Positions 1 to 64,000 of a stretch of 64,000 bases of DNA are shown one piece after another. The DNA lies in NCBI RefSeq assembly GCF_001428505.1, contig NZ_LMHU01000001.1, positions 1,014,891 to 1,078,890 of the forward strand, given 5' to 3'. The translations under genes and the position numbers were made by a program. Under the pieces are notes generated by a model, which did no database searches, was not told the DNA's origin, and worked only from the letters and a program-made list of their open reading frames with translations. Numbering within the stretch: position 1 is the stretch's first letter; each line of letters starts with the position of its first letter. This stretch comes from Terrabacter sp. Root181 (GTDB taxonomy: Bacteria > Actinomycetota > Actinomycetes > Actinomycetales > Dermatophilaceae).

Positions 1-830
1 ACAAGCGCGCCAAGGCTGCGGCGAAGCGCTCCGGCTCCGGTGCGCCCGGTCCGGGCGGCCGCGGCCAGACCCGGTCCAAGAGCCGCAGCAAGGCCTCGAG
101 CGAGATGGTCTACGGCCGCAACTCGGTCGTCGAGGCGCTCCGCGCCGATGTGCCGGTCGCGACGATGTACATCGCCACGCGCATCGACACCGACGACCGC
201 GTGCGCGAGGCCCTCAAGCTCGCCACCGAGCGGGGTCTCCCGATCCTCGAGACGCCGCGCGGCGAGCTCGACCGGCTCACCGACGGCGGCGTGCACCAGG
301 GGATGGCGCTGCAGGTGCCGCCCTACGACTACGCCCACCCGAACGACCTCATCGACCCCGAGATGCCCGGCATCCCGCTCGTCGTGGCGCTCGACGGCAT
401 CACCGACCCGCGCAACCTCGGCGCCATCGTGCGGTCCGTGGCGGCCTTCGGCGGCCACGGTGTCGTCGTGCCCGAGCGTCGTTCCGTCGGCATGACCGCG
501 TCGGCGTGGAAGACCTCCGCCGGTGCGGCTGCCCGCATCCCGGTGGCCCGCGCGAGCAACCTGACCCGCGCCCTCGAGGAGTTCAAGAAGGCCGGCTTCT
601 TCATCCTCGGCCTCGACATGGACGGCGACGTCGAGCTGCCCGACCTCTCGCTCGCGACGGAGCCGCTCGTCGTCGTCACCGGCTCCGAGGGCAAGGGCCT
701 GTCGCGCCTCGTCCGCGAGACGTGCGACCAGATCGTCTCGATCCCGATGAGCTCGGCCGTCGAGTCGCTCAACGCCGGGCTCGCGACGGGCGTCACCCTC
801 TACGAGATCGCCCGCCAGCGCCGCCGCTGA
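1..830 (+). CDS. rlmB: 23S rRNA 2'-O-ribose methyltransferase RlmB/TrmH family (5' end outside window)
   Basis: SPOUT-class SAM-dependent methyltransferase expected to modify a guanosine ribose in 23S rRNA. The frame is already open at base 3, coding a Lys/Arg/Gly/Ser-rich extension upstream of the internal Met at 105; actinobacterial RlmB proteins carry such a basic N-terminal tail, so the true start lies before the window. Visible parts: substrate-binding L30e-like domain ([10 protein letters not shown]), then SPOUT motif 1 ([13 protein letters not shown]), motif 2 ([10 protein letters not shown]) and motif 3 ([13 protein letters not shown]), ending RQRRR. These motifs make the family assignment firm; the exact target nucleotide is inferred. 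In actinobacteria cysS usually precedes it, which cannot be checked here. Confidence 0.93.
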
Positions 831-922
831 CCGGCCGGTCGGCGGCCGGGGGGAACGACTCATACGTGTCCGGGAACTCTCGGACCCTCTGCGACGCTGG
901 TCCAGATGACCTCGATAGAGTG

Positions 923-952
923 CTGACGCAGGTCAACTACGAGCTGTAGTAC
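923..952 (+). promoter_or_regulatory. possible promoter of the DUF929-VKOR pair
   Basis: CTGACG (923-928) and TAGTAC (947-952) are separated by 18 bases, about 50 bases before the GTG start at 1004. The match to a housekeeping consensus is partial and rests on spacing only. Confidence 0.25.
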
Positions 953-1003
953 TACGAACCCCGACTGCGGTCATGCAGCGGGAGATGCCGGAGGACCGAA
1001 CCC

Positions 1004-1855
1004 GTGGCGAAGAGCAACCGTGCCGAGACGGCCGCCCGAGCGGCGCAGCTGCGCGCCGAGGCCGCCCGCAAGGACCGTCAGCGCACGCAGGTCATCGCCG
1101 CGTCGGTGGCTGTCGTCGTGGTCGTGATCGCGGTCGTCCTCGGGGTCGTCATCTCGAACCGGCCGCAGGACGCGCCCGCGGCCAGCGGGGGAGCCGCGGC
1201 GCTCGCCACGCTCGAGAAGCTGCCCTCGAGCGTCTTCGACAGCGCGCCGGCTCCGACGCCGGAGCAGGCGCCCGCCAAGCTCCAGGGCGGCACGGCCCTG
1301 ACCCAGGACGGCAAGCCGAAGGTGCTCTACGTCGGCGCCGAGTACTGCCCGTTCTGCGCCATGGAGCGCTGGGCGCTCATCGGGGCGCTGTCCCGCTTCG
1401 GCACCTTCACCGGCGTCACCGAGACGACGAGCTCGAGTGACGACGTGCACCCGGACACCCCGACGTTCTCGTTCAAGGACGCGAAGTACGCGAGCGACGT
1501 CGTCGCCTTCGAGGCCGTCGAGACGCAGGACCGCAACAAGCAGCCGCTCCAGACCCTGGACGGCGAGAACCTCGCGCTCTTCCAGAAGTTCAACCCCGGC
1601 GGCGGCATCCCGTGGATCACCTACGGCGGCACCCACGCCACCGACGGCGCGACGGTCGACGCCAACGCCTTCGAGGGCAAGACCTACGACCAGATCATCG
1701 CCGGCATCCAGGACCCCACCTCCGACATCGGCAAGACCGTGACGCCGGCCATCAACATGATCACCGCCCAGATCTGCGAGCAGACCAAGGGCCAGCCCGC
1801 CAACGTCTGCACGAGCCAGGCGGTCGCCTCCGCCTCCGTGCTGCTCAAGCGGTGA
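1004..1855 (+). CDS. DUF929 family membrane-anchored thioredoxin-like protein
   Basis: 283 aa with GTG start preceded by GGAGGA. A charged Ala/Arg-rich cytoplasmic start (about 1-25) is followed by one hydrophobic helix (about 28-50) and an extracytoplasmic domain. A CPFC (CxxC) motif in YCPFCAMERW near residue 118 is placed as in thioredoxin-fold oxidoreductases, and GGGIPWITYGG further on could hold the cis-Pro loop. DUF929 proteins are thioredoxin-like with no firmly assigned biochemistry. The next gene, 7 bases on, is a VKOR, so a role as the thiol-oxidising partner recharged by VKOR outside the membrane is a reasonable inference. Family call firm, function inferred. Confidence 0.85.
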   Translation: MAKSNRAETAARAAQLRAEAARKDRQRTQVIAASVAVVVVVIAVVLGVVISNRPQDAPAASGGAAALATLEKLPSSVFDSAPAPTPEQAPAKLQGGTALTQDGKPKVLYVGAEYCPFCAMERWALIGALSRFGTFTGVTETTSSSDDVHPDTPTFSFKDAKYASDVVAFEAVETQDRNKQPLQTLDGENLALFQKFNPGGGIPWITYGGTHATDGATVDANAFEGKTYDQIIAGIQDPTSDIGKTVTPAINMITAQICEQTKGQPANVCTSQAVASASVLLKR

Positions 1856-1862
1856 CGCCGGC

Positions 1863-2387
1863 GTGAGCCCGCTGCACGACGACGTGGCCACCGGGGAGGC
1901 CCCGGTGGTCACCGGCCCGAGCCGGCCGGTGTGGCTCGCCCCCGTGTCGGTCGTCCTCGCCGTCGCGGGCCTGCTCGTCTCGGCCTACCTGACCTTCGAG
2001 CACTTCACGGCCAACGCGACCCTCGCGTGCAGCATCGGCGGGGTCATCGACTGTGCCAAGGTGACGACGAGCGCCTGGAGCACCTTCATGGGCGTCCCCG
2101 TGGCGCTGCTCGGGCTCGTCTTCTTCGTCGTCGCCCTCGGTCTCTGCCTGCCGCAGGTGTGGCGTCGGCCCGAGCGCTGGCTCGACGCGGTCCGCCTCGG
2201 CTGGCTCACGGTCGGCCTCGGCATGGCGCTCTACCTCGTGTGGGCCGAGCTCTACCGGATCCACGCGATCTGCCTGTGGTGCACGGCCGTGCACGTCGTG
2301 ACGTTCCTGCTCTGGATCGTCGTGCTCTTCGGCCAGATCCTCTCGGCCCCGGCCGACCAGCTCGCCGTGGGCACCGAGGGGGAGTGA
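1863..2387 (+). CDS. vitamin K epoxide reductase (VKOR) family protein
   Basis: 174 aa, GTG start 7 bases after the DUF929 stop, so probably one transcript. Bacterial VKORs oxidise a DsbA-like thioredoxin and pass electrons to quinone. The protein has four or five hydrophobic helices; the loop Cys pair lies in CSIGGVIDCAKV (residues about 56-65) and the quinone-proximal CxxC is CLWC (about 138-141), with the conserved Ser of the SxW region (TSAWSTF) between. Unlike mycobacterial versions there is no fused thioredoxin domain; that role may be played by the adjacent DUF929 protein. Actinobacteria generally lack DsbB and use VKOR instead. Confidence 0.9.
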   Translation: MSPLHDDVATGEAPVVTGPSRPVWLAPVSVVLAVAGLLVSAYLTFEHFTANATLACSIGGVIDCAKVTTSAWSTFMGVPVALLGLVFFVVALGLCLPQVWRRPERWLDAVRLGWLTVGLGMALYLVWAELYRIHAICLWCTAVHVVTFLLWIVVLFGQILSAPADQLAVGTEGE

Positions 2388-2394
2388 CGGCATA

Positions 2395-2424
2395 CCGGCG
2401 CTGAGCGGGGGCTCCAGCCGTCGG
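2395..2424 (+). repeat. dispersed intergenic element, copy A
   Basis: CCGGCGCTGAGCG, a few variable bases, then GCTCCAGCC. Closely similar blocks lie at 12788 and 44114, always just beyond the 3' end of a minus-strand gene. It contains the near-palindrome GGCGCTGAGCG; preceded by GACGGCATAC, as copy C is preceded by GACGGCATC. Confidence 0.6.
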
Positions 2425-2443
2425 TGGCGCACGGCACCCGTGC

Positions 2444-3688
2444 TCAGTCGAAGCGGCTGATGACCGGCATCTCCTCGGTGTCGACGCCGAGCACGGCCTT
2501 CTCCTCCGGCTTGGCCGGCAGGACGGTGGCGACGTAGTCGCGCAGGGCGTCCTCGATGGGGGTGTCGTGACCGGCCCGCTCGCTCATGTACCAGCGGTGC
2601 TCGAGCACCTCGTGGAAGATCTCGGCGGGCTCGAGGCGGCCGGTCAGCTCGCGTGGCACCGCGCGCGTCACCGGCTCGTAGATCTTGGCCAGCCAGTCGT
2701 GCGCGACGATCTCCTCGTCGTCGCCCTGACGGTCGGTGGCGGCGGTGTACGCGTCGAGGTCGTTGAGCAGGCGTCGCGCCTGGTTCTCGCCGACGTCGAG
2801 GCCGGTGAGGCGCAGCAGGCGGCGGGAGTGGTGCCCGGCGTCGACGACCTTCGGGGTGATGACGATCTCGGTGCCGCCGATGTCGGTCGTCATCGACAGC
2901 TCGTCGACGTCGAAGCCGAGCTCGTTGAGGCGGCGGATGCGCTCGTCGACCCGCCAGCGGTCACCGACCTCGAAGCGCTCCGTGCCGGTGAGGGCGTCCC
3001 ACAGCGTGTGGTAGCGCTCGATGACCGACGCGGACACCTCGAAGGGGTCGGCGTGCTCCTCGAGGAAGCCCCCCGCCGCGAGGTCCATCAGCTCACCGGC
3101 GATGTTGACCCGGGCGATGTCGAGGTCGTGCTCGCGCTGGCCGTCGGACAGCCTCGCGTGCAGCTCGCCCGTCTCGGCGTCGACGAGGTAGGCGGCGAAG
3201 GCTCCGGCGTCGCGGCGGAAGAGCGTGTTGGACAGGGACACGTCGCCCCACCAGAAGCCCTCGAGGTGCAGGCGCACGAGGAGGACGGCGAGGGCGTCCA
3301 TGAGGCGCACGGCCGTGTCGGGCCGGAGGTTCTGGCTGTAGAGCGCGCGGTAGGGCAGCGAGAACTGCAGGTGGCGCGTGATGAGGCAGGCGTCGAGCGG
3401 CTCGCCGTCGGCGGTCGTGCGCCCGTGCACGACCCCGAACGGCTCGACGCTCGGCACGTCGAGGCGGCGCAGGTTGCGCAGCATGGCGTACTCGCGGTCG
3501 GCGATGTCGTCCTTGATCTCCTTGACGGCGAGGACGCGCGGGCCGAGCTTGACGAAACGCACGACGTGGCGCGAGATGCCTCGGGGTAGCGCGGCGAGAT
3601 AGCTCTCGGGCCACTCCTCCAGCGGTGTCGACCACGGCAGGTCGAGCAGTGCGGACTCGGGCCTGGCGGTGGTGATCTCGAGCGTCAC
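2444..3688 (-). CDS. DUF4032 domain protein with lipopolysaccharide-kinase-like fold
   Basis: 414 aa. The N-terminal half has features of the Kdo/WaaP-type kinase-like fold: an ATP-lysine-like segment (VLAVKEIKDD), a following Glu-bearing helix (REYAMLRNLRRL), and a catalytic-loop-like FWWGDVSLSNTLF about residue 150, comparable to HGD/N motifs of small-molecule kinases. The C-terminal half corresponds to DUF4032 of unknown function. The minus-strand start overlaps the stop of the upstream Pr6Pr gene by 4 bases, so the two are translationally coupled. Substrate unknown; the kinase fold is inferred from motif spacing. Confidence 0.75.
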   Translation of the reverse strand: MTLEITTARPESALLDLPWSTPLEEWPESYLAALPRGISRHVVRFVKLGPRVLAVKEIKDDIADREYAMLRNLRRLDVPSVEPFGVVHGRTTADGEPLDACLITRHLQFSLPYRALYSQNLRPDTAVRLMDALAVLLVRLHLEGFWWGDVSLSNTLFRRDAGAFAAYLVDAETGELHARLSDGQREHDLDIARVNIAGELMDLAAGGFLEEHADPFEVSASVIERYHTLWDALTGTERFEVGDRWRVDERIRRLNELGFDVDELSMTTDIGGTEIVITPKVVDAGHHSRRLLRLTGLDVGENQARRLLNDLDAYTAATDRQGDDEEIVAHDWLAKIYEPVTRAVPRELTGRLEPAEIFHEVLEHRWYMSERAGHDTPIEDALRDYVATVLPAKPEEKAVLGVDTEEMPVISRFD

Positions 3689-4344
3689 GCGTTCATCGTG
3701 GCACGGTCGCGCGACAGGCGTCGATCAGCCCACAGCGCAAGGGCGGCCAGCGCCAGGAAGAGGACGGCGATGACGGCGCAGTTGAGCAGGGTGCGGCCCA
3801 GGCCGATCGAGCCCACGTTGAGGAAGGGGTAGGGGTACCAGTCGACGAGCGGTCCGAGGGCGAGCGTGGCGGCAAGCCACAGCACCGGCCAGATGAGCGA
3901 GGGCAGCAGGTCGTCGCGGGTCACCCGGCCCCGCGGACCGAAGGCGACCCAGCCGACGAAGGTCAGCACCGGGACGACGATGTGGAGCAGTCGGTCACAG
4001 ACGAGCGAGCCCGTCGTGTAGCTCGGCGACGGGGGAAGCGCGACCGCCGCGACGATGCCGGTCACCGTGATACCGACGAGCGAGGCGAGCCGCACGACCC
4101 GGAAGAGCTGGGAGTCGATGCGGTCGCGGACGACGAGGTACATCGAGACGGCGACGAGGAGGTTCGCCTGGATGGTGAAGTAGCTGAAGTAGCGGCGCAC
4201 CTGCTCGGGCCGGGCGGTCGTCACCGCGCTCGAGTCGAGGATGTTGTCGCCCGTCGCCACGAGGTAGAGCTGGAAGACGAGTGCGAAGACCGCGACGACG
4301 AGCGTCACGAGGTGCCAGTACCGGCCGATCGTCGACTTCGTCAC
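3685..4344 (-). CDS. Pr6Pr family six-helix membrane protein
   Basis: 219 aa from a GTG start. Six hydrophobic helices alternate with short loops; diagnostic stretches are LPPSPSYTTGSLVCDRLLH and WYPYPFLNVGSIG, typical of the Pr6Pr (FAR-17a/AIG1-like) group. Some relatives of AIG1/ADTRP hydrolyse fatty-acid esters in eukaryotes, but bacterial Pr6Pr function is unknown. It overlaps the downstream DUF4032 gene by ATGA. Confidence 0.8.
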   Translation of the reverse strand: MTKSTIGRYWHLVTLVVAVFALVFQLYLVATGDNILDSSAVTTARPEQVRRYFSYFTIQANLLVAVSMYLVVRDRIDSQLFRVVRLASLVGITVTGIVAAVALPPSPSYTTGSLVCDRLLHIVVPVLTFVGWVAFGPRGRVTRDDLLPSLIWPVLWLAATLALGPLVDWYPYPFLNVGSIGLGRTLLNCAVIAVLFLALAALALWADRRLSRDRATMNA

Positions 4345-4408
4345 AGCCGGAGCCTAGGGCCTCGTCAGCCGCTGGCGCCGCACCTTGTCCAGCGTTGCGG
4401 GACAACGG

Positions 4409-4445
4409 CGCCGGGCCGGCACCCACGAGGGGTGCCGGCCCGGCG
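4409..4445 (-). terminator. hairpin downstream of the sugar ABC ATPase gene
   Basis: Perfect 16-bp inverted repeat (4409-4424 with 4430-4445), 5-base loop, no clear U-tract, which is common in actinobacteria. It lies 3' of the minus-strand ATPase gene and before the Pr6Pr gene. Confidence 0.7.
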
Positions 4446-4471
4446 GCGTGATGCGGTGGTACGCGTGTGGC

Positions 4472-5575
4472 TCAGTCGCCGACGCGCAGCCCCGACTCGG
4501 CGTTGAAGACGTGCACGTGGCCGGCCTTCGGCTTGAGGTAGATCTTGTCGCCCTTCTCCGGGGGGCGGCGACCGTCGACGCGTGCGATGAACGGCACGGC
4601 GCCGGCGTTCTCGCCGGTGGCCTCGAGCAGCTTCTGCTCGGTGGAGCCGTAGATGTAGGCGTCGGCGCCGAGCTCCTCGACGACGTCGACCGTGACGGGG
4701 ATGCCCGACTGGTCGGACGACAGCTCGAGGTCCTCGGGACGCACACCGAGCGTGACGTTCTTGCCGACGCCCGCGAGGTTCTCACGCGTCACCGGGACCG
4801 TGTGGCCGTGGAGGTCCACGCCGCCGTCGGTGACCGGCACCTCCATGAGGTTCATGGCGGGCGAGCCGATGAAGCCGGCGACGAAGACGTTGGCCGGGTG
4901 GTCGTACATGCGGCGCGGGCTGTCGCACTGCTGGAGGATGCCGTCCTTGAGCACCGCGACGCGGTCACCCATCGTCATGGCCTCGACCTGGTCGTGCGTG
5001 ACGTAGACCGTCGTGACGCCGAGGCGGCGCTGGAGCGAGGCGATCTGCGTGCGCGTCTGGACGCGGAGCTTGGCGTCGAGGTTGGACAGCGGCTCGTCCA
5101 TGAGGAACACCTGCGGGGAGCGCACGATCGCGCGGCCCATGGCGACGCGCTGGCGCTGGCCACCGGAGAGGGCCTTCGGCTTGCGGTCGAGGTACGGCGT
5201 CAGGTCGAGGATCTTGGCGGCCTCCTCGACGCGCTTGCGGATCTCGGCCTTGTCGACGCCGGCGATCTTGAGCGCGAAGCCCATGTTGTCGGCGACCGTC
5301 ATGTGCGGGTAGAGCGCGTAGTTCTGGAAGACCATCGCGACGTCGCGGTCCTTGGGGGACAGGTTCGTCACGTCGCGGTCACCGATGAGGATGCGTCCGC
5401 CGTTGACCTCCTCGAGGCCGGCGAGCATGCGCAGGGAGGTGGACTTGCCACACCCGGAGGGGCCGACGAGGACGAGGAACTCCCCGTCCGCGATCTCGAT
5501 GTTGAGCTTGTCGACGGAGGGAATCGGGTTCCCGGGGTACTGCCTCGTCGCGTTGTCGAACGTCACTGTTGCCAT
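4472..5575 (-). CDS. msiK: sugar ABC transporter ATP-binding protein, MsiK/UgpC type
   Basis: 367 aa starting MATVTFDNATRQYPG at ATG 5575, preceded by AAGGAAGG; the frame continues open upstream but that is not coding. Walker A GPSGCGKST, Q-loop FQNYALYPH, signature LSGGQRQR, Walker B FLMDEPLSNLD, H-loop VYVTHDQVEAM, then a C-terminal TOBE/regulatory domain (GVRPEDLELSS). In actinobacteria one MsiK-like ATPase energises several CUT1 sugar importers that lack their own ATPase. The divergent malEFG operon has no ATPase gene, which supports this subunit serving it and probably others. Confidence 0.9.
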   Translation of the reverse strand: MATVTFDNATRQYPGNPIPSVDKLNIEIADGEFLVLVGPSGCGKSTSLRMLAGLEEVNGGRILIGDRDVTNLSPKDRDVAMVFQNYALYPHMTVADNMGFALKIAGVDKAEIRKRVEEAAKILDLTPYLDRKPKALSGGQRQRVAMGRAIVRSPQVFLMDEPLSNLDAKLRVQTRTQIASLQRRLGVTTVYVTHDQVEAMTMGDRVAVLKDGILQQCDSPRRMYDHPANVFVAGFIGSPAMNLMEVPVTDGGVDLHGHTVPVTRENLAGVGKNVTLGVRPEDLELSSDQSGIPVTVDVVEELGADAYIYGSTEQKLLEATGENAGAVPFIARVDGRRPPEKGDKIYLKPKAGHVHVFNAESGLRVGD

Positions 5576-5801
5576 GGCTTCATTGCCTTCCTTCACCGGC
5601 AGGAACGTGCCGGACGATCCGTTGTAAAGGGTGTGCCTGCCCGGGTGAGCAGGCATCGACATCATGTCCCACTCCGGGCACGTTGACCACCCCTCGCCCA
5701 CGGGAGGGCCGCCGCGGGCACGGGTCGGGGACGTGTAGGCCCCGGCGGGGACCCCGGCGACCGGTCCCCGCTGGGTCCGATCAGGGATGTGTCCGGAACG
5801 T

Positions 5802-5854
5802 TGCAAAAAATTGCAGCAAGCGGGTTTCCGCTGTCTGCAACTTCTTGCTAGATT
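5802..5854 (+). promoter_or_regulatory. operator cluster and -10 box of the maltodextrin operon
   Basis: The 327-base msiK-malE divergent region holds two copies of GCAA-N4-TTGC: 5803-5814 (inside TGCAA-AAAA-TTGCA) and 5837-5848. A third symmetric site, AGCGG-N4-CCGCT, lies at 5819-5832. The three centres are exactly 17 bases apart (5808.5, 5825.5, 5842.5). TAGATT (5849-5854) follows the last site directly and fits a TANNNT -10 box, giving a leader of about 40 bases before malE. GCAA/TTGC half-sites are as known for Streptomyces MalR (LacI family); the lacI gene at 11743 is the obvious candidate regulator. Confidence 0.65.
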
Positions 5855-5902
5855 CCGGGGCACCGGTGGCGGCGTGTGCCACCTGGCTTCAAAGGAGAAT
5901 CC

Positions 5903-7222
5903 ATGCACAAGCGTGCGCTCGGCGCTGCTGCCGTCACGGGTGTTGCCGCCCTGGCCCTCAGCGCCTGCGGTGGGTCCAGCCCCACCACCCCGTCCGACAC
6001 CGGCGCCGCCGGCACGAGCAAGGCGACGACCACCGGTGTCCCGGAGACGCCGAGCGGCACCGCTGCTCCCGTCCGTGACGCCAACGTCGACCTCGTCATC
6101 TGGACCGACGCCGACCGCTCGAAGGCCGTGCAGAAGTACGCCGACGAGTTCGCTGCCGAGAACGGCGTGACGGTCAAGGTCCAGATCTCGACCGACACCC
6201 GCGCCCAGTTCAAGGACGCGACCAAGGTCGGCAAGGGTCCGGACGTCATCGTCGGCGCCCACGACTGGCTCGGCGAGCTCGTCCAGAACTCGACGGTCGC
6301 GCCGGTCAACCTCAGCTCCGACGTCGCGGCCAAGTTCCTGCCGAAGGCGATCGAGGCCACGAAGTTCAACGGCCAGGCCTACGGCGTGCCCTACGCCGTC
6401 GAGAACATCGGCCTCATGTACAACAAGGACCTCGTCCCGAACCCGCCCAAGACCATGGACGAGCTCGTCGCCGCCGGCGAGAAGCTCGTCAAGGAGGGTA
6501 AGGCCAAGCAGGTCCTCAGCCAGTTCGTCTCCAAGGTCGGCAACGCGTACTTCGCCTACCCGTACCTCTCGGCGTTCCCCGAGGGCGGCATCTTCGCCAT
6601 CAAGCCCAACGGTGACTACGACCCGAACAAGGTCATCGTCAACACCCCTGACTCGGTCAAGGGTGGCGACGTCCTCGCCGAGCTCGGCAAGAAGAAGGTC
6701 CTCTCGACCAACGTCGACGACACGAACCAGGACGCGCTCTTCGACACGAAGGCCGCCCCGTTCATGATCTCCGGTCCGTGGAGCGTCGCGAAGGCCAAGG
6801 AAGCCGGCATCAACTACGGCATCGCCCCGCTCCCGAGCCTCACCGGTGGCGGCGCCATGCGTCCGTTCCTCGGTGTCCAGATGTTCTACGTCTCGAGCAA
6901 GGCCAAGAACGCCGCCCTCGCGCAGGAGTTCGTCACGAACTACATCCCGCGCAAGGACGTCCAGCTGGCCCTCTTCGAGGTCGGCAAGCGCCCGCCGGCC
7001 CTCAAGGAGGCGTACGCCGAGGTCGCCGCGAGCGACCCCGACGTCAAGGCGTGGTACGAGGCCGGCATCGACGGCTCGCCGATGCCGAACATTCCCGCGA
7101 TGAACTCGGTCTGGGGCCCCTTCGGCCAGGCGACCGCCGACATCATCGCCGGCAAGGCCGGCGCCAAGGAGCGTCTCGACGCTGCTGCCAAGGAGATCAC
7201 GGCGAACATCGCCAAGGGCTGA
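5903..7222 (+). CDS. malE: maltose/maltodextrin-binding lipoprotein MalE-like
   Basis: 439 aa. ATG 5903 is chosen over an upstream in-frame Met because AAAGGAG precedes it by 6 bases and it gives a proper lipoprotein signal: KR start, hydrophobic core, lipobox LSAC at residues 18-21. The mature protein has extracellular solute-binding family 1 features (LVIWTDADRSKAV, KGPDVIVGAHDWLGELV, then YGVPYAVENIGLMYNKDLV) matching MalE-type maltodextrin binders. It is the first gene of malE-malF-malG-GH13-lacI, so it delivers substrate to the permease. Probably repressed through the upstream GCAA-N4-TTGC sites. Confidence 0.92.
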   Translation: MHKRALGAAAVTGVAALALSACGGSSPTTPSDTGAAGTSKATTTGVPETPSGTAAPVRDANVDLVIWTDADRSKAVQKYADEFAAENGVTVKVQISTDTRAQFKDATKVGKGPDVIVGAHDWLGELVQNSTVAPVNLSSDVAAKFLPKAIEATKFNGQAYGVPYAVENIGLMYNKDLVPNPPKTMDELVAAGEKLVKEGKAKQVLSQFVSKVGNAYFAYPYLSAFPEGGIFAIKPNGDYDPNKVIVNTPDSVKGGDVLAELGKKKVLSTNVDDTNQDALFDTKAAPFMISGPWSVAKAKEAGINYGIAPLPSLTGGGAMRPFLGVQMFYVSSKAKNAALAQEFVTNYIPRKDVQLALFEVGKRPPALKEAYAEVAASDPDVKAWYEAGIDGSPMPNIPAMNSVWGPFGQATADIIAGKAGAKERLDAAAKEITANIAKG

Positions 7223-7239
7223 GCTCCTCAGTCTGACAA

Positions 7240-7280
7240 GGGTTTCCGGGGTCCGTCCTGAGGGCGGACCCCGGAAACCC
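7240..7280 (+). terminator. malE-malF intercistronic hairpin
   Basis: Perfect 16-bp stem (7240-7255 with 7265-7280) and 9-base loop just after the binding-protein gene. In sugar ABC operons such hairpins usually cause partial termination or protect the upstream mRNA so that binding protein exceeds permease. Confidence 0.75.
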
Positions 7281-7372
7281 GGCCCGGGCACGGGCCATCG
7301 GGGAGCTCCGCGAGGGCTCCCCTTCGTGCACCTACGGCAACGGCGCCGGGTCGGCGCAAAAGGACGTGTCAC

Positions 7373-8916
<1,544 letters not shown>

Positions 8917-8917
<1 letters not shown>

Positions 8918-9858
8918 TGTCCGCCCCTGTTCCCACAGACCCCCGCCTCGACCACCGGCTCGAGGTCGAGACCGGCGAGCACGTCGACCACGCCCCGTCG
9001 CCGAAACGGCCGGGCGTCGGCGGGCAGGTCTGGTGGCGCCACGCCCTGGGCATCCTCGCCCTGATGTGGGCGCTCTTCCCGATCCTCTTCATCTACTCCG
9101 CAGCGACGAACCCGAGCGGCACGCTCAACACGGCGAGCCTGTGGCCCTCGGGCTTCTCGACGAAGAACTTCACCGACCTCTTCAACGACAGCTCGCGCCC
9201 GTTCTGGACCTGGTACAAGAACTCGCTGACCATCTCGTTCGTCGGGGCGCTCGGGGCGGTCTTCCTCGGCGCGTGTGCGGCGTTCGCCTTCTCGCGCCTG
9301 CGGTTCAAGGGCCGTCGCGGCGGCATGATGTTCCTGCTGCTGACGACGTTCTTCCCGGCGCTGCTCGCCATCGTCGCGACGTACATCATCTTCGCGGCGA
9401 TCGGTGACGTGCTGCCGGCGCTCGGCCTCAACACGGTCACCGGCCTGATCCTCGCCTACCTCGGCGGCGCGCTCGGGGCCAACGTGTGGCTGCTCAAGGG
9501 CTACTTCGACACCGTGCCACGCGAGCTCGACGAGGCAGCCATCGTCGACGGTGCGAGCCATGCGCGCATCTTCTTCACGATGACGCTACGACTGGTCATG
9601 CCGATCCTCGTCACGGTCTTCATGCTCGTCTTCGTCGGCCTCTACGGCGAGTTCATGCTGGCGAGCGTCTTCCTCACGGACGTCGAGAACCAGACGCTCG
9701 GTGTCGGTCTCTACGGCATGACGCTCGGCAACGACGCGAACACCCTGTTCGGGCGGTTCACGGCCGGTGCCCTGCTCGGCTCGATCCCCGTGATGCTGCT
9801 CTACCTCGCCTTCCAGCGTCAGCTGGTCGGTGGGCTCACCACGGGATCCGTGAAGTGA
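8917..9858 (+). CDS. malG: maltodextrin ABC permease MalG-like
   Basis: 313 aa starting at ATG 8917 inside the TGATG junction with malF; GAGGAGG at the malF end is its ribosome-binding site. About 45 cytoplasmic residues precede six helices. The EAA motif VPRELDEAAIVDGASHARIF lies near residue 210. The C-terminus (LVGGLTTGSVK) matches the MalG tail that reaches into the translocation path. It pairs with MalF and the divergently encoded ATPase. Confidence 0.92.
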
Positions 9859-11741
9859 CTCCTGCCCCGACCCGCCAGCAGACGTGGCTGAGCCAGCCGC
9901 ACCACGACGGGTCGGGGCGGTACGTCTCCAACCAGACGCCCCGCCTCGGCGACCGCGTCGACGTGCTCGTCCGGGTGCCGCTCGAGGCCGAGGTCGAGGC
10001 GGTCCACGTGCGCACGTCCCCGGACGGCGAGGCGACCTTCACGGTCGCCCGCAAGGTGCGCACGACGGCCGTCGACGAGTGGTGGCGCGCGACCCTGACG
10101 TGCCACAACCCGGTCACGAGCTACCGCTTCCTGCTCACCGGCGGCCCGACGAGGTACGCGTGGCTCAACGGGACCGGTGTCCACGGGCGGGACGTGCCCG
10201 ATGCGAGCGACTTCCGCCTCGTCGCGCACGCGAGCCCGCCGCCGGAGTGGGCGCTGGGGGCGGTCGTCTACCAGATCTTCCCCGACCGCTTCGCGCGCTC
10301 GAAAGGTGCCGACAAGCACGAGACGCCGGACTGGGCCGTCGCTGCGGCCTGGTCCGACCCGGTCGAGCTCAGCCCCAGGGGCATCGCCCACCAGCTCTAC
10401 GGCGGTGACCTCGACGGCATCACCGAGCACCTCGACCACCTCGAGTCGCTGGGCGTCGACGTCGTCTACCTGACGCCGTTCTTCCCGGCGCGCTCCAACC
10501 ACCGCTACGACGCGTCGTCCTTCGAGCAGATCGACCCGCTCCTCGGCGGTGCCCCGGCGCTGCGCCGGCTCACCAAGGCCGCCCACGAGCGCGGCCTGAA
10601 GGTGATGGGCGACTTCACGACGAACCACACGGGCAACGCCCACGAGTGGTTCCTCAAGGCCGCCGGTCCCGGCGGGAAGAACACGCCGGAGCGGGACTAC
10701 TACATCTGGGAGGACGGCACCTACGTCGCCTGGCTCGGCGTCCCGTCCCTGCCGAAGCTCAACCACCTCAACGCCGCGTTGCGCCACCGCATCTTCGAGG
10801 ACCCCCAGGGTGTCGTACGCAAGTGGCTGGGTCGGTCAGGTGGGCTCGACGGGTGGCGTGTCGACGTCGCCAACATGACCGGCCGCTGGCGCGACACCGA
10901 CGTCAACCACGACGTGGCTCGGCAGATGCGTGACGTCATGGGCCGGGTCGCCCCCGACGCCCTGCTCGTCGGGGAGCACTTCCACGACTACACGCCTGAC
11001 ATGCCCGGCGACGGCTGGCACGGCGTCATGAACTACGCCGGCTTCTGCAAGCCGACGTGGACGTGGCTGCGTGAGGAACCCAAGGACCCGCGGTTCCTCG
11101 GCGCCCCGGTCCCGCTGCCCCTGCTCGATGCCGGTGCGGTCGTCGAGACGATGCGTGACTTCACGTCGCGGATCGCCTGGCAGTCGCTCGTCCACTCGTT
11201 CAACCTCATCGGGTCACACGACGTACCGCGCATCCGGACCCTCGTCGGCGCCGACTCCGTCGAGGCGGCGGTCGGTCTGCTCATGACCTTCCCGTCGATG
11301 CCGATGATGACCTACGGCGACGAGATCGGGATGGAGGGCACCTTCGGCGAGGACGGCCGCCGTCCGATGCCGTGGGACGAGAGCGTTTGGGACTCGGGGA
11401 CGCTCGCGGTCTACCGCGGCCTCATCCAGGCTCGCCAGCGTTCGGTGGCGCTCCGGCGCGGCGGCCTGCGCTGGGTCTACGCCGAGGGTGACGCCATGGT
11501 CTACCTCCGCGAGACGCTCGACGAGGTGGCTCTCGTCCACGTCGCACGGGACGCCCACGACCCGGTGGTCCTCGACCCGCGTCACCTGGCCGGGATCGAG
11601 TCCGGTTCGCCGCTCTACGGACCCGTCCCCAAGGTCGGCAAGCGTGCTGTCACACTGAGCGCCTCGGGGCCCAGCGTCAGCATCTGGACGTGGCGCCCCA
11701 CCGACGACGGTCCACGGCACGTGCGACGAAGGGGGAGGTGA
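9855..11741 (+). CDS. GH13 alpha-glucosidase / cyclomaltodextrinase-like enzyme
   Basis: 628 aa from a GTG overlapping the malG stop (GTGA). An N-terminal beta-sandwich of about 125 residues resembles CBM34-type modules of neopullulanase/cyclomaltodextrinase enzymes, followed by the catalytic barrel (VVYQIFPDRFARS). Catalytic residues by motif: nucleophile Asp337 in GWRVDVAN, acid/base Glu374 in GEHFHD, stabiliser Asp456 in GSHDVPR. No signal peptide, so it acts in the cytoplasm on imported maltodextrins. Exact specificity (maltogenic, neopullulanase-like or glucosidase) cannot be told by eye. Confidence 0.88.
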   Translation: MTPAPTRQQTWLSQPHHDGSGRYVSNQTPRLGDRVDVLVRVPLEAEVEAVHVRTSPDGEATFTVARKVRTTAVDEWWRATLTCHNPVTSYRFLLTGGPTRYAWLNGTGVHGRDVPDASDFRLVAHASPPPEWALGAVVYQIFPDRFARSKGADKHETPDWAVAAAWSDPVELSPRGIAHQLYGGDLDGITEHLDHLESLGVDVVYLTPFFPARSNHRYDASSFEQIDPLLGGAPALRRLTKAAHERGLKVMGDFTTNHTGNAHEWFLKAAGPGGKNTPERDYYIWEDGTYVAWLGVPSLPKLNHLNAALRHRIFEDPQGVVRKWLGRSGGLDGWRVDVANMTGRWRDTDVNHDVARQMRDVMGRVAPDALLVGEHFHDYTPDMPGDGWHGVMNYAGFCKPTWTWLREEPKDPRFLGAPVPLPLLDAGAVVETMRDFTSRIAWQSLVHSFNLIGSHDVPRIRTLVGADSVEAAVGLLMTFPSMPMMTYGDEIGMEGTFGEDGRRPMPWDESVWDSGTLAVYRGLIQARQRSVALRRGGLRWVYAEGDAMVYLRETLDEVALVHVARDAHDPVVLDPRHLAGIESGSPLYGPVPKVGKRAVTLSASGPSVSIWTWRPTDDGPRHVRRRGR

Positions 11742-11742
11742 C

Positions 11743-12756
11743 ATGAGGGCACGACTGCGCGACATCGCCGAACAGGCGAGCGTGTCCGAGGCCACCGTGT
11801 CCCGAGTGCTCAACGGCAAGCCGGGGGTGGCCGAGTCGACACGCCAGGCCGTCCTCACGGCGCTCGACGTCCTCGGCTACGACCGACCGAGTCGCTTGCG
11901 CCGCAAGAGCGCCGGGCTCGTCGGCCTCATCGTGCCGGAGCTGACCAACCCGATCTTCCCGGCCTTCGCCCAGATCATCGAGAACTCCCTCGCGCAGAAC
12001 GGCTACACGCCGGTGCTGTGCACGCAGGTCGCGGGGGGAGTGCACGAGGACGACTACGTCCAGATGCTCCTCGAGCGCGGTGTCGCCGGCATCATCTTCA
12101 TCTCCGGCCTGCACGCCGACACGACGACCGACTCCGCCCGCTACGTCGCGCTGCGTGACCGCAACCTGCCGCTCGTCCTTGTCAACGGCTACATCGAGGG
12201 CGTCGACGCGCCCTTCATCAGCAACGACGACGTCGCCTCGATGGGCCTTGCGCTCGAGCACCTCGTGAGCCTGGGGCACCGCGAGATCGGTCTGGCAGTC
12301 GGACCCGACCGCTACGTGCCGGTCATCCGCAAGATCGCGGGCTTCCGCCACTCGATGCAGGAGCTGACCGGTCGCTCCGACGTCGACGACCTCATCGAGC
12401 GCTCGCTCTTCTCCGTCGAGGGCGGGGCGACCGCGGCCGGGCGTCTGCTCGACCGTGGCGCCACAGCCGTCGTATGCGGATCGGACCTCATGGCGCTGGG
12501 CGCCATCCGCGAGGCCCGCAAGCGCGGCCTCAACGTCCCGCGCGACTTCTCGGTCGTCGGCTACGACGACTCGACGCTCATCGCCTTCACCGACCCGCCA
12601 CTCACGACGGTGCGCCAGAGCGTCAACGCCATGAGTGCTGCGACGGTGCGTGCCCTGCTCGACGAGATCGCCGGGCAGCCTTCTCCCCGCGCCGAATACG
12701 TCTTCCGACCCGAGCTGGTCGTCCGCGGCTCGACGGGCGCTGTCCGGCGCCACTGA
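11743..12756 (+). CDS. LacI family repressor, probable maltodextrin regulator
   Basis: 337 aa; GGGGGAGGTGAC precedes the ATG, one base after the GH13 stop. The LacI helix-turn-helix is at the very start (LRDIAEQASVSEATVSRVLNG) with the hinge helix at about 48-60, followed by a periplasmic-binding-like sensor domain (GLIVPELTNPIFP, FSVVGYDDS). As the last gene of the maltodextrin operon it probably represses that operon through the symmetric sites in front of malE, making a MalR-type loop. Effector inferred to be maltose or a maltodextrin. Confidence 0.88.
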   Translation: MRARLRDIAEQASVSEATVSRVLNGKPGVAESTRQAVLTALDVLGYDRPSRLRRKSAGLVGLIVPELTNPIFPAFAQIIENSLAQNGYTPVLCTQVAGGVHEDDYVQMLLERGVAGIIFISGLHADTTTDSARYVALRDRNLPLVLVNGYIEGVDAPFISNDDVASMGLALEHLVSLGHREIGLAVGPDRYVPVIRKIAGFRHSMQELTGRSDVDDLIERSLFSVEGGATAAGRLLDRGATAVVCGSDLMALGAIREARKRGLNVPRDFSVVGYDDSTLIAFTDPPLTTVRQSVNAMSAATVRALLDEIAGQPSPRAEYVFRPELVVRGSTGAVRRH

Positions 12757-12787
12757 GCGTCCGCGCGACGTGGGGGAGTGCGGCCTT

Positions 12788-12815
12788 CCGGCGCTGGGCG
12801 CCGGCTCCAGCCCTC
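12788..12815 (+). repeat. dispersed intergenic element, copy B
   Basis: CCGGCGCTGGGCGCC followed by GGCTCCAGCC, between the convergent lacI and otsB genes. Matches the copies at 2395 and 44114. The GGCGC...GCGCC core can pair. Confidence 0.6.
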
Positions 12816-12849
12816 GACCGGCGGTCCGGGTTCTCGGCCTCCGGGGCCT

Positions 12850-12922
12850 CCACCGTTTGGGGGCCGCGGCGCCGGGGCGGTCGAGGGCGTGGGGTTACGC
12901 CCACCGTTTGGGGGCCGCGGCG
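12850..12922. repeat. 22-base direct repeat between lacI and otsB
   Basis: A 22-base block beginning CCACCGTTTGGGGGCC is present identically at 12850-12871 and 12901-12922, 51 bases apart. No coding sense was found in this 207-base convergent gap. Confidence 0.7.
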
Positions 12923-12963
12923 TCGAGGTGGTGCGCGTATGCCGGGTGGCCCGGTCGCCCGGT

Positions 12964-13767
12964 TCAGCTCGCGACGTGGGCGGCGGAGCAGAGGGACTGG
13001 AGTCGCGTCAGCAGGGCGGCCACGGCCGGCTCGTCGTCGACGCGGTAACGGGCGGCGGTCGAGCCGGTGCCGACCTTGACGGTGACGTCCTCGGGCCGGC
13101 GCATGCGCATGAACGCGTCCTCGTCGGTGACGTCGTCGCCGAGGTAGACGCGCGCGACGGCGCCGACGTGGCGCCCGAGCGCCGTGACGGCAGATCCCTT
13201 GTCGGCGTGGGAGACCGACAGCTCGAGCACCGACTTGCCCTTGAGCACCTTGACGCCGGGGTGGTCGAGGGCGACCCGCCGGGCGTCGGCGATGGCGGCG
13301 TCACCGACGTCGCGCGGGAGGCCGCGGACGTGGACGACGACGGCGGCCGACTTGTACTCGATCCCGGCCTCGGGGTGGTGCTCCTTGACGAGCGACTCGA
13401 TGTCGGTGCGCAGCTCGGCCAGCGTCACCTCGTCGTCAGGGGTCACGGCTGCCGCCTCCATGGCCTCGCGCACGGCCCCGCTCGACGACTCGGCGCCGTG
13501 GCTGCCGATGAGGACGATCGGCTCGTCCTCGGTGATGCCGGTGAGGGCCCGCAGCGTGTCGAGGTCACGTCCCGAGACGACGGCGACGTGGACGCCCGGC
13601 AGGCTCGCGAGCGACCGCAGCGTGTCGATGCTGCCCGCCACGGGCGTGGCGTTCATGGGGTCGGCGTCGAACGGTGCGAGCACCCCGTCGAAGTCGGTGG
13701 CGACGAGCAGGACCGGGGCGGCCGCCGCCTCCTCGAGCGCCTCCGCGGACGGCGCGGTGGCGCTCAC
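12964..13767 (-). CDS. otsB: trehalose-6-phosphate phosphatase
   Basis: 267 aa from a GTG that overlaps the otsA stop (GTGA). HAD-superfamily hydrolase removing phosphate from trehalose-6-phosphate. Motif I is DFDGVL (Asp25 nucleophile, Asp27 acid), motif II is VVSGRD, and the metal/motif IV region is [12 protein letters not shown]; the insert GLPRDVG...KSVLELS is typical of OtsB. The open frame continues upstream inside otsA but the coupled GTG is the credible start. Works with otsA in the two-step trehalose pathway. Confidence 0.92.
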
Positions 13768-15302
13768 GACCCCGCCCTGTCCGCGACACCGCGCGACCCG
13801 CTGCGGGACTCGCTGCGGGACTCGCTGGGGGCGGGCATGAGCGGAGTCTCCTCCGCGTGCGGGGTCGGCTGCGGGCGTGCCTCGGCCCCCGGCAGCTCGG
13901 GCGCCGCGGCGAGCGCGGCAAGATAGCGCGCCGCCCAGCGCTGGACGTCGTGGTCGGAGACGCGCCGGCGCAGCGCCTTCATGATCCGCTGCTTGTCCTT
14001 CTCGGGGGTGTTGATGGCGCGCAGGATCGTCTGCTTGAGGCCCTCGATGTCGTGCGGGTTGCACGCGAACGCCTGGTGCAGCTCGTGCCACGCGCCGGTG
14101 AACTCCGACAGCACGAGGGCGCCGCCGAGGTCGTGGCGGCACGTGACGTACTCCTTGGCGACGAGGTTCATCCCGTCGCGCAGCGGTGTCACGAGCATGA
14201 CGTCGGCGGCCTGGAAGAGCGCCGCCATCTCCTCGCGAGGGTAGGAGTGGTGGAGGTAGTGCACGGCCGGTGCGCCGATCTTGCCGAGCTCGCCGTTGAT
14301 GCGGCCGACGGTCTGCTCGATCTCGTTCTTGAGGTTGCGGTAGGCGTCCACCCGCTCGCGACTCGGCGTCGCGACCTGCACGAGCGTCACGTCGGGCGGT
14401 CCGATGCGCCGCTCGCTCAGCAGCTCCTCGTAGGCCTTGAGCCGGTGCCGGATGCCCTTGGTGTAGTCGAGCCGGTCGACGCCGAGCATGAGGACCTTGG
14501 GGTCGCCGAGGCTCTCGCGGATCTCGCGGGCGCGGGCCATGACGTCAGGCCGTCGGGCGAGCGCCTCGAGGCCCTGGAAGTCGACGGAGATCGGGATCGC
14601 GGCCGCCCGGACCTGACGGTGCGAGCCCTCGACGGTGACGCGGTCGCGCCTGGTCTGGGCACCGAGCAGCTGGCGGCAGGCACGCACGAAGTTGCGGGCG
14701 TCGGCCTGGCGCTGGAAGCCGAGGAAGTCGGCCCCGAGCAGGCCGTCGAGCAGCTGGGCGCGCCACGGCAGCTGCGCGAAGAGCTCGACGGGCGGGAAGG
14801 GGATGTGGTTGAACCACCCGATGCGCACGTCGGGTCGCAGCTTGCGCACGATCTCCGGCACGAGCTGGAGCTGGTAGTCCTGCACCCAGACCGTGGCGCC
14901 CTCGGCCGCGACCTCGGCGACGGCCTCGGCGAAGCGCCGGTTGACCGTCTGGTAGCTCGACCACCACTCGCGGTGGAAGGTCGCCGGCACGATGACGTCG
15001 TGGTAGATCGGCCAGAGGGTGTCGTTGGAGAAGCCCTCGTAGTAGTCGCGGATGTCGTCGGTCGACAGCGGCACGGGGTGCAGGTGGATGCCGTCCTCGT
15101 CGAACGGCTCGGGCGCCTCGCCGGCGTCGCCGGCCCAGCCCACCCATGCGCCGGGCTGCGTGCGCATCACGGACTCCATGGCGGTCACGAGGCCGCCGGG
15201 GCTGCGGCGCCACTCGACCTCGCCGTCGTCGGTGACGACCTTGTCGACGGGCAGGCGGTTCGCGGCGATGACGAGGTCGTAGGTCGGCCGAGCGGACGGC
15301 AC
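13764..15302 (-). CDS. otsA: trehalose-6-phosphate synthase
   Basis: GT20 glycosyltransferase making trehalose-6-phosphate from a nucleotide-glucose and glucose-6-phosphate. 512 aa from GTG 15302, preceded by CAGGAG; the open frame reaches further upstream but GTG is followed at once by the conserved start [12 protein letters not shown]. Other family motifs: [46 protein letters not shown] and [12 protein letters not shown]. The C-terminal tail beyond the GT fold is low-complexity Ser/Glu/Arg from a 12-base tandem repeat (13799-13822). Co-transcribed with otsB; probable osmoprotectant and cell-envelope precursor role. Confidence 0.93.
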
Positions 15303-15434
15303 GCAATCAACTCCTGCTGCTTCGAGGGGTGGTCCTCGGGCCGCGCCGTGCTCCGGCCCGGTGGGCAGGGGTGCGGCGGGCGCGATCGGTCTCACTCTAA
15401 CGAGCGAACGGTGGCGCCCGGTCCGGTCCCGTTC

Positions 15435-15440
15435 TAGGGT
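15435..15440 (+). promoter_or_regulatory. possible -10 box of the CBS protein gene
   Basis: TAGGGT fits TANNNT and lies about 70 bases before GTG 15509, in the otsA/CBS divergent gap. No convincing -35 was seen. Confidence 0.25.
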
Positions 15441-15508
15441 CGAGTCAGGGCATCTCTGGTGGAGCGGGTGGCCGCCTGAGGGCATCGCGCCGAGGTGAAG
15501 GAGTCGCC

Positions 15509-15940
15509 GTGAAGATTTCTGACGTGCTGCGCTACAAGGGCAGCGAGGTCATCACCGTCAAGCCCGACGAGACCGTCGCCGGCCTGCTCGCACTGCTGGC
15601 CGAGCACCGGATCGGTGCGGTGGTCGTCAGCACCGACGGCTCGAGCGTCGACGGGATCGTCAGCGAGCGCGACGTCGTCCGCCACCTCCACAGCACGGGC
15701 ACGAGCGTGCTCGAGGCGCCGGTGTCGCAGATCATGACGAGCGAGGTCACCACCGGTTCGGCCGACGACAACATCGCCGACCTCGCCGGGACGATGACCG
15801 AGATGCGGGTGCGCCACGTGCCGATCGTCGACGCCGACGGCAAGCTCGCTGCCATCGTCAGCATCGGTGACATCGTCAAGCACCGCCTGTCCGAGCTGCA
15901 GTCCGAGCGCGATCAGCTGCGCGACTACATCAGCAGCTGA
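15509..15940 (+). CDS. tandem CBS-domain protein
   Basis: 143 aa; GTG start with GAAGGAG 5 bases upstream. Two CBS motifs fill the protein: residues about 8-60 (ending [13 protein letters not shown]) and 75-130 ([23 protein letters not shown]). Stand-alone CBS pairs bind adenine nucleotides and act as energy sensors for partner proteins; the partner is unknown here. A strong hairpin follows the gene. Confidence 0.88.
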
Positions 15941-15986
15941 GCACCGGGACGAAGGGGACCAACCACCACCGACCGGGACACTCCGC

Positions 15987-16021
15987 GGCGCGCTGCCGCA
16001 GGGTTCCTACGGCAGCGCGCC
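15987..16021 (+). terminator. terminator-like hairpin after the CBS gene
   Basis: Perfect 12-bp stem (15987-15998 with 16010-16021), 11-base loop, between two plus-strand genes. Its right arm runs up to the putative promoter of the kinase gene. Confidence 0.7.
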
Positions 16022-16028
16022 AGTCGCA

Positions 16029-16034
16029 TACCGT
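16029..16034 (+). promoter_or_regulatory. putative -10 box giving a leaderless kinase mRNA
   Basis: TACCGT (TANNNT) ends 6 bases before ATG 16041, so initiation would fall on the A of the start codon. No Shine-Dalgarno sequence at usable spacing. Confidence 0.4.
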
Positions 16035-16040
16035 AGGGGC

Positions 16041-17888
16041 ATGACTGCGTACGACCGGACCGAGCGGGTGCCCACCCCGCGGCCCGGCGCGCGCACCGGT
16101 GGTGTGCCCGTGGTCCCGAAGCCCGGCGGTCCCGGGTCCCAGCAGCGCATCGGCCCGTACCGCCTCATCGAGGAGATCGGCGAGGGCGGCATGGGCGTCG
16201 TGCACCTCGCCCTCGACCCGCGCGGCCGCGCCGTGGCGATCAAGGTGCTGCGCGCGCACGTGGCCCATGACGCCGACGCCCGCCAGCGCCTGTCCCGTGA
16301 GGTCGAAACACTCTCGCGCATCCGCGACGCCCGGGTCGCGAGCGTCATCGACGCCGACGTCATGGCGCCCCGCCCCTACATCGTGACGCGCTACGTGCCC
16401 GGTCCGGCCCTCGACGAGGTCGTCGAGGAGCACGGCCCGCTGGCGCCCGCCGACCTGCTGCGCCTCGCCCGCGGCATCGCCGAGGCGATCCGCGCGATCC
16501 ACGCGTGCGGCGTCGTCCATCGCGACATCAAGCCGGGCAACGTCCTCATCGAGGACGGCGACCCGGTGCTCATCGACTTCGGCATCGCGCACCTGCAGGA
16601 CGACGTGCGCCACACCGTCGGCGGGCTCGTCATGGGCACGCCCGGCTACCTCTCGCCCGAGCTCGTCGAGGGTGCCGCCATCACCGACGCCACCGACTGG
16701 TGGGGCTGGGCCGCCACGATCACGTATGCCGCGTCCGGCCGTCCGCCGTTCGGCCGCGCCCGCATGGACGCCGTGCTCACCCGGGTCCGCGCCGGTGACG
16801 TCGACCTCGAGGGCGTCGACCCTCGGCTCGTGCCGCTGCTGCGCGCGTCGCTGTCACCCGACCCGAGGCTGCGGCCCCACGCCGACCAGGTCATCGCGGC
16901 GCTCGAGCTCTACGCCGCGGGGCGTGCGGCGACCGTGCCGACGCCGAGCGGCAACCCCTGGGACGACGGCCGCGCCGCGACTCCGGGCGACACCCAGGTG
17001 GTCCAGAACGGCAGCACCGCCGTCATGCCGCCCGTGACGCCGGCGACTGCGCACCCGGCCGATACCCCGGTGCGGTGGGCCCCGCCCCCGACCGGCGCCC
17101 CGGCGCCCGCACCCGACCCGGCGGCATACGACCACGGCTGGGACGACGAGCCGGCGTCGGACCACGAGTGGGGCGGAGCGCAGGACTACGACGCTCTCCA
17201 CGGGCACGGGGGCGAGGACGTCGAGCAGGCCCAGCAGGGCTACTGGCCCGAGGACGAGTGGGACGAGGAGGCGGAGCCGGCCACGCGCGAGGGCGACCCC
17301 CGCATCGGCCTGCCGATGCGCACCGGCCTGCTGGCCGCCGTCGGCATCGCCTGGATCGGTGCCCTCATGGCCTGGCCGGGCATCGCCCTGCTCGTGCTCG
17401 TGGTGCTGTCGGCGCTCGCCCGCGCCACCGACCGCTCCGTCACGGCGCTCGTGCTGCGCCGCTACGACTTCGGGCGTCGGCGCAGCGACGTGCCCTTCGC
17501 CGTCGTCTCGAGCCCGTGGCACCTCGTCGTCGGCATCATCGCGACCGGGGTGGGACTGCTCCTGCCCGTCGCCGTGGCGCTCGCGGGGATCTTCGCGGCC
17601 GCCCTGCTCCTCGCCGGGACACAGGGGAGCGACCTCGGGCCCGGCGCCCCGATCACGCTCGCCGTCGGCGGCGTCCTGGGCCTGCTCATGCTGTGGTGGG
17701 GACCCGGCGGTGCCTCGCTGCGGCGGGGGTCGCGCTCGATCGCGCGGCGCCTCGTGCCGGCCGGCCTCGCCGCGCAGATCGTGTCCGGGCTGCTCGCCGT
17801 CTTCGGCGTCGTGGCCGCTCTCGTGGCGCTCCAGCACGGCACGAGCCTCACGTGGGACCCGTTCACGGCCAACCCGTTCGGGCACTGA
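16041..17888 (+). CDS. serine/threonine protein kinase with multi-pass membrane tail
   Basis: 615 aa. Hanks-type kinase domain at about 40-295: Gly loop IGEGGMGVV, Lys68 in VAIKVL, HRDIKPGN (Asp162), DFG at 179-181 and a P+1 segment GTPGYLSPE. An acidic, Pro-rich linker (about 300-415) leads to five or six hydrophobic helices (415-600), so the catalytic domain is cytoplasmic. It has no PASTA or other extracellular sensor repeat, unlike PknB, so it is another membrane kinase type with unknown signal. ATG 16041 is chosen because the kinase fold begins soon after and upstream sequence lies in a hairpin; a possible leaderless start. Confidence 0.88.
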   Translation: MTAYDRTERVPTPRPGARTGGVPVVPKPGGPGSQQRIGPYRLIEEIGEGGMGVVHLALDPRGRAVAIKVLRAHVAHDADARQRLSREVETLSRIRDARVASVIDADVMAPRPYIVTRYVPGPALDEVVEEHGPLAPADLLRLARGIAEAIRAIHACGVVHRDIKPGNVLIEDGDPVLIDFGIAHLQDDVRHTVGGLVMGTPGYLSPELVEGAAITDATDWWGWAATITYAASGRPPFGRARMDAVLTRVRAGDVDLEGVDPRLVPLLRASLSPDPRLRPHADQVIAALELYAAGRAATVPTPSGNPWDDGRAATPGDTQVVQNGSTAVMPPVTPATAHPADTPVRWAPPPTGAPAPAPDPAAYDHGWDDEPASDHEWGGAQDYDALHGHGGEDVEQAQQGYWPEDEWDEEAEPATREGDPRIGLPMRTGLLAAVGIAWIGALMAWPGIALLVLVVLSALARATDRSVTALVLRRYDFGRRRSDVPFAVVSSPWHLVVGIIATGVGLLLPVAVALAGIFAAALLLAGTQGSDLGPGAPITLAVGGVLGLLMLWWGPGGASLRRGSRSIARRLVPAGLAAQIVSGLLAVFGVVAALVALQHGTSLTWDPFTANPFGH

Positions 17889-18187
17889 CGGCCGCGCACC
17901 GCCGCGTCTGTAGGCCCGCCCGGTGGGGTCTGTGGGTGCCTGATGCGACCTCTGTGCGGGCCCTGTGTCCCTAGCGCATCAACCCCTGTCAGGGGCTGGG
18001 AAAAGATCACGGAAGTGTCTCGACATTCCTTGTGCAGGGCTGGAACGTCCCGTACCGTCAGTGCTCGGCGGCCTCGACTCTAGGGTCGGACGGGAGCTGC
18101 AGCACTTGGCTCCCGGGTCGCTTCGTCGCGTCCGGCTCCACACGAACGCTCCCACAACTTCACATGGACACCCATCAATCCGTTCCC

Positions 18188-19051
<864 letters not shown>

Positions 19052-19072
19052 GTTCCTGATACAACTGAGCCG

Positions 19073-19122
19073 GACGGCCTCGCGCGACCACCCCTGGGTT
19101 TGCGCGGGGCCGTCCTTTCGTC
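19073..19122 (+). terminator. Rho-independent terminator of the rpf gene
   Basis: GGACGGCC-TCGCGC (19073-19086) pairs with GCGCGG-GGCCGTCC (19103-19116), 14 pairs with one G-U, followed by TTTCGT. One of few hairpins here with a T-run. Confidence 0.85.
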
Positions 19123-19202
19123 TCCCCCGGCCGAGCCGTGTGGGCGTATGCGGTCCGGCTCGGCTACGCTTTCGCCCGTCCGCGGCGCTCGCGCCGGGAC
19201 GT

Positions 19203-19275
19203 GCTGGCGTGGCGCAACTGGTAGCGCACCTGTCTTGTAAACAGGCGGTTAGGGGTTCGAGTCCCCTCGCCAGCT
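19203..19275 (+). tRNA. tRNA-Thr (TGT)
   Basis: A 73-base cloverleaf: acceptor GCTGGCG/CGCCAGC (19203-19209 with 19268-19274), discriminator T, anticodon stem CCTGT/ACAGG around loop CTTGTAA (anticodon TGT), T-loop GGTTCGAGTCCC. CCA is not encoded. No integrase or duplicated 3' end was seen nearby. The following 189 bases (19276-19464) show nothing recognisable. Confidence 0.95.
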
Positions 19276-19464
19276 CCCTGACCACCGCAAAGCTGCTGGA
19301 CGACAGGCTCACCACCCGGTCACCCACTGCTCTGCCCACCTTTTCGCCGGGGCAGGATCCTGGTCATCCGCTCCCGTGACGCACGTCGTGCGGCAAGGCG
19401 GGTCGGGCACCACCCCGTGGCGGAGTCCGTCCCCCGTCCGTTCGTGCCGCCCTCGGGTAGCAGT

Positions 19465-20292
19465 TCACGTGATGGCCACGGCGGTGCCGGTGACCTCGAT
19501 CTCGGCTCGATCGGCGCGGATATCGACGACGAGGTGTCCAGGTCGCCTGAGATCCTCACCCTGATGGATGGTGACGGTTGCGGGTAGCGGCACGAGCTGG
19601 AGATCGCGGAGGTACGCGCCGAGCGCAGCGGCGGCGGCGCCGGTCGCGGGATCCTCGACGACGCCGCCTGGCGGGAACGGATTGCGCGAGTGAAAGAGCG
19701 AGCCGGCCTCGCGCCAGACCAGCTGGATCGTCGTCCATTCGCGGGCGGCCATGAGTGTCGCCAGCCGGTCGAAGTCGTAGTCGAGCGCGGCGAGGCGCCG
19801 GCGCGTGGCCGCGGCGATCACGGGATGCCAGGCGCCGGCATAGCCGATGCGTGGCGGCAGTGCGGGGTCGAGGTCGGCGGTGCCCCAGCCGAGTGACGCG
19901 AGCAGCTCCTCGAGATCCGCGGGTCCGATAGGGGAGATCCGCGCTGGCACGCTGGTGAGTGTCGCCAGGATGCGGCCGTCAGGATCGCGCCGGGTCTTGA
20001 CCGGAACCGGGCCGCCGGCCGTAGCCAGGACGACCTCGCCAGGCCCGTCGCGCTCGGCCAGGGCCACCGCCGTGGCAATGGTGGCGTGACCGCAGAACGG
20101 GACCTCGGCCAGCGGTGAGAAGTAGCGGATGTCGGTGCCGCACAGGAAGGCCGTCTCGCTGTATCCCAGGTCGGCGGCGATCGCGAGCATGCGATCGTCA
20201 CTCAACCCGGCCGCATCGAGCACGACACCAGCGGGGTTGCCGCCGTCGGGATGATCCGAGAACGCCACGTACCGTTGCACGGCCTCGCTCAT
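19465..20292 (-). CDS. PhzF family isomerase-fold protein
   Basis: 275 aa with the two-lobed PhzF fold signatures: VAFSDHPDGGNPAGVV at the start, GYSETAFL carrying the conserved catalytic Glu, FCGHATIATA in lobe one, and PPGGVVEDPATGAAAAALG opening lobe two. PhzF proteins isomerise or epimerise small molecules, in the best known case in phenazine biosynthesis, but most homologues have no known substrate and no phenazine genes are here. It lies 96 bases downstream of the P450 gene on the same strand, so the two may be co-transcribed. Confidence 0.88.
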   Translation of the reverse strand: MSEAVQRYVAFSDHPDGGNPAGVVLDAAGLSDDRMLAIAADLGYSETAFLCGTDIRYFSPLAEVPFCGHATIATAVALAERDGPGEVVLATAGGPVPVKTRRDPDGRILATLTSVPARISPIGPADLEELLASLGWGTADLDPALPPRIGYAGAWHPVIAAATRRRLAALDYDFDRLATLMAAREWTTIQLVWREAGSLFHSRNPFPPGGVVEDPATGAAAAALGAYLRDLQLVPLPATVTIHQGEDLRRPGHLVVDIRADRAEIEVTGTAVAIT

Positions 20293-20388
20293 GTCGGCAT
20301 CATCGCAGGCCTGACCGCTTGCGGATGCCTCATGTGCGGGGTGCAGACGTCGCCGCTGGGCCCGGACGGACCTGAGAGCTGGGCTCGA

Positions 20389-21792
20389 TCAAGGCCTTCC
20401 GGCGTGCCTCGACGAGTCGTCAGCGGGTCCGCCGTCCTCGAGCAGGACGCGAACGGCTGGGAGGCCGTAGATGAAGGAGAGACGCTCGCCATCGGTGCGC
20501 GGGATGGGCGCGACCGCCCGCAGCTGCGGGAAACGCACTGCGAGCCGGGGCAGTGTCGTTCGCAGCTCGAGGCGCGCCAGCTCGGCACCGATGCACCGGT
20601 GCGGACCATGACCGAACGCGAGGTGAGTTCGAGGTCGGCCATCCGGCAGAAACTGGGCGGCGTCGTCGACGAACTTCGCGTCGCGGTTGGCCGCGCTGAG
20701 CGAGCAGACCACCAGGTCTCCGGCGAGGACGCGCTCGCCGCCGAGCTCCGTGTCTGCCAGCGCCACCCGGGGGAACGCCACCTGCACGACCGAGGTGTAG
20801 CGCAAGAGCTCCTCGACCCATCGGTCCACACCTTTACGGTCATCGTCCCGCAGGAGGTGTGCCGCCACGGAGTCCGTTCCGAGCAGGTATCCGCCCAGCG
20901 CCAACGCGCTCGTGGTGGACTCGAGTCCGCCGGTCCACAGGCCGTCGGCCAGACCTGCGATCTGGGTGTCGGTCAGCTCGGTGCCGTGATCGCGCAGGAG
21001 ACGGCCGATGAGTCCCGGTGCCGGGTGTGCGCGTTGACGGCGCACGACCTCGAGGAGATGGCCGATGGCGTCGGAGATCGGTCCGAAAGGTCCCCCGCCT
21101 GATCCCGCGAGGTCGAACCGCTGGGAACTGAGCCGATGGAGCACGGCGTGCTCATCCTCATCGAGACCCAGCATCATGGAGATGGTGCGGGCGGCGACCG
21201 GACGGGCCAGGTGCTCGACGAGATCGACCGGCTCACCTGCGTCTCCGAGCCTTGACAGGTCGTCCAAGGCGTCGTCGACGATGCCCTCGATGAGCGGCTG
21301 CAGGTCCTGGAGGCGACGCCCGGTGAACTCGGGGACGAGCAGATGCCGCAGCCGCGTGTGCTCGGGCGGGTCGCACAAGCCCAGACCGCCAAGGTGGTGC
21401 TTCCCTGCGGCCGATGCCCCGAGCCGACCCACCAGGTCGTTGCTGTAGCCGGCGGAGTCCGCGAGCACCGAGCGCACGTCCGGGTACCCGGTCACGAGCC
21501 ACCCGCGGAACCGGAACGGGAGCCGAAGCCTCGTCACAGCGTCTCGGTCGAGGAGGGCCGCCACCGGGTCGAGCCCATCGCGACGCACGAGGGTGTAGGC
21601 ATCCTCGGGTACGCGGGGCCAAGCACGCGCGTGCCTGCCGTCTGCGCGGCGGCCGAGCATCCACAGGAGCCCACGTCCAGCGGCCCTCTGGAGCAAGCCG
21701 GTTCGCATGGCCCACCGTCGCACGTCGATGCCCGTCGGTCTGCGTTTTCGGGACCATTGGCCGAATCCCGCGAGATGGACCGCAAGATCCAC
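20389..21792 (-). CDS. cytochrome P450
   Basis: 467 aa from GTG 21792; an in-frame ATG at 21708 would give 439 aa, nearer the usual bacterial 400-430, and neither start has a strong Shine-Dalgarno. Heme-binding loop FGHGPHRCIG with axial Cys about residue 400; ExxR in EELLR; the I-helix oxygen-activation motif reads GGLESTTS, so the usual acid-Thr pair is Glu-Ser followed by Thr. Soluble, needing ferredoxin partners that are not encoded here. Divergent by 78 bases from an ABC transporter pair and followed by PhzF, suggesting a small specialised-metabolism or detoxification group. Confidence 0.9.
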   Translation of the reverse strand: MDLAVHLAGFGQWSRKRRPTGIDVRRWAMRTGLLQRAAGRGLLWMLGRRADGRHARAWPRVPEDAYTLVRRDGLDPVAALLDRDAVTRLRLPFRFRGWLVTGYPDVRSVLADSAGYSNDLVGRLGASAAGKHHLGGLGLCDPPEHTRLRHLLVPEFTGRRLQDLQPLIEGIVDDALDDLSRLGDAGEPVDLVEHLARPVAARTISMMLGLDEDEHAVLHRLSSQRFDLAGSGGGPFGPISDAIGHLLEVVRRQRAHPAPGLIGRLLRDHGTELTDTQIAGLADGLWTGGLESTTSALALGGYLLGTDSVAAHLLRDDDRKGVDRWVEELLRYTSVVQVAFPRVALADTELGGERVLAGDLVVCSLSAANRDAKFVDDAAQFLPDGRPRTHLAFGHGPHRCIGAELARLELRTTLPRLAVRFPQLRAVAPIPRTDGERLSFIYGLPAVRVLLEDGGPADDSSRHAGRP

Positions 21793-21870
21793 GGGGGGCT
21801 GCCACGATGACCCGTGAAGGGGCCCACCGCCAGGCGGGTCCGGGAGAGTCTCGGGGGGTGAGGGGCGAGC

Positions 21871-22539
21871 GTGACCAGTCGTGCTGACCTCATCGTGTCC
21901 GGCCTGACCGTGGAGCTGGGCTCAGGCCCCAGCTGCGTCCGGCCCCTGGAGAACCTGTCATTCGTCGGTACCGATGGTCGGCTCATGGTGGTGTGCGCCC
22001 CGAGCGGCGGGGGCAAGACCACGCTGCTGTCGGTCCTGGCCGGCTTGTTGACACCGGCTCGAGGCTCCGTCACCTTCTCGGGCCGCGAGCTCGCGCTCTC
22101 GTCACGTCCGCAGATGCTGCAGCACCGTCGGGACTGCGTGGGCCTGGCGTTCCAGTCGTTCAACTTGATCGCCAGTCTCGATGCCGTCGAGAACGTCATG
22201 GCGCCGCTGCTGATGACGGGCGTCCAGCGCTCGGTCGCTCGACGGCGCGCCACCGAGCTCTTGTCCGGGATGGGTCTCGCTCACCGCTTGCACCACCGAC
22301 CCGGGAGTCTCTCGGGCGGCGAGCAGCAGCGGGTCGCGATCGCGCGCGGCCTCGTCGGAGATCCTCCGCTGTTCTTGGCCGACGAGCCGACCGCCCACCT
22401 GGATCAACCGCAGGTCGGCGCGATGTTGACGCTCCTCCGCTCGCTCGTCCGGCCGGGTCGACTCGTCCTCGTCGCCACGCATGATCTCCGAGTAATACAG
22501 GCCGCCGACGACGTGGTGGACCTGACCACGCCATGCTGA
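21871..22539 (+). CDS. ABC transporter ATP-binding protein, FtsE/LolD/MacB class
   Basis: 222 aa, GTG start after a GAGGGG stretch. Walker A APSGGGKTT, Q-loop FQSFNLIASLDAVENV, signature LSGGEQQRVAIARG, Walker B LFLADEPTAHLD, H-loop VATHDL. The FNLI..L.A.ENV pattern is typical of ATPases paired with FtsX-like permeases. Its stop overlaps the permease ATG by 7 bases, so the two subunits are made together. Such systems export or act mechanically on the envelope rather than importing nutrients. Confidence 0.9.
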   Translation: MTSRADLIVSGLTVELGSGPSCVRPLENLSFVGTDGRLMVVCAPSGGGKTTLLSVLAGLLTPARGSVTFSGRELALSSRPQMLQHRRDCVGLAFQSFNLIASLDAVENVMAPLLMTGVQRSVARRRATELLSGMGLAHRLHHRPGSLSGGEQQRVAIARGLVGDPPLFLADEPTAHLDQPQVGAMLTLLRSLVRPGRLVLVATHDLRVIQAADDVVDLTTPC

Positions 22540-23588
22540 CCATCACCTTGCGCGACCTGCAGTGGCGAGCCCGCCGCATCGTCGTGGGCGTCTGCGCGGC
22601 CATGCTCGTCTTCGCCGTCACCCTGTTGCTCCAGTCCGTTCACGACAGCTTCCTCGAGGAGACGGACCGGACCATCACCTTCTTCGGCGGTGACGCCTGG
22701 ATCGTGACGCGAGGTCTGGCAGGTCCCTTCACCACGAACTCCCCGATGAGGACCTCGACGGCGGAGCTGATCGCGGACCCCCCTCGAGCAGTCGCCATGA
22801 CCCCGGTGGCGATCTTCCGACACGTCGTCGACGGGGCCCAGTCCAGCGGTCCCGTCGACGTCAACGTCATCGCCTACCGTCCCGATGGTGTCGTCCAGCC
22901 TCGACCGACCGCAGGCCGGCCGCCTCGCGCCGAGGGCGAGGTCGCGGTCGACGAGAGCCTGGGCGTCCCGCTCGGAACAACCTTGACGCTCGCCGGTGTT
23001 CGTCTGACGGTGGTCGGAACCCTTGCCGGGCTGACGTACAACGGGGGTACGCCTACCGTGGTCATGACGCTCTCTCAGGGCCAGGCCATCGCCTACCACG
23101 GCGACGACCTGGCCAGCGCGCTCGTCATGCGGGGCAAACCCGCCGTTCTCCCACCAGACCTGGTGGTCATGACGCCGCGCGATGTCCGGGACGACCTACG
23201 CCGACCACTTCAGGTCGCGACCAGGACCCTTGGCCTCCTCTCTGTCCTCCTCTGGCTCGTGGCCGGCAGCATCGTGGCCTTCGTCTGCTACCTTTCGGCC
23301 CTCGACCGAGTGCGCGACGTGGCCGTCCTCAAGGCCATCGGTGCCGCTCCATGGCGGCTTTGCGCGACCCCTCTGATCGAGGGTCTCGCCGTGTCGGTGG
23401 CCGCCGCGGCCGGCGCGGTCCTCCTCGCGCAGGCACTCTTGCCGGCCTTTCCGCTGACCATCGGCCTCGGCCTCACCCCGTGCCTGGTGCTCGCGGTGGT
23501 CGCCATCGGTCTCGGGGTCGTGGCGAGCGTCGCTGGTATCACGCGAGTCCTCCGGGTGGACCCCGCCCTCGCGTTGGCAGGACCTTAG
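22533..23588 (+). CDS. FtsX-like ABC permease
   Basis: 351 aa. TM1 at about 12-32, an extracytoplasmic MacB-type periplasmic core domain (33-220), then three helices forming the FtsX domain (about 235-350) with the conserved coupling segment RDVAVLKAIGAAPWRL. Partner of the preceding ATPase. Four helices and one subunit gene imply a homodimeric permease. Substrate unknown; nearby P450 and PhzF genes make export of a modified small molecule possible but unproven. Confidence 0.87.
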   Translation: MLTITLRDLQWRARRIVVGVCAAMLVFAVTLLLQSVHDSFLEETDRTITFFGGDAWIVTRGLAGPFTTNSPMRTSTAELIADPPRAVAMTPVAIFRHVVDGAQSSGPVDVNVIAYRPDGVVQPRPTAGRPPRAEGEVAVDESLGVPLGTTLTLAGVRLTVVGTLAGLTYNGGTPTVVMTLSQGQAIAYHGDDLASALVMRGKPAVLPPDLVVMTPRDVRDDLRRPLQVATRTLGLLSVLLWLVAGSIVAFVCYLSALDRVRDVAVLKAIGAAPWRLCATPLIEGLAVSVAAAAGAVLLAQALLPAFPLTIGLGLTPCLVLAVVAIGLGVVASVAGITRVLRVDPALALAGP

Positions 23589-24042
23589 GCGAAGGGACGC
23601 GCCCACATCGGCGTCGGCCCGAGGAGGCGTCGATACGTGACGCGTCGGGTGCACGACCTCGCCGACGACCTGAGGACGTTCTGGACCGGCTCGAGCTGCG
23701 CCTCCGGCGCGGAAAGCGCAGGCACCCGGGCCCGGGTCGCAAGCAGAGCGAATAGACGACGAGACCAGCAAGAGGGCCGGACCCCAAACAGGGGACGGCC
23801 CCCGACCACCCGACAGGGACACTCCACGGCCGCCGGCAGGCAGGGTTCATCCCCAGCGGGTGAGGCTGCACGGGCGGACGGCTCCTAGCCTTGTGGGCAA
23901 CGCAGGCGGACCCGCATGCGTCGCGACCCATCACCCCGTCGCGGTGCGGCACCCCGACTGTCGCCCGTGGTCTGTCGGCCCAGGCCTGCACCTCCACCGG
24001 ACGCACTGATCCACACCGGACGCACACCAAGGAGAAGATGAC
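23589..24042. other. 454-base gap with a hairpin, no supported gene
   Basis: Open frames here have unconvincing composition. A hairpin at 23774-23801 (GGGCCG and CCCC pairing with GGGG and CGGCCC) may terminate the ABC operon. TAGCCT at 23886 could be a -10 box for the next gene. Confidence 0.4.
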
Positions 24043-24489
24043 ATGACTCTCAACGTCGACGAGCTCGGTCCGGTGGACTGGATCGTCGTGGAGTTCGAGG
24101 GCAGCACCCTCAACGGCAAGATCGCCCCGATCCTCAAGGACTACGTGGATCGCGACCTCATCCGGGTCCTGGACCTGCTGTTCTTCAAGAAGGCGGAGGA
24201 CGGCAGCTTCGAGGCGTTCGAGGCGACGGACATGGAGGACTCCGAGATCGGCGAGCTCCGCGCGTACGAGACCGAGCTGGCCATGCTGCTCAGCGAGCAG
24301 GACGTCGCCGACCTGGCCGAGACCATCGAGCCGGGCAGCTCAGCGGCCGTCCTGGTGTGGGAGAACTTGTGGGCGGCCCCCTTCGGCGCGGCGGTGCGTC
24401 ACGCCGGCGGCCAGCTCGTGGCCAGCGGGCGCATCCCGATCCAGGCCGTCATCGCGGCCATCGAGTCCGACGAAGAGGAAGGAGCCTGA
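24043..24489 (+). CDS. DUF6325 family protein
   Basis: 148 aa; AAGGAGAAG 7 bases before ATG. Acidic soluble protein beginning LGPVDWIVVEFEGSTLNGKI, with a central FFKKAEDGSFEAFE segment and a C-terminal VLVWENLWAAPFGAAVRHAGG. These match the DUF6325 (DUF1269-like) family, small actinobacterial proteins of unknown role. The Trp-rich WENLWAAPF near 105 is the most characteristic stretch. Directly followed by an Arg-rich miniprotein. Confidence 0.8.
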   Translation: MTLNVDELGPVDWIVVEFEGSTLNGKIAPILKDYVDRDLIRVLDLLFFKKAEDGSFEAFEATDMEDSEIGELRAYETELAMLLSEQDVADLAETIEPGSSAAVLVWENLWAAPFGAAVRHAGGQLVASGRIPIQAVIAAIESDEEEGA

Positions 24490-24490
24490 C

Positions 24491-24622
24491 ATGCCACTCG
24501 CAGCCAGGCGCAGGAGAAGGACAGTGGCCGCCGTCGGTGGCGCCGTCGTCGTCGCGCACGGAATTCACCGGCGCGGTGAGCGCCGTGAAGACCGGCGCGA
24601 CGATCGCCGCGATCGCCGCTGA
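24491..24622 (+). CDS. Arg-rich 43-aa miniprotein downstream of DUF6325
   Basis: ATG at 24491, one base after the preceding stop, with GGAAGGAGC overlapping the DUF6325 3' end as ribosome-binding site. MPLAARRRRRTVAAVGG, a short hydrophobic VAAVGGAVVVAHGI stretch, then a tail alternating Arg with Asp/Glu. Coupled position and good SD favour a real gene. Possibly a small membrane-associated partner of DUF6325; function unknown. Confidence 0.55.
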   Translation: MPLAARRRRRTVAAVGGAVVVAHGIHRRGERREDRRDDRRDRR

Positions 24623-24635
24623 CGCCTGAGTCCAG

Positions 24636-24662
24636 CCGTGGGGCCCGCCCAGGGCCCCACGG
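24636..24662. terminator. bidirectional terminator hairpin
   Basis: Perfect 11-bp stem CCGTGGGGCCC/GGGCCCCACGG with 5-base loop, between the convergent miniprotein gene and the membrane protein gene. Confidence 0.75.
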
Positions 24663-24676
24663 CGCTCCGTGCTGCC

Positions 24677-25378
24677 CTACGCCGCCGCCGGCTCCGGTCG
24701 GAAGGACGTGACGAGCAGGTGCAGGCTGAGGAGCAGGACCCAGAGCGGGAAGAGCAGGACGGCCCAGACCGTCCGCGGCGGCGCAAGGAGCAGGACCACC
24801 GCGACCACGAACCCCACCGCCACCAGCCACCGCGGCACGATGCCGGTGCGCCGGCCGAGGTTCGTGACGACCATGGTGAAGACCGCTGCCATGCGGATGC
24901 CGAACGTCGTCAGGAGCGCCGTGCTCACCGCTCCCACCTGGCGGACGTACTCCGGCGAGACGCTGTCGGGCCCGTCGTAGAGCGACAGCAACGCCCCGAC
25001 GTCCGCGGAAGCGGCGAACAGCATCGCGACGAAGAGCAGGCCGGAGCCGAGGAAGGCCGTGGCGAACAGCTTGTCCTCTCGGGCCCCGAGACGGGAACGG
25101 ATCACCCCGATGAACCACAGGAAGGCGATGCCGGCGTAGGGGGTCAGCTGCATCGCCAGCGCGACCCTGTCGCGGCGCGCCGTATCGGTGATCCACGTCG
25201 ACCGCGTGCCGGTGCCCGGGAGGGCCAGGTACATCAGGATGATGACCGCTCCCAGGAGCAGGGCGAAGGCGATCCCGGCGATGGCTGCCGCCCTCGGCGT
25301 GCGGATCTCGTCGAGCACTCGCCCTCGCGGTCCGAGATCAGCGCGTGACTCGGCCAGACCGTCCTCGTCCTGATGCAT
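24677..25378 (-). CDS. six-helix membrane protein of unknown function
   Basis: 233 aa from ATG 25378 (TGGAG 7 bases upstream); an ATG two codons earlier lies too close to that site. A 35-residue polar start is followed by six hydrophobic helices (about 36-58, 82-98, 110-130, 150-172, 180-196, 200-222) with a short loop YDGPDSVSPEYVRQV. No motif that names a family was recognised. The upstream gap 25379-25617 before the divergent asparaginase holds both promoters, not resolvable by eye. Confidence 0.7.
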   Translation of the reverse strand: MHQDEDGLAESRADLGPRGRVLDEIRTPRAAAIAGIAFALLLGAVIILMYLALPGTGTRSTWITDTARRDRVALAMQLTPYAGIAFLWFIGVIRSRLGAREDKLFATAFLGSGLLFVAMLFAASADVGALLSLYDGPDSVSPEYVRQVGAVSTALLTTFGIRMAAVFTMVVTNLGRRTGIVPRWLVAVGFVVAVVLLLAPPRTVWAVLLFPLWVLLLSLHLLVTSFRPEPAAA

Positions 25379-25617
25379 GCTCATGCTCCAGTTGTATGCG
25401 CTCGCGGCCGCTGTCGGGACCGATCGTGGCAGACCGCCACGACACCGGCCTTCGGCTCGCCGGTCATGCGGGACAGATCCGGCGAGCGCGTCCACGACAG
25501 GGTCCGGCTGGACAGGGCTTGTCGTGGGTGCCACGGTGAGCTGCGCGTGGCGCCGGCACCGGCGGCACGAGGCGTGGGCTCGCGCGGAGTCCGGGATCCG
25601 ACCAAGGGAGACACCTG

Positions 25618-26664
25618 GTGAGCGACAGCGTGTTCGTGCTCCACACCGGCGGCACCATCGGGATGGTCGACACCCCCGACGGCTACGCGCCGGTGGCTGG
25701 CGCGCTGGCCCCCTACGTCGACTGGATCGTGGAGAACTCGCGGGGCGAGCTGCCCCCGATCGTCTTCGAGGAGCTCGATCCGCCGATCGACTCCGCCAAC
25801 GCGACGCCCGACGACTGGTGCGCCATCGCGCGGGTCCTCCACGAGCGCCGCAAGGAGCACCGCGGGTTCGTCGTCCTGCACGGGACGGACACGATGGCCT
25901 ACACGGCGTCCGCACTCTCGTTCCTGCTCCCGTCGTTCGGCAAGCCCGTCATCGTCACCGGTTCGCAGATCCCCATCGCCCGCACCCGCAGCGACGGACG
26001 GCAGAACCTCATCGGGGCTCTCCAGGTCGCGGCGCGGTCCGACGTCCCCGAGTCCACGCTGCTCTTCGGGGAGGTGCTGCTCCGAGGCAACCGGGCCACG
26101 AAGGTCGACGCCTCGGGCCTCGACGCCTTCGACTCCCCCCGCTTCCCGCCGCTCGCCGCGATCGGCATCGACATCGACGTCCAGGACTCCCTGGTGCGCC
26201 CGGCCGGAGGAGAGCCCGAGCTCAGGGCCGGGCGGCTGGGGGAGGTCGCGGCCGTGCGGCTCTTTCCCGGGTTCTCGGCCTCCATCCTCGCGAACCTGTG
26301 CCGACCGCCGCTGCAGGGCCTGGTCGTCGAGGCCTACGGGGCGGGCAACGGACCGTCGAACGACCGGGCGTTCATGGCTGTGGTCGAGGCCGCCACGGCC
26401 CAGGACATCGTCGTGGTCGTCGTCACCCAGTGCGTCCGCGGCTCGGTGCAGCCGGGGGCGTACGCCACGGGGTCGGCACTCATGCGGGCCGGAGCCGTGC
26501 CGGGCTACGACATGACGTGCGAGGCGGCGCTCACCAAGCTCGCGGTCCTGCTCGGCCAGGGCCTCGACACCTCGGTCGTGGCCGACCTGATGCAACGTGA
26601 CGTCGCCGGCGAGCTGACGAGGAGGGACGACGTCGCGGCTCCGACGGGGGCAGGGGCCACCTGA
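25618..26664 (+). CDS. L-asparaginase, type I-like
   Basis: 348 aa; GTG preceded by AAGGGAG. Both asparaginase signatures are present: HTGGTIGM with catalytic Thr13, and LHGTDTMAYTA (88-97) with the Thr-Asp pair. GSQIPIARTRSDG and GNRATKVDASGLDAF are conserved in cytoplasmic AnsA-type enzymes. No signal peptide, so cytosolic hydrolysis of asparagine to aspartate and ammonia. Stands alone, convergent with the P-type ATPase 9 bases away. Confidence 0.9.
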   Translation: MSDSVFVLHTGGTIGMVDTPDGYAPVAGALAPYVDWIVENSRGELPPIVFEELDPPIDSANATPDDWCAIARVLHERRKEHRGFVVLHGTDTMAYTASALSFLLPSFGKPVIVTGSQIPIARTRSDGRQNLIGALQVAARSDVPESTLLFGEVLLRGNRATKVDASGLDAFDSPRFPPLAAIGIDIDVQDSLVRPAGGEPELRAGRLGEVAAVRLFPGFSASILANLCRPPLQGLVVEAYGAGNGPSNDRAFMAVVEAATAQDIVVVVVTQCVRGSVQPGAYATGSALMRAGAVPGYDMTCEAALTKLAVLLGQGLDTSVVADLMQRDVAGELTRRDDVAAPTGAGAT

Positions 26665-26673
26665 TGTCGCAGC

Positions 26674-29457
26674 TCAGGCGCGCGGCGTCGTCAGGGCGCG
26701 GGCAGGCGCGACCGTCGACTGCGGGTCGAGGGCCTCAGCAGGCTCGCGTCGGCGCCTCCTGACCAGCTTGCCGAGCTCGACGACGACGGGGAGCGCGGCG
26801 GCCAGGGCTGCGCAGACGAGCCACTCGCGCGGCGTGAGCTGGGAGGTCAGGAGCGCCTGCTGCAACGTCGGGAGCTGGGTCGCCAGGAGCAGCATCCCCA
26901 CGGGAACGAGGGCGATCGCCAGCGCCCTGAGGATCGGCGGGGTGAGGCCACTCGTGGGGTCGCGCCGGTTGACCACCGCGTTGAACGCGGTGCCGAGGCC
27001 CATCACGACGAACGTCATCGTCATGGACACGGATGCTCGCGTCGGGCTCGGCTCGTCCGGTCCGAGCACCAGCGGCATGAAGGCCGCGAGGAAGAGCACG
27101 AGCGCATAGGCCACCCACATGACGACCGCTGACCGGTTCGTGATGGGGATGCCGGGGTCGCGGGGCGGGCGGCTCATGACGTCGGGGTCGCCCGGGTCGA
27201 CGGCGATGATGATGACACCCACGGCCGTGGCGAAGAACAGCAGGAAGAGCACCATGGTCGGGGTCATCGCGACACCCCGGTTGACGTCGAACACCGTCGC
27301 TGCGAGGAACAGGAACACCAGCGAGAGCAGCTGGGTCATCTGGTAGCGCACGTACGAGACGACCTTGTCGTAGACGCGCCTCCCGATCTCGACGGCATGG
27401 ACGAGCGTCCCGAAGTTGTCGTCGGTGAGCACCATGCGCGCGGCCTGCTTGGTCACCTCGCTGCCGCTCCCCATCGCGACGCCGATGTCAGCCTGCTTGA
27501 GGGCGGCCGCGTCGTTGACGGCGTCGCCGGTCATCGCGACGATCATCCCCTCCTCCTGCATCGCGCGCGCCAGCCGGAGCTTGTCCTCGGGCGTCACCCG
27601 GCCGAACACGTGCAGGGCCGGCAGCTGCCGCTTCAGCTCCTCGTCGCTGAGCGCCTGCAGCTCGGCGCCGCTGATGGCCCCCGGACCCAGCCCCAGCTCC
27701 TGGCCGATCGCCTGGGCCGTGACGGCGTGGTCACCGGTGATCATCCGCACGTCGATCCCGGCCCTGAGGGCCGTCGCGACAGCGCTCCTCGCCTCGGCGC
27801 GCAGGGGGTCGATGATCCCGGCGAGCCCGACGAAGGACAGGCCCTGCGTCAGGGCCATCGGGTCTGCGGTCATGGTCGCCACCTCGTCGTCGGCGACGAG
27901 ACGGGCCGCGAACGCGAGCACGCGCAGACCCTTGCCGCCCATCCGCTCGTTGGCCTCCTGGAGGCCGTCGAGCGCCTGCTCGATGGGAACCTGCGAGCCA
28001 CTGAGCGGACCGCCGGCCAGGGTGCACCGGGCGATGACGACGTCGGGGGCGCCCTTGACGAGCTCGATGAGGTGCTCGGCGCCGTCGAGCGTCACCCGGT
28101 GGAACGTGGCCATGAACTTGTACTCGGAGTCGAAGGGCACCTCGGACAGGCGCGGGTAGGTGCGGCGGGTCTCCTCGGCGTCGATCCCGAGCTTGGCGGC
28201 GAGCACCACCAGCGCCGCCTCGGTGGGGTCTCCGATCACCGAGCCGTCGTCGCCGACCACCGCGTCGCTGTCGAGACACAGCCCCAGCCCCAGACGTGTG
28301 AAGTCGGGGACCGGAGTGCCGGCCACGGCCCGGATCGCCCCGCTCTTGCGGTAGCCCTCGCCGTCGACGGTGAACCACGACCCGCTCGCGTACAGCGTGG
28401 ACACCATCATCTCGTTGAGCGTCAGCGTGCCCGTCTTGTCGGTGTTGATCGCGCTCGTCGACCCGAGCGTCTCGACGTCGGTGAGGTTCTTCACCACGGC
28501 CTTGGCCGCCGTCAGCTGCTTCGCCCCGATCGAGAGGAGTCCGGAGACGAAGGCGGGCATCCCCGTGGGGATCGCGGAGACGGCCATCGCCGTGCCCAGC
28601 AGCAGGAGGTCCTTGCCCGGTGTCCCGCGGACGAGACCAACGACGACGATGACGGCGACCGCTCCCCACGCGATGACGCCCAGCACCTTGGTGAGGGAGT
28701 CGAGCTCCTTCTGCAGCGGTGAACGCGTACGCGTGACCGAGCTGAGCATCGTCGCGATCTGGCCCATCTGCGTCTGCTGCCCGGTCGCCGTGACCACGAT
28801 GGTGCCCGTGCCGCGTGTGATGGACGTGTTCTGGAAGAGCATGTTGGTCCGGTCGCCGAGAGCGACGTCCACGGACCCCAGAGCGGAGTGGTCCTTCGCG
28901 ATCGGCACGCTCTCCCCGGTCAGCGCAGCCTCCTGGGCCTCGAGGGTGGCGGACCTGACGATGCGTCCGTCCGCCGGGACGATGTCACCTGCCTCGACCT
29001 GCACCACGTCCCCGGGCACGATCTCGGTGGCGGGGACGAGGGAGACGGCGCCGTCACGGACGACTCGCGCCTGTGGTGTCTGCATCTTGGCGAGGGCGTC
29101 GACGCTCGCCCGGGCCGTCAGCTCCTGCCGGGTGCCGAGGGCGAGGTTGAGGACGATGAGCAACCCGACGATCACGCCGGTCGACACCTGGCCGATGACC
29201 AGGCTCACGACCACGACGGCCACCAGCATGATGTTCATCGGGTCGCGCAGCTGGCTCGCGGCGACGACCCACGCGGACGGCGGCTTCTCAGCAGCGATCG
29301 CGTTGGGACCGAAGGTCGTCAGACGGCTCGCCGCCAGGGTCCCGCTCAACCCGGAGTCGGCGTCGGAGCCGGCCGCGGCCACGACCTCGTCGGCGTCCAG
29401 CGCGAATGGTGGGGTCTCGGTGTCCGCCGTCGACGTCGGCGTGCCGCTCTCGCTCAT
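26674..29457 (-). CDS. P-type cation-transporting ATPase
   Basis: 927 aa from ATG 29457 (GAGGGG 8 bases upstream). Order: N-terminal cation ATPase domain, actuator with TGES (180-183), phosphorylation site DKTGTLT (Asp340), nucleotide-binding domain (KGAPDVV), hinge TGDHAVTAQAIG and GDAVNDAAALK, then a C-terminal helix block. Overall it matches type II (Ca/Mg/Na) pumps, but the ion-binding kink of TM4 reads PTGMP (297-301) rather than PEGLP of Ca2+ pumps or PVAMP of H+ pumps, so the ion is uncertain. No heavy-metal N-terminal domain. Confidence 0.9.
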   Translation of the reverse strand: MSESGTPTSTADTETPPFALDADEVVAAAGSDADSGLSGTLAASRLTTFGPNAIAAEKPPSAWVVAASQLRDPMNIMLVAVVVVSLVIGQVSTGVIVGLLIVLNLALGTRQELTARASVDALAKMQTPQARVVRDGAVSLVPATEIVPGDVVQVEAGDIVPADGRIVRSATLEAQEAALTGESVPIAKDHSALGSVDVALGDRTNMLFQNTSITRGTGTIVVTATGQQTQMGQIATMLSSVTRTRSPLQKELDSLTKVLGVIAWGAVAVIVVVGLVRGTPGKDLLLLGTAMAVSAIPTGMPAFVSGLLSIGAKQLTAAKAVVKNLTDVETLGSTSAINTDKTGTLTLNEMMVSTLYASGSWFTVDGEGYRKSGAIRAVAGTPVPDFTRLGLGLCLDSDAVVGDDGSVIGDPTEAALVVLAAKLGIDAEETRRTYPRLSEVPFDSEYKFMATFHRVTLDGAEHLIELVKGAPDVVIARCTLAGGPLSGSQVPIEQALDGLQEANERMGGKGLRVLAFAARLVADDEVATMTADPMALTQGLSFVGLAGIIDPLRAEARSAVATALRAGIDVRMITGDHAVTAQAIGQELGLGPGAISGAELQALSDEELKRQLPALHVFGRVTPEDKLRLARAMQEEGMIVAMTGDAVNDAAALKQADIGVAMGSGSEVTKQAARMVLTDDNFGTLVHAVEIGRRVYDKVVSYVRYQMTQLLSLVFLFLAATVFDVNRGVAMTPTMVLFLLFFATAVGVIIIAVDPGDPDVMSRPPRDPGIPITNRSAVVMWVAYALVLFLAAFMPLVLGPDEPSPTRASVSMTMTFVVMGLGTAFNAVVNRRDPTSGLTPPILRALAIALVPVGMLLLATQLPTLQQALLTSQLTPREWLVCAALAAALPVVVELGKLVRRRRREPAEALDPQSTVAPARALTTPRA

Positions 29458-29546
29458 GGGTCGTCCCCTCAGCTCCGGGTGCCTCAACCTCAGCATCTGT
29501 CACGCTAGTACCAACCGGCCCCCTTGCGTGGCAGGTCCGCTCCGCC

Positions 29547-30113
29547 ATGTCGTCCGACGATCCGCTGAGCGGTCACGACTTCCGTGCGAGCCTTGACCGC
29601 GTGACGAGTCAAGATCCGCATTCGGTGCGCGTCGCCGGGGTCGCCCTGGACCTCGAGCGTCTGACGTACGCGACCATCGTCGTGATGGCCGTCCTGTCCG
29701 CCTACTCCGGCTGGTCCGAGCTGTCGTTCCCGGCAGCTGCCGTCGTCGTCGTCTCTCCCGTCGTGGCCGTGTGCCTGGCGCATGCGTTCTCGGAGCTGCT
29801 CCAGGAGCACGCAGCGGTGCAGCGCGGGCTCACGACCTCGGAATGGCTCGCGGTGGCGCGTCGGCAGGTGCATCTGCTGCTGGCAGCCGTGCCCCCGCTC
29901 GCCGTCCTGGCCATCGGTCGGGCGACATCTCTCAGGACCGCCGACACCCTTCCCGTCGTGGAGATCACGGGGATGCTGACCCTGGCCTTCCTGTCGGCGA
30001 TCGCGAGCAGGCGGGCCGGCCTCCGGGGACCGTGGCTGGTCGTCGGGGCGCTCGCCGGGGGCCTGGTCGGGCTCACGGTCATCGCTCTGCAGATCGTCCT
30101 GAAGCCGCACTAG
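29547..30113 (+). CDS. small multi-helix membrane protein, unknown
   Basis: 188 aa from ATG 29547 (GCAGG upstream is a weak ribosome site). A 40-residue polar start then five hydrophobic helices (about 48-65, 68-93, 112-130, 140-160, 165-187). No recognisable family motif. Its 3' end overlaps the convergent MMPL gene by 35 bases. Confidence 0.6.
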   Translation: MSSDDPLSGHDFRASLDRVTSQDPHSVRVAGVALDLERLTYATIVVMAVLSAYSGWSELSFPAAAVVVVSPVVAVCLAHAFSELLQEHAAVQRGLTTSEWLAVARRQVHLLLAAVPPLAVLAIGRATSLRTADTLPVVEITGMLTLAFLSAIASRRAGLRGPWLVVGALAGGLVGLTVIALQIVLKPH

Positions 30114-32391
30114 TCCGCGGTGCAGGAGACCCCTCGCCGTCCGCGTCCCCGTCGCCCTCGTCCGTGCCGGACGCCCCGCTCGACGCACCGCTCGACGCCC
30201 CGCTCGACGCCCCGCTCGACGCCCCGCTCGACGCCCGGCGGAGGCCGATGGGCCACCAGATGCGGTCGCCGAGGTCGTAGGAGACCGCCGGGACTAGCAG
30301 GCTGCGCACGACGAGCGTGTCGAGCAGGACGCCGAAGGCGACGATGAAGGCGATCTGCACGAGGAAGAGGATCGGGAGCACCGCGAGCGCCGAGAAGGTC
30401 GACGCGAGGACGATGCCGGCGCTCGTGATGACGCCGCCCGTCACCGCGAGCCCCACGAGGATGCCGGGACGGGTGCCGCGGGCGCGCGACTCCTCGCGGA
30501 CGCGTGTCATGAGGAAGATCGAGTAGTCGATCCCGAGGGCGACGAGGAAGACGAAGCCGTAGAGCGGTGTCGACGGGTCGGAGCCCGGGAAGCCGAACAC
30601 GTGGTTGAACGCGATGGCGGAGACGCCCATCGTCGCGGCGAAGGACAGGACGTTCGCGGCGACGAGGACGAGCGGGGCCACGATCGAGCGCAGCAGCAGC
30701 ATGAGCACGACGAAGATGACGGCGAGGATCGTCGGGATGATGACCTTGAGGTCGCGCTCGCTGGCGAGGCGCACGTCGAGGTTCGTCGCCGTGGTCCCGC
30801 CGACGAGGACGTCGGTGCCCACCCGGTCGAGGGACGACCGGAGCGTCTCGATGGTGTCCTCGGCCTCGACGCTGTCGGCGGCCGCGTCGAGCGTGGCCTG
30901 CACGATGACCTGGCCGTCGACGACCTTGGGGGGCTGGCCGGGCACGAGGCCCACCTGCGCGCTGCTGACGCCGTCGGTCGACTCGAGCACCGCGACCACG
31001 GCGTCGGCCTCGGCCTCGGGGACGGCGATCTGCACCGGCGAGCCCGACCCGGCGGGGAAGTGGCGTGCCAGCACCTCCTGCCCCGTGACGGAGTCGACCC
31101 TGGTGAGGAAGAGGTCGGACTGGGCGATTCCGCGGGCGTTGAGCGTCGGCAGGAACGCCGCACACGTCGCGAGGGCGAGGAACGTGACCACCCAGACGCG
31201 CCGCGGGTGGAGTCCGACCAGGCCGGCCACGCGGCCCCAGATGCCCCGGGTGCCGACCGCGTCTGCCCCGTGCACGTGGTCGACGTGGGGCACCTGCGGC
31301 CAGAAGATGCGCCGCCCGATGAGGAGCAGGACGGCGGGCAGGAAGGTCAGCGACGCGACGAAGGCGCCGACGATCCCGAGGGCGCCCACGGGTCCGAGCC
31401 CCTTGGTGCTGCCGAGGTCGGACAGGCGCAGGCACAGCAGTCCGAGGACGACGGTCGCGGCGCTCGCGGCGATCGGCTCGAGGGAGGCCCGCCACGCGAT
31501 CTTCATGGCCGCCCACGTCGACTCCTCGTCGTGCAGCTCCTCCTTGAACCGCGCGACGAGGAGCAGGGCGTAGTCCGTGGCGGCGCCGACGACGAGGATC
31601 GACAGGATGCCCTGGCTCTGGCCGCTCAGGCTGATAGAGCCGTTCTCGGCGAGGGGGAAGACGACGAGAGCCGCCAGCGAGAGGCCGAACATCGCGGTGA
31701 TGAGCACGGCGAAGGGCAGGATCGGGCTCCGGTAGACGATGAGCAGGATGAGGAAGACGACGCCGAGCGCGACGAGGAGCAGGATCCCGTCGATGCCGCT
31801 GAAGGCGATGATGAAGTCGGCGAAGAACCCACCGGCCCCCGTGACGTGCACGGTCAGTCCGGTCGAGCCCAACGTCGACGCGGCGGACTCGCGCAGGGCC
31901 TGGGCGACGGCATACAACGCGGTGTCACCGTCGATGGTGTCCTCGGCCTTGTCGGCGACGAACGGGACGGGGACGAGCGCGGCCTGCCGGTCCGGACTGG
32001 GGATCGCCGCCGTCGGGGGAGCCTGGAGGAACTGGCCGACGGTGCGCCCCGGCTCGGCGAGCTCGAGCCCGGGGATGCCGTCGACGTAGCGCTGGACGGC
32101 CGCGAGGTCGGCCGGGGTCAGTCCGCTCGGTCGCTCGACGACGACGAGGTAGGGGAGCGTCTGGGTGTCGGTGGTGCGGCCCACGAGCTTGCTCACCGAC
32201 GTCGACTCGGCCGACGGGGGAAGGAAGTTCGCGTTGTCGTTGGTGGCGACCTCGGAGAGGCGTCCCACCAGGGGGCCGCCGACCCCGCCGATGGCGAGCC
32301 AGGCCAGCACGGCCAGGGCGGCGACCCACCGCACGGCGGCGCGGCCCTTCGGTCTCGTCGACCCGTGCCTGCCCCCGGATGCGTCGCTCAT
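30079..32391 (-). CDS. MMPL/RND family transporter
   Basis: 770 aa from ATG 32391. Two RND half-repeats: TM1 (about 20-38), a large extracytoplasmic loop (40-195), five or six helices with the MMPL core GQSQGILSILVVGAATDYALLL, then a second TM, loop and helix block with ALGIDYSIFLMTRVREE. Asp-Tyr pairs in the two core helices are the proton-relay residues known in MmpL proteins. Such pumps export lipids, siderophores or other hydrophobic molecules. The C-terminus has a (Gly-Ala-Ser-Ser) repeat from a 12-base DNA repeat and an acidic tail. Cargo unknown. Confidence 0.9.
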   Translation of the reverse strand: MSDASGGRHGSTRPKGRAAVRWVAALAVLAWLAIGGVGGPLVGRLSEVATNDNANFLPPSAESTSVSKLVGRTTDTQTLPYLVVVERPSGLTPADLAAVQRYVDGIPGLELAEPGRTVGQFLQAPPTAAIPSPDRQAALVPVPFVADKAEDTIDGDTALYAVAQALRESAASTLGSTGLTVHVTGAGGFFADFIIAFSGIDGILLLVALGVVFLILLIVYRSPILPFAVLITAMFGLSLAALVVFPLAENGSISLSGQSQGILSILVVGAATDYALLLVARFKEELHDEESTWAAMKIAWRASLEPIAASAATVVLGLLCLRLSDLGSTKGLGPVGALGIVGAFVASLTFLPAVLLLIGRRIFWPQVPHVDHVHGADAVGTRGIWGRVAGLVGLHPRRVWVVTFLALATCAAFLPTLNARGIAQSDLFLTRVDSVTGQEVLARHFPAGSGSPVQIAVPEAEADAVVAVLESTDGVSSAQVGLVPGQPPKVVDGQVIVQATLDAAADSVEAEDTIETLRSSLDRVGTDVLVGGTTATNLDVRLASERDLKVIIPTILAVIFVVLMLLLRSIVAPLVLVAANVLSFAATMGVSAIAFNHVFGFPGSDPSTPLYGFVFLVALGIDYSIFLMTRVREESRARGTRPGILVGLAVTGGVITSAGIVLASTFSALAVLPILFLVQIAFIVAFGVLLDTLVVRSLLVPAVSYDLGDRIWWPIGLRRASSGASSGASSGASSGASSGASGTDEGDGDADGEGSPAPRTSAASGRSAER
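30171..30230. repeat. 12-base tandem repeat, five units
   Basis: Five head-to-tail copies of ACGCCCCGCTCG (second unit has one change) in the MMPL 3' end, coding GASS repeats. In-frame unit length means copy changes alter only tail length. Confidence 0.9.
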
Positions 32392-32446
32392 GGACACATC
32401 ATGGAGCAGGCCGGGACCGCAAGGTTGGACAGCCGGTGGAGCCGGG

Positions 32447-33196
32447 TCACTCGGGGACGTCGGCGCCCGTCGGGTCGACGTCGGACTTCGAGACGGCCGT
32501 CTCGAAGAACGGGGAGGCGAGGGCCGCGATGGCACCACCGATGAGCGGCGCGACGATGAACATCCACACGTGGGCGAGCGGCTCGCCACCGTAGAGCAGG
32601 GCCGGGCCGATGGACCGTGCCGGGTTGACCGAGGTGCCGTCGAGCGGGATGCCGACGATGTGGATCACGGTGAGCACGAGGCCGATCGCGAGTCCGGCGA
32701 AGCCCGGCGCCGCGGCCCGGCTGGTCACGAGGAGCACGACGAAGACGAGCAGGAAGGTGAGGACCACCTCGAGCACGAAGGTGCCACCCGCCGTGATGGT
32801 CAGGCCCCAGTTGTTGGTCCCGAGGGCGCCGGTCTCGTCCTTGACGCCGCCGAAGCTCGAGACCATGAGCTTGAGCAGGGCCGCGCCGAGGATCGCGCCG
32901 ACGAGCTGGGCGATCCAGTAGTAGACGGCCTCGGTCGTCGTGATGCCCTTGCGCATGAGGACACCCAGGGTCACGGCCGGGTTGACGTGGCAGCCCGAGA
33001 CGGGGCCGATGGCGTAGGCGAGGGCGAGCAGGACGAAGCCGAAGCTCAGCGCGACGGCGAGCCTGCTCATCGTCTCGAGGCCGACGACGGCGGCGCCGAC
33101 GGCGAAGAACACGAGGATGAACGTCCCGACGGCCTCGGCCACGGCTTTGCGTGTGAGGTCGGGCGTCGGGCCGGCGACGGTGCTGGAGTCGGGCAT
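32447..33196 (-). CDS. aquaporin, AqpZ-like
   Basis: 249 aa from ATG 33196 preceded by AAGGACT. MIP family with six helices and two NPA boxes: HVNPAVTLG (72-74) and SVNPARSIG (191-193). Selectivity-filter positions line up with AqpZ: His179 in VIHIVG, Thr188 and Arg194, favouring water over glycerol. A longer extracytoplasmic loop (GGVKDETGALGTNNWG) is present. The gene stands alone; promoter probably within 33197-33327. Confidence 0.92.
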   Translation of the reverse strand: MPDSSTVAGPTPDLTRKAVAEAVGTFILVFFAVGAAVVGLETMSRLAVALSFGFVLLALAYAIGPVSGCHVNPAVTLGVLMRKGITTTEAVYYWIAQLVGAILGAALLKLMVSSFGGVKDETGALGTNNWGLTITAGGTFVLEVVLTFLLVFVVLLVTSRAAAPGFAGLAIGLVLTVIHIVGIPLDGTSVNPARSIGPALLYGGEPLAHVWMFIVAPLIGGAIAALASPFFETAVSKSDVDPTGADVPE

Positions 33197-33327
33197 GAGA
33201 GTCCTTCCGTAGCAGGGCGAGCGGGCCCGATCCCCCGGGACGCTCATGCTCAGAGTAGGGGTGAGGTGGTGCCGAGCGCAGTCATCTGTGCGCCGTTTCC
33301 CTGTGCGGCCCTGCACCGACCGACATC

Positions 33328-34908
33328 ATGGGCGGCGTGAACCGATACCTGGCCGTGGCCCGGTCGACCCTGACGGGCCGGTGGGTCGGGCGTCGCTCGG
33401 CCTCCTCGCCACGGCTGCGCCCGCTCGACCTGTCGCCGTTCGAGGACGCGCTTCGCGACTTCGAGGACGACCGTGTCGAGCGCGTCGCCACGCTCGTGCG
33501 CGACGCGTCGATCGTCCAGCTGAGCCGCCTCATGGACTCGGGCCGCCTGACCTCGCAGGACCTCACTCTCCTGTGCCTCAGTCGGATTCGCGCACAGGAC
33601 GAGACCCTGAGGTCGCTGCTCGAGCTCAACCCGCACGCCCTCGTCGAGGCCGCATCGGCTGACGAGCGGCGCCGGGCGGGGGCGTCGCCGTCCCCGCTCT
33701 GCGGCATACCGCTGACCCTCAAGGACAACATCGAGACCGCGCCACCTCTGCACACCACCGCGGGCTCCGTGCTGCTCGCCGACCACCTGGCCGACCACGA
33801 CGCGCCGCTCGTGGCCCGGCTGCGCGATGCCGGCGCCGTCATCCTCGGGAAGGCCAACCTGTCCGAGCTCGCCGGCGCGATGTCGTCGCGGGCGGGGTTC
33901 AGCGCCGTCGGCGGTCAGGCGATGAATCCCTTTGGGGCGCAGTTCTCCCCAGGCGGGTCGAGCAGTGGTTCGGCGGTCGGGGTCGCGGCAGGGCTCTGCA
34001 TCGCGAGCATCGGCACCGAGACGTCCGGGTCGCTCCTCGCCCCGGTGGCCTTCAGCGGGGTCGTCGCGATGAAGCCGAGCCGCGGGGTCGTCCCCACCGA
34101 CGGCATCGTGCCGCTCGTGCACACTCAGGACTCGGCCGGGCCCGTCGCAAGGTCGGTCGCCGACGCGGCCGCCGTGCTCGAGGTCATCGCGAGGCACCCG
34201 GTGCGCACCGACCTCGCCGACGACGCGCTCGAAGGAGTGCGCGTCGGCGTCCTCCGAGCCGACGTGCTGTCGCAGCAGTCGCCCTTCGAGGACACCTCGG
34301 AGAACGCCGCGGTGCTCGGGCGCGTCGTCGAGGGCCTGACCCGCGCCGGGGCCGATGCGGCAGACGTCCTGCTCGGCCTGCGCGCCGACTCGCTGGACGA
34401 GTACGAGAAGGGATTCGTCGGGGTCGTGCTCGGTGGCCTGTGCCACGACACGCTGCCCTACCTCGCCGCGGCCACCGGGGCCCGCGGCGACGGTGTCCGC
34501 GTGACGACGGCTGCCGACCTCCTCGCGTGGAACCTCGCCGACCCCCGACGACGTATGCCGTCCGGCCAGGGCGTCCTGGACCTCGCCGTCCTGCGTGGCG
34601 CTGACGCCGACGCCTATGCCGAAGCCGCGCTCGGCTTCCGTGACCGCGCGGCCGCCCTCCTCGCCGAGACCTTCGACGGCACGCGCACCGAGCTGCTCGT
34701 GAGCCTCTCGAACCGGCACTCCTCCGTCTACGCGACCGCCGGCTTCCCGGCGGTCACCGTCCCGGCCGGCATGCGCAGCAACGGGATGCCGGTCGGCGCC
34801 ACGTTCATCGGTCGCCCCGGTGAGGACGGCCGACTGCTGTCGATGGCCCACGCGTTCGAGCGAGTCACGCGGCTGCGTCGTGAACCGATCGGGGCAGGTC
34901 GCGGCTAG
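33328..34908 (+). CDS. amidase signature family enzyme
   Basis: 526 aa. Amidase-signature hydrolase with Lys132 in LTLKDNIE, the Gly/Ser loop SPGGSSSGSA (208-216) and the nucleophile-bearing segment GTETSGSLLAP (229-239), giving the Ser-cisSer-Lys triad; here the usual Gly-Gly-Ser is Ser-Gly-Ser. An N-terminal extension of about 55 residues precedes the fold. Substrate unknown; it has no Gat neighbours and is not a tRNA amidotransferase subunit. No good SD at ATG 33328; GTG at 33337 is an alternative start. Confidence 0.85.
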   Translation: MGGVNRYLAVARSTLTGRWVGRRSASSPRLRPLDLSPFEDALRDFEDDRVERVATLVRDASIVQLSRLMDSGRLTSQDLTLLCLSRIRAQDETLRSLLELNPHALVEAASADERRRAGASPSPLCGIPLTLKDNIETAPPLHTTAGSVLLADHLADHDAPLVARLRDAGAVILGKANLSELAGAMSSRAGFSAVGGQAMNPFGAQFSPGGSSSGSAVGVAAGLCIASIGTETSGSLLAPVAFSGVVAMKPSRGVVPTDGIVPLVHTQDSAGPVARSVADAAAVLEVIARHPVRTDLADDALEGVRVGVLRADVLSQQSPFEDTSENAAVLGRVVEGLTRAGADAADVLLGLRADSLDEYEKGFVGVVLGGLCHDTLPYLAAATGARGDGVRVTTAADLLAWNLADPRRRMPSGQGVLDLAVLRGADADAYAEAALGFRDRAAALLAETFDGTRTELLVSLSNRHSSVYATAGFPAVTVPAGMRSNGMPVGATFIGRPGEDGRLLSMAHAFERVTRLRREPIGAGRG

Positions 34909-35020
34909 CCGGCCGATCGGGCGCTCCTGCCGAGCTCGTGGTTTCCGTGGTGCGCCGACGGTTCGGGGAGGAGACTCATCTGGGGGACCACAGGGACTCA
35001 CAGCGCGATGGGGGACTCGC

Positions 35021-37633
35021 ATGGGCGGGTTCGAAGAGGCGGGCGTTCAGCCGGTCGAGGTCGTCCACGATCTCGCCGACCGACTTGCGACGACGCAGGA
35101 GCAGCTGCGTGCCACGAGCGACATCCTCAAGGTCCTCACCGCCTCGACGACCGGCGGCGCCGCCAGTCGCGACGAGGTCTTCGACGCCGTCGTCGACAGC
35201 GCACGGCGTCTCCTCGGGGCGCAGGTGGCCCAGATCTACCTCGTCCAGGGTGACTCCTACGTGCTCGCGCGTTCGAGCGGGCTGACGCCCGAGTTCGTCG
35301 ACTTCGTCTCGCAGCACCCGATCGCCCGCGACCGGGCGACGCTGGTCGGGCGCGTCACCATCGACCGGACCGTGCACCAGATCGACGACGTCCTCGCCGA
35401 CCCGGACTACCGCCGCACCGACTTCCAACGGGTCGGCGGCTACCGGACGATGATGGGCGCTCCGATGGTGGTCGGCGACCAGGTCGTCGGCGCCATCAAC
35501 GTCTGGCGCACCGAGGTCGCGCCCTTCGACGAGGCCGCTCAGGAGCTCCTGTCGACCTTCGCGGAGCAGGCAGCCCTCGCGCTCCGGCACGTCGAGCTCT
35601 TCTCCGCGCTCGAGAGCCGCTCGGCCGAGCTGGGCCGCAAGGTCGACCAGCTCGAGGCGCTCGCCGAGGTCGGCGAGGCGATCAGCTCGACGCTCGTCGC
35701 GGACGAGGTCCTGACCACGATCGTCACCCACGCCGTGGAGCTCTCGGACACCGACGGCGGGTCGCTCATGGAGTTCGACGAGGCGACCGGACTCTTCCGG
35801 GTGCGCACGGCCTACGGCACGAGCGCCGACGTCATCGACGCGCTGCGTGGCGCGGAGATCCACATCGACCGGACGTGGGTGGGCCGGGCGGCCAGCACCC
35901 GCGAGGTCCTCCAGATCCCCGATCTCGACGCCGAGCCCGGCCCGCTCGACCCCCACCTGGCCGTGCTGCACGGGTCGGGCTGGCGCTCGCTCGTCGCCAT
36001 CCCGCTCGTGCGTCCCGACCGGGTCGTCGGGGCACTCGTCGTGCGTCGCAAGTCGACCGGGTCGTTCAGCGACGAGACGTGCGACCTGCTCACCGCCTTC
36101 GCGAGCCAGTCGGCCGTCGCGCTCACCAACGCCCGTCTCTACCAGCAGCTCGAGCAGCAGAGCGTCGCCCTCGCCGAGGCCAGCCGCCACAAGTCGGAGT
36201 TCCTCGCGAGCATGTCGCACGAGCTGCGGACGCCCCTCAACGCCGTCATCGGCTTCTCCGAGGTGCTCCTGGAGCGGATGTTCGGCGACCTCAACGAACG
36301 GCAGGAGGACTACCTCGAGGACATCCACTCCGCCGGTCGCCACCTGCTCGCCCTGCTCGGCGACATCCTCGACCTGTCGAAGATCGAGGCCGGACGCATG
36401 GAGCTCGACCTCACGACCTTTCCCATCGACGACATCCTCGTCCAGGCGCTGTCGCTCGTGCGCGAGCGCGCCGCACTGCACGGCATACGGCTGACGCTGG
36501 AGGCGGCCGCCGGCCTCGGACTCGTCACGGCCGACGAGCTGCGGCTCAAGCAGGTGCTGCTCAACCTGCTGAGCAACGCGGTCAAGTTCACCCCGGACGG
36601 CGGCAGCATCGTCGTCCGGGCCTGGCGCGACGCGGAGGAGGTCGACGTCACGGTCACGGACACGGGCATCGGCATCGCGCCCGCGGACCAGGAGCGCATC
36701 TTCGACTCGTTCCAGCAGGGTGAGCGGTCGGCGTCGTCGAGCGAGGGCACGGGGCTCACCAGCACCCCGGGCGACGGGAGCACCTTCGGGATCTCGGTCC
36801 CGCAGCCCGACGCCGACCGTGCGGCGGGCGGCGAGGTGTGGATGGTCGACGACGGCTCCCTCACCGGCCCGACCGTCGTCGTCATCGAGGACGACCCCCG
36901 CTCGGCCGAGCTCGTCGAGCTGCACCTGCGCGCAGCCGGCCTCCGCGCCGTCGGTGCGTCCACGGGCGAGCAGGGACTCGACCTCGTCCGGGCCCAGGAC
37001 CCGGTCGCGGTCGTCCTCGACATCCACCTGCCCGGGATGGACGGGTGGGAGGTCCTGACGGCGCTCAAGAGCGACCCGACGACGGCTGACGTGCCCGTCG
37101 TCGTCGTCAGCGTCGAGCCGGAGCGAGGTCGTGGCTTCGCTCTCGGAGCGACGGAGTACCTCGTCAAGCCGGTGAGCGGCGAGCACCTCCTCGCGGCCGT
37201 GACCCGGTTGCTGCCACCGCCGCGCGCCGACGAGCAGACTCCCCGGCTCAGTGTCGTCGTCGTCGACGACGACCCCCTCGCCCTCAAGCTCGTGCGCAGC
37301 ACGCTCGAGCCGCTCGGCTGGGAGGTGCACACGTGCGCGGGCGGCCAGCAGGCGGCGGACCTCGTCCGTGCCGTCGCCCCGTCGGTCGTCGTCATCGACC
37401 TGCTCATGCCCCACGTCGACGGCTTCGCCGTCATCGACGAGCTGCGGCCGCACCGCGACTCCGACGGGCCCCCCATCGTCGTCCTGACCGCGAAGTCCCT
37501 GACGCCGCAAGACCGCTCACGCCTCGAGGGGCGCATCGCGTTCGTCGCGGAGAAGGCCGGCATCGACCTCCCGGGTCTCGCGCGCCGCCTGGCGACCGTC
37601 GCGGCGGAGCACACGGGGGAGGGGCAGCCGTGA
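35021..37633 (+). CDS. GAF-GAF hybrid histidine kinase with two receivers
   Basis: 870 aa, soluble, from ATG 35021. Order: N-terminal coil, GAF 1 (about 35-195), GAF 2 (215-375), HisKA with His400 in SMSHELRTPLNAV, HATPase_c (N box LLNLLSNAVKFTPDGG, G1 box DTGIGIA), receiver 1 (Asp667 in LDIHLPGMDG) and receiver 2 (Asp793 in IDLLMPHVDG). After GTGL at 36746-36757 the sequence jumps straight to TSTPGDGSTF; the usual helix after the G2 box (GLGLAL...VELHGG) is missing, an apparent in-frame loss of about 20 residues that should impair ATP binding. It overlaps the next gene by 4 bases. No DNA-binding output domain. Confidence 0.9.
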   Translation: MGGFEEAGVQPVEVVHDLADRLATTQEQLRATSDILKVLTASTTGGAASRDEVFDAVVDSARRLLGAQVAQIYLVQGDSYVLARSSGLTPEFVDFVSQHPIARDRATLVGRVTIDRTVHQIDDVLADPDYRRTDFQRVGGYRTMMGAPMVVGDQVVGAINVWRTEVAPFDEAAQELLSTFAEQAALALRHVELFSALESRSAELGRKVDQLEALAEVGEAISSTLVADEVLTTIVTHAVELSDTDGGSLMEFDEATGLFRVRTAYGTSADVIDALRGAEIHIDRTWVGRAASTREVLQIPDLDAEPGPLDPHLAVLHGSGWRSLVAIPLVRPDRVVGALVVRRKSTGSFSDETCDLLTAFASQSAVALTNARLYQQLEQQSVALAEASRHKSEFLASMSHELRTPLNAVIGFSEVLLERMFGDLNERQEDYLEDIHSAGRHLLALLGDILDLSKIEAGRMELDLTTFPIDDILVQALSLVRERAALHGIRLTLEAAAGLGLVTADELRLKQVLLNLLSNAVKFTPDGGSIVVRAWRDAEEVDVTVTDTGIGIAPADQERIFDSFQQGERSASSSEGTGLTSTPGDGSTFGISVPQPDADRAAGGEVWMVDDGSLTGPTVVVIEDDPRSAELVELHLRAAGLRAVGASTGEQGLDLVRAQDPVAVVLDIHLPGMDGWEVLTALKSDPTTADVPVVVVSVEPERGRGFALGATEYLVKPVSGEHLLAAVTRLLPPPRADEQTPRLSVVVVDDDPLALKLVRSTLEPLGWEVHTCAGGQQAADLVRAVAPSVVVIDLLMPHVDGFAVIDELRPHRDSDGPPIVVLTAKSLTPQDRSRLEGRIAFVAEKAGIDLPGLARRLATVAAEHTGEGQP

Positions 37634-38022
37634 GCGACCTCCCCGTCGTGCTCCTCGTCGAGGACAACCCCCGCAACCTCAAGCTGGCGCGGGACGTGCT
37701 GGAGTATGCCGGCTTCTGCGTCGTCGTCGCGACCACCGGTGAGGAGGCGGTCGAGCAGGCGAGGGCGACCCTGCCCGACGTCATCCTCATGGACCTCCAG
37801 CTCCCCGGGATCGACGGCTTCGCCGCTCTCGAGCTGATCCGTGACCACGAGCCGACGGCCCACATCCCGATCGTCGCGCTGACGGCGTTCGCCATGCACC
37901 GCGACCGCGAGCGGGCTCTCGGCTCGGGCTTCGCGGGCTACCTCGAGAAGCCGATCAGCGTCCGTGAGTTCCCGGCCCAGGTGCGCCGCCACCTGCCCCG
38001 ACGAGACGCGCCGAGCCCATGA
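37630..38022 (+). CDS. single-domain response regulator
   Basis: 130 aa, GTG overlapping the kinase stop (GTGA). One receiver domain: acidic pair VEDN near residue 10, phospho-acceptor Asp55 in LMDLQLPGIDG, switch Thr in ALTAF, Lys in EKPIS. The EDNPRNLKLARDVLEYAG start resembles DivK/CheY-like receivers working in phosphorelays. With no output domain it probably shuttles phosphate between the hybrid kinase and the receiver-cyclase. Confidence 0.92.
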   Translation: MSDLPVVLLVEDNPRNLKLARDVLEYAGFCVVVATTGEEAVEQARATLPDVILMDLQLPGIDGFAALELIRDHEPTAHIPIVALTAFAMHRDRERALGSGFAGYLEKPISVREFPAQVRRHLPRRDAPSP

Positions 38023-39176
38023 TGCCGGTCCCTGCAGCCACGGTCCCCTCGCTCGCCGGCGTGCGGGTCCTCGTCGTCGACGACCTCGAGCAGAACCGCA
38101 AGCTCATGCACGCCGTCCTCGAGCCGCGGGGGTTCCTCGTGCGCTCTGAGGCGTCGGGCGCCGCCGCGCTCGAGGCGCTCGCCGAGTGCGAGATCGACGT
38201 CGTCCTGCTCGACGTGCTGATGCCCGTCATGGACGGCTACGAGACGTGCGAGCGCATCAAGGCCGACCCTCGCACCGCGATGCTGCCCGTCGTCATGGTC
38301 ACGGCCAGCGGGACCCAGCAGCGGCTGCGGGCCCTCGAGGCGGGGGCCGACGACTTCATCACCAAGCCGTTCGACCAGGCCGAGCTGATGGCTCGTGTCC
38401 GGTCCCTGGCGCGGGTCAAGCGGCTGCACGACACGGTGCTCGAGCAGACCGTCGCGCTGGAGCGCTGGAACGCCGAGCTCGAGAGCCGGGTCGCCGAGCA
38501 GGTCGACGACCTCGACCGGCTGGGCCGCCTGCGCCGCTTCCTGTCGCCCCAGATCGCGGGACTCATCGTCGAGTCCGGTGACGAGTCCTTCCTCGAGAGC
38601 CACCGACGCGACATCACGACCGTCTTCACCGACCTCCGCGGCTTCACCGCGTTCGCCGAGACCGCCGAGCCCGAGGAGACCATGTCGGTGCTGCGCGACT
38701 ACCACGGCGCCCTCGGGGAGCTCGTCTTCGCGTACGAGGGCACGCTGGAGCACTTCGCCGGCGACGGGCTCATGGTGTTCTTCAACGACCCGCCGCCGTG
38801 TCCCGACGCGCCCGAGCGGGCGGTGCGGATGGCGCTCGACATGCGTGACCGCGTCGACGAGCTCGCCTCCCGGTGGTCCCGGCAGGGGCACGACCTCGGC
38901 TTCGGGATCGGCATCGCGCAGGGCTACGCGACGCTGGGCCGCGTCGGCTTCGAGGGCCGCTGGGACTACGCGGCGATCGGGACCGTCACCAACGTCGCGG
39001 CGCGCCTGTGCGCCACCGCGGCAGCCCGGCAGATCCTCATCAGCCCCCGCGTGCGCGCCGGCCTCGACGAGCGCTTCGAGACGCGCTCGCTCGGGCCGGT
39101 GGAGCTGCGCGGCATCTCGCGGCCCCTCGAGGTCCACGAGGTCATCGGCACCACCGACCGGGAGGACGACCCATGA
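38019..39176 (+). CDS. receiver-class III adenylate/guanylate cyclase
   Basis: 385 aa, ATG overlapping the previous stop by 4 bases. Receiver (14-130) with Asp65 in LLDVLMPVMDG; coiled-coil linker (about 136-172); class III cyclase domain (195-370). Metal-binding Asp205 (VFTDLRGF) and Asp249 (AGDGLMVF) and transition-state Asn325 and Arg329 (TNVAARL) are all present, so it should be active. After AIG the sequence reads TVTNVAARL where many cyclases have DTVN, so base choice (ATP or GTP) cannot be settled. Phosphorylation-controlled cyclic nucleotide production is the expected output of the cassette. Confidence 0.92.
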   Translation: MMPVPAATVPSLAGVRVLVVDDLEQNRKLMHAVLEPRGFLVRSEASGAAALEALAECEIDVVLLDVLMPVMDGYETCERIKADPRTAMLPVVMVTASGTQQRLRALEAGADDFITKPFDQAELMARVRSLARVKRLHDTVLEQTVALERWNAELESRVAEQVDDLDRLGRLRRFLSPQIAGLIVESGDESFLESHRRDITTVFTDLRGFTAFAETAEPEETMSVLRDYHGALGELVFAYEGTLEHFAGDGLMVFFNDPPPCPDAPERAVRMALDMRDRVDELASRWSRQGHDLGFGIGIAQGYATLGRVGFEGRWDYAAIGTVTNVAARLCATAAARQILISPRVRAGLDERFETRSLGPVELRGISRPLEVHEVIGTTDREDDP

Positions 39177-40837
39177 ACCCGACGACCCCGACCCCGACCC
39201 CGGCCCCGGCCGACCCGACGACGCCAGCGCCGACGGCTGCCGGAGGTGGCCTCGACGACCTCGACGAGGCGGCCCGCGGCCGACTGTTCGACGACCTGCA
39301 GCAGGTCCTGCCCGAGGTCTGGCGCAGCTTTGGTCAAGGCGACCCCCGGGAGTCGGTGGTCGTCGTGCCGTCGATGAGCGTCGACCACCTCGCGCCGTCG
39401 GCGGGCGCCATGAACCAGGCGATGGAGGAGCGTTTCCTCTTCCTGCTGCTGCTGCTGCGCCAGCCATGCCTCCGGATGGTCTACGTGACGTCGATGCCGA
39501 TCAGCGAGCACATCATCGAGTACTACCTGTCGCTGCTGCCCGGCGTCATCCCGAGCCATGCCCGGGCCCGCCTCGACCTGGTCTCGGTGGGTGACTCCTC
39601 CCCGAGACCCCTGACCGACAAGCTCTTGGCCCGCCCGCGGGTTCTCTCCCGCATCGCCTCCCTCGTACCGGACCCCGCGCGGTCGCACCTCATCCCCTAC
39701 ACGAGCACGACGCGCGAGCGTGACCTGGCGCTGATGCTCGGCATCCCCATGTATGCCGCCGACCCGCGCCTCTACCCGCTGGGCACCAAGACCGGCTGCC
39801 GCAGGGTCTTCGCCGAGGCCGGCGTCGACCATCCCTTCGGCGCCGAGGACGTCCACTCGGTCGACGACGTCGTCGACGCCGTGCTCGAGCTACACGCGTC
39901 GCGGCCCGACGCGCAGTGGGCCATGGTCAAGCTCGACGAGGGTGTCTCGGGCTCGGGCAACGCCCTCGTCGACCTGACCGACGTGGACGCCGCGGCGGCG
40001 GATCCGGGCGACGAGGGAGGCTCGCTGCGTGCGGTCGTCACCGACCGGGTGCTGGGGATGCAGCTCGAGGACGAACGCATCGAGACCGGGGCCTACCTCG
40101 GGCGGCTGGACGAGCGCGGTGGCATCGTCGAGGAGCGCATCGTCGGTGACGAGGTGCGCAGCCCTAGCGTGCAGCTGCGCGTGACCCCGCTCGGGAAGCT
40201 CGAGATCCTCTCGACCCACGACCAGGTGCTCGGAGGCCCGACGGGGCAGATGTACCTCGGCGCGCGGTTCCCGGCCGACCCGGCCTACGCGACGACGATC
40301 ACCCGCGAGGCGGAGAAGGTCGGTCGCGTCCTCGCCGACAAGGGGGTGCTCGGCCGCTTCGCCCTCGACTTCGTCGTGGTCCGCCACGGGGAGCGCTGGC
40401 AGACCCACGCCATCGAGATCAACCTGCGCAGGGGCGGCACGACGCACCCGTTCCTCACGCTGCAGTTCCTGACCGACGGCACCTACGTCCACGAGGAGGG
40501 CCGCTTCGTCACCCCGTCCGGCGCCGAGCGCCATCTCGTGGCGACCGACCACCTCCAGGACACGTCTCTCCGGGGCCTGGGTGTCGACGACCTCTTCGAC
40601 CTCGTGGCCCGGGCGGGGCTCCACTTCGACCAGTCCCGCCAGGCGGGCGTCGTCTTCCACATGATCAGCTCGATCACCGAGTGCGGTCGCGTGGGCATGA
40701 CGGCCATCGGGGACACGCCAGACTCCGCCCAGGATGTGTTCGACCGGGCGGAGTCGGCGTTGCTCACCGAGGCGCGGGCGTCCCTCGTGCCGCTCCCCGT
40801 GCCCCATCGGGGGCGCCTCGGAGAGGGTCTTCGGTGA
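39173..40837 (+). CDS. PGM1-related ATP-grasp ligase-like protein
   Basis: 554 aa, ATG overlapping the cyclase stop (ATGA), GGAGG 8 bases upstream. Pro/Thr-rich start (2-22), a 170-residue N-terminal domain (LRMVYVTSMPISEHIIEYYL), then an ATP-grasp core: WAMVKLDEGVSGSGNALVDL carries the ATP-binding Lys and Gly-rich loop, and HAIEINLRRGGTTHPF the Mg-binding Glu/Asn. It resembles the actinobacterial family related to PGM1, the pheganomycin peptide ligase, so carboxylate-amine ligation is predicted. No biosynthetic neighbours; its place as last gene of a signalling operon is unusual. Substrate unknown. Confidence 0.82.
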   Translation: MNPTTPTPTPAPADPTTPAPTAAGGGLDDLDEAARGRLFDDLQQVLPEVWRSFGQGDPRESVVVVPSMSVDHLAPSAGAMNQAMEERFLFLLLLLRQPCLRMVYVTSMPISEHIIEYYLSLLPGVIPSHARARLDLVSVGDSSPRPLTDKLLARPRVLSRIASLVPDPARSHLIPYTSTTRERDLALMLGIPMYAADPRLYPLGTKTGCRRVFAEAGVDHPFGAEDVHSVDDVVDAVLELHASRPDAQWAMVKLDEGVSGSGNALVDLTDVDAAAADPGDEGGSLRAVVTDRVLGMQLEDERIETGAYLGRLDERGGIVEERIVGDEVRSPSVQLRVTPLGKLEILSTHDQVLGGPTGQMYLGARFPADPAYATTITREAEKVGRVLADKGVLGRFALDFVVVRHGERWQTHAIEINLRRGGTTHPFLTLQFLTDGTYVHEEGRFVTPSGAERHLVATDHLQDTSLRGLGVDDLFDLVARAGLHFDQSRQAGVVFHMISSITECGRVGMTAIGDTPDSAQDVFDRAESALLTEARASLVPLPVPHRGRLGEGLR

Positions 40838-40841
40838 CCGC

Positions 40842-41039
40842 TCAGGGGGCGATCGAGGCGGAGTGGATGAGGGCGCCGACGAAGGCCTGGTGCCACGTCA
40901 GGCGGGCCACGACGGACCGGGCCGATGCACCGCCGCAGTCGCACTCCCACGTCCAGCCGCCACGGGACAGGCGCGTCACTCGGGGGTGGTGGTGCGCCAG
41001 GTCCGGGTGGACTCGTCGTCGTGTCGTCGTCGTGGTCAT
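40842..41039 (-). CDS. small conserved-looking CxC protein, unknown
   Basis: 65 aa from ATG 41039 with GGGAAGG upstream. Thr/Arg-rich start, then VTRLSRGGWTWECDCGG with a Cys-x-Cys pair and a C-terminal helix (WHQAFVGALIHSASIAP). Convergent with the ATP-grasp gene, 4 bases apart. The isolated CDCGG could bind metal only as part of a larger site. Function unknown. Confidence 0.6.
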   Translation of the reverse strand: MTTTTTRRRVHPDLAHHHPRVTRLSRGGWTWECDCGGASARSVVARLTWHQAFVGALIHSASIAP

Positions 41040-41213
41040 CGAAGTGCCTTCCCTCAGTGAGGGGTTCGCCGCCCCTCGTTCCGCGGATGTCGTCGTGCGG
41101 TCACGTCCTGATGTCGCCACTCATGACGGTCCCGCTGATGCGCGCAGGTGTCTGTGCGCGTGGCGACACCCCGGGCGTGCTCGTCGGCACCCAGTCGCCG
41201 CGAGGGTGCTGCC

Positions 41214-41906
41214 GTGATGCTCGAGCTCGGGCTGTTGTCCGACCTCGCACCGAGCGAGCGCCGGGAGGTCGTCGCGACGATGCACCGGCACACGTACGCC
41301 ACGGGCGAGGTGGTCTTCCACGAGGGGGACACCGCGGACTCCGTGCACTTCGTCGTCGAGGGGCGTGTCGTCGCCCGCCGGTCGTCGGAGCAGGGTGACC
41401 GTTTGGCGTATTCCGTCATGGGTCCGGGTCAGGCCTTCGGGGAGCTCGCGATGATCGTGCGCGCCGGGCGACGCACGGCGACGATCGAGGCCGTGGAGCC
41501 GACCGTGACCCTGGCCCTGGCCTTCGCGGACTTCGAGCGGTTGTGTGCCAAGCACCCGGAGGTCAGTCGGCTGCTCGTGCGGCTGCTCGCGGCCCGGGTG
41601 AACTGCCTCACCGAGGCGCTCATGGAGGCCCTGCACACGCCAGCCGAGCTCCGAGTCGTGCGCAGTCTCGTGTCCCTGTGCGGGGTGTATGCCGTTGGCG
41701 CGCAGTCACGCTCACCGGTGACAGTGCAGCTGAACCAGTCCGAGCTCGCCGAGCTCGCCGGCGTCACCAGGCCGACGGCCAACCGCGTCCTGCGCCGCCT
41801 CGAGTCGGGTGGTGTCGTCGCGCTCGACCGTGGGCGCGTGACGGTCGTGGACCCCGGGGCCCTGCGCCGGACAGCGACCGTCACCCACCCACTCGGGCAC
41901 GCCTGA
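41214..41906 (+). CDS. Crp/Fnr family transcription regulator
   Basis: 230 aa from GTG 41214 (GAGGG 7 bases upstream; ATG follows as next codon). N-terminal cyclic-nucleotide-binding beta-barrel with the phosphate-cassette-like segment FGELAMIVRAGRRTATI, keeping the Glu and Arg that contact cyclic nucleotide in CRP; dimer helix; C-terminal winged helix-turn-helix (LNQSELAELAGVTRPTANRVLRRL). No Fnr-type Cys cluster. The receiver-cyclase about 2 kb upstream makes cAMP (or cGMP) response plausible. Divergent from the small CxC gene. Confidence 0.87.
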   Translation: MMLELGLLSDLAPSERREVVATMHRHTYATGEVVFHEGDTADSVHFVVEGRVVARRSSEQGDRLAYSVMGPGQAFGELAMIVRAGRRTATIEAVEPTVTLALAFADFERLCAKHPEVSRLLVRLLAARVNCLTEALMEALHTPAELRVVRSLVSLCGVYAVGAQSRSPVTVQLNQSELAELAGVTRPTANRVLRRLESGGVVALDRGRVTVVDPGALRRTATVTHPLGHA

Positions 41907-42094
41907 CGACCTCCGTCCGCGACGTGACAGGACCCCCCGCTCTGGCGTGGGTCGGGCGGGCGGGCTCGGACGAACGCGGCGAAGTCGTCCTCGTCCTCTG
42001 GTGAAGGCATCGTGAGTGCCTCTCTGTCGGTTCCCCCTGTCGGAACCGACGACCCGGGAATGGTTGCACGCGGCCGACAGGTCTTCTCCCCGAA

Positions 42095-42134
42095 CACGTA
42101 TGCCGTCCGCCCGGGTGGGCGAACGGCATACGTG
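42095..42134. terminator. bidirectional hairpin with CGTATGCCGT arms
   Basis: CACGTATGCCGT (42095-42106) pairs with ACGGCATACGTG (42123-42134), extended inside by CGCCC/GGGCG. It lies between the convergent crp-like gene and the membrane propeller gene. Confidence 0.8.
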
Positions 42135-42154
42135 GGTGCTCGGTGGGCCCGGGC

Positions 42155-43474
42155 TCACCTCGGGACGACGTACCTCGGCTCGGTGAAGGAGGACGGGTTG
42201 CTCAGTCCGATCTCGGGGTGCAGGACACTGCAGTCCATGGCCAGGGTGCATCGCTGGACGGTGTTCCGCGCGGCGGGAGTCAGCGGCTTCGACGTGTTGC
42301 GCGAGATGACGAGCGTGGACTCGTCGTCGCCGAGGTGCCACGTCCAGCCGGAGACCACGCGGTCCCCGGTGCCGCCGAGGACGACCGTGCCGTCGCTGAC
42401 CCGCACCACGCCGGCGCTGAACCAGAAGCCGCCGTCGAGGTAGTGCGAGCCGACGAGGTAGGTGCCCCTGCTCGAGAAGGCGGTCGGCATGAACATGGTC
42501 GGGTTCTGGCCCGCGCCGCACCTCTCCACCGTCTTCGGGAACGTCGACCTCGTCAGGTCGACGACCGCCCAGCACGCCTCGTCCATCGCGTCCGTCGCGA
42601 CGAACCACTGGAGAGCGGCCCGGCTGCGGTCCGGGGAGACCGCCACGACGTGCGCGGGGAGCTTCCGGGACGTCCCCGTCGCGACGTCCCACTCGAGCGA
42701 GCCCGTCGTCGTGTCCCCGGTGAGGTAGGCGAGGTCACCGACGATCGCGCCTGGCTGGCGGTCGTCCGTGCGCTGGGCCACCTTCGAGCCGTCAGCGGCG
42801 TAGACCACGACCGTGTCGGAGTCCCCGCTCTTGGCGAGCACCCGTGACCCGTCCGGCGACACGGCGTACGTCCCGCTGACCCCGAGCGAGGTGACGAGGC
42901 GACCGCCCGGCGACAGGATCTCCATGATGCTCTGCGAGGGCCCGTCTGACATGTGTGACGCGACGACGAAGCCACCGTTGCCGAGCACGGCGAACGTCTC
43001 GACGGCGGTGCCCTTCTGGAGCCGGAAGACCTTGTCGCCGAAGCGGATCGTGTCGTCCAGCGCGTAGGCCGTCCCGCGCGTCGCCACCTGTGCCGTGCCG
43101 CTCGGCGGGATCGTGCCCGTCGCCGTCGGAGGCGCGCTGGTCAGCGGAGGGGCGCTGGTCGGGGGAGCGACCGTGCCCGTGCCGGTCGTCACCGACGGCG
43201 TCTGGGTCGGCACCGAGCTCGGCGACGACGGGACCGACGTCGACGAGGTGGTCAGCGCCGGGACCGGCGGCGTGCCGCGGCCCGCGGACCACACGGTCGG
43301 CACCGCCACGGCGATGACGGCGACAGCGGCCGCCGCCCCGAGCACGGCCCGGTTGCGCCGGTCGCGACGACGGCGCGCGATGGCGACCGGTGCGAAGTCC
43401 CCGGACACCTCGATGCCGCCGGCGTGCTGCCTGAGCAGGGCCTGGAGCTCGTTCTCCTGGTCTGGCGTGGTCAA
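42155..43474 (-). CDS. single-pass membrane protein with propeller-like outer domain, sigma-linked
   Basis: 439 aa starting at TTG 43474, which overlaps the sigma-factor stop (TTGA) and has AAGGAGG 8 bases upstream; no ATG or GTG fits. A cytoplasmic N-terminus of about 45 residues (MTTPDQENELQALLRQ), one helix (46-66), a long Ser/Thr/Pro linker (70-120), then an outer beta-rich region with repeats such as YAVSPDGSRVLAKSGDSD and VVAVSPDRSRAALQW, resembling WD40/TolB-like blades. Coupling to an ECF sigma suggests an anti-sigma or signal-sensing role, but there is no zinc anti-sigma motif. Confidence 0.7.
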   Translation of the reverse strand: MTTPDQENELQALLRQHAGGIEVSGDFAPVAIARRRRDRRNRAVLGAAAAVAVIAVAVPTVWSAGRGTPPVPALTTSSTSVPSSPSSVPTQTPSVTTGTGTVAPPTSAPPLTSAPPTATGTIPPSGTAQVATRGTAYALDDTIRFGDKVFRLQKGTAVETFAVLGNGGFVVASHMSDGPSQSIMEILSPGGRLVTSLGVSGTYAVSPDGSRVLAKSGDSDTVVVYAADGSKVAQRTDDRQPGAIVGDLAYLTGDTTTGSLEWDVATGTSRKLPAHVVAVSPDRSRAALQWFVATDAMDEACWAVVDLTRSTFPKTVERCGAGQNPTMFMPTAFSSRGTYLVGSHYLDGGFWFSAGVVRVSDGTVVLGGTGDRVVSGWTWHLGDDESTLVISRNTSKPLTPAARNTVQRCTLAMDCSVLHPEIGLSNPSSFTEPRYVVPR

Positions 43475-43977
43475 GACGTGACCTCCTTCATGCGGCTGCG
43501 CAGCGAGCTGATGGCTCGGCTCGTGTGGCTCTTGACGGTGCCGACGGAGACCCCGAGGATCTCCGCCGTCTGGGCCTCCGTGAGGTCCTCGTAGTAGCGC
43601 AGGACGACGGCGGCCCGCTGCTGCGGTGCGAGCGAGCGGACGTGGGCCCACAGCTCGCTGTCGTGCCCCGTGACCGGCGCGGCTGCCGGGTCCATGACGC
43701 GGATCAGCTCGCTGTCGGTGCGCTCGCGATGTCGCCAGGCGCGCCGCCACCACGTCGTGTGCTCGTTGACCATGACCTTTCGCACGTAGGCGTCGGGCGA
43801 CTCGACGGTGCTGATGTGGTCCCACTTGCCGTAGACCTTCGCCAGCGACGACTGGACGAGGTCCTCGGCGCTGTGCGGGTCCCCGGTGAGCAGGTACGCG
43901 AATCGTGCGAGCGAGGTCTGTCGCGCTCGCACGTAGGCCGAGAAGTCGACCTCGCGCTCGGTGTTTCCCACTGACAT
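43471..43977 (-). CDS. SigE family ECF RNA polymerase sigma factor
   Basis: 168 aa. Region 2 (FAYLLTGDPHSAEDLVQSSLAKVYGKW) binds core and the -10 element; region 4 (LAPQQRAAVVLRYYEDLTEAQTAEILGVSVGTVKSHTSRA) holds the -35 helix-turn-helix. ATG 43977 is given, though AGGGG touches it; GTG 43971 has better spacing. Matches the short actinobacterial SigE-type ECF group. Overlaps the membrane-protein gene downstream, its likely regulator. Confidence 0.9.
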   Translation of the reverse strand: MSVGNTEREVDFSAYVRARQTSLARFAYLLTGDPHSAEDLVQSSLAKVYGKWDHISTVESPDAYVRKVMVNEHTTWWRRAWRHRERTDSELIRVMDPAAAPVTGHDSELWAHVRSLAPQQRAAVVLRYYEDLTEAQTAEILGVSVGTVKSHTSRAISSLRSRMKEVTS

Positions 43978-44113
43978 CCCCTGTCTGGTGTGGCTGGACG
44001 CACCCTCAACGCGGTGGGGCCGCCCAGAGGTTGTCATCGGGCACGATCCTCTCCGAGGAGGGTGCGTCGGGCACAGCGGGGGCACATCGGGCACGTCGGG
44101 ACCGGACGGCATC

Positions 44114-44140
44114 CCGGCGCTGAGCGCCCGCTCCAGCCTC
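44114..44140 (+). repeat. dispersed intergenic element, copy C
   Basis: CCGGCGCTGAGCGCCC followed by GCTCCAGCC, directly 3' of the minus-strand hydrolase gene. The best pairing copy (GGCGCT-G-AGCGCC). Confidence 0.6.
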
Positions 44141-44143
44141 GGG

Positions 44144-45019
44144 TCAGCCGTGGATGAACGTCTCGAGGACGCTCGCGAAGCGGTCCGGCTGCTCGAGGTG
44201 CGGGAAGTGGCCGGCACCCTCGAAGAGCACGACCTCGGCGCCGGGGAAGACCTCGTGAGCCCGCTCGGCGTGGCCGACGGGGATCATCCGGTCGCGGGTG
44301 CCCCAGATGACGAGCGTGCGGATGTGGTCGGCGGTCGTCAGGTGGCCGTGCGCGTTGACCGTCTGGCCACCGGGGTCGATGACCCCGCGGGTGGTGGCGA
44401 GGAAGGCGCGGCGGCTCTCGGCGTCCGAGAGCGACGTGAAGCCCTTCCAGGCCGCCGAGACGTCGGCGCTGGGCCGCCACCCGAGGCCCCGCACGGCCCG
44501 GCCGACGGTCTCCACCCGTTCACGCACCCACGTCGAGGCGATGACGGGAAGCACGAGCTCGGCCCCCGGGAGCGTGGCGGAGCGCAGCAGCGGGCTGACC
44601 GACCGCCCGAGGCCACCGCTGGAGACGAGGACGAGCGCCTCGACACGCTCGGGGAAGAGGTAGCAGAACTGCATGGCGATGCCGCCCCCGAGCGAGTGGC
44701 CGACGAGGGTGACCCTCGGGATCTCGAGCCGGTCGATGAGGTCGCGCAGGATGGCGGCGTGCGAGCCGAGCGAGTAGTCACCCACGGGCTTGGCCGAGGC
44801 GCCGTGCCCGAAGAGGTCGGGGATGAGCACCCGGTGCTCGGTGTCGAGGCGGTCGACGAGGTGGGTCCAGTTCTCGTGCGAGCCGAGCAGCCCGTGGATG
44901 AAGAGGATGGCTGAGCCGTGACCGGTGTCGACGTAGGAGAGGTCGTGCCCACCGAGGTTCGCGACGCTCGCCGGGTAGCTCAGCTCGGCCTCGTCGCGCG
45001 GGCCCTGCGTCCTGGTCAT
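44144..45019 (-). CDS. alpha/beta hydrolase
   Basis: 291 aa from ATG 45019 (GGAGG 10 bases upstream). Oxyanion segment LFIHGLLGSHENW, nucleophile elbow VGHSLGGG with Ser about 108, acid in WGTRDRMIPVGHA and catalytic His in GAGHFPHLEQP. The lid region (about 125-190) resembles esterase and meta-cleavage hydrolases. Cytosolic; substrate not predictable. Confidence 0.88.
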   Translation of the reverse strand: MTRTQGPRDEAELSYPASVANLGGHDLSYVDTGHGSAILFIHGLLGSHENWTHLVDRLDTEHRVLIPDLFGHGASAKPVGDYSLGSHAAILRDLIDRLEIPRVTLVGHSLGGGIAMQFCYLFPERVEALVLVSSGGLGRSVSPLLRSATLPGAELVLPVIASTWVRERVETVGRAVRGLGWRPSADVSAAWKGFTSLSDAESRRAFLATTRGVIDPGGQTVNAHGHLTTADHIRTLVIWGTRDRMIPVGHAERAHEVFPGAEVVLFEGAGHFPHLEQPDRFASVLETFIHG

Positions 45020-45150
45020 GGTGCGTCGTCCTCCCACCGGGTGCGTGCGGCCGGGGACTGCGGTCGACCGCGATCCACACCTCCAGCCTCTCTCTCCTCA
45101 GGGGCCGCGTGCCCTCCCTGAGATACACGTCACCGGCGGCGCTCGCCTGT

Positions 45151-45156
45151 TAGCGT
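45151..45156 (+). promoter_or_regulatory. putative -10 box of a leaderless DUF952 mRNA
   Basis: TAGCGT (TANNNT) lies 8 bases before ATG 45165, and no Shine-Dalgarno is present. Confidence 0.35.
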
Positions 45157-45164
45157 CGCGGCGC

Positions 45165-45491
45165 ATGATCTACCACCTGGCCGAGCAGGCCCACTGGCAG
45201 CAGGCCCTCCGCGACGGCAGCTACGTGCGTTCGACGCGCGGTCGCTCCCTCGCCGAGGAGGGGTTCATCCACGCCTCGTCGGCGCAGCAGTGGCCGGTCG
45301 TGCGGTCCCGCTTCTACGCCGACGTCACCGAGCCGCTCGTGCTGCTGCACGTCGACGAGTCGAGGCTGACCTCGCGCGTCGTCCACGAGGTCGGCGACCC
45401 CGCCACGGGTGAGACGTTCCCGCACGTCTACGGCCCCATCGAGGTGGACGCCGTCGTCGACACGACCGTGCTGGCACCACCCCACGCCTGA
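45165..45491 (+). CDS. DUF952 family protein
   Basis: 108 aa beginning IYHLAEQAHWQQAL; the conserved EEGFIHAS (about residues 31-38), LLHVDESRL and FPHVYGPI stretches identify DUF952, a small fold related to ADP-ribosyl-binding-like domains but without proven activity. Compact single domain, cytosolic. Start codon chosen at the first conserved residue. Confidence 0.85.
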   Translation: MIYHLAEQAHWQQALRDGSYVRSTRGRSLAEEGFIHASSAQQWPVVRSRFYADVTEPLVLLHVDESRLTSRVVHEVGDPATGETFPHVYGPIEVDAVVDTTVLAPPHA

Positions 45492-45493
45492 CC

Positions 45494-45589
45494 CGTCGAG
45501 TGGCCACGTCGTGCCCACTGTTGCACGTCGAGAGGCCACGTCGCGTGCCCCGTTGCACGTCGAGAGGCCACGGCTCGTGCCCGTCACTC
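45494..45589. repeat. three 32-base tandem units between DUF952 and arfB
   Basis: CGTCGAG(A/T)GGCCACG begins at 45494, 45526 and 45558, exactly 32 bases apart. Units two and three share a 21-base identical core starting GTTGCACGTCGAG; unit one is degenerate. The array fills the convergent gap up to the arfB stop. Confidence 0.8.
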
Positions 45590-46039
45590 GGGGCTGATGC
45601 GGCCCCGGCCCGACTTGACCTGCGACCGGCGCTTCTTGCCCTCGATCCGCCGCCTCTTCGAGCCGAGCGTCGGCTTCGTCGCGCGGCGTGCCGGAGGCGG
45701 GGGAGCCAGGCCCTCGCGGAGCAGGTCGGCGAGCCGCTCACGGGCCGCGGACCGGTTGCGCAGCTGGGAGCGCTGCTCGGAGGCCACGATCGTGAGCCGG
45801 CCGGCGACGAGGCGGCCCGCAAGGGCGGTGACGAGGCGCTCCCGCTGGGTGGGCGTCAGGGCGGTCGACGCCTCCGGGTCGAAGGCGAGCTCGACCCGGC
45901 TGTCCGTGGTGTTGACGCCCTGACCGCCCGGGCCGGACGACCGGCTGAACCGCTCGACGAGCTCGACCGCGGGGATGACGAGGCCGCGCCGCAGACCGGG
46001 GCCGGCCGCGATCACGAGGTCACCGCCGGGCTCGTTCAC
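45584..46039 (-). CDS. arfB: peptidyl-tRNA hydrolase ArfB-like ribosome rescue factor
   Basis: 151 aa from GTG 46039. Class-I release-factor-like domain with GGQ at 38-40 in RSSGPGGQGVN, followed by SRVELAFD, and a Lys/Arg-rich C-terminal tail (KRRRIEGKKRRSQVKSGRGR) that in ArfB/YaeJ enters the mRNA channel of stalled ribosomes. Hydrolyses peptidyl-tRNA on ribosomes lacking a stop codon. Length and domain order match the family and exclude RF1/RF2. CACAAT 6 bases before GTG hints at a leaderless mRNA. Confidence 0.9.
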   Translation of the reverse strand: MNEPGGDLVIAAGPGLRRGLVIPAVELVERFSRSSGPGGQGVNTTDSRVELAFDPEASTALTPTQRERLVTALAGRLVAGRLTIVASEQRSQLRNRSAARERLADLLREGLAPPPPARRATKPTLGSKRRRIEGKKRRSQVKSGRGRISPE

Positions 46040-46216
46040 CGAACCATTGTGCCGCCCGGCCACCTCACTGCGGCACGCGCACCCACGTATCTGGCGGGGC
46101 CGCTTCGCCCTCCGTCCGGTGACGGCAACCAGAGGGCGCGCACCCATCCACCGTTCCGCCGTCGCCGTGCGCCCTCGGCAGGCACGGGCGCGAAGGATGC
46201 CCGGAGGGGACAGGTC

Positions 46217-47047
46217 ATGCAGACGGACCACTCGACACACGTCACCGTTCTCGCGCCCGAGTCGGATCACGACCGGCGCTACCAGCTCGGCGAGGACGAC
46301 CTCCTCGTCGGGCGTGCCGAGGCGTGCGACCTGCGCTTCGACGATCCCTACCTCAGCCGGGTCCACGCCAAGCTCGAGGTCAGGTCCGGTCGGGTACGCA
46401 TCCGGGACCTCGGCTCATCAGGGGGCACCTGGGTCAACGACGAGCCCGTCGATGGCGTCGTCGAGCTGCACGCCGGTGACGTCGTGACCATGGGTCGGGT
46501 CCGGCTCAGGGTCTCGACCGACGACTCGGGGACGCGTGTCCTGCCACCGGCCGGGCCGACCCAGGCCGGGGCTCGGGCCCGAACCGGTGCCGACCACCGC
46601 GCCGAGCCGGGGGTTCGCTACGACGTCGACGAGCAGCGCGCCGGCACCATCAACAACGTCGGGCGTGACCAGTACAACGCCTACATCCACCAGCGAGAGA
46701 GCTTCATGCGCGAGATCGCCGCGACGCGGACCAGGGCCCGATGGCTCCTGTGGACCGGGTTCGTCGTCTTCGCGCTCGGCTTCGGCGTGCAGCTGTTCGG
46801 CTCCATGGGCTTCATGCAGGGCATCACGGGAGCCATCGACGAGGGCTTCACCGCGGCGCCGGGAACGACGAACCCGTCCACCCTGCCGTCGATGGGCAGC
46901 TTCCAGCTCGCCTTCACCGGCGCCGCGGTCTCGTCGCTCGGCGTCGTGCTGTTCGTCATCGGACTCGTGCTGCACGTCGTCGCCGCCTCGCGGCGCAAGC
47001 GGGTCGACCGGGAGATGCCCGCACGGCCCTGGTCGCACGCCTACTGA
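46217..47047 (+). CDS. FHA domain protein with AGTINNV motif and two TM helices
   Basis: 276 aa; GGAGGGGAC before ATG 46217. FHA domain at about 10-100 with GR (32-33), SRVH (47-50) and GTWVN (70-74), the phosphothreonine-binding residues. A flexible linker leads to RAGTINNVGRDQYN (141-154), then a basic helix and two membrane helices (about 175-195 and 225-250). The INNV segment recurs in the next gene. It should recruit phosphorylated proteins to the membrane; a kinase partner is not adjacent. Confidence 0.85.
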   Translation: MQTDHSTHVTVLAPESDHDRRYQLGEDDLLVGRAEACDLRFDDPYLSRVHAKLEVRSGRVRIRDLGSSGGTWVNDEPVDGVVELHAGDVVTMGRVRLRVSTDDSGTRVLPPAGPTQAGARARTGADHRAEPGVRYDVDEQRAGTINNVGRDQYNAYIHQRESFMREIAATRTRARWLLWTGFVVFALGFGVQLFGSMGFMQGITGAIDEGFTAAPGTTNPSTLPSMGSFQLAFTGAAVSSLGVVLFVIGLVLHVVAASRRKRVDREMPARPWSHAY

Positions 47048-47057
47048 GGAGACCGCC

Positions 47058-47453
47058 ATGACCTTCAACATCAACAACCAGAACGCCGGCACGATCAACA
47101 ACGTCGACGGCGACCAGCACGTCCACGGGGGGCAGCACTCGACGGTGCACATGCGCCAGGACCTCAAGCAGGGTCGAGACGCCTTGGCCGACTTACGTTC
47201 AGCGATCGATGCATGCCCCGAGGCGTCGGCAGACCCTGTGGCACGGCACGAGGCCGCGCGCATCGACGAGGCACTCGGAGTGCAGGAGCCCGACCGGGCG
47301 GCGGCGGCCTCGGCCCTCGAGCGACTGACGCAGCGGCTCAGGTCGATCGGCGCGCTGGCGTCGGCCGGTGCCGCACTAGTGGAACCGATCCGCGCCCTCG
47401 CCGGCTGGCTCGGGCCACTGGCCGGCGGCGTGTCGACGATGCTGTCCGTCTGA
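47058..47453 (+). CDS. small protein with N-terminal AGTINNV motif
   Basis: 131 aa; GAGGAG before ATG, 10 bases after the FHA gene stop, so probably co-transcribed. The N-terminus FNINNQNAGTINNVDGDQHV shares AGTINNV-x2-DQ (10-20) with the FHA protein. His/Gly-rich stretch (HVHGGQH), a helical amphipathic middle (35-95), and a hydrophobic C-terminal segment (about 98-131). Such N/G-rich motifs at protein starts are reminiscent of homotypic assembly motifs in NLR-like systems, but this is only a resemblance. Function unknown. Confidence 0.7.
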   Translation: MTFNINNQNAGTINNVDGDQHVHGGQHSTVHMRQDLKQGRDALADLRSAIDACPEASADPVARHEAARIDEALGVQEPDRAAAASALERLTQRLRSIGALASAGAALVEPIRALAGWLGPLAGGVSTMLSV

Positions 47454-47470
47454 GGGTCGCCTGGAAGACG

Positions 47471-47505
47471 CGTGTGCCGCCCCCAGCGACTGGGGGCGGC
47501 ACACG
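47471..47505. terminator. bidirectional terminator hairpin
   Basis: Perfect 15-bp stem (CGTGTGCCGCCCCCA with its complement) and 5-base loop GCGAC, between convergent genes. Confidence 0.85.
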
Positions 47506-47525
47506 TCGGGACGGGGCGCGCGGTC

Positions 47526-48302
47526 TCAGCGCGGCGGCATCCGCAGGGCGCCGTCGAGGCGGATGACCTCACCGTTGAGCATCGGGTTGTCGACGATGTG
47601 GCGCACGAGGTTGGCGTACTCCTCGGGGCGACCGAGGCGCGACGGGTGCGGCACCTGCTTCTCGAGGACCTCCTTGACCTCGCCCGGGAGCCCGGCGAGC
47701 ATCGGCGTCTCGAACGTGCCGGGTGCGATCGTCATGACTCGGATCGCCTTGTCGGCCAGGTCCCGAGCAGCCGACAGCGTGAGCCCGACGATGCCACCCT
47801 TGCTGGCGGCGTACGCAGCCTGGCCGATCTGGCCGTCGAAGGCGGCGATGCTCGCCGTGTTGACGATGACGCCGCGGTCGCCGTCGACGGGCTCGTTGCC
47901 GAGCATCGCCGCGGCCGCGAGACGCAGGACGTTGAACGAGCCGACGAGGTTGATGTCGATGACCGTCCGGAACGTGTCGAGGGCGAGCGGTCCGCCTCGT
48001 CCGAGGACCCGGCCGGGTGTGGCGACGCCCGCGCAGTTGACGGCGATCCGCAGCTCCCCGAGCTCGGTGGCCCGCTCGATCGCGGCCTGCACCTGTGCCT
48101 CGTCCCGGACGTCGGCGGCGACGAACACGGCACTGCCCTCGCGCTGCGCATCGAGCTCGTCGACGAGGGCCGGCGCAGTGGATCCCTCGAGGTCGATGAT
48201 GACGACGGTCGCGCCGTCCGCGACGAGACGGCGGGCGGTGGCACCGCCGAGGCCGGAGCCGCCACCGGTGACGACGGCGACGGTGGACGAGTTCAGCTGC
48301 AT
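47526..48302 (-). CDS. SDR family 3-hydroxyacyl-CoA dehydrogenase-like
   Basis: 258 aa short-chain dehydrogenase: cofactor motif [15 protein letters not shown] at about 89-92, catalytic Ser in [15 protein letters not shown] (Tyr and Lys). The [18 protein letters not shown] acid favours NAD. The [19 protein letters not shown] region and [10 protein letters not shown] resemble HSD17B10-type 3-hydroxyacyl-CoA dehydrogenases. Directly downstream of an acyl-CoA dehydrogenase, so a short beta-oxidation or branched-acyl pathway is likely. Confidence 0.87.
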
Positions 48303-48350
48303 GACAAGGCCTTTCGCGGGGACGGGCAGTCGGGAGGGGGGAGCGGAGGC

Positions 48351-49496
48351 TCAGCGGGCGAGGAGCTGGCGCGAGATGACGAGGCGCTGGATCTGGTTGG
48401 TGCCCTCGAAGATCTGGGTGACCTTGGCCTCGCGCATGTAGCGCTCGAGCGGGAAGTCCTCGGTGTAGCCGGCGCCGCCGAGCACCTGGACGGCGTCCGT
48501 CGTCACGCGCATCGCGGCATCGGTCGCCACGAGCTTGGCGACAGCGGCCTCCTTGCCGTAGCCGCGGCCGGCGTCCTTGAGCCGGGCGGCGTGCAGGTAG
48601 GTGGCGCGGGCCGACGTGACGGCGGCCTCCATGTCGGCGAGGAGGAAGGCAAGGCCCTGGAAGTCACCGATGGGGCGTCCGAACTGCTGGCGCTCGGTGG
48701 CGTAGTCGGCTGCCGCGTCGAGTGCCGCCTGCGCGAGTCCCGTCGCGGCGGCGGCGATCCCGAGGCGCCCGGCGTCGAGGGCGGACAGGGCCATGTGCAT
48801 GCCCTGCCCCTCCTGGCCGACGAGGCGGGACCCGTCGACGTGGACCGCGTCGAACATCACCTGTGCGACGGGGTCGCAGTGCAGGCCCATCTTCCGCTCC
48901 GGCTCGGCGAAGCTCAGGCCCGGTGCGTCGCCCGGCACGATGAACGTCGACAGTCCCTTGCCGCCGTCGTCGGACGTGCGCGCGAAGGTCGTGTAGTAGT
49001 CGGCGTGTCCCGCGTGCGAGATCCACGCCTTGGTGCCCTTGAGTGACCAGCCGTCGTCGCTTCGGGTGGCCCGGGTCGTCATCGAGGCGATGTCGGACCC
49101 GGCGAGGGGCTCGGAGAGGCAGTACGCGCCGAGCTGCTCGCCCGAGAGCATCCCCGGCAGCAGGGCCTCCTGCTGCTCGCGGGTGCCGAAGGTCGCCACG
49201 GGGTATGCCGTGAGGCTGTGGACGCTGACCCCGACCGCGACGCTCATCCAGACGGAGGCGATCTCTTCGACGACCTGGAGGTAGACCTCGTAGGGCTGGT
49301 CGGCCCCGCCGAACTCCTCGGGGTAGGGCAGCGACAGCAGGCCCGCTCGGCCGAGCGTCCGGAAGGTCTCGCCGGGGAACGTGTGGGCGCGTTCGGCGTC
49401 GTCGACCTTCGGCGCGAGGTCCTTGCGGCAGATCTCCCGCGTCAGCTCGATCAGGTCGGTGGCTTCGTCAGTCGGCATCAACCTCGTCGCTGGCAT
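48351..49496 (-). CDS. acyl-CoA dehydrogenase
   Basis: 381 aa FAD enzyme. AYCLSEPLAGSDIASM and WISHAGHADYYTTFART are family signatures, with the base Glu expected in the C-terminal part YMREAKVTQIFEGTNQIQRLVISRQL. N-terminal, beta and C-terminal helical domains are complete. The start codon has no SD; a TAGTAT box 6 bases upstream suggests leaderless mRNA, while Met7 is an alternative start. Forms an operon-like pair with the SDR gene. Confidence 0.92.
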   Translation of the reverse strand: MPATRLMPTDEATDLIELTREICRKDLAPKVDDAERAHTFPGETFRTLGRAGLLSLPYPEEFGGADQPYEVYLQVVEEIASVWMSVAVGVSVHSLTAYPVATFGTREQQEALLPGMLSGEQLGAYCLSEPLAGSDIASMTTRATRSDDGWSLKGTKAWISHAGHADYYTTFARTSDDGGKGLSTFIVPGDAPGLSFAEPERKMGLHCDPVAQVMFDAVHVDGSRLVGQEGQGMHMALSALDAGRLGIAAAATGLAQAALDAAADYATERQQFGRPIGDFQGLAFLLADMEAAVTSARATYLHAARLKDAGRGYGKEAAVAKLVATDAAMRVTTDAVQVLGGAGYTEDFPLERYMREAKVTQIFEGTNQIQRLVISRQLLAR

Positions 49497-49502
49497 GGCT
49501 AG

Positions 49503-49531
49503 ATACTAGGACGTCCGAGCATTTCGTCCAA
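49503..49531 (-). promoter_or_regulatory. promoter of the acyl-CoA dehydrogenase gene
   Basis: On the minus strand: TTGGAC (49526-49531), 17-base spacer, TAGTAT (49503-49508), then 6 bases to ATG 49496. The spacer holds GGACGTCC, a possible operator palindrome. The best-looking promoter of the window. Confidence 0.6.
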
Positions 49532-49637
49532 AGTGTGAGACGTGAGGGGCTCCTCGTCCTGTTAGGAGCCAGTTAGGCGACGTCGGTTCAGTGGGTCGGA
49601 CAGGGCACCACCACACCGCTCTTTGGAAGGACACGAC

Positions 49638-50534
49638 ATGTTCAGGAGATTCGCAGTCGGCTTGGTCGCCGTGCTCGGCGTCGCAGCCGCACTCGTCGGC
49701 ACCGCGCCGACCGCCAGCGCCACGGCTCGCAACGGGGTGTGCGAGTCCGGCGAGTTCTGCCTCTACTACAACAGCGGAAACGCGGGGTCCCGCGTCGACC
49801 TCGTCAACTCCCAGCGCGACTACGGCTCGGGGTCCGGCTGCATCACGTTCGTCAGCAGCGGGTCCGGCCAGGGCCAGTGCGTCAAGAACAACACCGCCTC
49901 GGTCTGGAACCGCACCGGCACGTCGGTGTTCGTCTTCTACAACAGCGACTTCGGCGGGGTCTACGACGAGGTCCCCAACGGCGCGCAGGTCGACCTCAAC
50001 GCCAACGTCAAGAACAACAACGCCTCGCAGATCATCGGCGACGCGTCGCTGCGCTTCCCGCTCGGCGTCACGCAGGCCGACATCAAGAACCGCACACCGC
50101 ACTGGTGCTGGGACAGCAAGGTCAACTGCCACCACGACTACAACGCGTCCGACATCTTCGCCGCGACCGGCACCTCGGTCCTCTCGCCGGTCAACGGCAC
50201 GGTGATGACGCGCAACGTCCGTGCGGGCAGCACGGCCTGCGACAGCGTCGGCAGCACCGTCACCGTCAAGGACGGTTTCGGACGGCTGTGGTACTTCGCC
50301 CACATGGACGACAGCCACGCCCCGGTGGTCTCGGTCGGGCAGTCCGTGACCAAGGGCCAGCGCCTCGGCTACGTCGGCACGAAGTACCACGCCCTCTGCA
50401 CCGACTCGCACCTGCACATCGACATGGGGGTCGGCGTCGACTCGCGTGTGTCGTGCAGCGCTGCCGCCTGCGCGGACTACGGCTTCGTCAACAACCAGCC
50501 GCTGCTCCGCAACGCCTTCCTCGCGCTTCCCTGA
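49638..50534 (+). CDS. secreted I36-like/M23 metallopeptidase
   Basis: 298 aa, GGAAGG before ATG 49638. Signal peptide 1-31 (cleavage near TASATA). Residues about 34-135 with GEFCLYYNSG, SQRDYGS and SVFVFYNSDFGG match the peptidase-inhibitor I36 / crystallin-like fold; 150-298 form an M23 (LytM) domain with HHDYNASDI (metal His and Asp) and HLHIDMG (HxH). Even Cys content suggests disulfides. Secreted endopeptidase or peptidoglycan-binding protein; the front domain may inhibit or direct the back one. Confidence 0.85.
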   Translation: MFRRFAVGLVAVLGVAAALVGTAPTASATARNGVCESGEFCLYYNSGNAGSRVDLVNSQRDYGSGSGCITFVSSGSGQGQCVKNNTASVWNRTGTSVFVFYNSDFGGVYDEVPNGAQVDLNANVKNNNASQIIGDASLRFPLGVTQADIKNRTPHWCWDSKVNCHHDYNASDIFAATGTSVLSPVNGTVMTRNVRAGSTACDSVGSTVTVKDGFGRLWYFAHMDDSHAPVVSVGQSVTKGQRLGYVGTKYHALCTDSHLHIDMGVGVDSRVSCSAAACADYGFVNNQPLLRNAFLALP

Positions 50535-50542
50535 GCAGGCAC

Positions 50543-50579
50543 GTCGGCGGCCGGGACCACGTCGGTCCCGGCCGCCGAC
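50543..50579 (+). terminator. terminator hairpin after the M23 gene
   Basis: Perfect 16-bp stem (50543-50558 with 50564-50579), loop ACGTC. Confidence 0.8.
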
Positions 50580-50681
50580 CCGCCGGTCACCCTCGCCTGC
50601 CGAGCCCCAGCCATGGTCACGGGGCCGGCCACCCGGCATACGTGCTCGGGAAACCGCGCGACGGCACGACCTCGCGGGCCC

Positions 50682-50687
50682 TACGGT
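50682..50687 (+). promoter_or_regulatory. putative -10 box of a leaderless MFS mRNA
   Basis: TACGGT (TANNNT), 6 bases before GTG 50694; no SD. Confidence 0.4.
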
Positions 50688-50693
50688 CGACCC

Positions 50694-51947
50694 GTGCTCA
50701 CGCTCCTGCGGCGTCCGCTGCGCGAGGCGGACGCGACGGCCACCTTCTACGTGCTGACGGCCGTCGCGGCGTTCGCGTATGCCGCGTGCTTCACGCTCAA
50801 CCTCGTCTTCCAGTACCGCGTCGTCGGTCTCGACCCCTTCCAGATGGTGCTCGTCGGCACGGTGCTCGAGGCGACGTGCTTCGTCTTCGAGGTGCCGACC
50901 GGGATCGTCGCGGACCTGTGGAGCCGACGCGTGTCGGTCATCATCGGGTTCTTCCTCGTCGGCGTCGGGTTCGCGGTCGAGGGGGTCGTCGCGACCTTCG
51001 CCGCCGCGATCGTCGGCAACGTCATCTGGGGCATCGGCTACACGTTCACGTCCGGTGCGCTCCAGGCGTGGATCACCGACGAGGTGGGGGAGGCGCACGT
51101 CGCGCGGGTCTTCACGAGGGAGACGCAGCTCGACCTCGCCTTCGGCTTCGTCGGCATCCTCGCTGCCGGAGGGCTCGGCCTGATCGCCCTCAGGGTGCCG
51201 ATCATCGTGGCGGGCGTGACCCTGGTGCTGTTGGCCGTGGGCCTCGCGGTGACGATGCCGGAGCGCCACTTCCACCCGACACCACGCGGCGAACGGGAGA
51301 CGTTCGGGCACCTCAAGGACCAGTTCGTCGCGGGCCTGCGGATCGCGCGTGGGCGGCAGGTCGTGCGCGTCTTCCTCTTCGTCAGCGTGCTCGTCGGGCT
51401 CTCGAGCGAGGTCTTCGACCGCCTGTGGCAGGTGCACGTGCTCGACACGTTCGAGATGCCCGAGTTCCTCGGCAGCGACCCGGCCGTGGCGTTCACCGTG
51501 TTCGCGCTCATCGGCTCGGTCGTCTCGCTGCTCGCGTCCGGGGCGAGCGGCCGCTGGCTGCCGTCTCGGGTCGTCGACGAGAACCCGGGACTGCCGGTGG
51601 CGCTCGCGTCCGCGGCGCAGGTCGTGGCCGTCGTCGGGGTCGCCCTCCTCGGCAACCTGTGGCTCGTCCTCGCGGCCCTGTGGCTGCACAACGCGAGCAG
51701 CGCCTTCAGCGCGCCGATCCAGGCGACGTGGCTCAACCGCAACCTCGAGTCGGCCTCGCGCGCGACGGTGCTGTCGATGAACAGCCAGGCGAACGCCATC
51801 GGCCAGGTCGCGGGTGGGCCGCCGCTCGGCGCCCTCGCGACCCGGACCTCGATCCCCGTGGCCCTGCTCGTCTCCGCGGCGGTGCAGCTGCCGTCGGTGC
51901 TGGCCTTCCTCCGGATCCGCCACACCACCACCCGCTCACTCGAGTGA
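50694..51947 (+). CDS. major facilitator superfamily transporter
   Basis: 417 aa from GTG 50694. Twelve hydrophobic helices; the loop 2-3 signature reads FEVPTGIVADLWSRRVSVIIG, a variant of the MFS motif A with the Asp and Arg kept. Cytoplasmic loop about 195-220 is charged. Resembles drug-efflux-type MFS proteins; substrate unknown. Convergent with modC, 19 bases apart. Confidence 0.88.
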   Translation: MLTLLRRPLREADATATFYVLTAVAAFAYAACFTLNLVFQYRVVGLDPFQMVLVGTVLEATCFVFEVPTGIVADLWSRRVSVIIGFFLVGVGFAVEGVVATFAAAIVGNVIWGIGYTFTSGALQAWITDEVGEAHVARVFTRETQLDLAFGFVGILAAGGLGLIALRVPIIVAGVTLVLLAVGLAVTMPERHFHPTPRGERETFGHLKDQFVAGLRIARGRQVVRVFLFVSVLVGLSSEVFDRLWQVHVLDTFEMPEFLGSDPAVAFTVFALIGSVVSLLASGASGRWLPSRVVDENPGLPVALASAAQVVAVVGVALLGNLWLVLAALWLHNASSAFSAPIQATWLNRNLESASRATVLSMNSQANAIGQVAGGPPLGALATRTSIPVALLVSAAVQLPSVLAFLRIRHTTTRSLE

Positions 51948-51966
51948 ACAGAGTCGGCAGCCGGTT

Positions 51967-53040
51967 TCAGCGCGGGTAGGTGCGCACCTCGGTGGCCTTG
52001 ACGGCGGCCCAGACGCCCTGACCGACCTGCAGGCCGAGCGCCGTGACCGACTCGAGCGTCACCTCGGCTGTGAGGGCCACGTCACCGACGAGACCGACGC
52101 GGGCCGACTGGCCCTGCATCGTCACGGACGCGATGCGCAGCCGCCACGCGTTGCGGGGCGACCCCTCCGGCTCGTGCCGGTGCAGCGACACCGCGCTCGG
52201 CGGGATCGTCGCCCACACCGCGCCCTCGGTCGGACTCGTCGTGACGATGAGACCACCGTCTGCCGTGTGCACGTGGCCATGTGAATCGCCGTGTGCGGCA
52301 TACAGGTTGAGCCCGACGACCGTGCCGACGTACGCGCTCCGCGGCTCGCTCAGCACCTCGGCGGGCGTGCCCGCCTGCGTCACCCGCCCGTCCTCGACGA
52401 AGACGAGGTGGTCGGCGAGTGTCAGCGCGTCGAGCGGGTCGTGGGTGACGAGCACCGTCACCCCGTCGTATGCCGTCAGGCGGGCCGCGAGGTCGCTGCG
52501 CGTCCGTGCGCGCGTGTCGGGGTCCAGGGCGGCGAGCGGCTCGTCGAGGAGCAGCAGGGCCGGGTCGGTCGCGAGCGCGCGCGCGAGGGCCACGCGCGCC
52601 TGCTGACCGGAGGAGAGCTCCCGGGGTCGCGAGGTGGCGCGGTCGGAGAGGCCGACGCGTTCGAGCTCGGTGCGCGCGCGCTCCCGGGCCTCGTGCCGGC
52701 TGATGCCGCGGCTGCGTGGGCCGAAGGCGACGTTGTCGAGGGCGCGAAGGTGGGGGAAGAGCAGGCTGTCGGCCAGCATCAGACCGACGGCACGCTGCTC
52801 GGGTGCGAGGCGGCGACGGCCGTCGTCCCAGACGTCGCCCGCGACCCGGATGTGGCCCTCGCCGAGGGCGAGCACGCCGGCGAGCGCGAGGACGGTGGTC
52901 GTCTTGCCGCCACCGTTGGGCCCCAGCACGCCGATCACCTGGCCGGGCTCGGCCGTCAGTGCCACGTCCACCTCGATCTCCCCGCGTGACAGGCAGATCC
53001 GCGCGTCGAGGCCCTCGCCGGCGGGGACCAGCCTGCTCAT
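51967..53040 (-). CDS. modC: molybdate ABC transporter ATP-binding protein
   Basis: 357 aa from ATG 53040, overlapping the modB stop (ATGA). Walker A GPNGGGKTTT, signature LSSGQQARVALARAL (Ser-Ser for Ser-Gly), Walker B LLLLDEPLAALD, H-loop VTHDPL. A C-terminal TOBE domain (IASVTMQGQSARVGLVGDV) binds oxyanion as in ModC. Part of regulator-modA-modB-modC. Confidence 0.9.
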   Translation of the reverse strand: MSRLVPAGEGLDARICLSRGEIEVDVALTAEPGQVIGVLGPNGGGKTTTVLALAGVLALGEGHIRVAGDVWDDGRRRLAPEQRAVGLMLADSLLFPHLRALDNVAFGPRSRGISRHEARERARTELERVGLSDRATSRPRELSSGQQARVALARALATDPALLLLDEPLAALDPDTRARTRSDLAARLTAYDGVTVLVTHDPLDALTLADHLVFVEDGRVTQAGTPAEVLSEPRSAYVGTVVGLNLYAAHGDSHGHVHTADGGLIVTTSPTEGAVWATIPPSAVSLHRHEPEGSPRNAWRLRIASVTMQGQSARVGLVGDVALTAEVTLESVTALGLQVGQGVWAAVKATEVRTYPR

Positions 53041-53822
53041 CGGAGCCACCGTCCGCGCAGCACACCGAGCACGAGCACGCTGACCACGAGCAGCATGATC
53101 GAGATCGAGATCGCCACCTGCGGGTCACGCTCGAGCTCGACGTAGACGAGCAGTGGCAGCGTCTGGGTGCGCCCCGGGAAGTTGCCGGCGAAGGTGATCG
53201 TCGCGCCGAACTCCCCGAGTGCGCGCGCCCACGCAAGGGCCAGGCCACCGGCGATACCGGGCAGCACGAGCGGGATGCCCACCGTGCGCAGGTAGCGCAG
53301 GTCGCTCGCGCCGAGCGTGCGCGCCACCGACTCGAGCCGGGGGTCGAGGCCGCGCATCGCACCCTCGACGGCGAGCACGTAGTAGGGCATCGCGACGAAC
53401 GTCTCGGCGAGCATGACCGCCACGGTCGTGAACGGGATCTGGATGCCGAACGGCGCCAGGTGCTGCCCGATGAGCCCGTTGCGGCCCCACGTCATGAGCA
53501 GCGCCACGCCGCCGACGACCGGCGGCAGGACGAGGGGCACGGTGAGCAGTGCCCGCACCCAGCTCGTGGCGCGGTGGTCGGAGCGGGCGAGGAACCAGGC
53601 CAGGGGAGTGCCCAGCAGCAGGCACAGGACGGCCGTGACCGACGTCGTCGTCAGCGAGAGCCGCAGCGCCGGAAGGACGGTCGGGGTCGCGAGGTCGGAC
53701 GGGATGCGGGCCCAGTCGGCGCGGAGGAGCAGCGCGACGAGGGGCACGACGAGCAGCAGCAGGGCGAGCGCCGCCGGCACGCCGAGCGCGACCCGCGAAC
53801 GCCACCGGCCGGCATACCTCAT
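53037..53822 (-). CDS. modB: molybdate ABC transporter permease
   Basis: 261 aa, ATG 53822. Six helices, with the EAA-loop ARTLGASDLRYLRTVGIPL contacting ModC and the ModB/CysT-type GEFGATITFAGN near the C-terminus. 37 bases after modA. Confidence 0.92.
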   Translation of the reverse strand: MRYAGRWRSRVALGVPAALALLLLVVPLVALLLRADWARIPSDLATPTVLPALRLSLTTTSVTAVLCLLLGTPLAWFLARSDHRATSWVRALLTVPLVLPPVVGGVALLMTWGRNGLIGQHLAPFGIQIPFTTVAVMLAETFVAMPYYVLAVEGAMRGLDPRLESVARTLGASDLRYLRTVGIPLVLPGIAGGLALAWARALGEFGATITFAGNFPGRTQTLPLLVYVELERDPQVAISISIMLLVVSVLVLGVLRGRWLR

Positions 53823-53859
53823 GTCAGGTCATCCTCCCGGTGGCCCGACGGCCCCCTGC

Positions 53860-54714
53860 TCAGGGCGCGCCGAAGCCGAACGACTGCACGGTCGCGAGAC
53901 CCTTGGCGCTCAGCAGGTAGGCGACGAAGGCCTTGGTCGCCGCGTCGTCGGAGAGCCTGATGACGGGGTAGGACAGGCTCGTGTTGAACTGCGACGGGAT
54001 CTCCACCCCGGTGACGGCGTCCTTCGCCGCGACGACGTCGGAGTGGTAGACCACGGCGGCGTCGGCCTCGGCGAGCTTGACCTTGGAGAGGGTCGCCTTG
54101 ACGTCGACCTCCTTGCTCACGACGTTGGGCACGATGCGCGCCTTCTTGAAGGTCGCCTGCGCGGCCTTGCCGCACGGCACCGTGTCGGCACAGAGCACGA
54201 CCTTGACGCTCGGCTTCGCGAGGTCGTTGATCGACGTGACCGCACCGGGGTTGCTCGGTGGCACGGCGATCTCGAGGACGTTGGTCGCGAAGCTCTGCGT
54301 GTCCTTGACGGCGGCCTGGTCGAGGGGCTCCGCCGCGGCCGTGCCGGCGAGGGCGATGACCGAGGCGGGTGCGCCGTTGTCGACCTGCTGCACGAGGGTC
54401 GCGCTCGACCCGTAGGACGTCTCGACGGTCACGCCGGGGTTGGCGGCCTCGAAGTCCGTCTTCAGCTGGTCGAAGGACTCGGTGAGCGACGCCGCTGCGA
54501 GGACCGTCACGGTGCCCTCGAGGGAGGCCGCCGAGGCACCGGACCTCCCCGGTTGTCCGGTGCCGTCGGCAGACGTGGTGGGGGTGCTGCTGCCGCACCC
54601 TGCGACGAGCAGGGCGGTGGCGAGGGTCGCGACGGCGGCCGCGACGGCCCGATGGGGGTTGCGGGCGCTCCGGGGGCTCCGGGGCGGCGCGGGGCGCGAT
54701 GGCCCGGCGCTCAC
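53860..54714 (-). CDS. modA: molybdate-binding lipoprotein
   Basis: 284 aa from GTG 54714, overlapping the regulator stop (GTGA). An Arg/Pro-rich start then lipoprotein signal with lipobox LVAGC (Cys about 40). ModA fold: LTVLAAASLTESFDQL, YGSSATLVQQV, GAPASVIALAG, VYHSDVVAAKD. The AAASL and GSSA stretches are those that hold the oxyanion through Ser hydroxyls. Feeds molybdate (or tungstate) to ModB. Confidence 0.92.
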   Translation of the reverse strand: MSAGPSRPAPPRSPRSARNPHRAVAAAVATLATALLVAGCGSSTPTTSADGTGQPGRSGASAASLEGTVTVLAAASLTESFDQLKTDFEAANPGVTVETSYGSSATLVQQVDNGAPASVIALAGTAAAEPLDQAAVKDTQSFATNVLEIAVPPSNPGAVTSINDLAKPSVKVVLCADTVPCGKAAQATFKKARIVPNVVSKEVDVKATLSKVKLAEADAAVVYHSDVVAAKDAVTGVEIPSQFNTSLSYPVIRLSDDAATKAFVAYLLSAKGLATVQSFGFGAP

Positions 54715-55106
54715 GCCGGGACCTCCACGACGACGTGGGTCGACTTGACGCTGGCGACGGCGACGGATCCGACCTCGAGGGCGAGGTCGTCGACGGACTC
54801 GCTCGAGAGCAGCGAGACGATGCGGAAGGGCCCGCACTGGAGCTCGACCTTGGCCATGACGGTGTCCCGGGTGATGGCGGTGACGATGCCGCGCATCCGG
54901 TTGCGGGCGGATGCGCCCCCGATGGCGCCGACCGCAGCCGGATGCGCGAGCTCCTGGGCCACCGCTGCGAGCTGGGCGCCGTCGACGGTGCGTCGGCCGG
55001 CGTCGTCGGTCGCCCCGTCGAGGCGGCCGGAGTCGACCATGCGCCGGACGGTGTCGTCGGAGACGCCGAGCAGCGAGGCTGCCTCGGTGATTCGCAGATG
55101 CGGCAT
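54711..55106 (-). CDS. HTH-TOBE molybdate-responsive regulator
   Basis: 131 aa. Excisionase/MerR-like helix-turn-helix (RITEAASLLGVSDDTVRRMVDSG, about 4-26) joined to a C-terminal TOBE/Mop domain (NRMRGIVTAITRDTVMAKVELQ) that binds molybdate. First gene of the mod operon, so a local sensor. ModE uses a different N-terminal wHTH. TAATGT (55114-55119) 7 bases before ATG may give a leaderless mRNA. Confidence 0.87.
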   Translation of the reverse strand: MPHLRITEAASLLGVSDDTVRRMVDSGRLDGATDDAGRRTVDGAQLAAVAQELAHPAAVGAIGGASARNRMRGIVTAITRDTVMAKVELQCGPFRIVSLLSSESVDDLALEVGSVAVASVKSTHVVVEVPA

Positions 55107-55220
55107 GAGTGTGACATTACACCCGCAGGTGCGGGAGTCGCTGTGCTTGCGTATGCCGCGTGCGCTCCTCGAGCGCCCAGGGTCGGCCCCGCGGGTGGCG
55201 CGGTTGGTGGCGGCAGGGGG

Positions 55221-55266
55221 TTGACGGGAGGGATGGCACCGGCGTTTAATCAACGTATTAGTTGAT
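55221..55266 (+). promoter_or_regulatory. promoter and operator of the arsR-AHSA1-VOC operon
   Basis: TTGACG (55221-55226), 18-base spacer, TTTAAT (55245-55250). ATCAAC-N6-GTTGAT (55249-55266) overlaps the -10 box and start point: a natural ArsR autorepression site. Confidence 0.6.
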
Positions 55267-55283
55267 CAAGGAGTTAGTTGACA

Positions 55284-55676
55284 ATGATCCTCTCGCCCGT
55301 CTCGGAAGCCCACCTCGACCGCGCCTTCGCGGCCCTGGCCGACCCCGTGCGCCGCGCCATCATCGCCCGCCTCAGCCGGGGCGCCGCGACCGTCAACGAG
55401 CTCGCCGAGCCGTTCGAGATCAGCAAGCAGGCCGTCAGCAAGCACATCCAGGTGCTCGAGCTGGCCGGTCTCGTGAGCCGGACCCGCGACGCCCAGCGCC
55501 GTCCGGTCCACCTCGAGGCCGCCCGCCTCGAGGCGATGACGGCCTGGATCGACCGCTACCGGCTCGCCGCCGAGCAGCGCTTCCGGTCGCTCGATGCCGT
55601 CCTCGAACGCACCACCCAGCCCGCCATCCAGGCGGACGCAACCACACCGATCACCGACAAGGAGCAGCAGTCATGA
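55284..55676 (+). CDS. ArsR family winged-helix regulator
   Basis: 130 aa; AAGGAG 10 bases before ATG 55284 (a TTG two codons earlier is the alternative). FAALADPVRRAIIARLSRG, then recognition helix ISKQAVSKHIQVLELAGL; no metal-binding Cys, as in the SdpR-like group paired with SRPBCC proteins. 4-base overlap with the AHSA1 gene. The palindrome in front suggests autorepression. Confidence 0.9.
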   Translation: MILSPVSEAHLDRAFAALADPVRRAIIARLSRGAATVNELAEPFEISKQAVSKHIQVLELAGLVSRTRDAQRRPVHLEAARLEAMTAWIDRYRLAAEQRFRSLDAVLERTTQPAIQADATTPITDKEQQS

Positions 55677-56167
55677 CCAACCCACTCACCCTCGACATCC
55701 CCGCGGGCAAGCCGTGGATCGACTTCACGCGCGAGTTCGACGCCCCCGTCGAGGCCGTGTTCAACGCCCACCGCGACCCCGAGCTCGTGCGCCAGTGGCT
55801 CGGGCCGCGAGGCTACGAGATGCAGATCGAGCGCTGGGACTTCACGTCCGGCGGCGGTTACCGCTACACGCACCGGGACGGGGACAACGTCTATGGCTTC
55901 CACGGCACGTTCCACACCGTGCGCGAGAACGACCTCGCCATCCAGACCTTCGAGTTCGAGGGTGCGCCCGATGAGGTCGCCATCGAGTTCATGCGCTTCG
56001 TCGACCTCGGCGACGGCCGCTGCCGGCTCGAGGGACACAGCGTCGGCCCGACCGTCGAGGGCCGCGACCTGATGGTCGAGAGCGGCATGGAGAAGGGCAT
56101 GGCCCAGGGCTACGAGCAGCTCGACGAGCTGCTCGGCGTCGCCGCCCCCGCGACGGCGCAGGGCTGA
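55673..56167 (+). CDS. SRPBCC/AHSA1 domain protein
   Basis: 164 aa. FTREFDAPVEAVFNAHRDPELVRQWLGP and GYEQLDELL are hallmarks of Aha1-like START-fold proteins, which hold hydrophobic ligands in a deep cavity. Commonly encoded after an ArsR gene, as here with ATGA overlap. Ligand unknown. Confidence 0.9.
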   Translation: MTNPLTLDIPAGKPWIDFTREFDAPVEAVFNAHRDPELVRQWLGPRGYEMQIERWDFTSGGGYRYTHRDGDNVYGFHGTFHTVRENDLAIQTFEFEGAPDEVAIEFMRFVDLGDGRCRLEGHSVGPTVEGRDLMVESGMEKGMAQGYEQLDELLGVAAPATAQG

Positions 56168-56172
56168 GCGCC

Positions 56173-56613
56173 GTGGACTGGACCCTCGAGGTCGTCATCG
56201 TCCCGGTCAGCGACCTCGGGGCCGCGATCGCCTTCTACCGTGACCAGGTCGGCTTCGACCTCGACCACGAGACGCAGAACGAGCACATGCACATCGCACA
56301 GCTGACGCCGCGCGGCTCCGGGTGCTCGATCGTCGTCGGCGACCTCCCGTCGCAGAAGGCGATGACGCCCGGCTCGCTGCACGGCATACAGCTCGTCGTG
56401 CCGGACGCCGCCGCCGCGCGCGAAGAGCTCGTCGGCCGGGGAGTCGAGTGCTCCGAGGTCCAGGTCATCGACCCTCGCGACGGCGGCACGTTCTTCGGCT
56501 TCACCGACCCCGACGGCAACTCGTGGGCCGTCCAGGAGCTCAAGGTGCGGGCAGACAAGCCGCTCATCCCGCACGAGGCCCGCGGCCGTTTCGGTGAGGG
56601 CGTCGAGCTCTGA
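56173..56613 (+). CDS. VOC (glyoxalase/dioxygenase fold) protein
   Basis: 146 aa from GTG, 5 bases after the AHSA1 stop; coupled rather than SD-driven. Two beta-alpha-beta-beta-beta modules: VSDLGAAIAFYRDQVGFDL and GTFFGFTDPDGNSWAVQEL. His of HMHIAQL and Glu of VQEL could form a metal site. Third gene of the ArsR operon; enzymatic activity unproven. Confidence 0.87.
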   Translation: MDWTLEVVIVPVSDLGAAIAFYRDQVGFDLDHETQNEHMHIAQLTPRGSGCSIVVGDLPSQKAMTPGSLHGIQLVVPDAAAAREELVGRGVECSEVQVIDPRDGGTFFGFTDPDGNSWAVQELKVRADKPLIPHEARGRFGEGVEL

Positions 56614-56622
56614 CGCCCCGAG

Positions 56623-56656
56623 CGAAGTGCCCACTCGCGGTCGAGTGGGCACTTCG
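56623..56656. terminator. bidirectional terminator hairpin
   Basis: Perfect 15-bp stem CGAAGTGCCCACTCG with its complement, 4-base loop CGGT, between the VOC gene and the convergent S53 gene. Confidence 0.85.
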
Positions 56657-56720
56657 CCGGCGTCCGGGGCCACCGAGACCCCCGGTTCAGGCCATGACGC
56701 TCATGCACGCCTGCCGGTGG

Positions 56721-58253
56721 TCAGTTGCCGTGCACCGCCTGGACGAGATCGGGCAGCAGCACTCCCGCATTCGGAGTGCCGAGACCGGTCACCGGGTCCC
56801 ACCCGGTCGTGGCCGGATATCCCGCAACGCTGGGATCGGCCGTGTTGTTGCCCAGTGTCACGTCGTAGAAGTCGGCGGCATACCGAGCGGGGTTGGCGCC
56901 GATCCGGTAGAGGCCCGGGTTGATCAGACCCAGCCCGCCGCCGTTGATCTGGTCGGCGATGGCGACGAGCCCCGCCCACTGGGGACAGGACAACGACGTG
57001 CCTCCGATGTCGTACCAGCCGGTGCTGCAGGGTGTGCTCCCGCAGAAGAGGCCGCCCGTGCCGTCGGGTGGCAGCGACAGGTAGACGAGCGCGCCCGTGC
57101 CCGCACTGGCCTGGAGGGCGATGTCGGGAACGCCGCGCTTGGTGCCGATCGGTGTGCTGCCGGTGGGCAGGGTCGACTGGTAGGCGGGGGTGTCGAAGAC
57201 GTGGCTGAAGCCGCCGCCCGAGAAGGTCCACCCGACCTCGGCTGCGCCCGGGTTTGCCTGGCACTTGGCCGGGGGGTGGATGCTGTCGACGACGCGGCCG
57301 GCGCTCGCCTGGGCGTCGGTGCACAGGTAGGTGCCTCCCACTCCCGTCACGAGGGGGTCGGATGCCGGCCACTCCACGGTCGGGTAGGGGATGAGGGCGC
57401 CGCCGGCCTTCACCGGCTGCTTCATGGTGTTCGCCGTGCCGCCGTCACCCGACGACCCGAGCACCGTGACGCCGCTCTGGGCGGCGGAGACGAAGGCATG
57501 CCGGAGGTTGAGCAGCGACTGGGAGCTGCCGAAGGCGTCCTCCGCCGAGGCGAAGCTCTGCGAGATGACGTTCGCGAGGTGATGGTCGACGACGTACTGC
57601 TCGGCCGCCATCATCTGCGGGAAGCCTTGGACTCCGAGGGTCTCGGAGTTCGGCGTGGTGACGAGCAGGATGTTGGCGCCGGGGGCCATCGAGTGAGCCG
57701 TCTCGACGTCAAGGGCGACCTCGAGCGCCCAGGCGGCCTTGTCCTGCAGGCCGGTGCCCTTGCTGGTCGACGGTGGCGCCTTGGTCGCCGGGCTGCCCTG
57801 GAGCTGCAGCTCGCTGAAGGTCGGCATGCCGGCAGCGCACGACACCGACTCCTCGCCGCACATGGCGGGGAGCCCGAACGCCTGGTCGTACACGTGCAGG
57901 TCGTGCGCCATCGTGTCGCTGCCGTGGGAGTCGACGATGGCGATGGTCATGCCGCGGCCGTCGAGGTGACTGTCGATGAGGCCCTGGACGTTGTAGGCCG
58001 CGCGGGTCGACGTCGGCGTGAAGCACCGCCGCCCGACGGAGTAGCACTGCGCCTCCGTCGGCGGAGTCGTCGAGGCCGAGACCTGGACGTAGTCGGACAC
58101 GGTCGGGTGCAGGCCCGACAGGGACGTGGTCGTCCGGGCTGGTGAGGCGGGTGCCGCGCTGACCGGTGCGAGGGCGCCGCTCGTGGCCGCGCCGAGGGTG
58201 GCGAGGGCGAGGGCGCTGATGGTCGCCACCGCTCTCGGCTGGGTGTGGATCAT
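56721..58253 (-). CDS. secreted S53 (sedolisin/kumamolisin-like) serine-carboxyl peptidase
   Basis: 510 aa, ATG 58253. Signal peptide 1-34. Catalytic set by motif: Glu178 and Asp182 in WALEVALDVE, oxyanion Asp270 in SSGDGG, Ser420 in GGTSLSCPQWAG; C-terminal Ca-site region GWDPVTGLG. Only about 45 residues separate the signal from the catalytic domain (RCFTPTSTRAAYNVQG), so the usual 150-200-residue pro-kumamolisin domain is missing. Several Cys suggest disulfides. Acid-active secreted protease by family. Confidence 0.9.
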   Translation of the reverse strand: MIHTQPRAVATISALALATLGAATSGALAPVSAAPASPARTTTSLSGLHPTVSDYVQVSASTTPPTEAQCYSVGRRCFTPTSTRAAYNVQGLIDSHLDGRGMTIAIVDSHGSDTMAHDLHVYDQAFGLPAMCGEESVSCAAGMPTFSELQLQGSPATKAPPSTSKGTGLQDKAAWALEVALDVETAHSMAPGANILLVTTPNSETLGVQGFPQMMAAEQYVVDHHLANVISQSFASAEDAFGSSQSLLNLRHAFVSAAQSGVTVLGSSGDGGTANTMKQPVKAGGALIPYPTVEWPASDPLVTGVGGTYLCTDAQASAGRVVDSIHPPAKCQANPGAAEVGWTFSGGGFSHVFDTPAYQSTLPTGSTPIGTKRGVPDIALQASAGTGALVYLSLPPDGTGGLFCGSTPCSTGWYDIGGTSLSCPQWAGLVAIADQINGGGLGLINPGLYRIGANPARYAADFYDVTLGNNTADPSVAGYPATTGWDPVTGLGTPNAGVLLPDLVQAVHGN

Positions 58254-58618
58254 GGTTGCTCCGAGCTCCCCGAGTGCCTGTGATCTGCGGATCGATCCTT
58301 CGGCTCACCGGCGACACGACATCGTCGTCGACAGCCACTACTCAGGGAACCGCCGAAGCGAGGTCGCCACCACAACTCACCGGATATTCAGTGCGAGTTC
58401 ACGGGTTTCTCGCAGAATCGAGAGTGCCCGGGTCGCTGTCGACACCCACCCACCCCAGGGCGCCGGAAGCCACATGTCGCTGGGTGCACATTCAGTCGTG
58501 TCTGCCGTGCTAGACGACGGTATGCGCGGCCCGAATGGGCAAGGAATCACGGAATGCGCACTTTCCGTGGAGGCGCCCGGGTTCCGTCCGGCCCTCGCCG
58601 GACGGCATACTGACCCCC
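58254..58618. other. 365-base divergent intergenic region, S53/gabT
   Basis: No gene supported. Both promoters must lie here. GGCATACTGA before gabT contains CATACT, 7 bases before ATG 58619, a possible -10 box with no SD following. The S53 side shows no clear consensus. Confidence 0.4.
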
Positions 58619-59956
58619 ATGAGCAACGTCCCCCAGCAGCGGCTCCTGCAGACCGCGATCCCCGGCCCCACGTCGGCCGCGCTCCAGGCCCGCAAGACGG
58701 CGGCCGTGTCCGCCGGAGTCTCCACCGGCCTGCCGGTCTACATCGAGCGGGCCGGCGGCGGCATCCTCGTCGACGTCGACGGCAACCAGCTCATCGACTT
58801 CGGCTCCGGCATCGCCGTGACGACCGTCGGCAACGCCGCGCCGCGCGTGGTCGACCGTGTCACAGCGCAGGTGCAGGACTTCACCCACACCTGCTTCATG
58901 GTCACGCCCTACGAGGAGTACCTCGAGGTGGCCGAGGCCCTCAACGACCTGACGCCCGGCGACCACGACAAGCGCACCGCGCTCTTCAACTCCGGCGCCG
59001 AGGCCGTCGAGAACGCCGTCAAGGTCGCGCGCCACTTCACCGGCCGCAACGCCGTCGTCGCGTTCGACCACGCCTACCACGGGCGCACCAACCTCACGAT
59101 GGCGCTGACGGCCAAGAACATGCCCTACAAGCACCGGTTCGGGCCGTTCGCCGGCGAGGTCTACCGCGCCCCGATGAGCTACCCCTACCGCTGGCCGGGC
59201 GGCGCCGCCGACTGTGCGAAGGAGAGCTTCGACGCGTTCGTCACCCAGGTGCACGCGCAGGTGGGCGAGGACAACCTCGCTGCCGTCATCCTCGAGCCGA
59301 TCCAGGGCGAGGGCGGGTTCATCGTCCCCGCACCGGGATTCGTCAAGCAGGTCGCCGACTGGTGCGCCGACAACGGCATCCTCTTCATCGCCGACGAGGT
59401 GCAGACCGGGTTCTGCCGCACGGGTGACTGGTTCGCGAGCGAGCACGAGGGCGTCGTGCCCGACCTCATCACGACGGCCAAGGGCATGGCCGGCGGCCTC
59501 CCGCTCGCCGGTGTCACGGGCCGCGCCGACGTCATGGACTCGATCCACGGCGGTGGCCTCGGCGGCACCTACGGCGGCAACCCCGTCGCGTGCGCGTCAG
59601 CCCTCGGCGCCATCGAGACGATGAAGGAGGAGGACCTCTGCGCCCGCGCCAAGCAGGTCGAGGCCCTCTTCGTGCCGCGCCTTCAGGCCCTCGCCGAGAA
59701 GTACCCCCAGATCGGCGACATCCGCGGCCGTGGGGCCATGCTCGCCGTCGAGCTCGTCAACGGCCCCGGCGACCTGACCCCGAACGCCGCCCTGACCGGC
59801 GCCGTCAACAAGGCCTGCCACGCCGAGGGGCTCGTCACCCTGACGTGCGGCACCTACGGCAACGTCTTCCGGTTCCTCCCGCCGCTCGCCGCGAGCGACG
59901 ACCTGCTCTCCGAGGGGCTCGACATCTTCGAGAAGGCGTTCGCCGCCTCCGTCTGA
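58619..59956 (+). CDS. gabT: 4-aminobutyrate (GABA) aminotransferase
   Basis: 445 aa PLP class-III aminotransferase: ALFNSGAEAVENAVKVAR, FDHAYHGRTNLTMALTAK, FIADEVQTGFCRTG, PLP-Lys288 in TTAKGMAGGLPL. The PYKHRFGPFAGEVYRAP segment is characteristic of bacterial GabT. Transfers the GABA amino group to 2-oxoglutarate, giving succinate semialdehyde; no gabD adjacent. Start by homology of MSNVPQQRLLQTAIPGP. Confidence 0.92.
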   Translation: MSNVPQQRLLQTAIPGPTSAALQARKTAAVSAGVSTGLPVYIERAGGGILVDVDGNQLIDFGSGIAVTTVGNAAPRVVDRVTAQVQDFTHTCFMVTPYEEYLEVAEALNDLTPGDHDKRTALFNSGAEAVENAVKVARHFTGRNAVVAFDHAYHGRTNLTMALTAKNMPYKHRFGPFAGEVYRAPMSYPYRWPGGAADCAKESFDAFVTQVHAQVGEDNLAAVILEPIQGEGGFIVPAPGFVKQVADWCADNGILFIADEVQTGFCRTGDWFASEHEGVVPDLITTAKGMAGGLPLAGVTGRADVMDSIHGGGLGGTYGGNPVACASALGAIETMKEEDLCARAKQVEALFVPRLQALAEKYPQIGDIRGRGAMLAVELVNGPGDLTPNAALTGAVNKACHAEGLVTLTCGTYGNVFRFLPPLAASDDLLSEGLDIFEKAFAASV

Positions 59957-59971
59957 CGCACGTTCCCGAGT

Positions 59972-60022
59972 GCGTATGCCGTCCGGTTGCCTTGCAGCGC
60001 AACCAAGCCCGACGGCATACGC
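59972..60022. terminator. nested hairpin with GCGTATGCCGTC arms
   Basis: GCGTATGCCGTC (59972-59983) pairs with GACGGCATACGC (60011-60022); inside, GGTTGC pairs with GCAACC. Same arm sequence as the 42095 hairpin; follows gabT. Confidence 0.75.
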
Positions 60023-60032
60023 CCCCCCACGA

Positions 60033-60071
60033 CAGTGAGGCCCGCCCCCGAACGGGGGGCGGGCCTCACTG
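60033..60071. terminator. bidirectional terminator, gabT / M6 protease
   Basis: Perfect 17-bp stem (60033-60049 with 60055-60071), loop GAACG, between convergent genes, 11 bases after the previous hairpin. Confidence 0.9.
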
Positions 60072-60090
60072 CGTCACGGGGGGATCCGCG

Positions 60091-62472
60091 TCAGCGGAGC
60101 CAGACCTTGACCTGCATCGAGGTGCCGAACTGGTTTTCGATGCCGATGTTGACGCCGTTGTTCGGGACCTTGACGCCGGTGTACGGCGTGCTCGAGTACC
60201 AGAACTGCTTGGAGTCGTTGAAGACCGGCTTGGCCGCAGCACCGGCGACCGGGAAGGCCACCCCGTTCTTGTGGAACGTGAACGAGTCCGACTGCTGTGT
60301 CGAGAACGGCGCGTCGTAGCCGGCGATGCGCGCCCGCAGGAGCGTCCCGTCGGACAGCAGGCGCGGCTCGGGGTTGGCGTCGACCGGGAGGATCAGGCCC
60401 TCGCCGGGGTGGGCGCCGGTGTTGTTGTCGGCCTGCGAGGTGTCCCAGTAGCTGACGAGCAGGCCGTCCTGGTAGGGGAAGTGCTCCACCTTGTCGCCGT
60501 TGGTGTTGAGCCAGCCGAAGTTGTACGGCCCGCTCTTGAGGTACGAGTCGAACGACACGTAGTTGCGGTACGAGGCGATGTAGTAGTTGTCGTACGCCGT
60601 GGAGACGCTCGCCCCGACCGACGACCAACCGCTCGCCGTCCAGCCCTCGAGGCCTCCCTCGGCCCCGCTGTCGACGACGGTCGCGCCGTTGCTGACGACC
60701 TTGACGTCGTCGACGAACCAGCCGAGCTCGGTGTAGGCCGGGTCCGTGTGGTAGCGGAAGCGCAGCTGCACCGTCTTGCCCGCGTAGGCGGACAGGTCGA
60801 AGGACGCGTCCTTCCAGCCCATCTGGCCCTCGGCGCCGCCGCTCCAGCCGGTGATGCCGTTGCCCTCGGGGGCTCGGGTGTCGGTGCCGGGGATGGCCGT
60901 CCAGCCGGAGCCGTCGTTGACCTCGACGTAGCCGTAGTCGCAGCCGCAGTCCTCGATCGCGTAGTTCGTCGCGAAGGACAGCGTCGACGTGCCCGAGGCG
61001 AGGGCCACCGAGCGGGTCAGGGTCGCCTCGGTCGCGTTGGCGCGACCCCCGTAGAAGTCCTTCGAGCCCGTCCTCGGGGTGACGAGGGGCGAGACGACGT
61101 TCTTCTTCGGCAGCGGGACGATGACCGCCTGCTTCTTGTCGGTGTTGTACTCGTGCGGGCCGACCATGACCTTGGTGCCCTTGGCCGTCGGCGTCACGAC
61201 CTGGTAGTCGAGCCAGCCGAGGAAGAGCTTCTCCCACGCGCCGAAGTCCGAGCCGCGCGCGCCGATGGACTGGTCGTTCGGACCGGCCTGGCGGCTCTGG
61301 CTCATCATCGACCACCAGTTGACGCCGTTGTCGGCGCCGGTGGCGGAGTCGTAGAGGTCGGGCAGGCCGAGGTCGTGGCCGTACTCGTGCGTGAAGACGG
61401 ACATGCCGCCGTTCTCGGGCTGGATCGTGTAGTCACCGACCCACATGCCGGTGTCGGCGATCGGGGTGCCCGTCGCCCCGCCGGGACCGCCGGCCGCGGT
61501 CGAGGCGTACCAGCGGTGCGACCAGACGGCGTCCTCACCCTGGTAAGGGTCGCCATCGGCCTGGTCGCCACCGGAGTGCACGATCTGGAAGTGGTCGATG
61601 AAGCCGTCGGGCTCGTTGAAGTTGCCGTCGCCGTCGACGTCGTAGCGGTCCCACTGGTCGTACAGCGCCAGGTCGGCCTTGATCTGGTCGAGCGTGCGGC
61701 CGGCGGCCTTCTGGTCGGCAACCCACTGGTTGACCGCGTCACGGACGAGCGCCCACGTGTTGTTGCAGACGTTGCCGGCGCACGGGTAGCCGTTCGAGCG
61801 GCCGTAGCGGGCCTCGTTGTAGCGCACCTTGACCCAGTCGGAGACCTCGCCGTCGATGCTGTAGCGGCCCGAGCTCTGGCGCTCGTACCACTGCTTGACG
61901 CTCTCCTGGGTGCCGCCCTGGCCGATGGGGCCGCCGGCACCGAAGTAGAGGTTCTGGAAGTACTCGCGGCTGTAGTTCGCGTTCCAGTTCGTCGAGTTGT
62001 CGAGCGTGCGGTCCGGCTCGGGGATCGCGTTGTGCAGCGGGCCCTCGAACGTCGTCGGGCCGGGCGTGGCCGGGTCCGTGTCCTGGTCGGGGTAGCGCGA
62101 TTCGCGCTCGTTGCCGAACTCGGCGAGGATCACGAAGATCTTGTCGGTGCCCTCGCGGCTCAGCTCGACGTACTCGTCGGTGGGGCCCTTCCCGCCGGTC
62201 GCGCCCTTGACCTTGACGACGGTGCTGTTGCCCTTCTTGACGGGCGTGGCGGTGCCGTTCAGCACCTGCTTGATCGCCGTCTCCTTGAGAGCGCGGCGCT
62301 TGTCCTCCCTGGGGTTGGGGAGCTCGTCCGACCCCTTCTGGGCGGCGGCGTCGGCCGGCTGGTGGGCGACCCGGTCGACGGTCGGTTGGGCGCCGACCAT
62401 GGGAGCGCCGACGGCGACCCCCATGCCGGCTGCGAGAGCGAGGCTGAGCAGCCCCCTGGACGTCCTGCGCAC
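60091..62472 (-). CDS. immune inhibitor A-like M6 metallopeptidase, secreted
   Basis: 793 aa from GTG 62472 with GAGGAGG upstream. Signal peptide 1-28 (ending VGAQ). Propeptide-like region (30-105), catalytic domain with zinc motif HEYGHDLGLPDLYD (362-375), and Ca-binding-like DRYDVDGDGNFNEPDG (275-290). C-terminal beta-sandwich with MAM/jelly-roll-like GWFVDDVKVV. Family M6 proteases degrade extracellular proteins. Gap 62473-62766 contains the promoter, unresolved. Confidence 0.92.
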   Translation of the reverse strand: MRRTSRGLLSLALAAGMGVAVGAPMVGAQPTVDRVAHQPADAAAQKGSDELPNPREDKRRALKETAIKQVLNGTATPVKKGNSTVVKVKGATGGKGPTDEYVELSREGTDKIFVILAEFGNERESRYPDQDTDPATPGPTTFEGPLHNAIPEPDRTLDNSTNWNANYSREYFQNLYFGAGGPIGQGGTQESVKQWYERQSSGRYSIDGEVSDWVKVRYNEARYGRSNGYPCAGNVCNNTWALVRDAVNQWVADQKAAGRTLDQIKADLALYDQWDRYDVDGDGNFNEPDGFIDHFQIVHSGGDQADGDPYQGEDAVWSHRWYASTAAGGPGGATGTPIADTGMWVGDYTIQPENGGMSVFTHEYGHDLGLPDLYDSATGADNGVNWWSMMSQSRQAGPNDQSIGARGSDFGAWEKLFLGWLDYQVVTPTAKGTKVMVGPHEYNTDKKQAVIVPLPKKNVVSPLVTPRTGSKDFYGGRANATEATLTRSVALASGTSTLSFATNYAIEDCGCDYGYVEVNDGSGWTAIPGTDTRAPEGNGITGWSGGAEGQMGWKDASFDLSAYAGKTVQLRFRYHTDPAYTELGWFVDDVKVVSNGATVVDSGAEGGLEGWTASGWSSVGASVSTAYDNYYIASYRNYVSFDSYLKSGPYNFGWLNTNGDKVEHFPYQDGLLVSYWDTSQADNNTGAHPGEGLILPVDANPEPRLLSDGTLLRARIAGYDAPFSTQQSDSFTFHKNGVAFPVAGAAAKPVFNDSKQFWYSSTPYTGVKVPNNGVNIGIENQFGTSMQVKVWLR

Positions 62473-62766
62473 TGATCCTCCTCGACTGGCAGCCGTCGTC
62501 GGCCGCCGGTCCGCGCGATGCGCGTGGCCCGATCCGGGTCACGCGCACCAGTGGTGTCGGGTTGGGGCTCCCCCGAGCAACCCGAGAAGGAGAATGGCAG
62601 GACGGACCGCTCCGCGCCAGAGGTTGGAGCCATCCATTTTCAGGAGATCCTCAGGTGGCGGGCAGGGTGTTCCGAAGAAGTGGTCGTATGCCGGGTGGTC
62701 GACGGAGGATCCGGAGCCGTACTTGCCGGGCGCGTCCGCGTCCCGGCCCGAGCGTGTGACGCGGCG

Positions 62767-63585
62767 TCAGTCGAGGGGGGCGACGTCGGGGCGCTTGGCC
62801 AGGCGGTGGTCGCCCGAGCTGCGCCCGGTGAGGCGGCGGTGGACCCACGGGCCGACGTACTCCTTGGCCCACTGCGCGTTGGCCTGCAGCGCCTCGCGGC
62901 GGCCGATCGGGGGAGCAGGCTCGAGCGGGGTGGCCCAGTCGGTTTCGGTCGGCGTGTGGCCGAGGGCCTCGAGCGCGGCGAGGGCGACGCGGCGGTGGCC
63001 CTCGGTCGTCATGTGGATGCGGTCCTCGGACCACATCCGCCAGTCCCGGAGGGCGTGCAGGCCCCACTGGTCGATGACGTGGGCGCCGTTGCGACGGGCG
63101 ATGCTCCAGATGTTGGCGGTGTGGATCGCGGCGCGACCCCGGGTGGCCTTGACGAGCGGGGCGTCGGCCGGGTCGACCGGCGTGGCCATGAGGACGTCGG
63201 CCCCGGTCGCGCGGATGCGGGCGACGGCGGCCTCGAGCCGCGCGGCGAGGCCGTCGAGGTCGGCCTTCGGGCGCAGGATGTCGTTGCCGCCGCCGACGAT
63301 GCTGACCAGGTCGGGCTGGAGCGACAGGGCGTCCTCGAGCTGCGGGCCGACGACGTCGGCGAGCTTGCGGCCGCGCACGGCGAGGTTGGCGTAGCCGAAG
63401 TCGAGCCCCTCGCTGCGAGCGATCTCGGACAGGTGCGACGCGAGCCGGTCGGCCCAGCCGGCGAACTCGCCGTCGTGCCCGAACGTCGGGTCGTCGTCGC
63501 ACATGCCCTCGGTGAACGAGTCGCCGATCGCGACGAAGCGCGTCCAGACCGTGGGTCCGGAGCCGTCGGGTGCGGGCTGGGTCAT
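62767..63585 (-). CDS. SGNH/GDSL hydrolase
   Basis: 272 aa from ATG 63585 (GGAGG 5 bases upstream), overlapping the ung stop (ATGA). Block I IGDSFTEG with Ser nucleophile about 23, block II Gly in NLAVRGRKL, block [12 protein letters not shown], block [11 protein letters not shown] (Asp and His). No signal peptide, so cytosolic esterase or deacetylase; substrate unknown. Confidence 0.9.
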
Positions 63586-64000
63586 GTCAGCCTCCAGTCG
63601 ATGGGTGCCGCGCCCTGCTGGGCGAGGAGGTCGTTGGTGCGGCTGAAGGGCCGCGAGCCGAAGAAGCCGGAACGCGCCGAGAGCGGGGACGGGTGGGCCG
63701 ACTCGATGCGCGGCACGTCGCCGAGCATGGGGGCGAGGGACTGCGCCTGCCGTCCCCAGAGGATCGCGACCAGTGGTCCGCCGCGCTGGACGAGGGCCGA
63801 GATCGCCTGTGCCGTCACGGTTTCCCAGCCCTTGCCCTGGTGGCTGGCTGACGCGCCGGGCCGCACCGTGAGCACCCTGTTGAGCAGCATCACGCCGCGC
63901 TGGAACCACGGCGTCAGGTCGCCGTCGCCCGGCGTCGGGAGGCCGAGGTCGGTGCCGAGCTCCTGGTAGATGTTCTGCAGCGACCGGGGGACCGGGCGCA
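63582..64000 (-). CDS. ung: uracil-DNA glycosylase family 1, 3' part (start outside window)
   Basis: The C-terminal about 139 residues are seen; the frame stays open to base 64000. [43 protein letters not shown] and the DNA-contact motif [19 protein letters not shown] are diagnostic for Ung; it ends PIDWRLT. The GQDPYH catalytic water loop lies upstream of the window end. Removes uracil from DNA. Confidence 0.93.

Follow-up and report, generated by a model that had tools for sequence, protein, structure and literature searches.

A conserved actinobacterial gene cassette combines a hybrid histidine kinase, a receiver and a class III nucleotide cyclase with a BesA/PGM1-type ATP-grasp ligase

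Like some other soil actinobacteria, Terrabacter sp. Root181 carries a cassette of four same-strand genes for a GAF-domain hybrid histidine kinase, a lone receiver, a receiver–class III nucleotide cyclase and an ATP-grasp ligase of the PGM1/BesA type. The cyclase–ligase link, judged from the ligase tree, probably arose once and was then retained in at least seven families. At somewhat less than even confidence, we propose that the cassette is a cytosolic two-component and cyclic-nucleotide switch with a dedicated ligase effector, whose output would be a controlled, reversible gamma-glutamylation.

Layout and conservation of the cassette

The stretch of DNA that was analysed, 64,000 nucleotides long and hereafter called the window, contains the cassette at positions 35021-40837 of the forward strand (Table 1). 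Each of the three junctions is a 4-nt overlap, GTGA, ATGA and ATGA in gene order, with gene starts taken from our own gene caller. By Pfam, gene 1 has two GAF domains, HisKA, HATPase_c and a pair of Response_reg stretches, gene 2 has Response_reg, gene 3 Response_reg with Guanylate_cyc, and gene 4 ATP-grasp_IQCH with PGM1_C. Both the gene identities and the 4-base overlaps given in an initial annotation of this DNA are thereby borne out, the coordinates and overlaps exactly, and the ligase has no biosynthetic neighbours in the window, as that annotation had stated. It had also known of no described system joining these parts, and we found no paper on a kinase/receiver/cyclase/ligase combination in the open literature, subscription papers being mostly outside the search. 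Since the gene list of the window contains ten 4-nt overlaps, coupling by itself is unremarkable and the overlap was rejected as a sign of something special; what is notable is the conservation of the gene set.

Table 1. Features of the cassette and the adjoining regulator gene in the window
Feature	Position	Strand	Remarks
Hybrid histidine kinase, GAF-GAF-HisKA-HATPase, two C-terminal receivers	35021..37633	+	870 aa
In-frame loss of 18 residues, ATP-binding (G2 box) region of the kinase	36740..36772	+	from alignment
Lone receiver (response regulator)	37630..38022	+	130 aa; GTG start overlaps kinase stop
Receiver and class III nucleotide cyclase	38019..39176	+	385 aa
PGM1/BesA-type ATP-grasp amide (peptide) ligase	39173..40837	+	554 aa
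CRP/FNR regulator	41217..41906	+	379 nt downstream of the ligase, not translationally coupled; start chosen by gene caller

An amidase gene just 5' of the kinase (33328-34908) is perhaps a strain-specific insertion; it was rejected as a part of the operon, as the other Terrabacter loci list no amidase before the kinase. A reverse-strand ORF (40842-41120) lies between the ligase and CRP genes, and L093 and L094 have reverse-strand ORFs (81 and 76 aa) in the corresponding position, the intergenic DNA being partly conserved. Two RNAs in the window, a c-di-AMP riboswitch (18217-18396) and an msiK RNA (5582-5641), were above the Rfam gathering scores.

Ligase relatives were scanned in named genomes (at least 583 stretches with at least 539 relatives) and the best 80 were kept, which favours close relatives; samples of the class and the phylum are less biased. 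The nearest named relatives, among the matches listed, were from Terracoccus sp. 273MFTsu3.1 and Terrabacter sp., and the ligase was present in all nine genus genomes examined. Of the best 80 of at least 539 relatives, 61 had the cyclase gene as immediate same-strand upstream neighbour, with a gap of −4 in 42, and 49 had the full four-gene order. All three junctions were 4-nt overlaps in 17 of these 49 loci, and eight further loci of the best 80 had the kinase followed by the cyclase with the lone receiver absent. At least 3.5 kb of upstream sequence was available for 70 of the 80 loci, and the cyclase was present in 58 of them; the remaining 12 belong to Verrucomicrobiota, Thermoflexales, Fraserbacteria, Acidimicrobiia and unplaced Actinomycetota assemblies. 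The gene order, whose conservation the initial annotation had proposed to examine, is therefore conserved among these close relatives. That annotation would have been refuted by an overlap unique to this strain together with unrelated contexts for most ATP-grasp homologues; the overlap is not unique to this strain, and more distant ligase homologues do sit in unrelated contexts.

The cassette is uncommon. In the class sample, 29 of 394 genomes contained the ligase and seven of these, the window included, the cassette. The cyclase was upstream in all seven genomes with a ligase match of at least 58% identity (window included) and was not upstream, where readable, in the other 22, whose matches were at most 50% identical. 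In the phylum sample, 51 of 396 genomes had a member of the ligase family.

A ligase tree was built by a quick method from 122 rows, 111 after duplicates were dropped, and was rooted at the midpoint. A branch marked 99 split 43 non-cassette ligases from 65 cassette ligases and two ligases on short contigs, and the cassette label changed four times on the tree compared with 35.6 times in shuffles. One divergent non-cassette ligase on a very long branch (L077) joined the midpoint root on the cassette side, its placement being unsure. By tree labels, the cassette occurs in Intrasporangiaceae, Nocardioidaceae, Kribbellaceae, Microbacteriaceae, Cellulomonadaceae, Mycobacteriaceae, Propionibacteriaceae and possibly others. 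It is this grouping apart of the cassette ligases that makes a single origin of the link probable. Spread by phage was rejected, there being no relative in viral contigs, and so was spread by plasmid: the plasmid collection gave six records of at most 46% identity, of which one covered 91% of the query.

Ligases outside the cassette clade sit in other, lineage-specific contexts. Relatives of 54-58% identity from Verrucomicrobiota, Chloroflexota and other groups had no adjoining cyclase cassette. Genes of M20- and S11-peptidase type flanked the ligase in nine class-sample loci of one family (Pfam on L062), and what we take from sequence to be a helicase-like gene preceded it in seven Verrucomicrobiota loci. 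From 60 phylum matches 40 loci were fetched; the ligase was uncalled in 11, and neighbours were read in 29, one of which was a cassette. Neighbours common to three or four loci recurred in the phylum set within families only, and no non-cassette neighbour set spanned families as the cassette does. In L238 and L241, the ligase adjoins a reverse-strand cluster of genes presumably resembling transglutaminase, proteasome-type protease and alpha-E proteins.

Some single cases were also observed. A presumed class II glutamine-amidotransferase-like gene (GAT-II; L147, 11525-12316) begins 18 nt after a non-cassette ligase; it was rejected as a general partner, as it was seen at this one locus and is absent from the neighbours listed for the phylum set. 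A same-genus genome carries a second ligase, 41% identical (L046, 2880-5163); 10 nt behind it lies a gene that, by its sequence, resembles a glutathionyl-hydroquinone-reductase type protein. Of the 16 family f63 genomes listed, 12 (for example G504, G603 and G544) had a ligase match interrupted by an in-frame TAG or TAA, with two in-frame TAG in G751.

The signalling genes also occur without the ligase. Nine of 197 genomes gave a cyclase match of E 1e-60 or better; six (window included) had ligase-bearing cassettes, one entry of the tally (G144) joining the two contigs L050 and L204, and three (G078, G039, G079) had the signalling module alone. The ligase-free modules L201 and L203, to which L202 is similar, have the same order of hybrid kinase, receiver and receiver–class III cyclase as genes 1-3, and thus the signalling part can stand alone; compared with such plain modules, the cassette adds the ligase and often a gene of cyclotransferase fold. 

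A rival explanation is a ligase that is merely co-expressed with the signalling genes, in a shared stress regulon, and that makes an unrelated peptide or amide, neither acting on the switch nor answering to it once translated. In its favour, cassette-free ligases are found in the wider family, ligase-free modules exist, and a shared operon by itself gives co-regulation. We nevertheless regard this explanation as rather unlikely, because the cassette ligases form a single tree group with the cassette in every checkable member, across many families and mostly with 4-nt junctions.

Kinase, receivers and cyclase

The HATPase_c match of the window kinase covers only profile positions 2-75 of 111. 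Alignment with the kinases of 22 other loci that we selected located an in-frame loss in the ATP-binding region (Table 1): the 18-residue G2-box stretch was kept in all 22 and was missing in the window strain alone. The window kinase does not have the complete ATP-binding domain with G2 box that marks an active histidine kinase, and by its sequence it looks damaged. It could be that the cassette of this strain is decaying, the kinase first, and has no present function. However, no reading frame is interrupted, dN/dS against six relatives (0.11-0.26) shows purifying selection on each of the four genes, and the loss could be recent or an assembly fault, so that decay is quite improbable.

The initial annotation described the first three genes as a phosphorelay to a cyclic nucleotide output. 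A phosphorelay of the HK-REC-HPt-REC type requires an HPt step, yet a Pfam search of the four cassette proteins found no HPt domain in any of them. As worded, the phosphorelay is therefore unsupported, and the G2-box region missing from the window kinase also speaks against it.

The phospho-acceptor D55 of the lone receiver was present in 51 of 51 aligned receivers. All 66 aligned cyclase rows, among which one strain appears twice, had D205, D249, N325 and R329; we take them to be the two metal-binding Asp and the transition-state Asn and Arg, respectively, of a class III cyclase, and this class assignment is confirmed throughout the 66 rows. In known class III cyclases, Lys selects adenine and its partner residue is Thr or Asp. 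When these positions were mapped onto CyaC (1wc0), the Lys position was occupied by R in 45, H in 20 and Q in one of the 66 rows, and the second position by Ala in all 66. The Lys and Asp/Thr pair of cAMP-specific adenylate cyclases is thus absent from the cassette cyclases, and with both base-specifying positions changed, the residues do not point to a particular nucleotide.

A reader of this nucleotide may be encoded nearby. Of 65 named loci, namely those of the best 80 of at least 539 with the ligase in the first gene set, 18 had a same-strand CRP-type gene no more than three genes away from the ligase. The cyclic-nucleotide pocket motif GE(L/I/M)A...RRT was present in 15 of the 18 proteins and altered in three. 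For the CRP/FNR gene of the window, an earlier GTG at 41148 is available as start. No conserved CRP site was seen by eye in consensus sequences of the ligase–CRP gap or of the region 5' of the kinase (17 and 18 sequences).

The ligase and a fifth gene of predicted cyclotransferase fold

The ligase scored above the curated cut-offs of PF18105 (46.5 vs 22.5 bits) and PF24923 (76.9 vs 27), and its match to the Pre ATP-grasp N-terminal domain PF18604 reached 20.8 bits against a cut-off of 27.5. The predicted model had a pLDDT of 80 and, apart from weak N-terminal stretches at residues 1-24 and 69-86, aligned with BesA along 485 columns. BesA (8yi6), named an L-propargylglycine--L-glutamate ligase and hence by name joining two amino acids, was the top Foldseek match (E 2e-30), followed by Streptomyces ATP-grasp peptide ligases, and phmmer gave E 1e-31 against it. 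BesA belongs to a biosynthetic pathway with a gamma-glutamyl product. Although it is the best match in both sequence and fold over most of the ligase length, identity is 26%, the BesA equivalog test NF042917 failed far below its curated cut-off (123.9 vs 750 bits), and there are no pathway genes near the cassette.

PGM1 of pheganomycin biosynthesis is a second relative: the cassette ligase shares its fold and contains the PGM1_C domain above cut-off. We take PDB entries 3wvq, titled 'ATP grasp protein', and 8ynd, 'ATP-grasp peptide ligase from Streptomyces', to be PGM1. Identity to PGM1-type structures in the fold matches was 14-18%, and the cassette ligase differs from them in its signalling context.

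K206, K253, E320, D399, E415 and N417 were invariant in 13 of 13 ligase sequences; the lysines and acidic residues are presumably catalytic residues of ATP-grasp type. Together with the BesA/PGM1-type fold of the model, this conservation indicates that the ligase is probably an active amide-bond former, although not a BesA equivalog. Its place among signalling proteins could also suit a pseudo-enzyme, or a nucleotide or glutamate sensor acting through binding, but the invariant residues and the purifying selection on the gene make this very improbable.

It is also conceivable, as the initial annotation had offered as one alternative, that an active ligase modifies a protein, such as the receiver or cyclase of its own cassette, rather than a small molecule. 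The ligase is co-translated with both, and two papers (PMC8359417, PMC8939145) describe PGM1 as acting on a peptide N-terminus in a peptide-antibiotic context. On the other hand, ligases of 54-58% identity that lack the cassette suggest a reaction independent of those partners, and BesA, structurally the nearest, joins two amino acids. We consider a protein target unlikely and favour a small molecule as acceptor.

In 23 of the 61 cassettes among the best 80 of at least 539 relatives, the ligase is directly followed by a same-strand fifth gene encoding a protein of ~200 aa. This gene was found at none of the 17 cassette-free loci and at both loci on short contigs. The other 38 of the 61 cassettes, including every locus labelled Intrasporangiaceae, have no adjoining fifth gene, some contigs ending early. 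The window genome gave no significant match to the fifth-gene protein, and 59 of the 394 class genomes contained the family, in most cases with no cassette.

The AF2 model of the fifth-gene protein (pLDDT 94) had human GGCT as its top Foldseek match (E 1e-6, probability 1.00, TM 0.50-0.55), and all six matches with E under 0.001 were human GGCT, which points to a GGCT fold at 16-17% identity to 2rbh and 3cry. In a profile search, human GGCT was the sole match (E 0.009), with the YGSNL and WxGGIA stretches aligned and no stretch significant individually. A single-sequence search with one protein matched MaoC-domain proteins (E 0.003) and not GGCT, and Pfam gave no family in the two members tested. 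In an alignment covering 17 of the 29 loci with a fifth gene, E98 was invariant after an aligned AQ, the GGCT alignment ending one residue before it; E98 presumably sits at the place of the catalytic Glu that follows EQ in GGCT.

Mycobacterial cassettes and the proposed function

Among the best 80 of at least 539 relatives, 11 cassettes are from Mycobacteriaceae. Same-strand genes for PP2C, VWA and FHA proteins lie upstream in eight of them, immediately 5' of the kinase in seven. Genes for a PknG paralogue and for a solute-binding-type protein of family 3 lie upstream in seven of the 11; in six they precede the PP2C, VWA and FHA genes, and in L141 PknG lies directly before the kinase. Neighbours were identified by Pfam on L123 and L141 and by PDB for the L123 PknG, and at other loci by BLAST clustering. 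L133 is probably an eighth PknG-bearing cassette, since the second PknG match of its genome is just past the fetched stretch. Each of seven genomes searched had a stronger PknG match elsewhere and a weaker second one. The window genome had one PknG-family match, on another contig. A putative GlnX gene in the mycobacterial cassette is assigned by position, with no Pfam or NCBIfam match.

PMC6069109 reports that PknG, GlnH and GlnX together control glutamate metabolism as a response to amino acids. The mycobacterial cassette begins, like that PknG-GlnH-GlnX operon of Actinobacteria, with genes for a PknG paralogue and a solute-binding-type protein of family 3. It differs in that the cassette PknG is never the best PknG match of its genome (seven genomes searched) and in being joined to PP2C, VWA, FHA and the cyclase–ligase cassette.

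In the switch that we propose, the GAF kinase would sense an intracellular ligand and phosphorylate the receivers that it carries itself as well as the lone receiver and that of the cyclase. The cyclase product, a cyclic nucleotide, may be read by the downstream CRP/FNR protein in Intrasporangiaceae and some Nocardioides and thereby set transcription. The co-translated ligase, serving the same signal, would couple an amine to a carboxylate at the expense of ATP, the glutamate side chain being the most likely carboxylate. In cassettes with the fifth gene, its GGCT-fold product could re-cleave the gamma-glutamyl bond, releasing 5-oxoproline. As output, a small amine or amino acid would be gamma-glutamylated in a controlled and reversible way, in step with amino-acid or glutamate status.

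Gamma-glutamyl chemistry is proposed because of three separate and indirect hints, namely the kinship to BesA, the cyclotransferase fold and the PknG neighbourhood, which taken together suggest a regulated, reversible gamma-glutamylation. A more far-reaching form, which we hold to be doubtful, is a writer–eraser system in which two-component and PknG-type amino-acid sensing, via an unusual cyclic nucleotide, governs gamma-glutamyl ligase and cyclotransferase, the metabolite being a signal or nitrogen store with possible feedback on the GAF domains.

New here are the fifth gene with its predicted GGCT fold, the BesA-like structure predicted for the ligase, the mycobacterial PknG link and cyclases without the usual base-specifying residues. 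The initial annotation mentions neither the fifth gene of relatives nor the CRP/FNR gene nor the PknG link. The cassette brings out a subgroup of cyclases in which the residues at the base-specifying positions suggest neither cAMP nor cGMP as product. It links cyclic-nucleotide with two-component signalling and, in mycobacteria, with PknG-type amino-acid sensing as well. One clade of an uncharacterised ligase family is now tied to a defined regulatory input, and the chemistry that we suggest for it is a testable guess.
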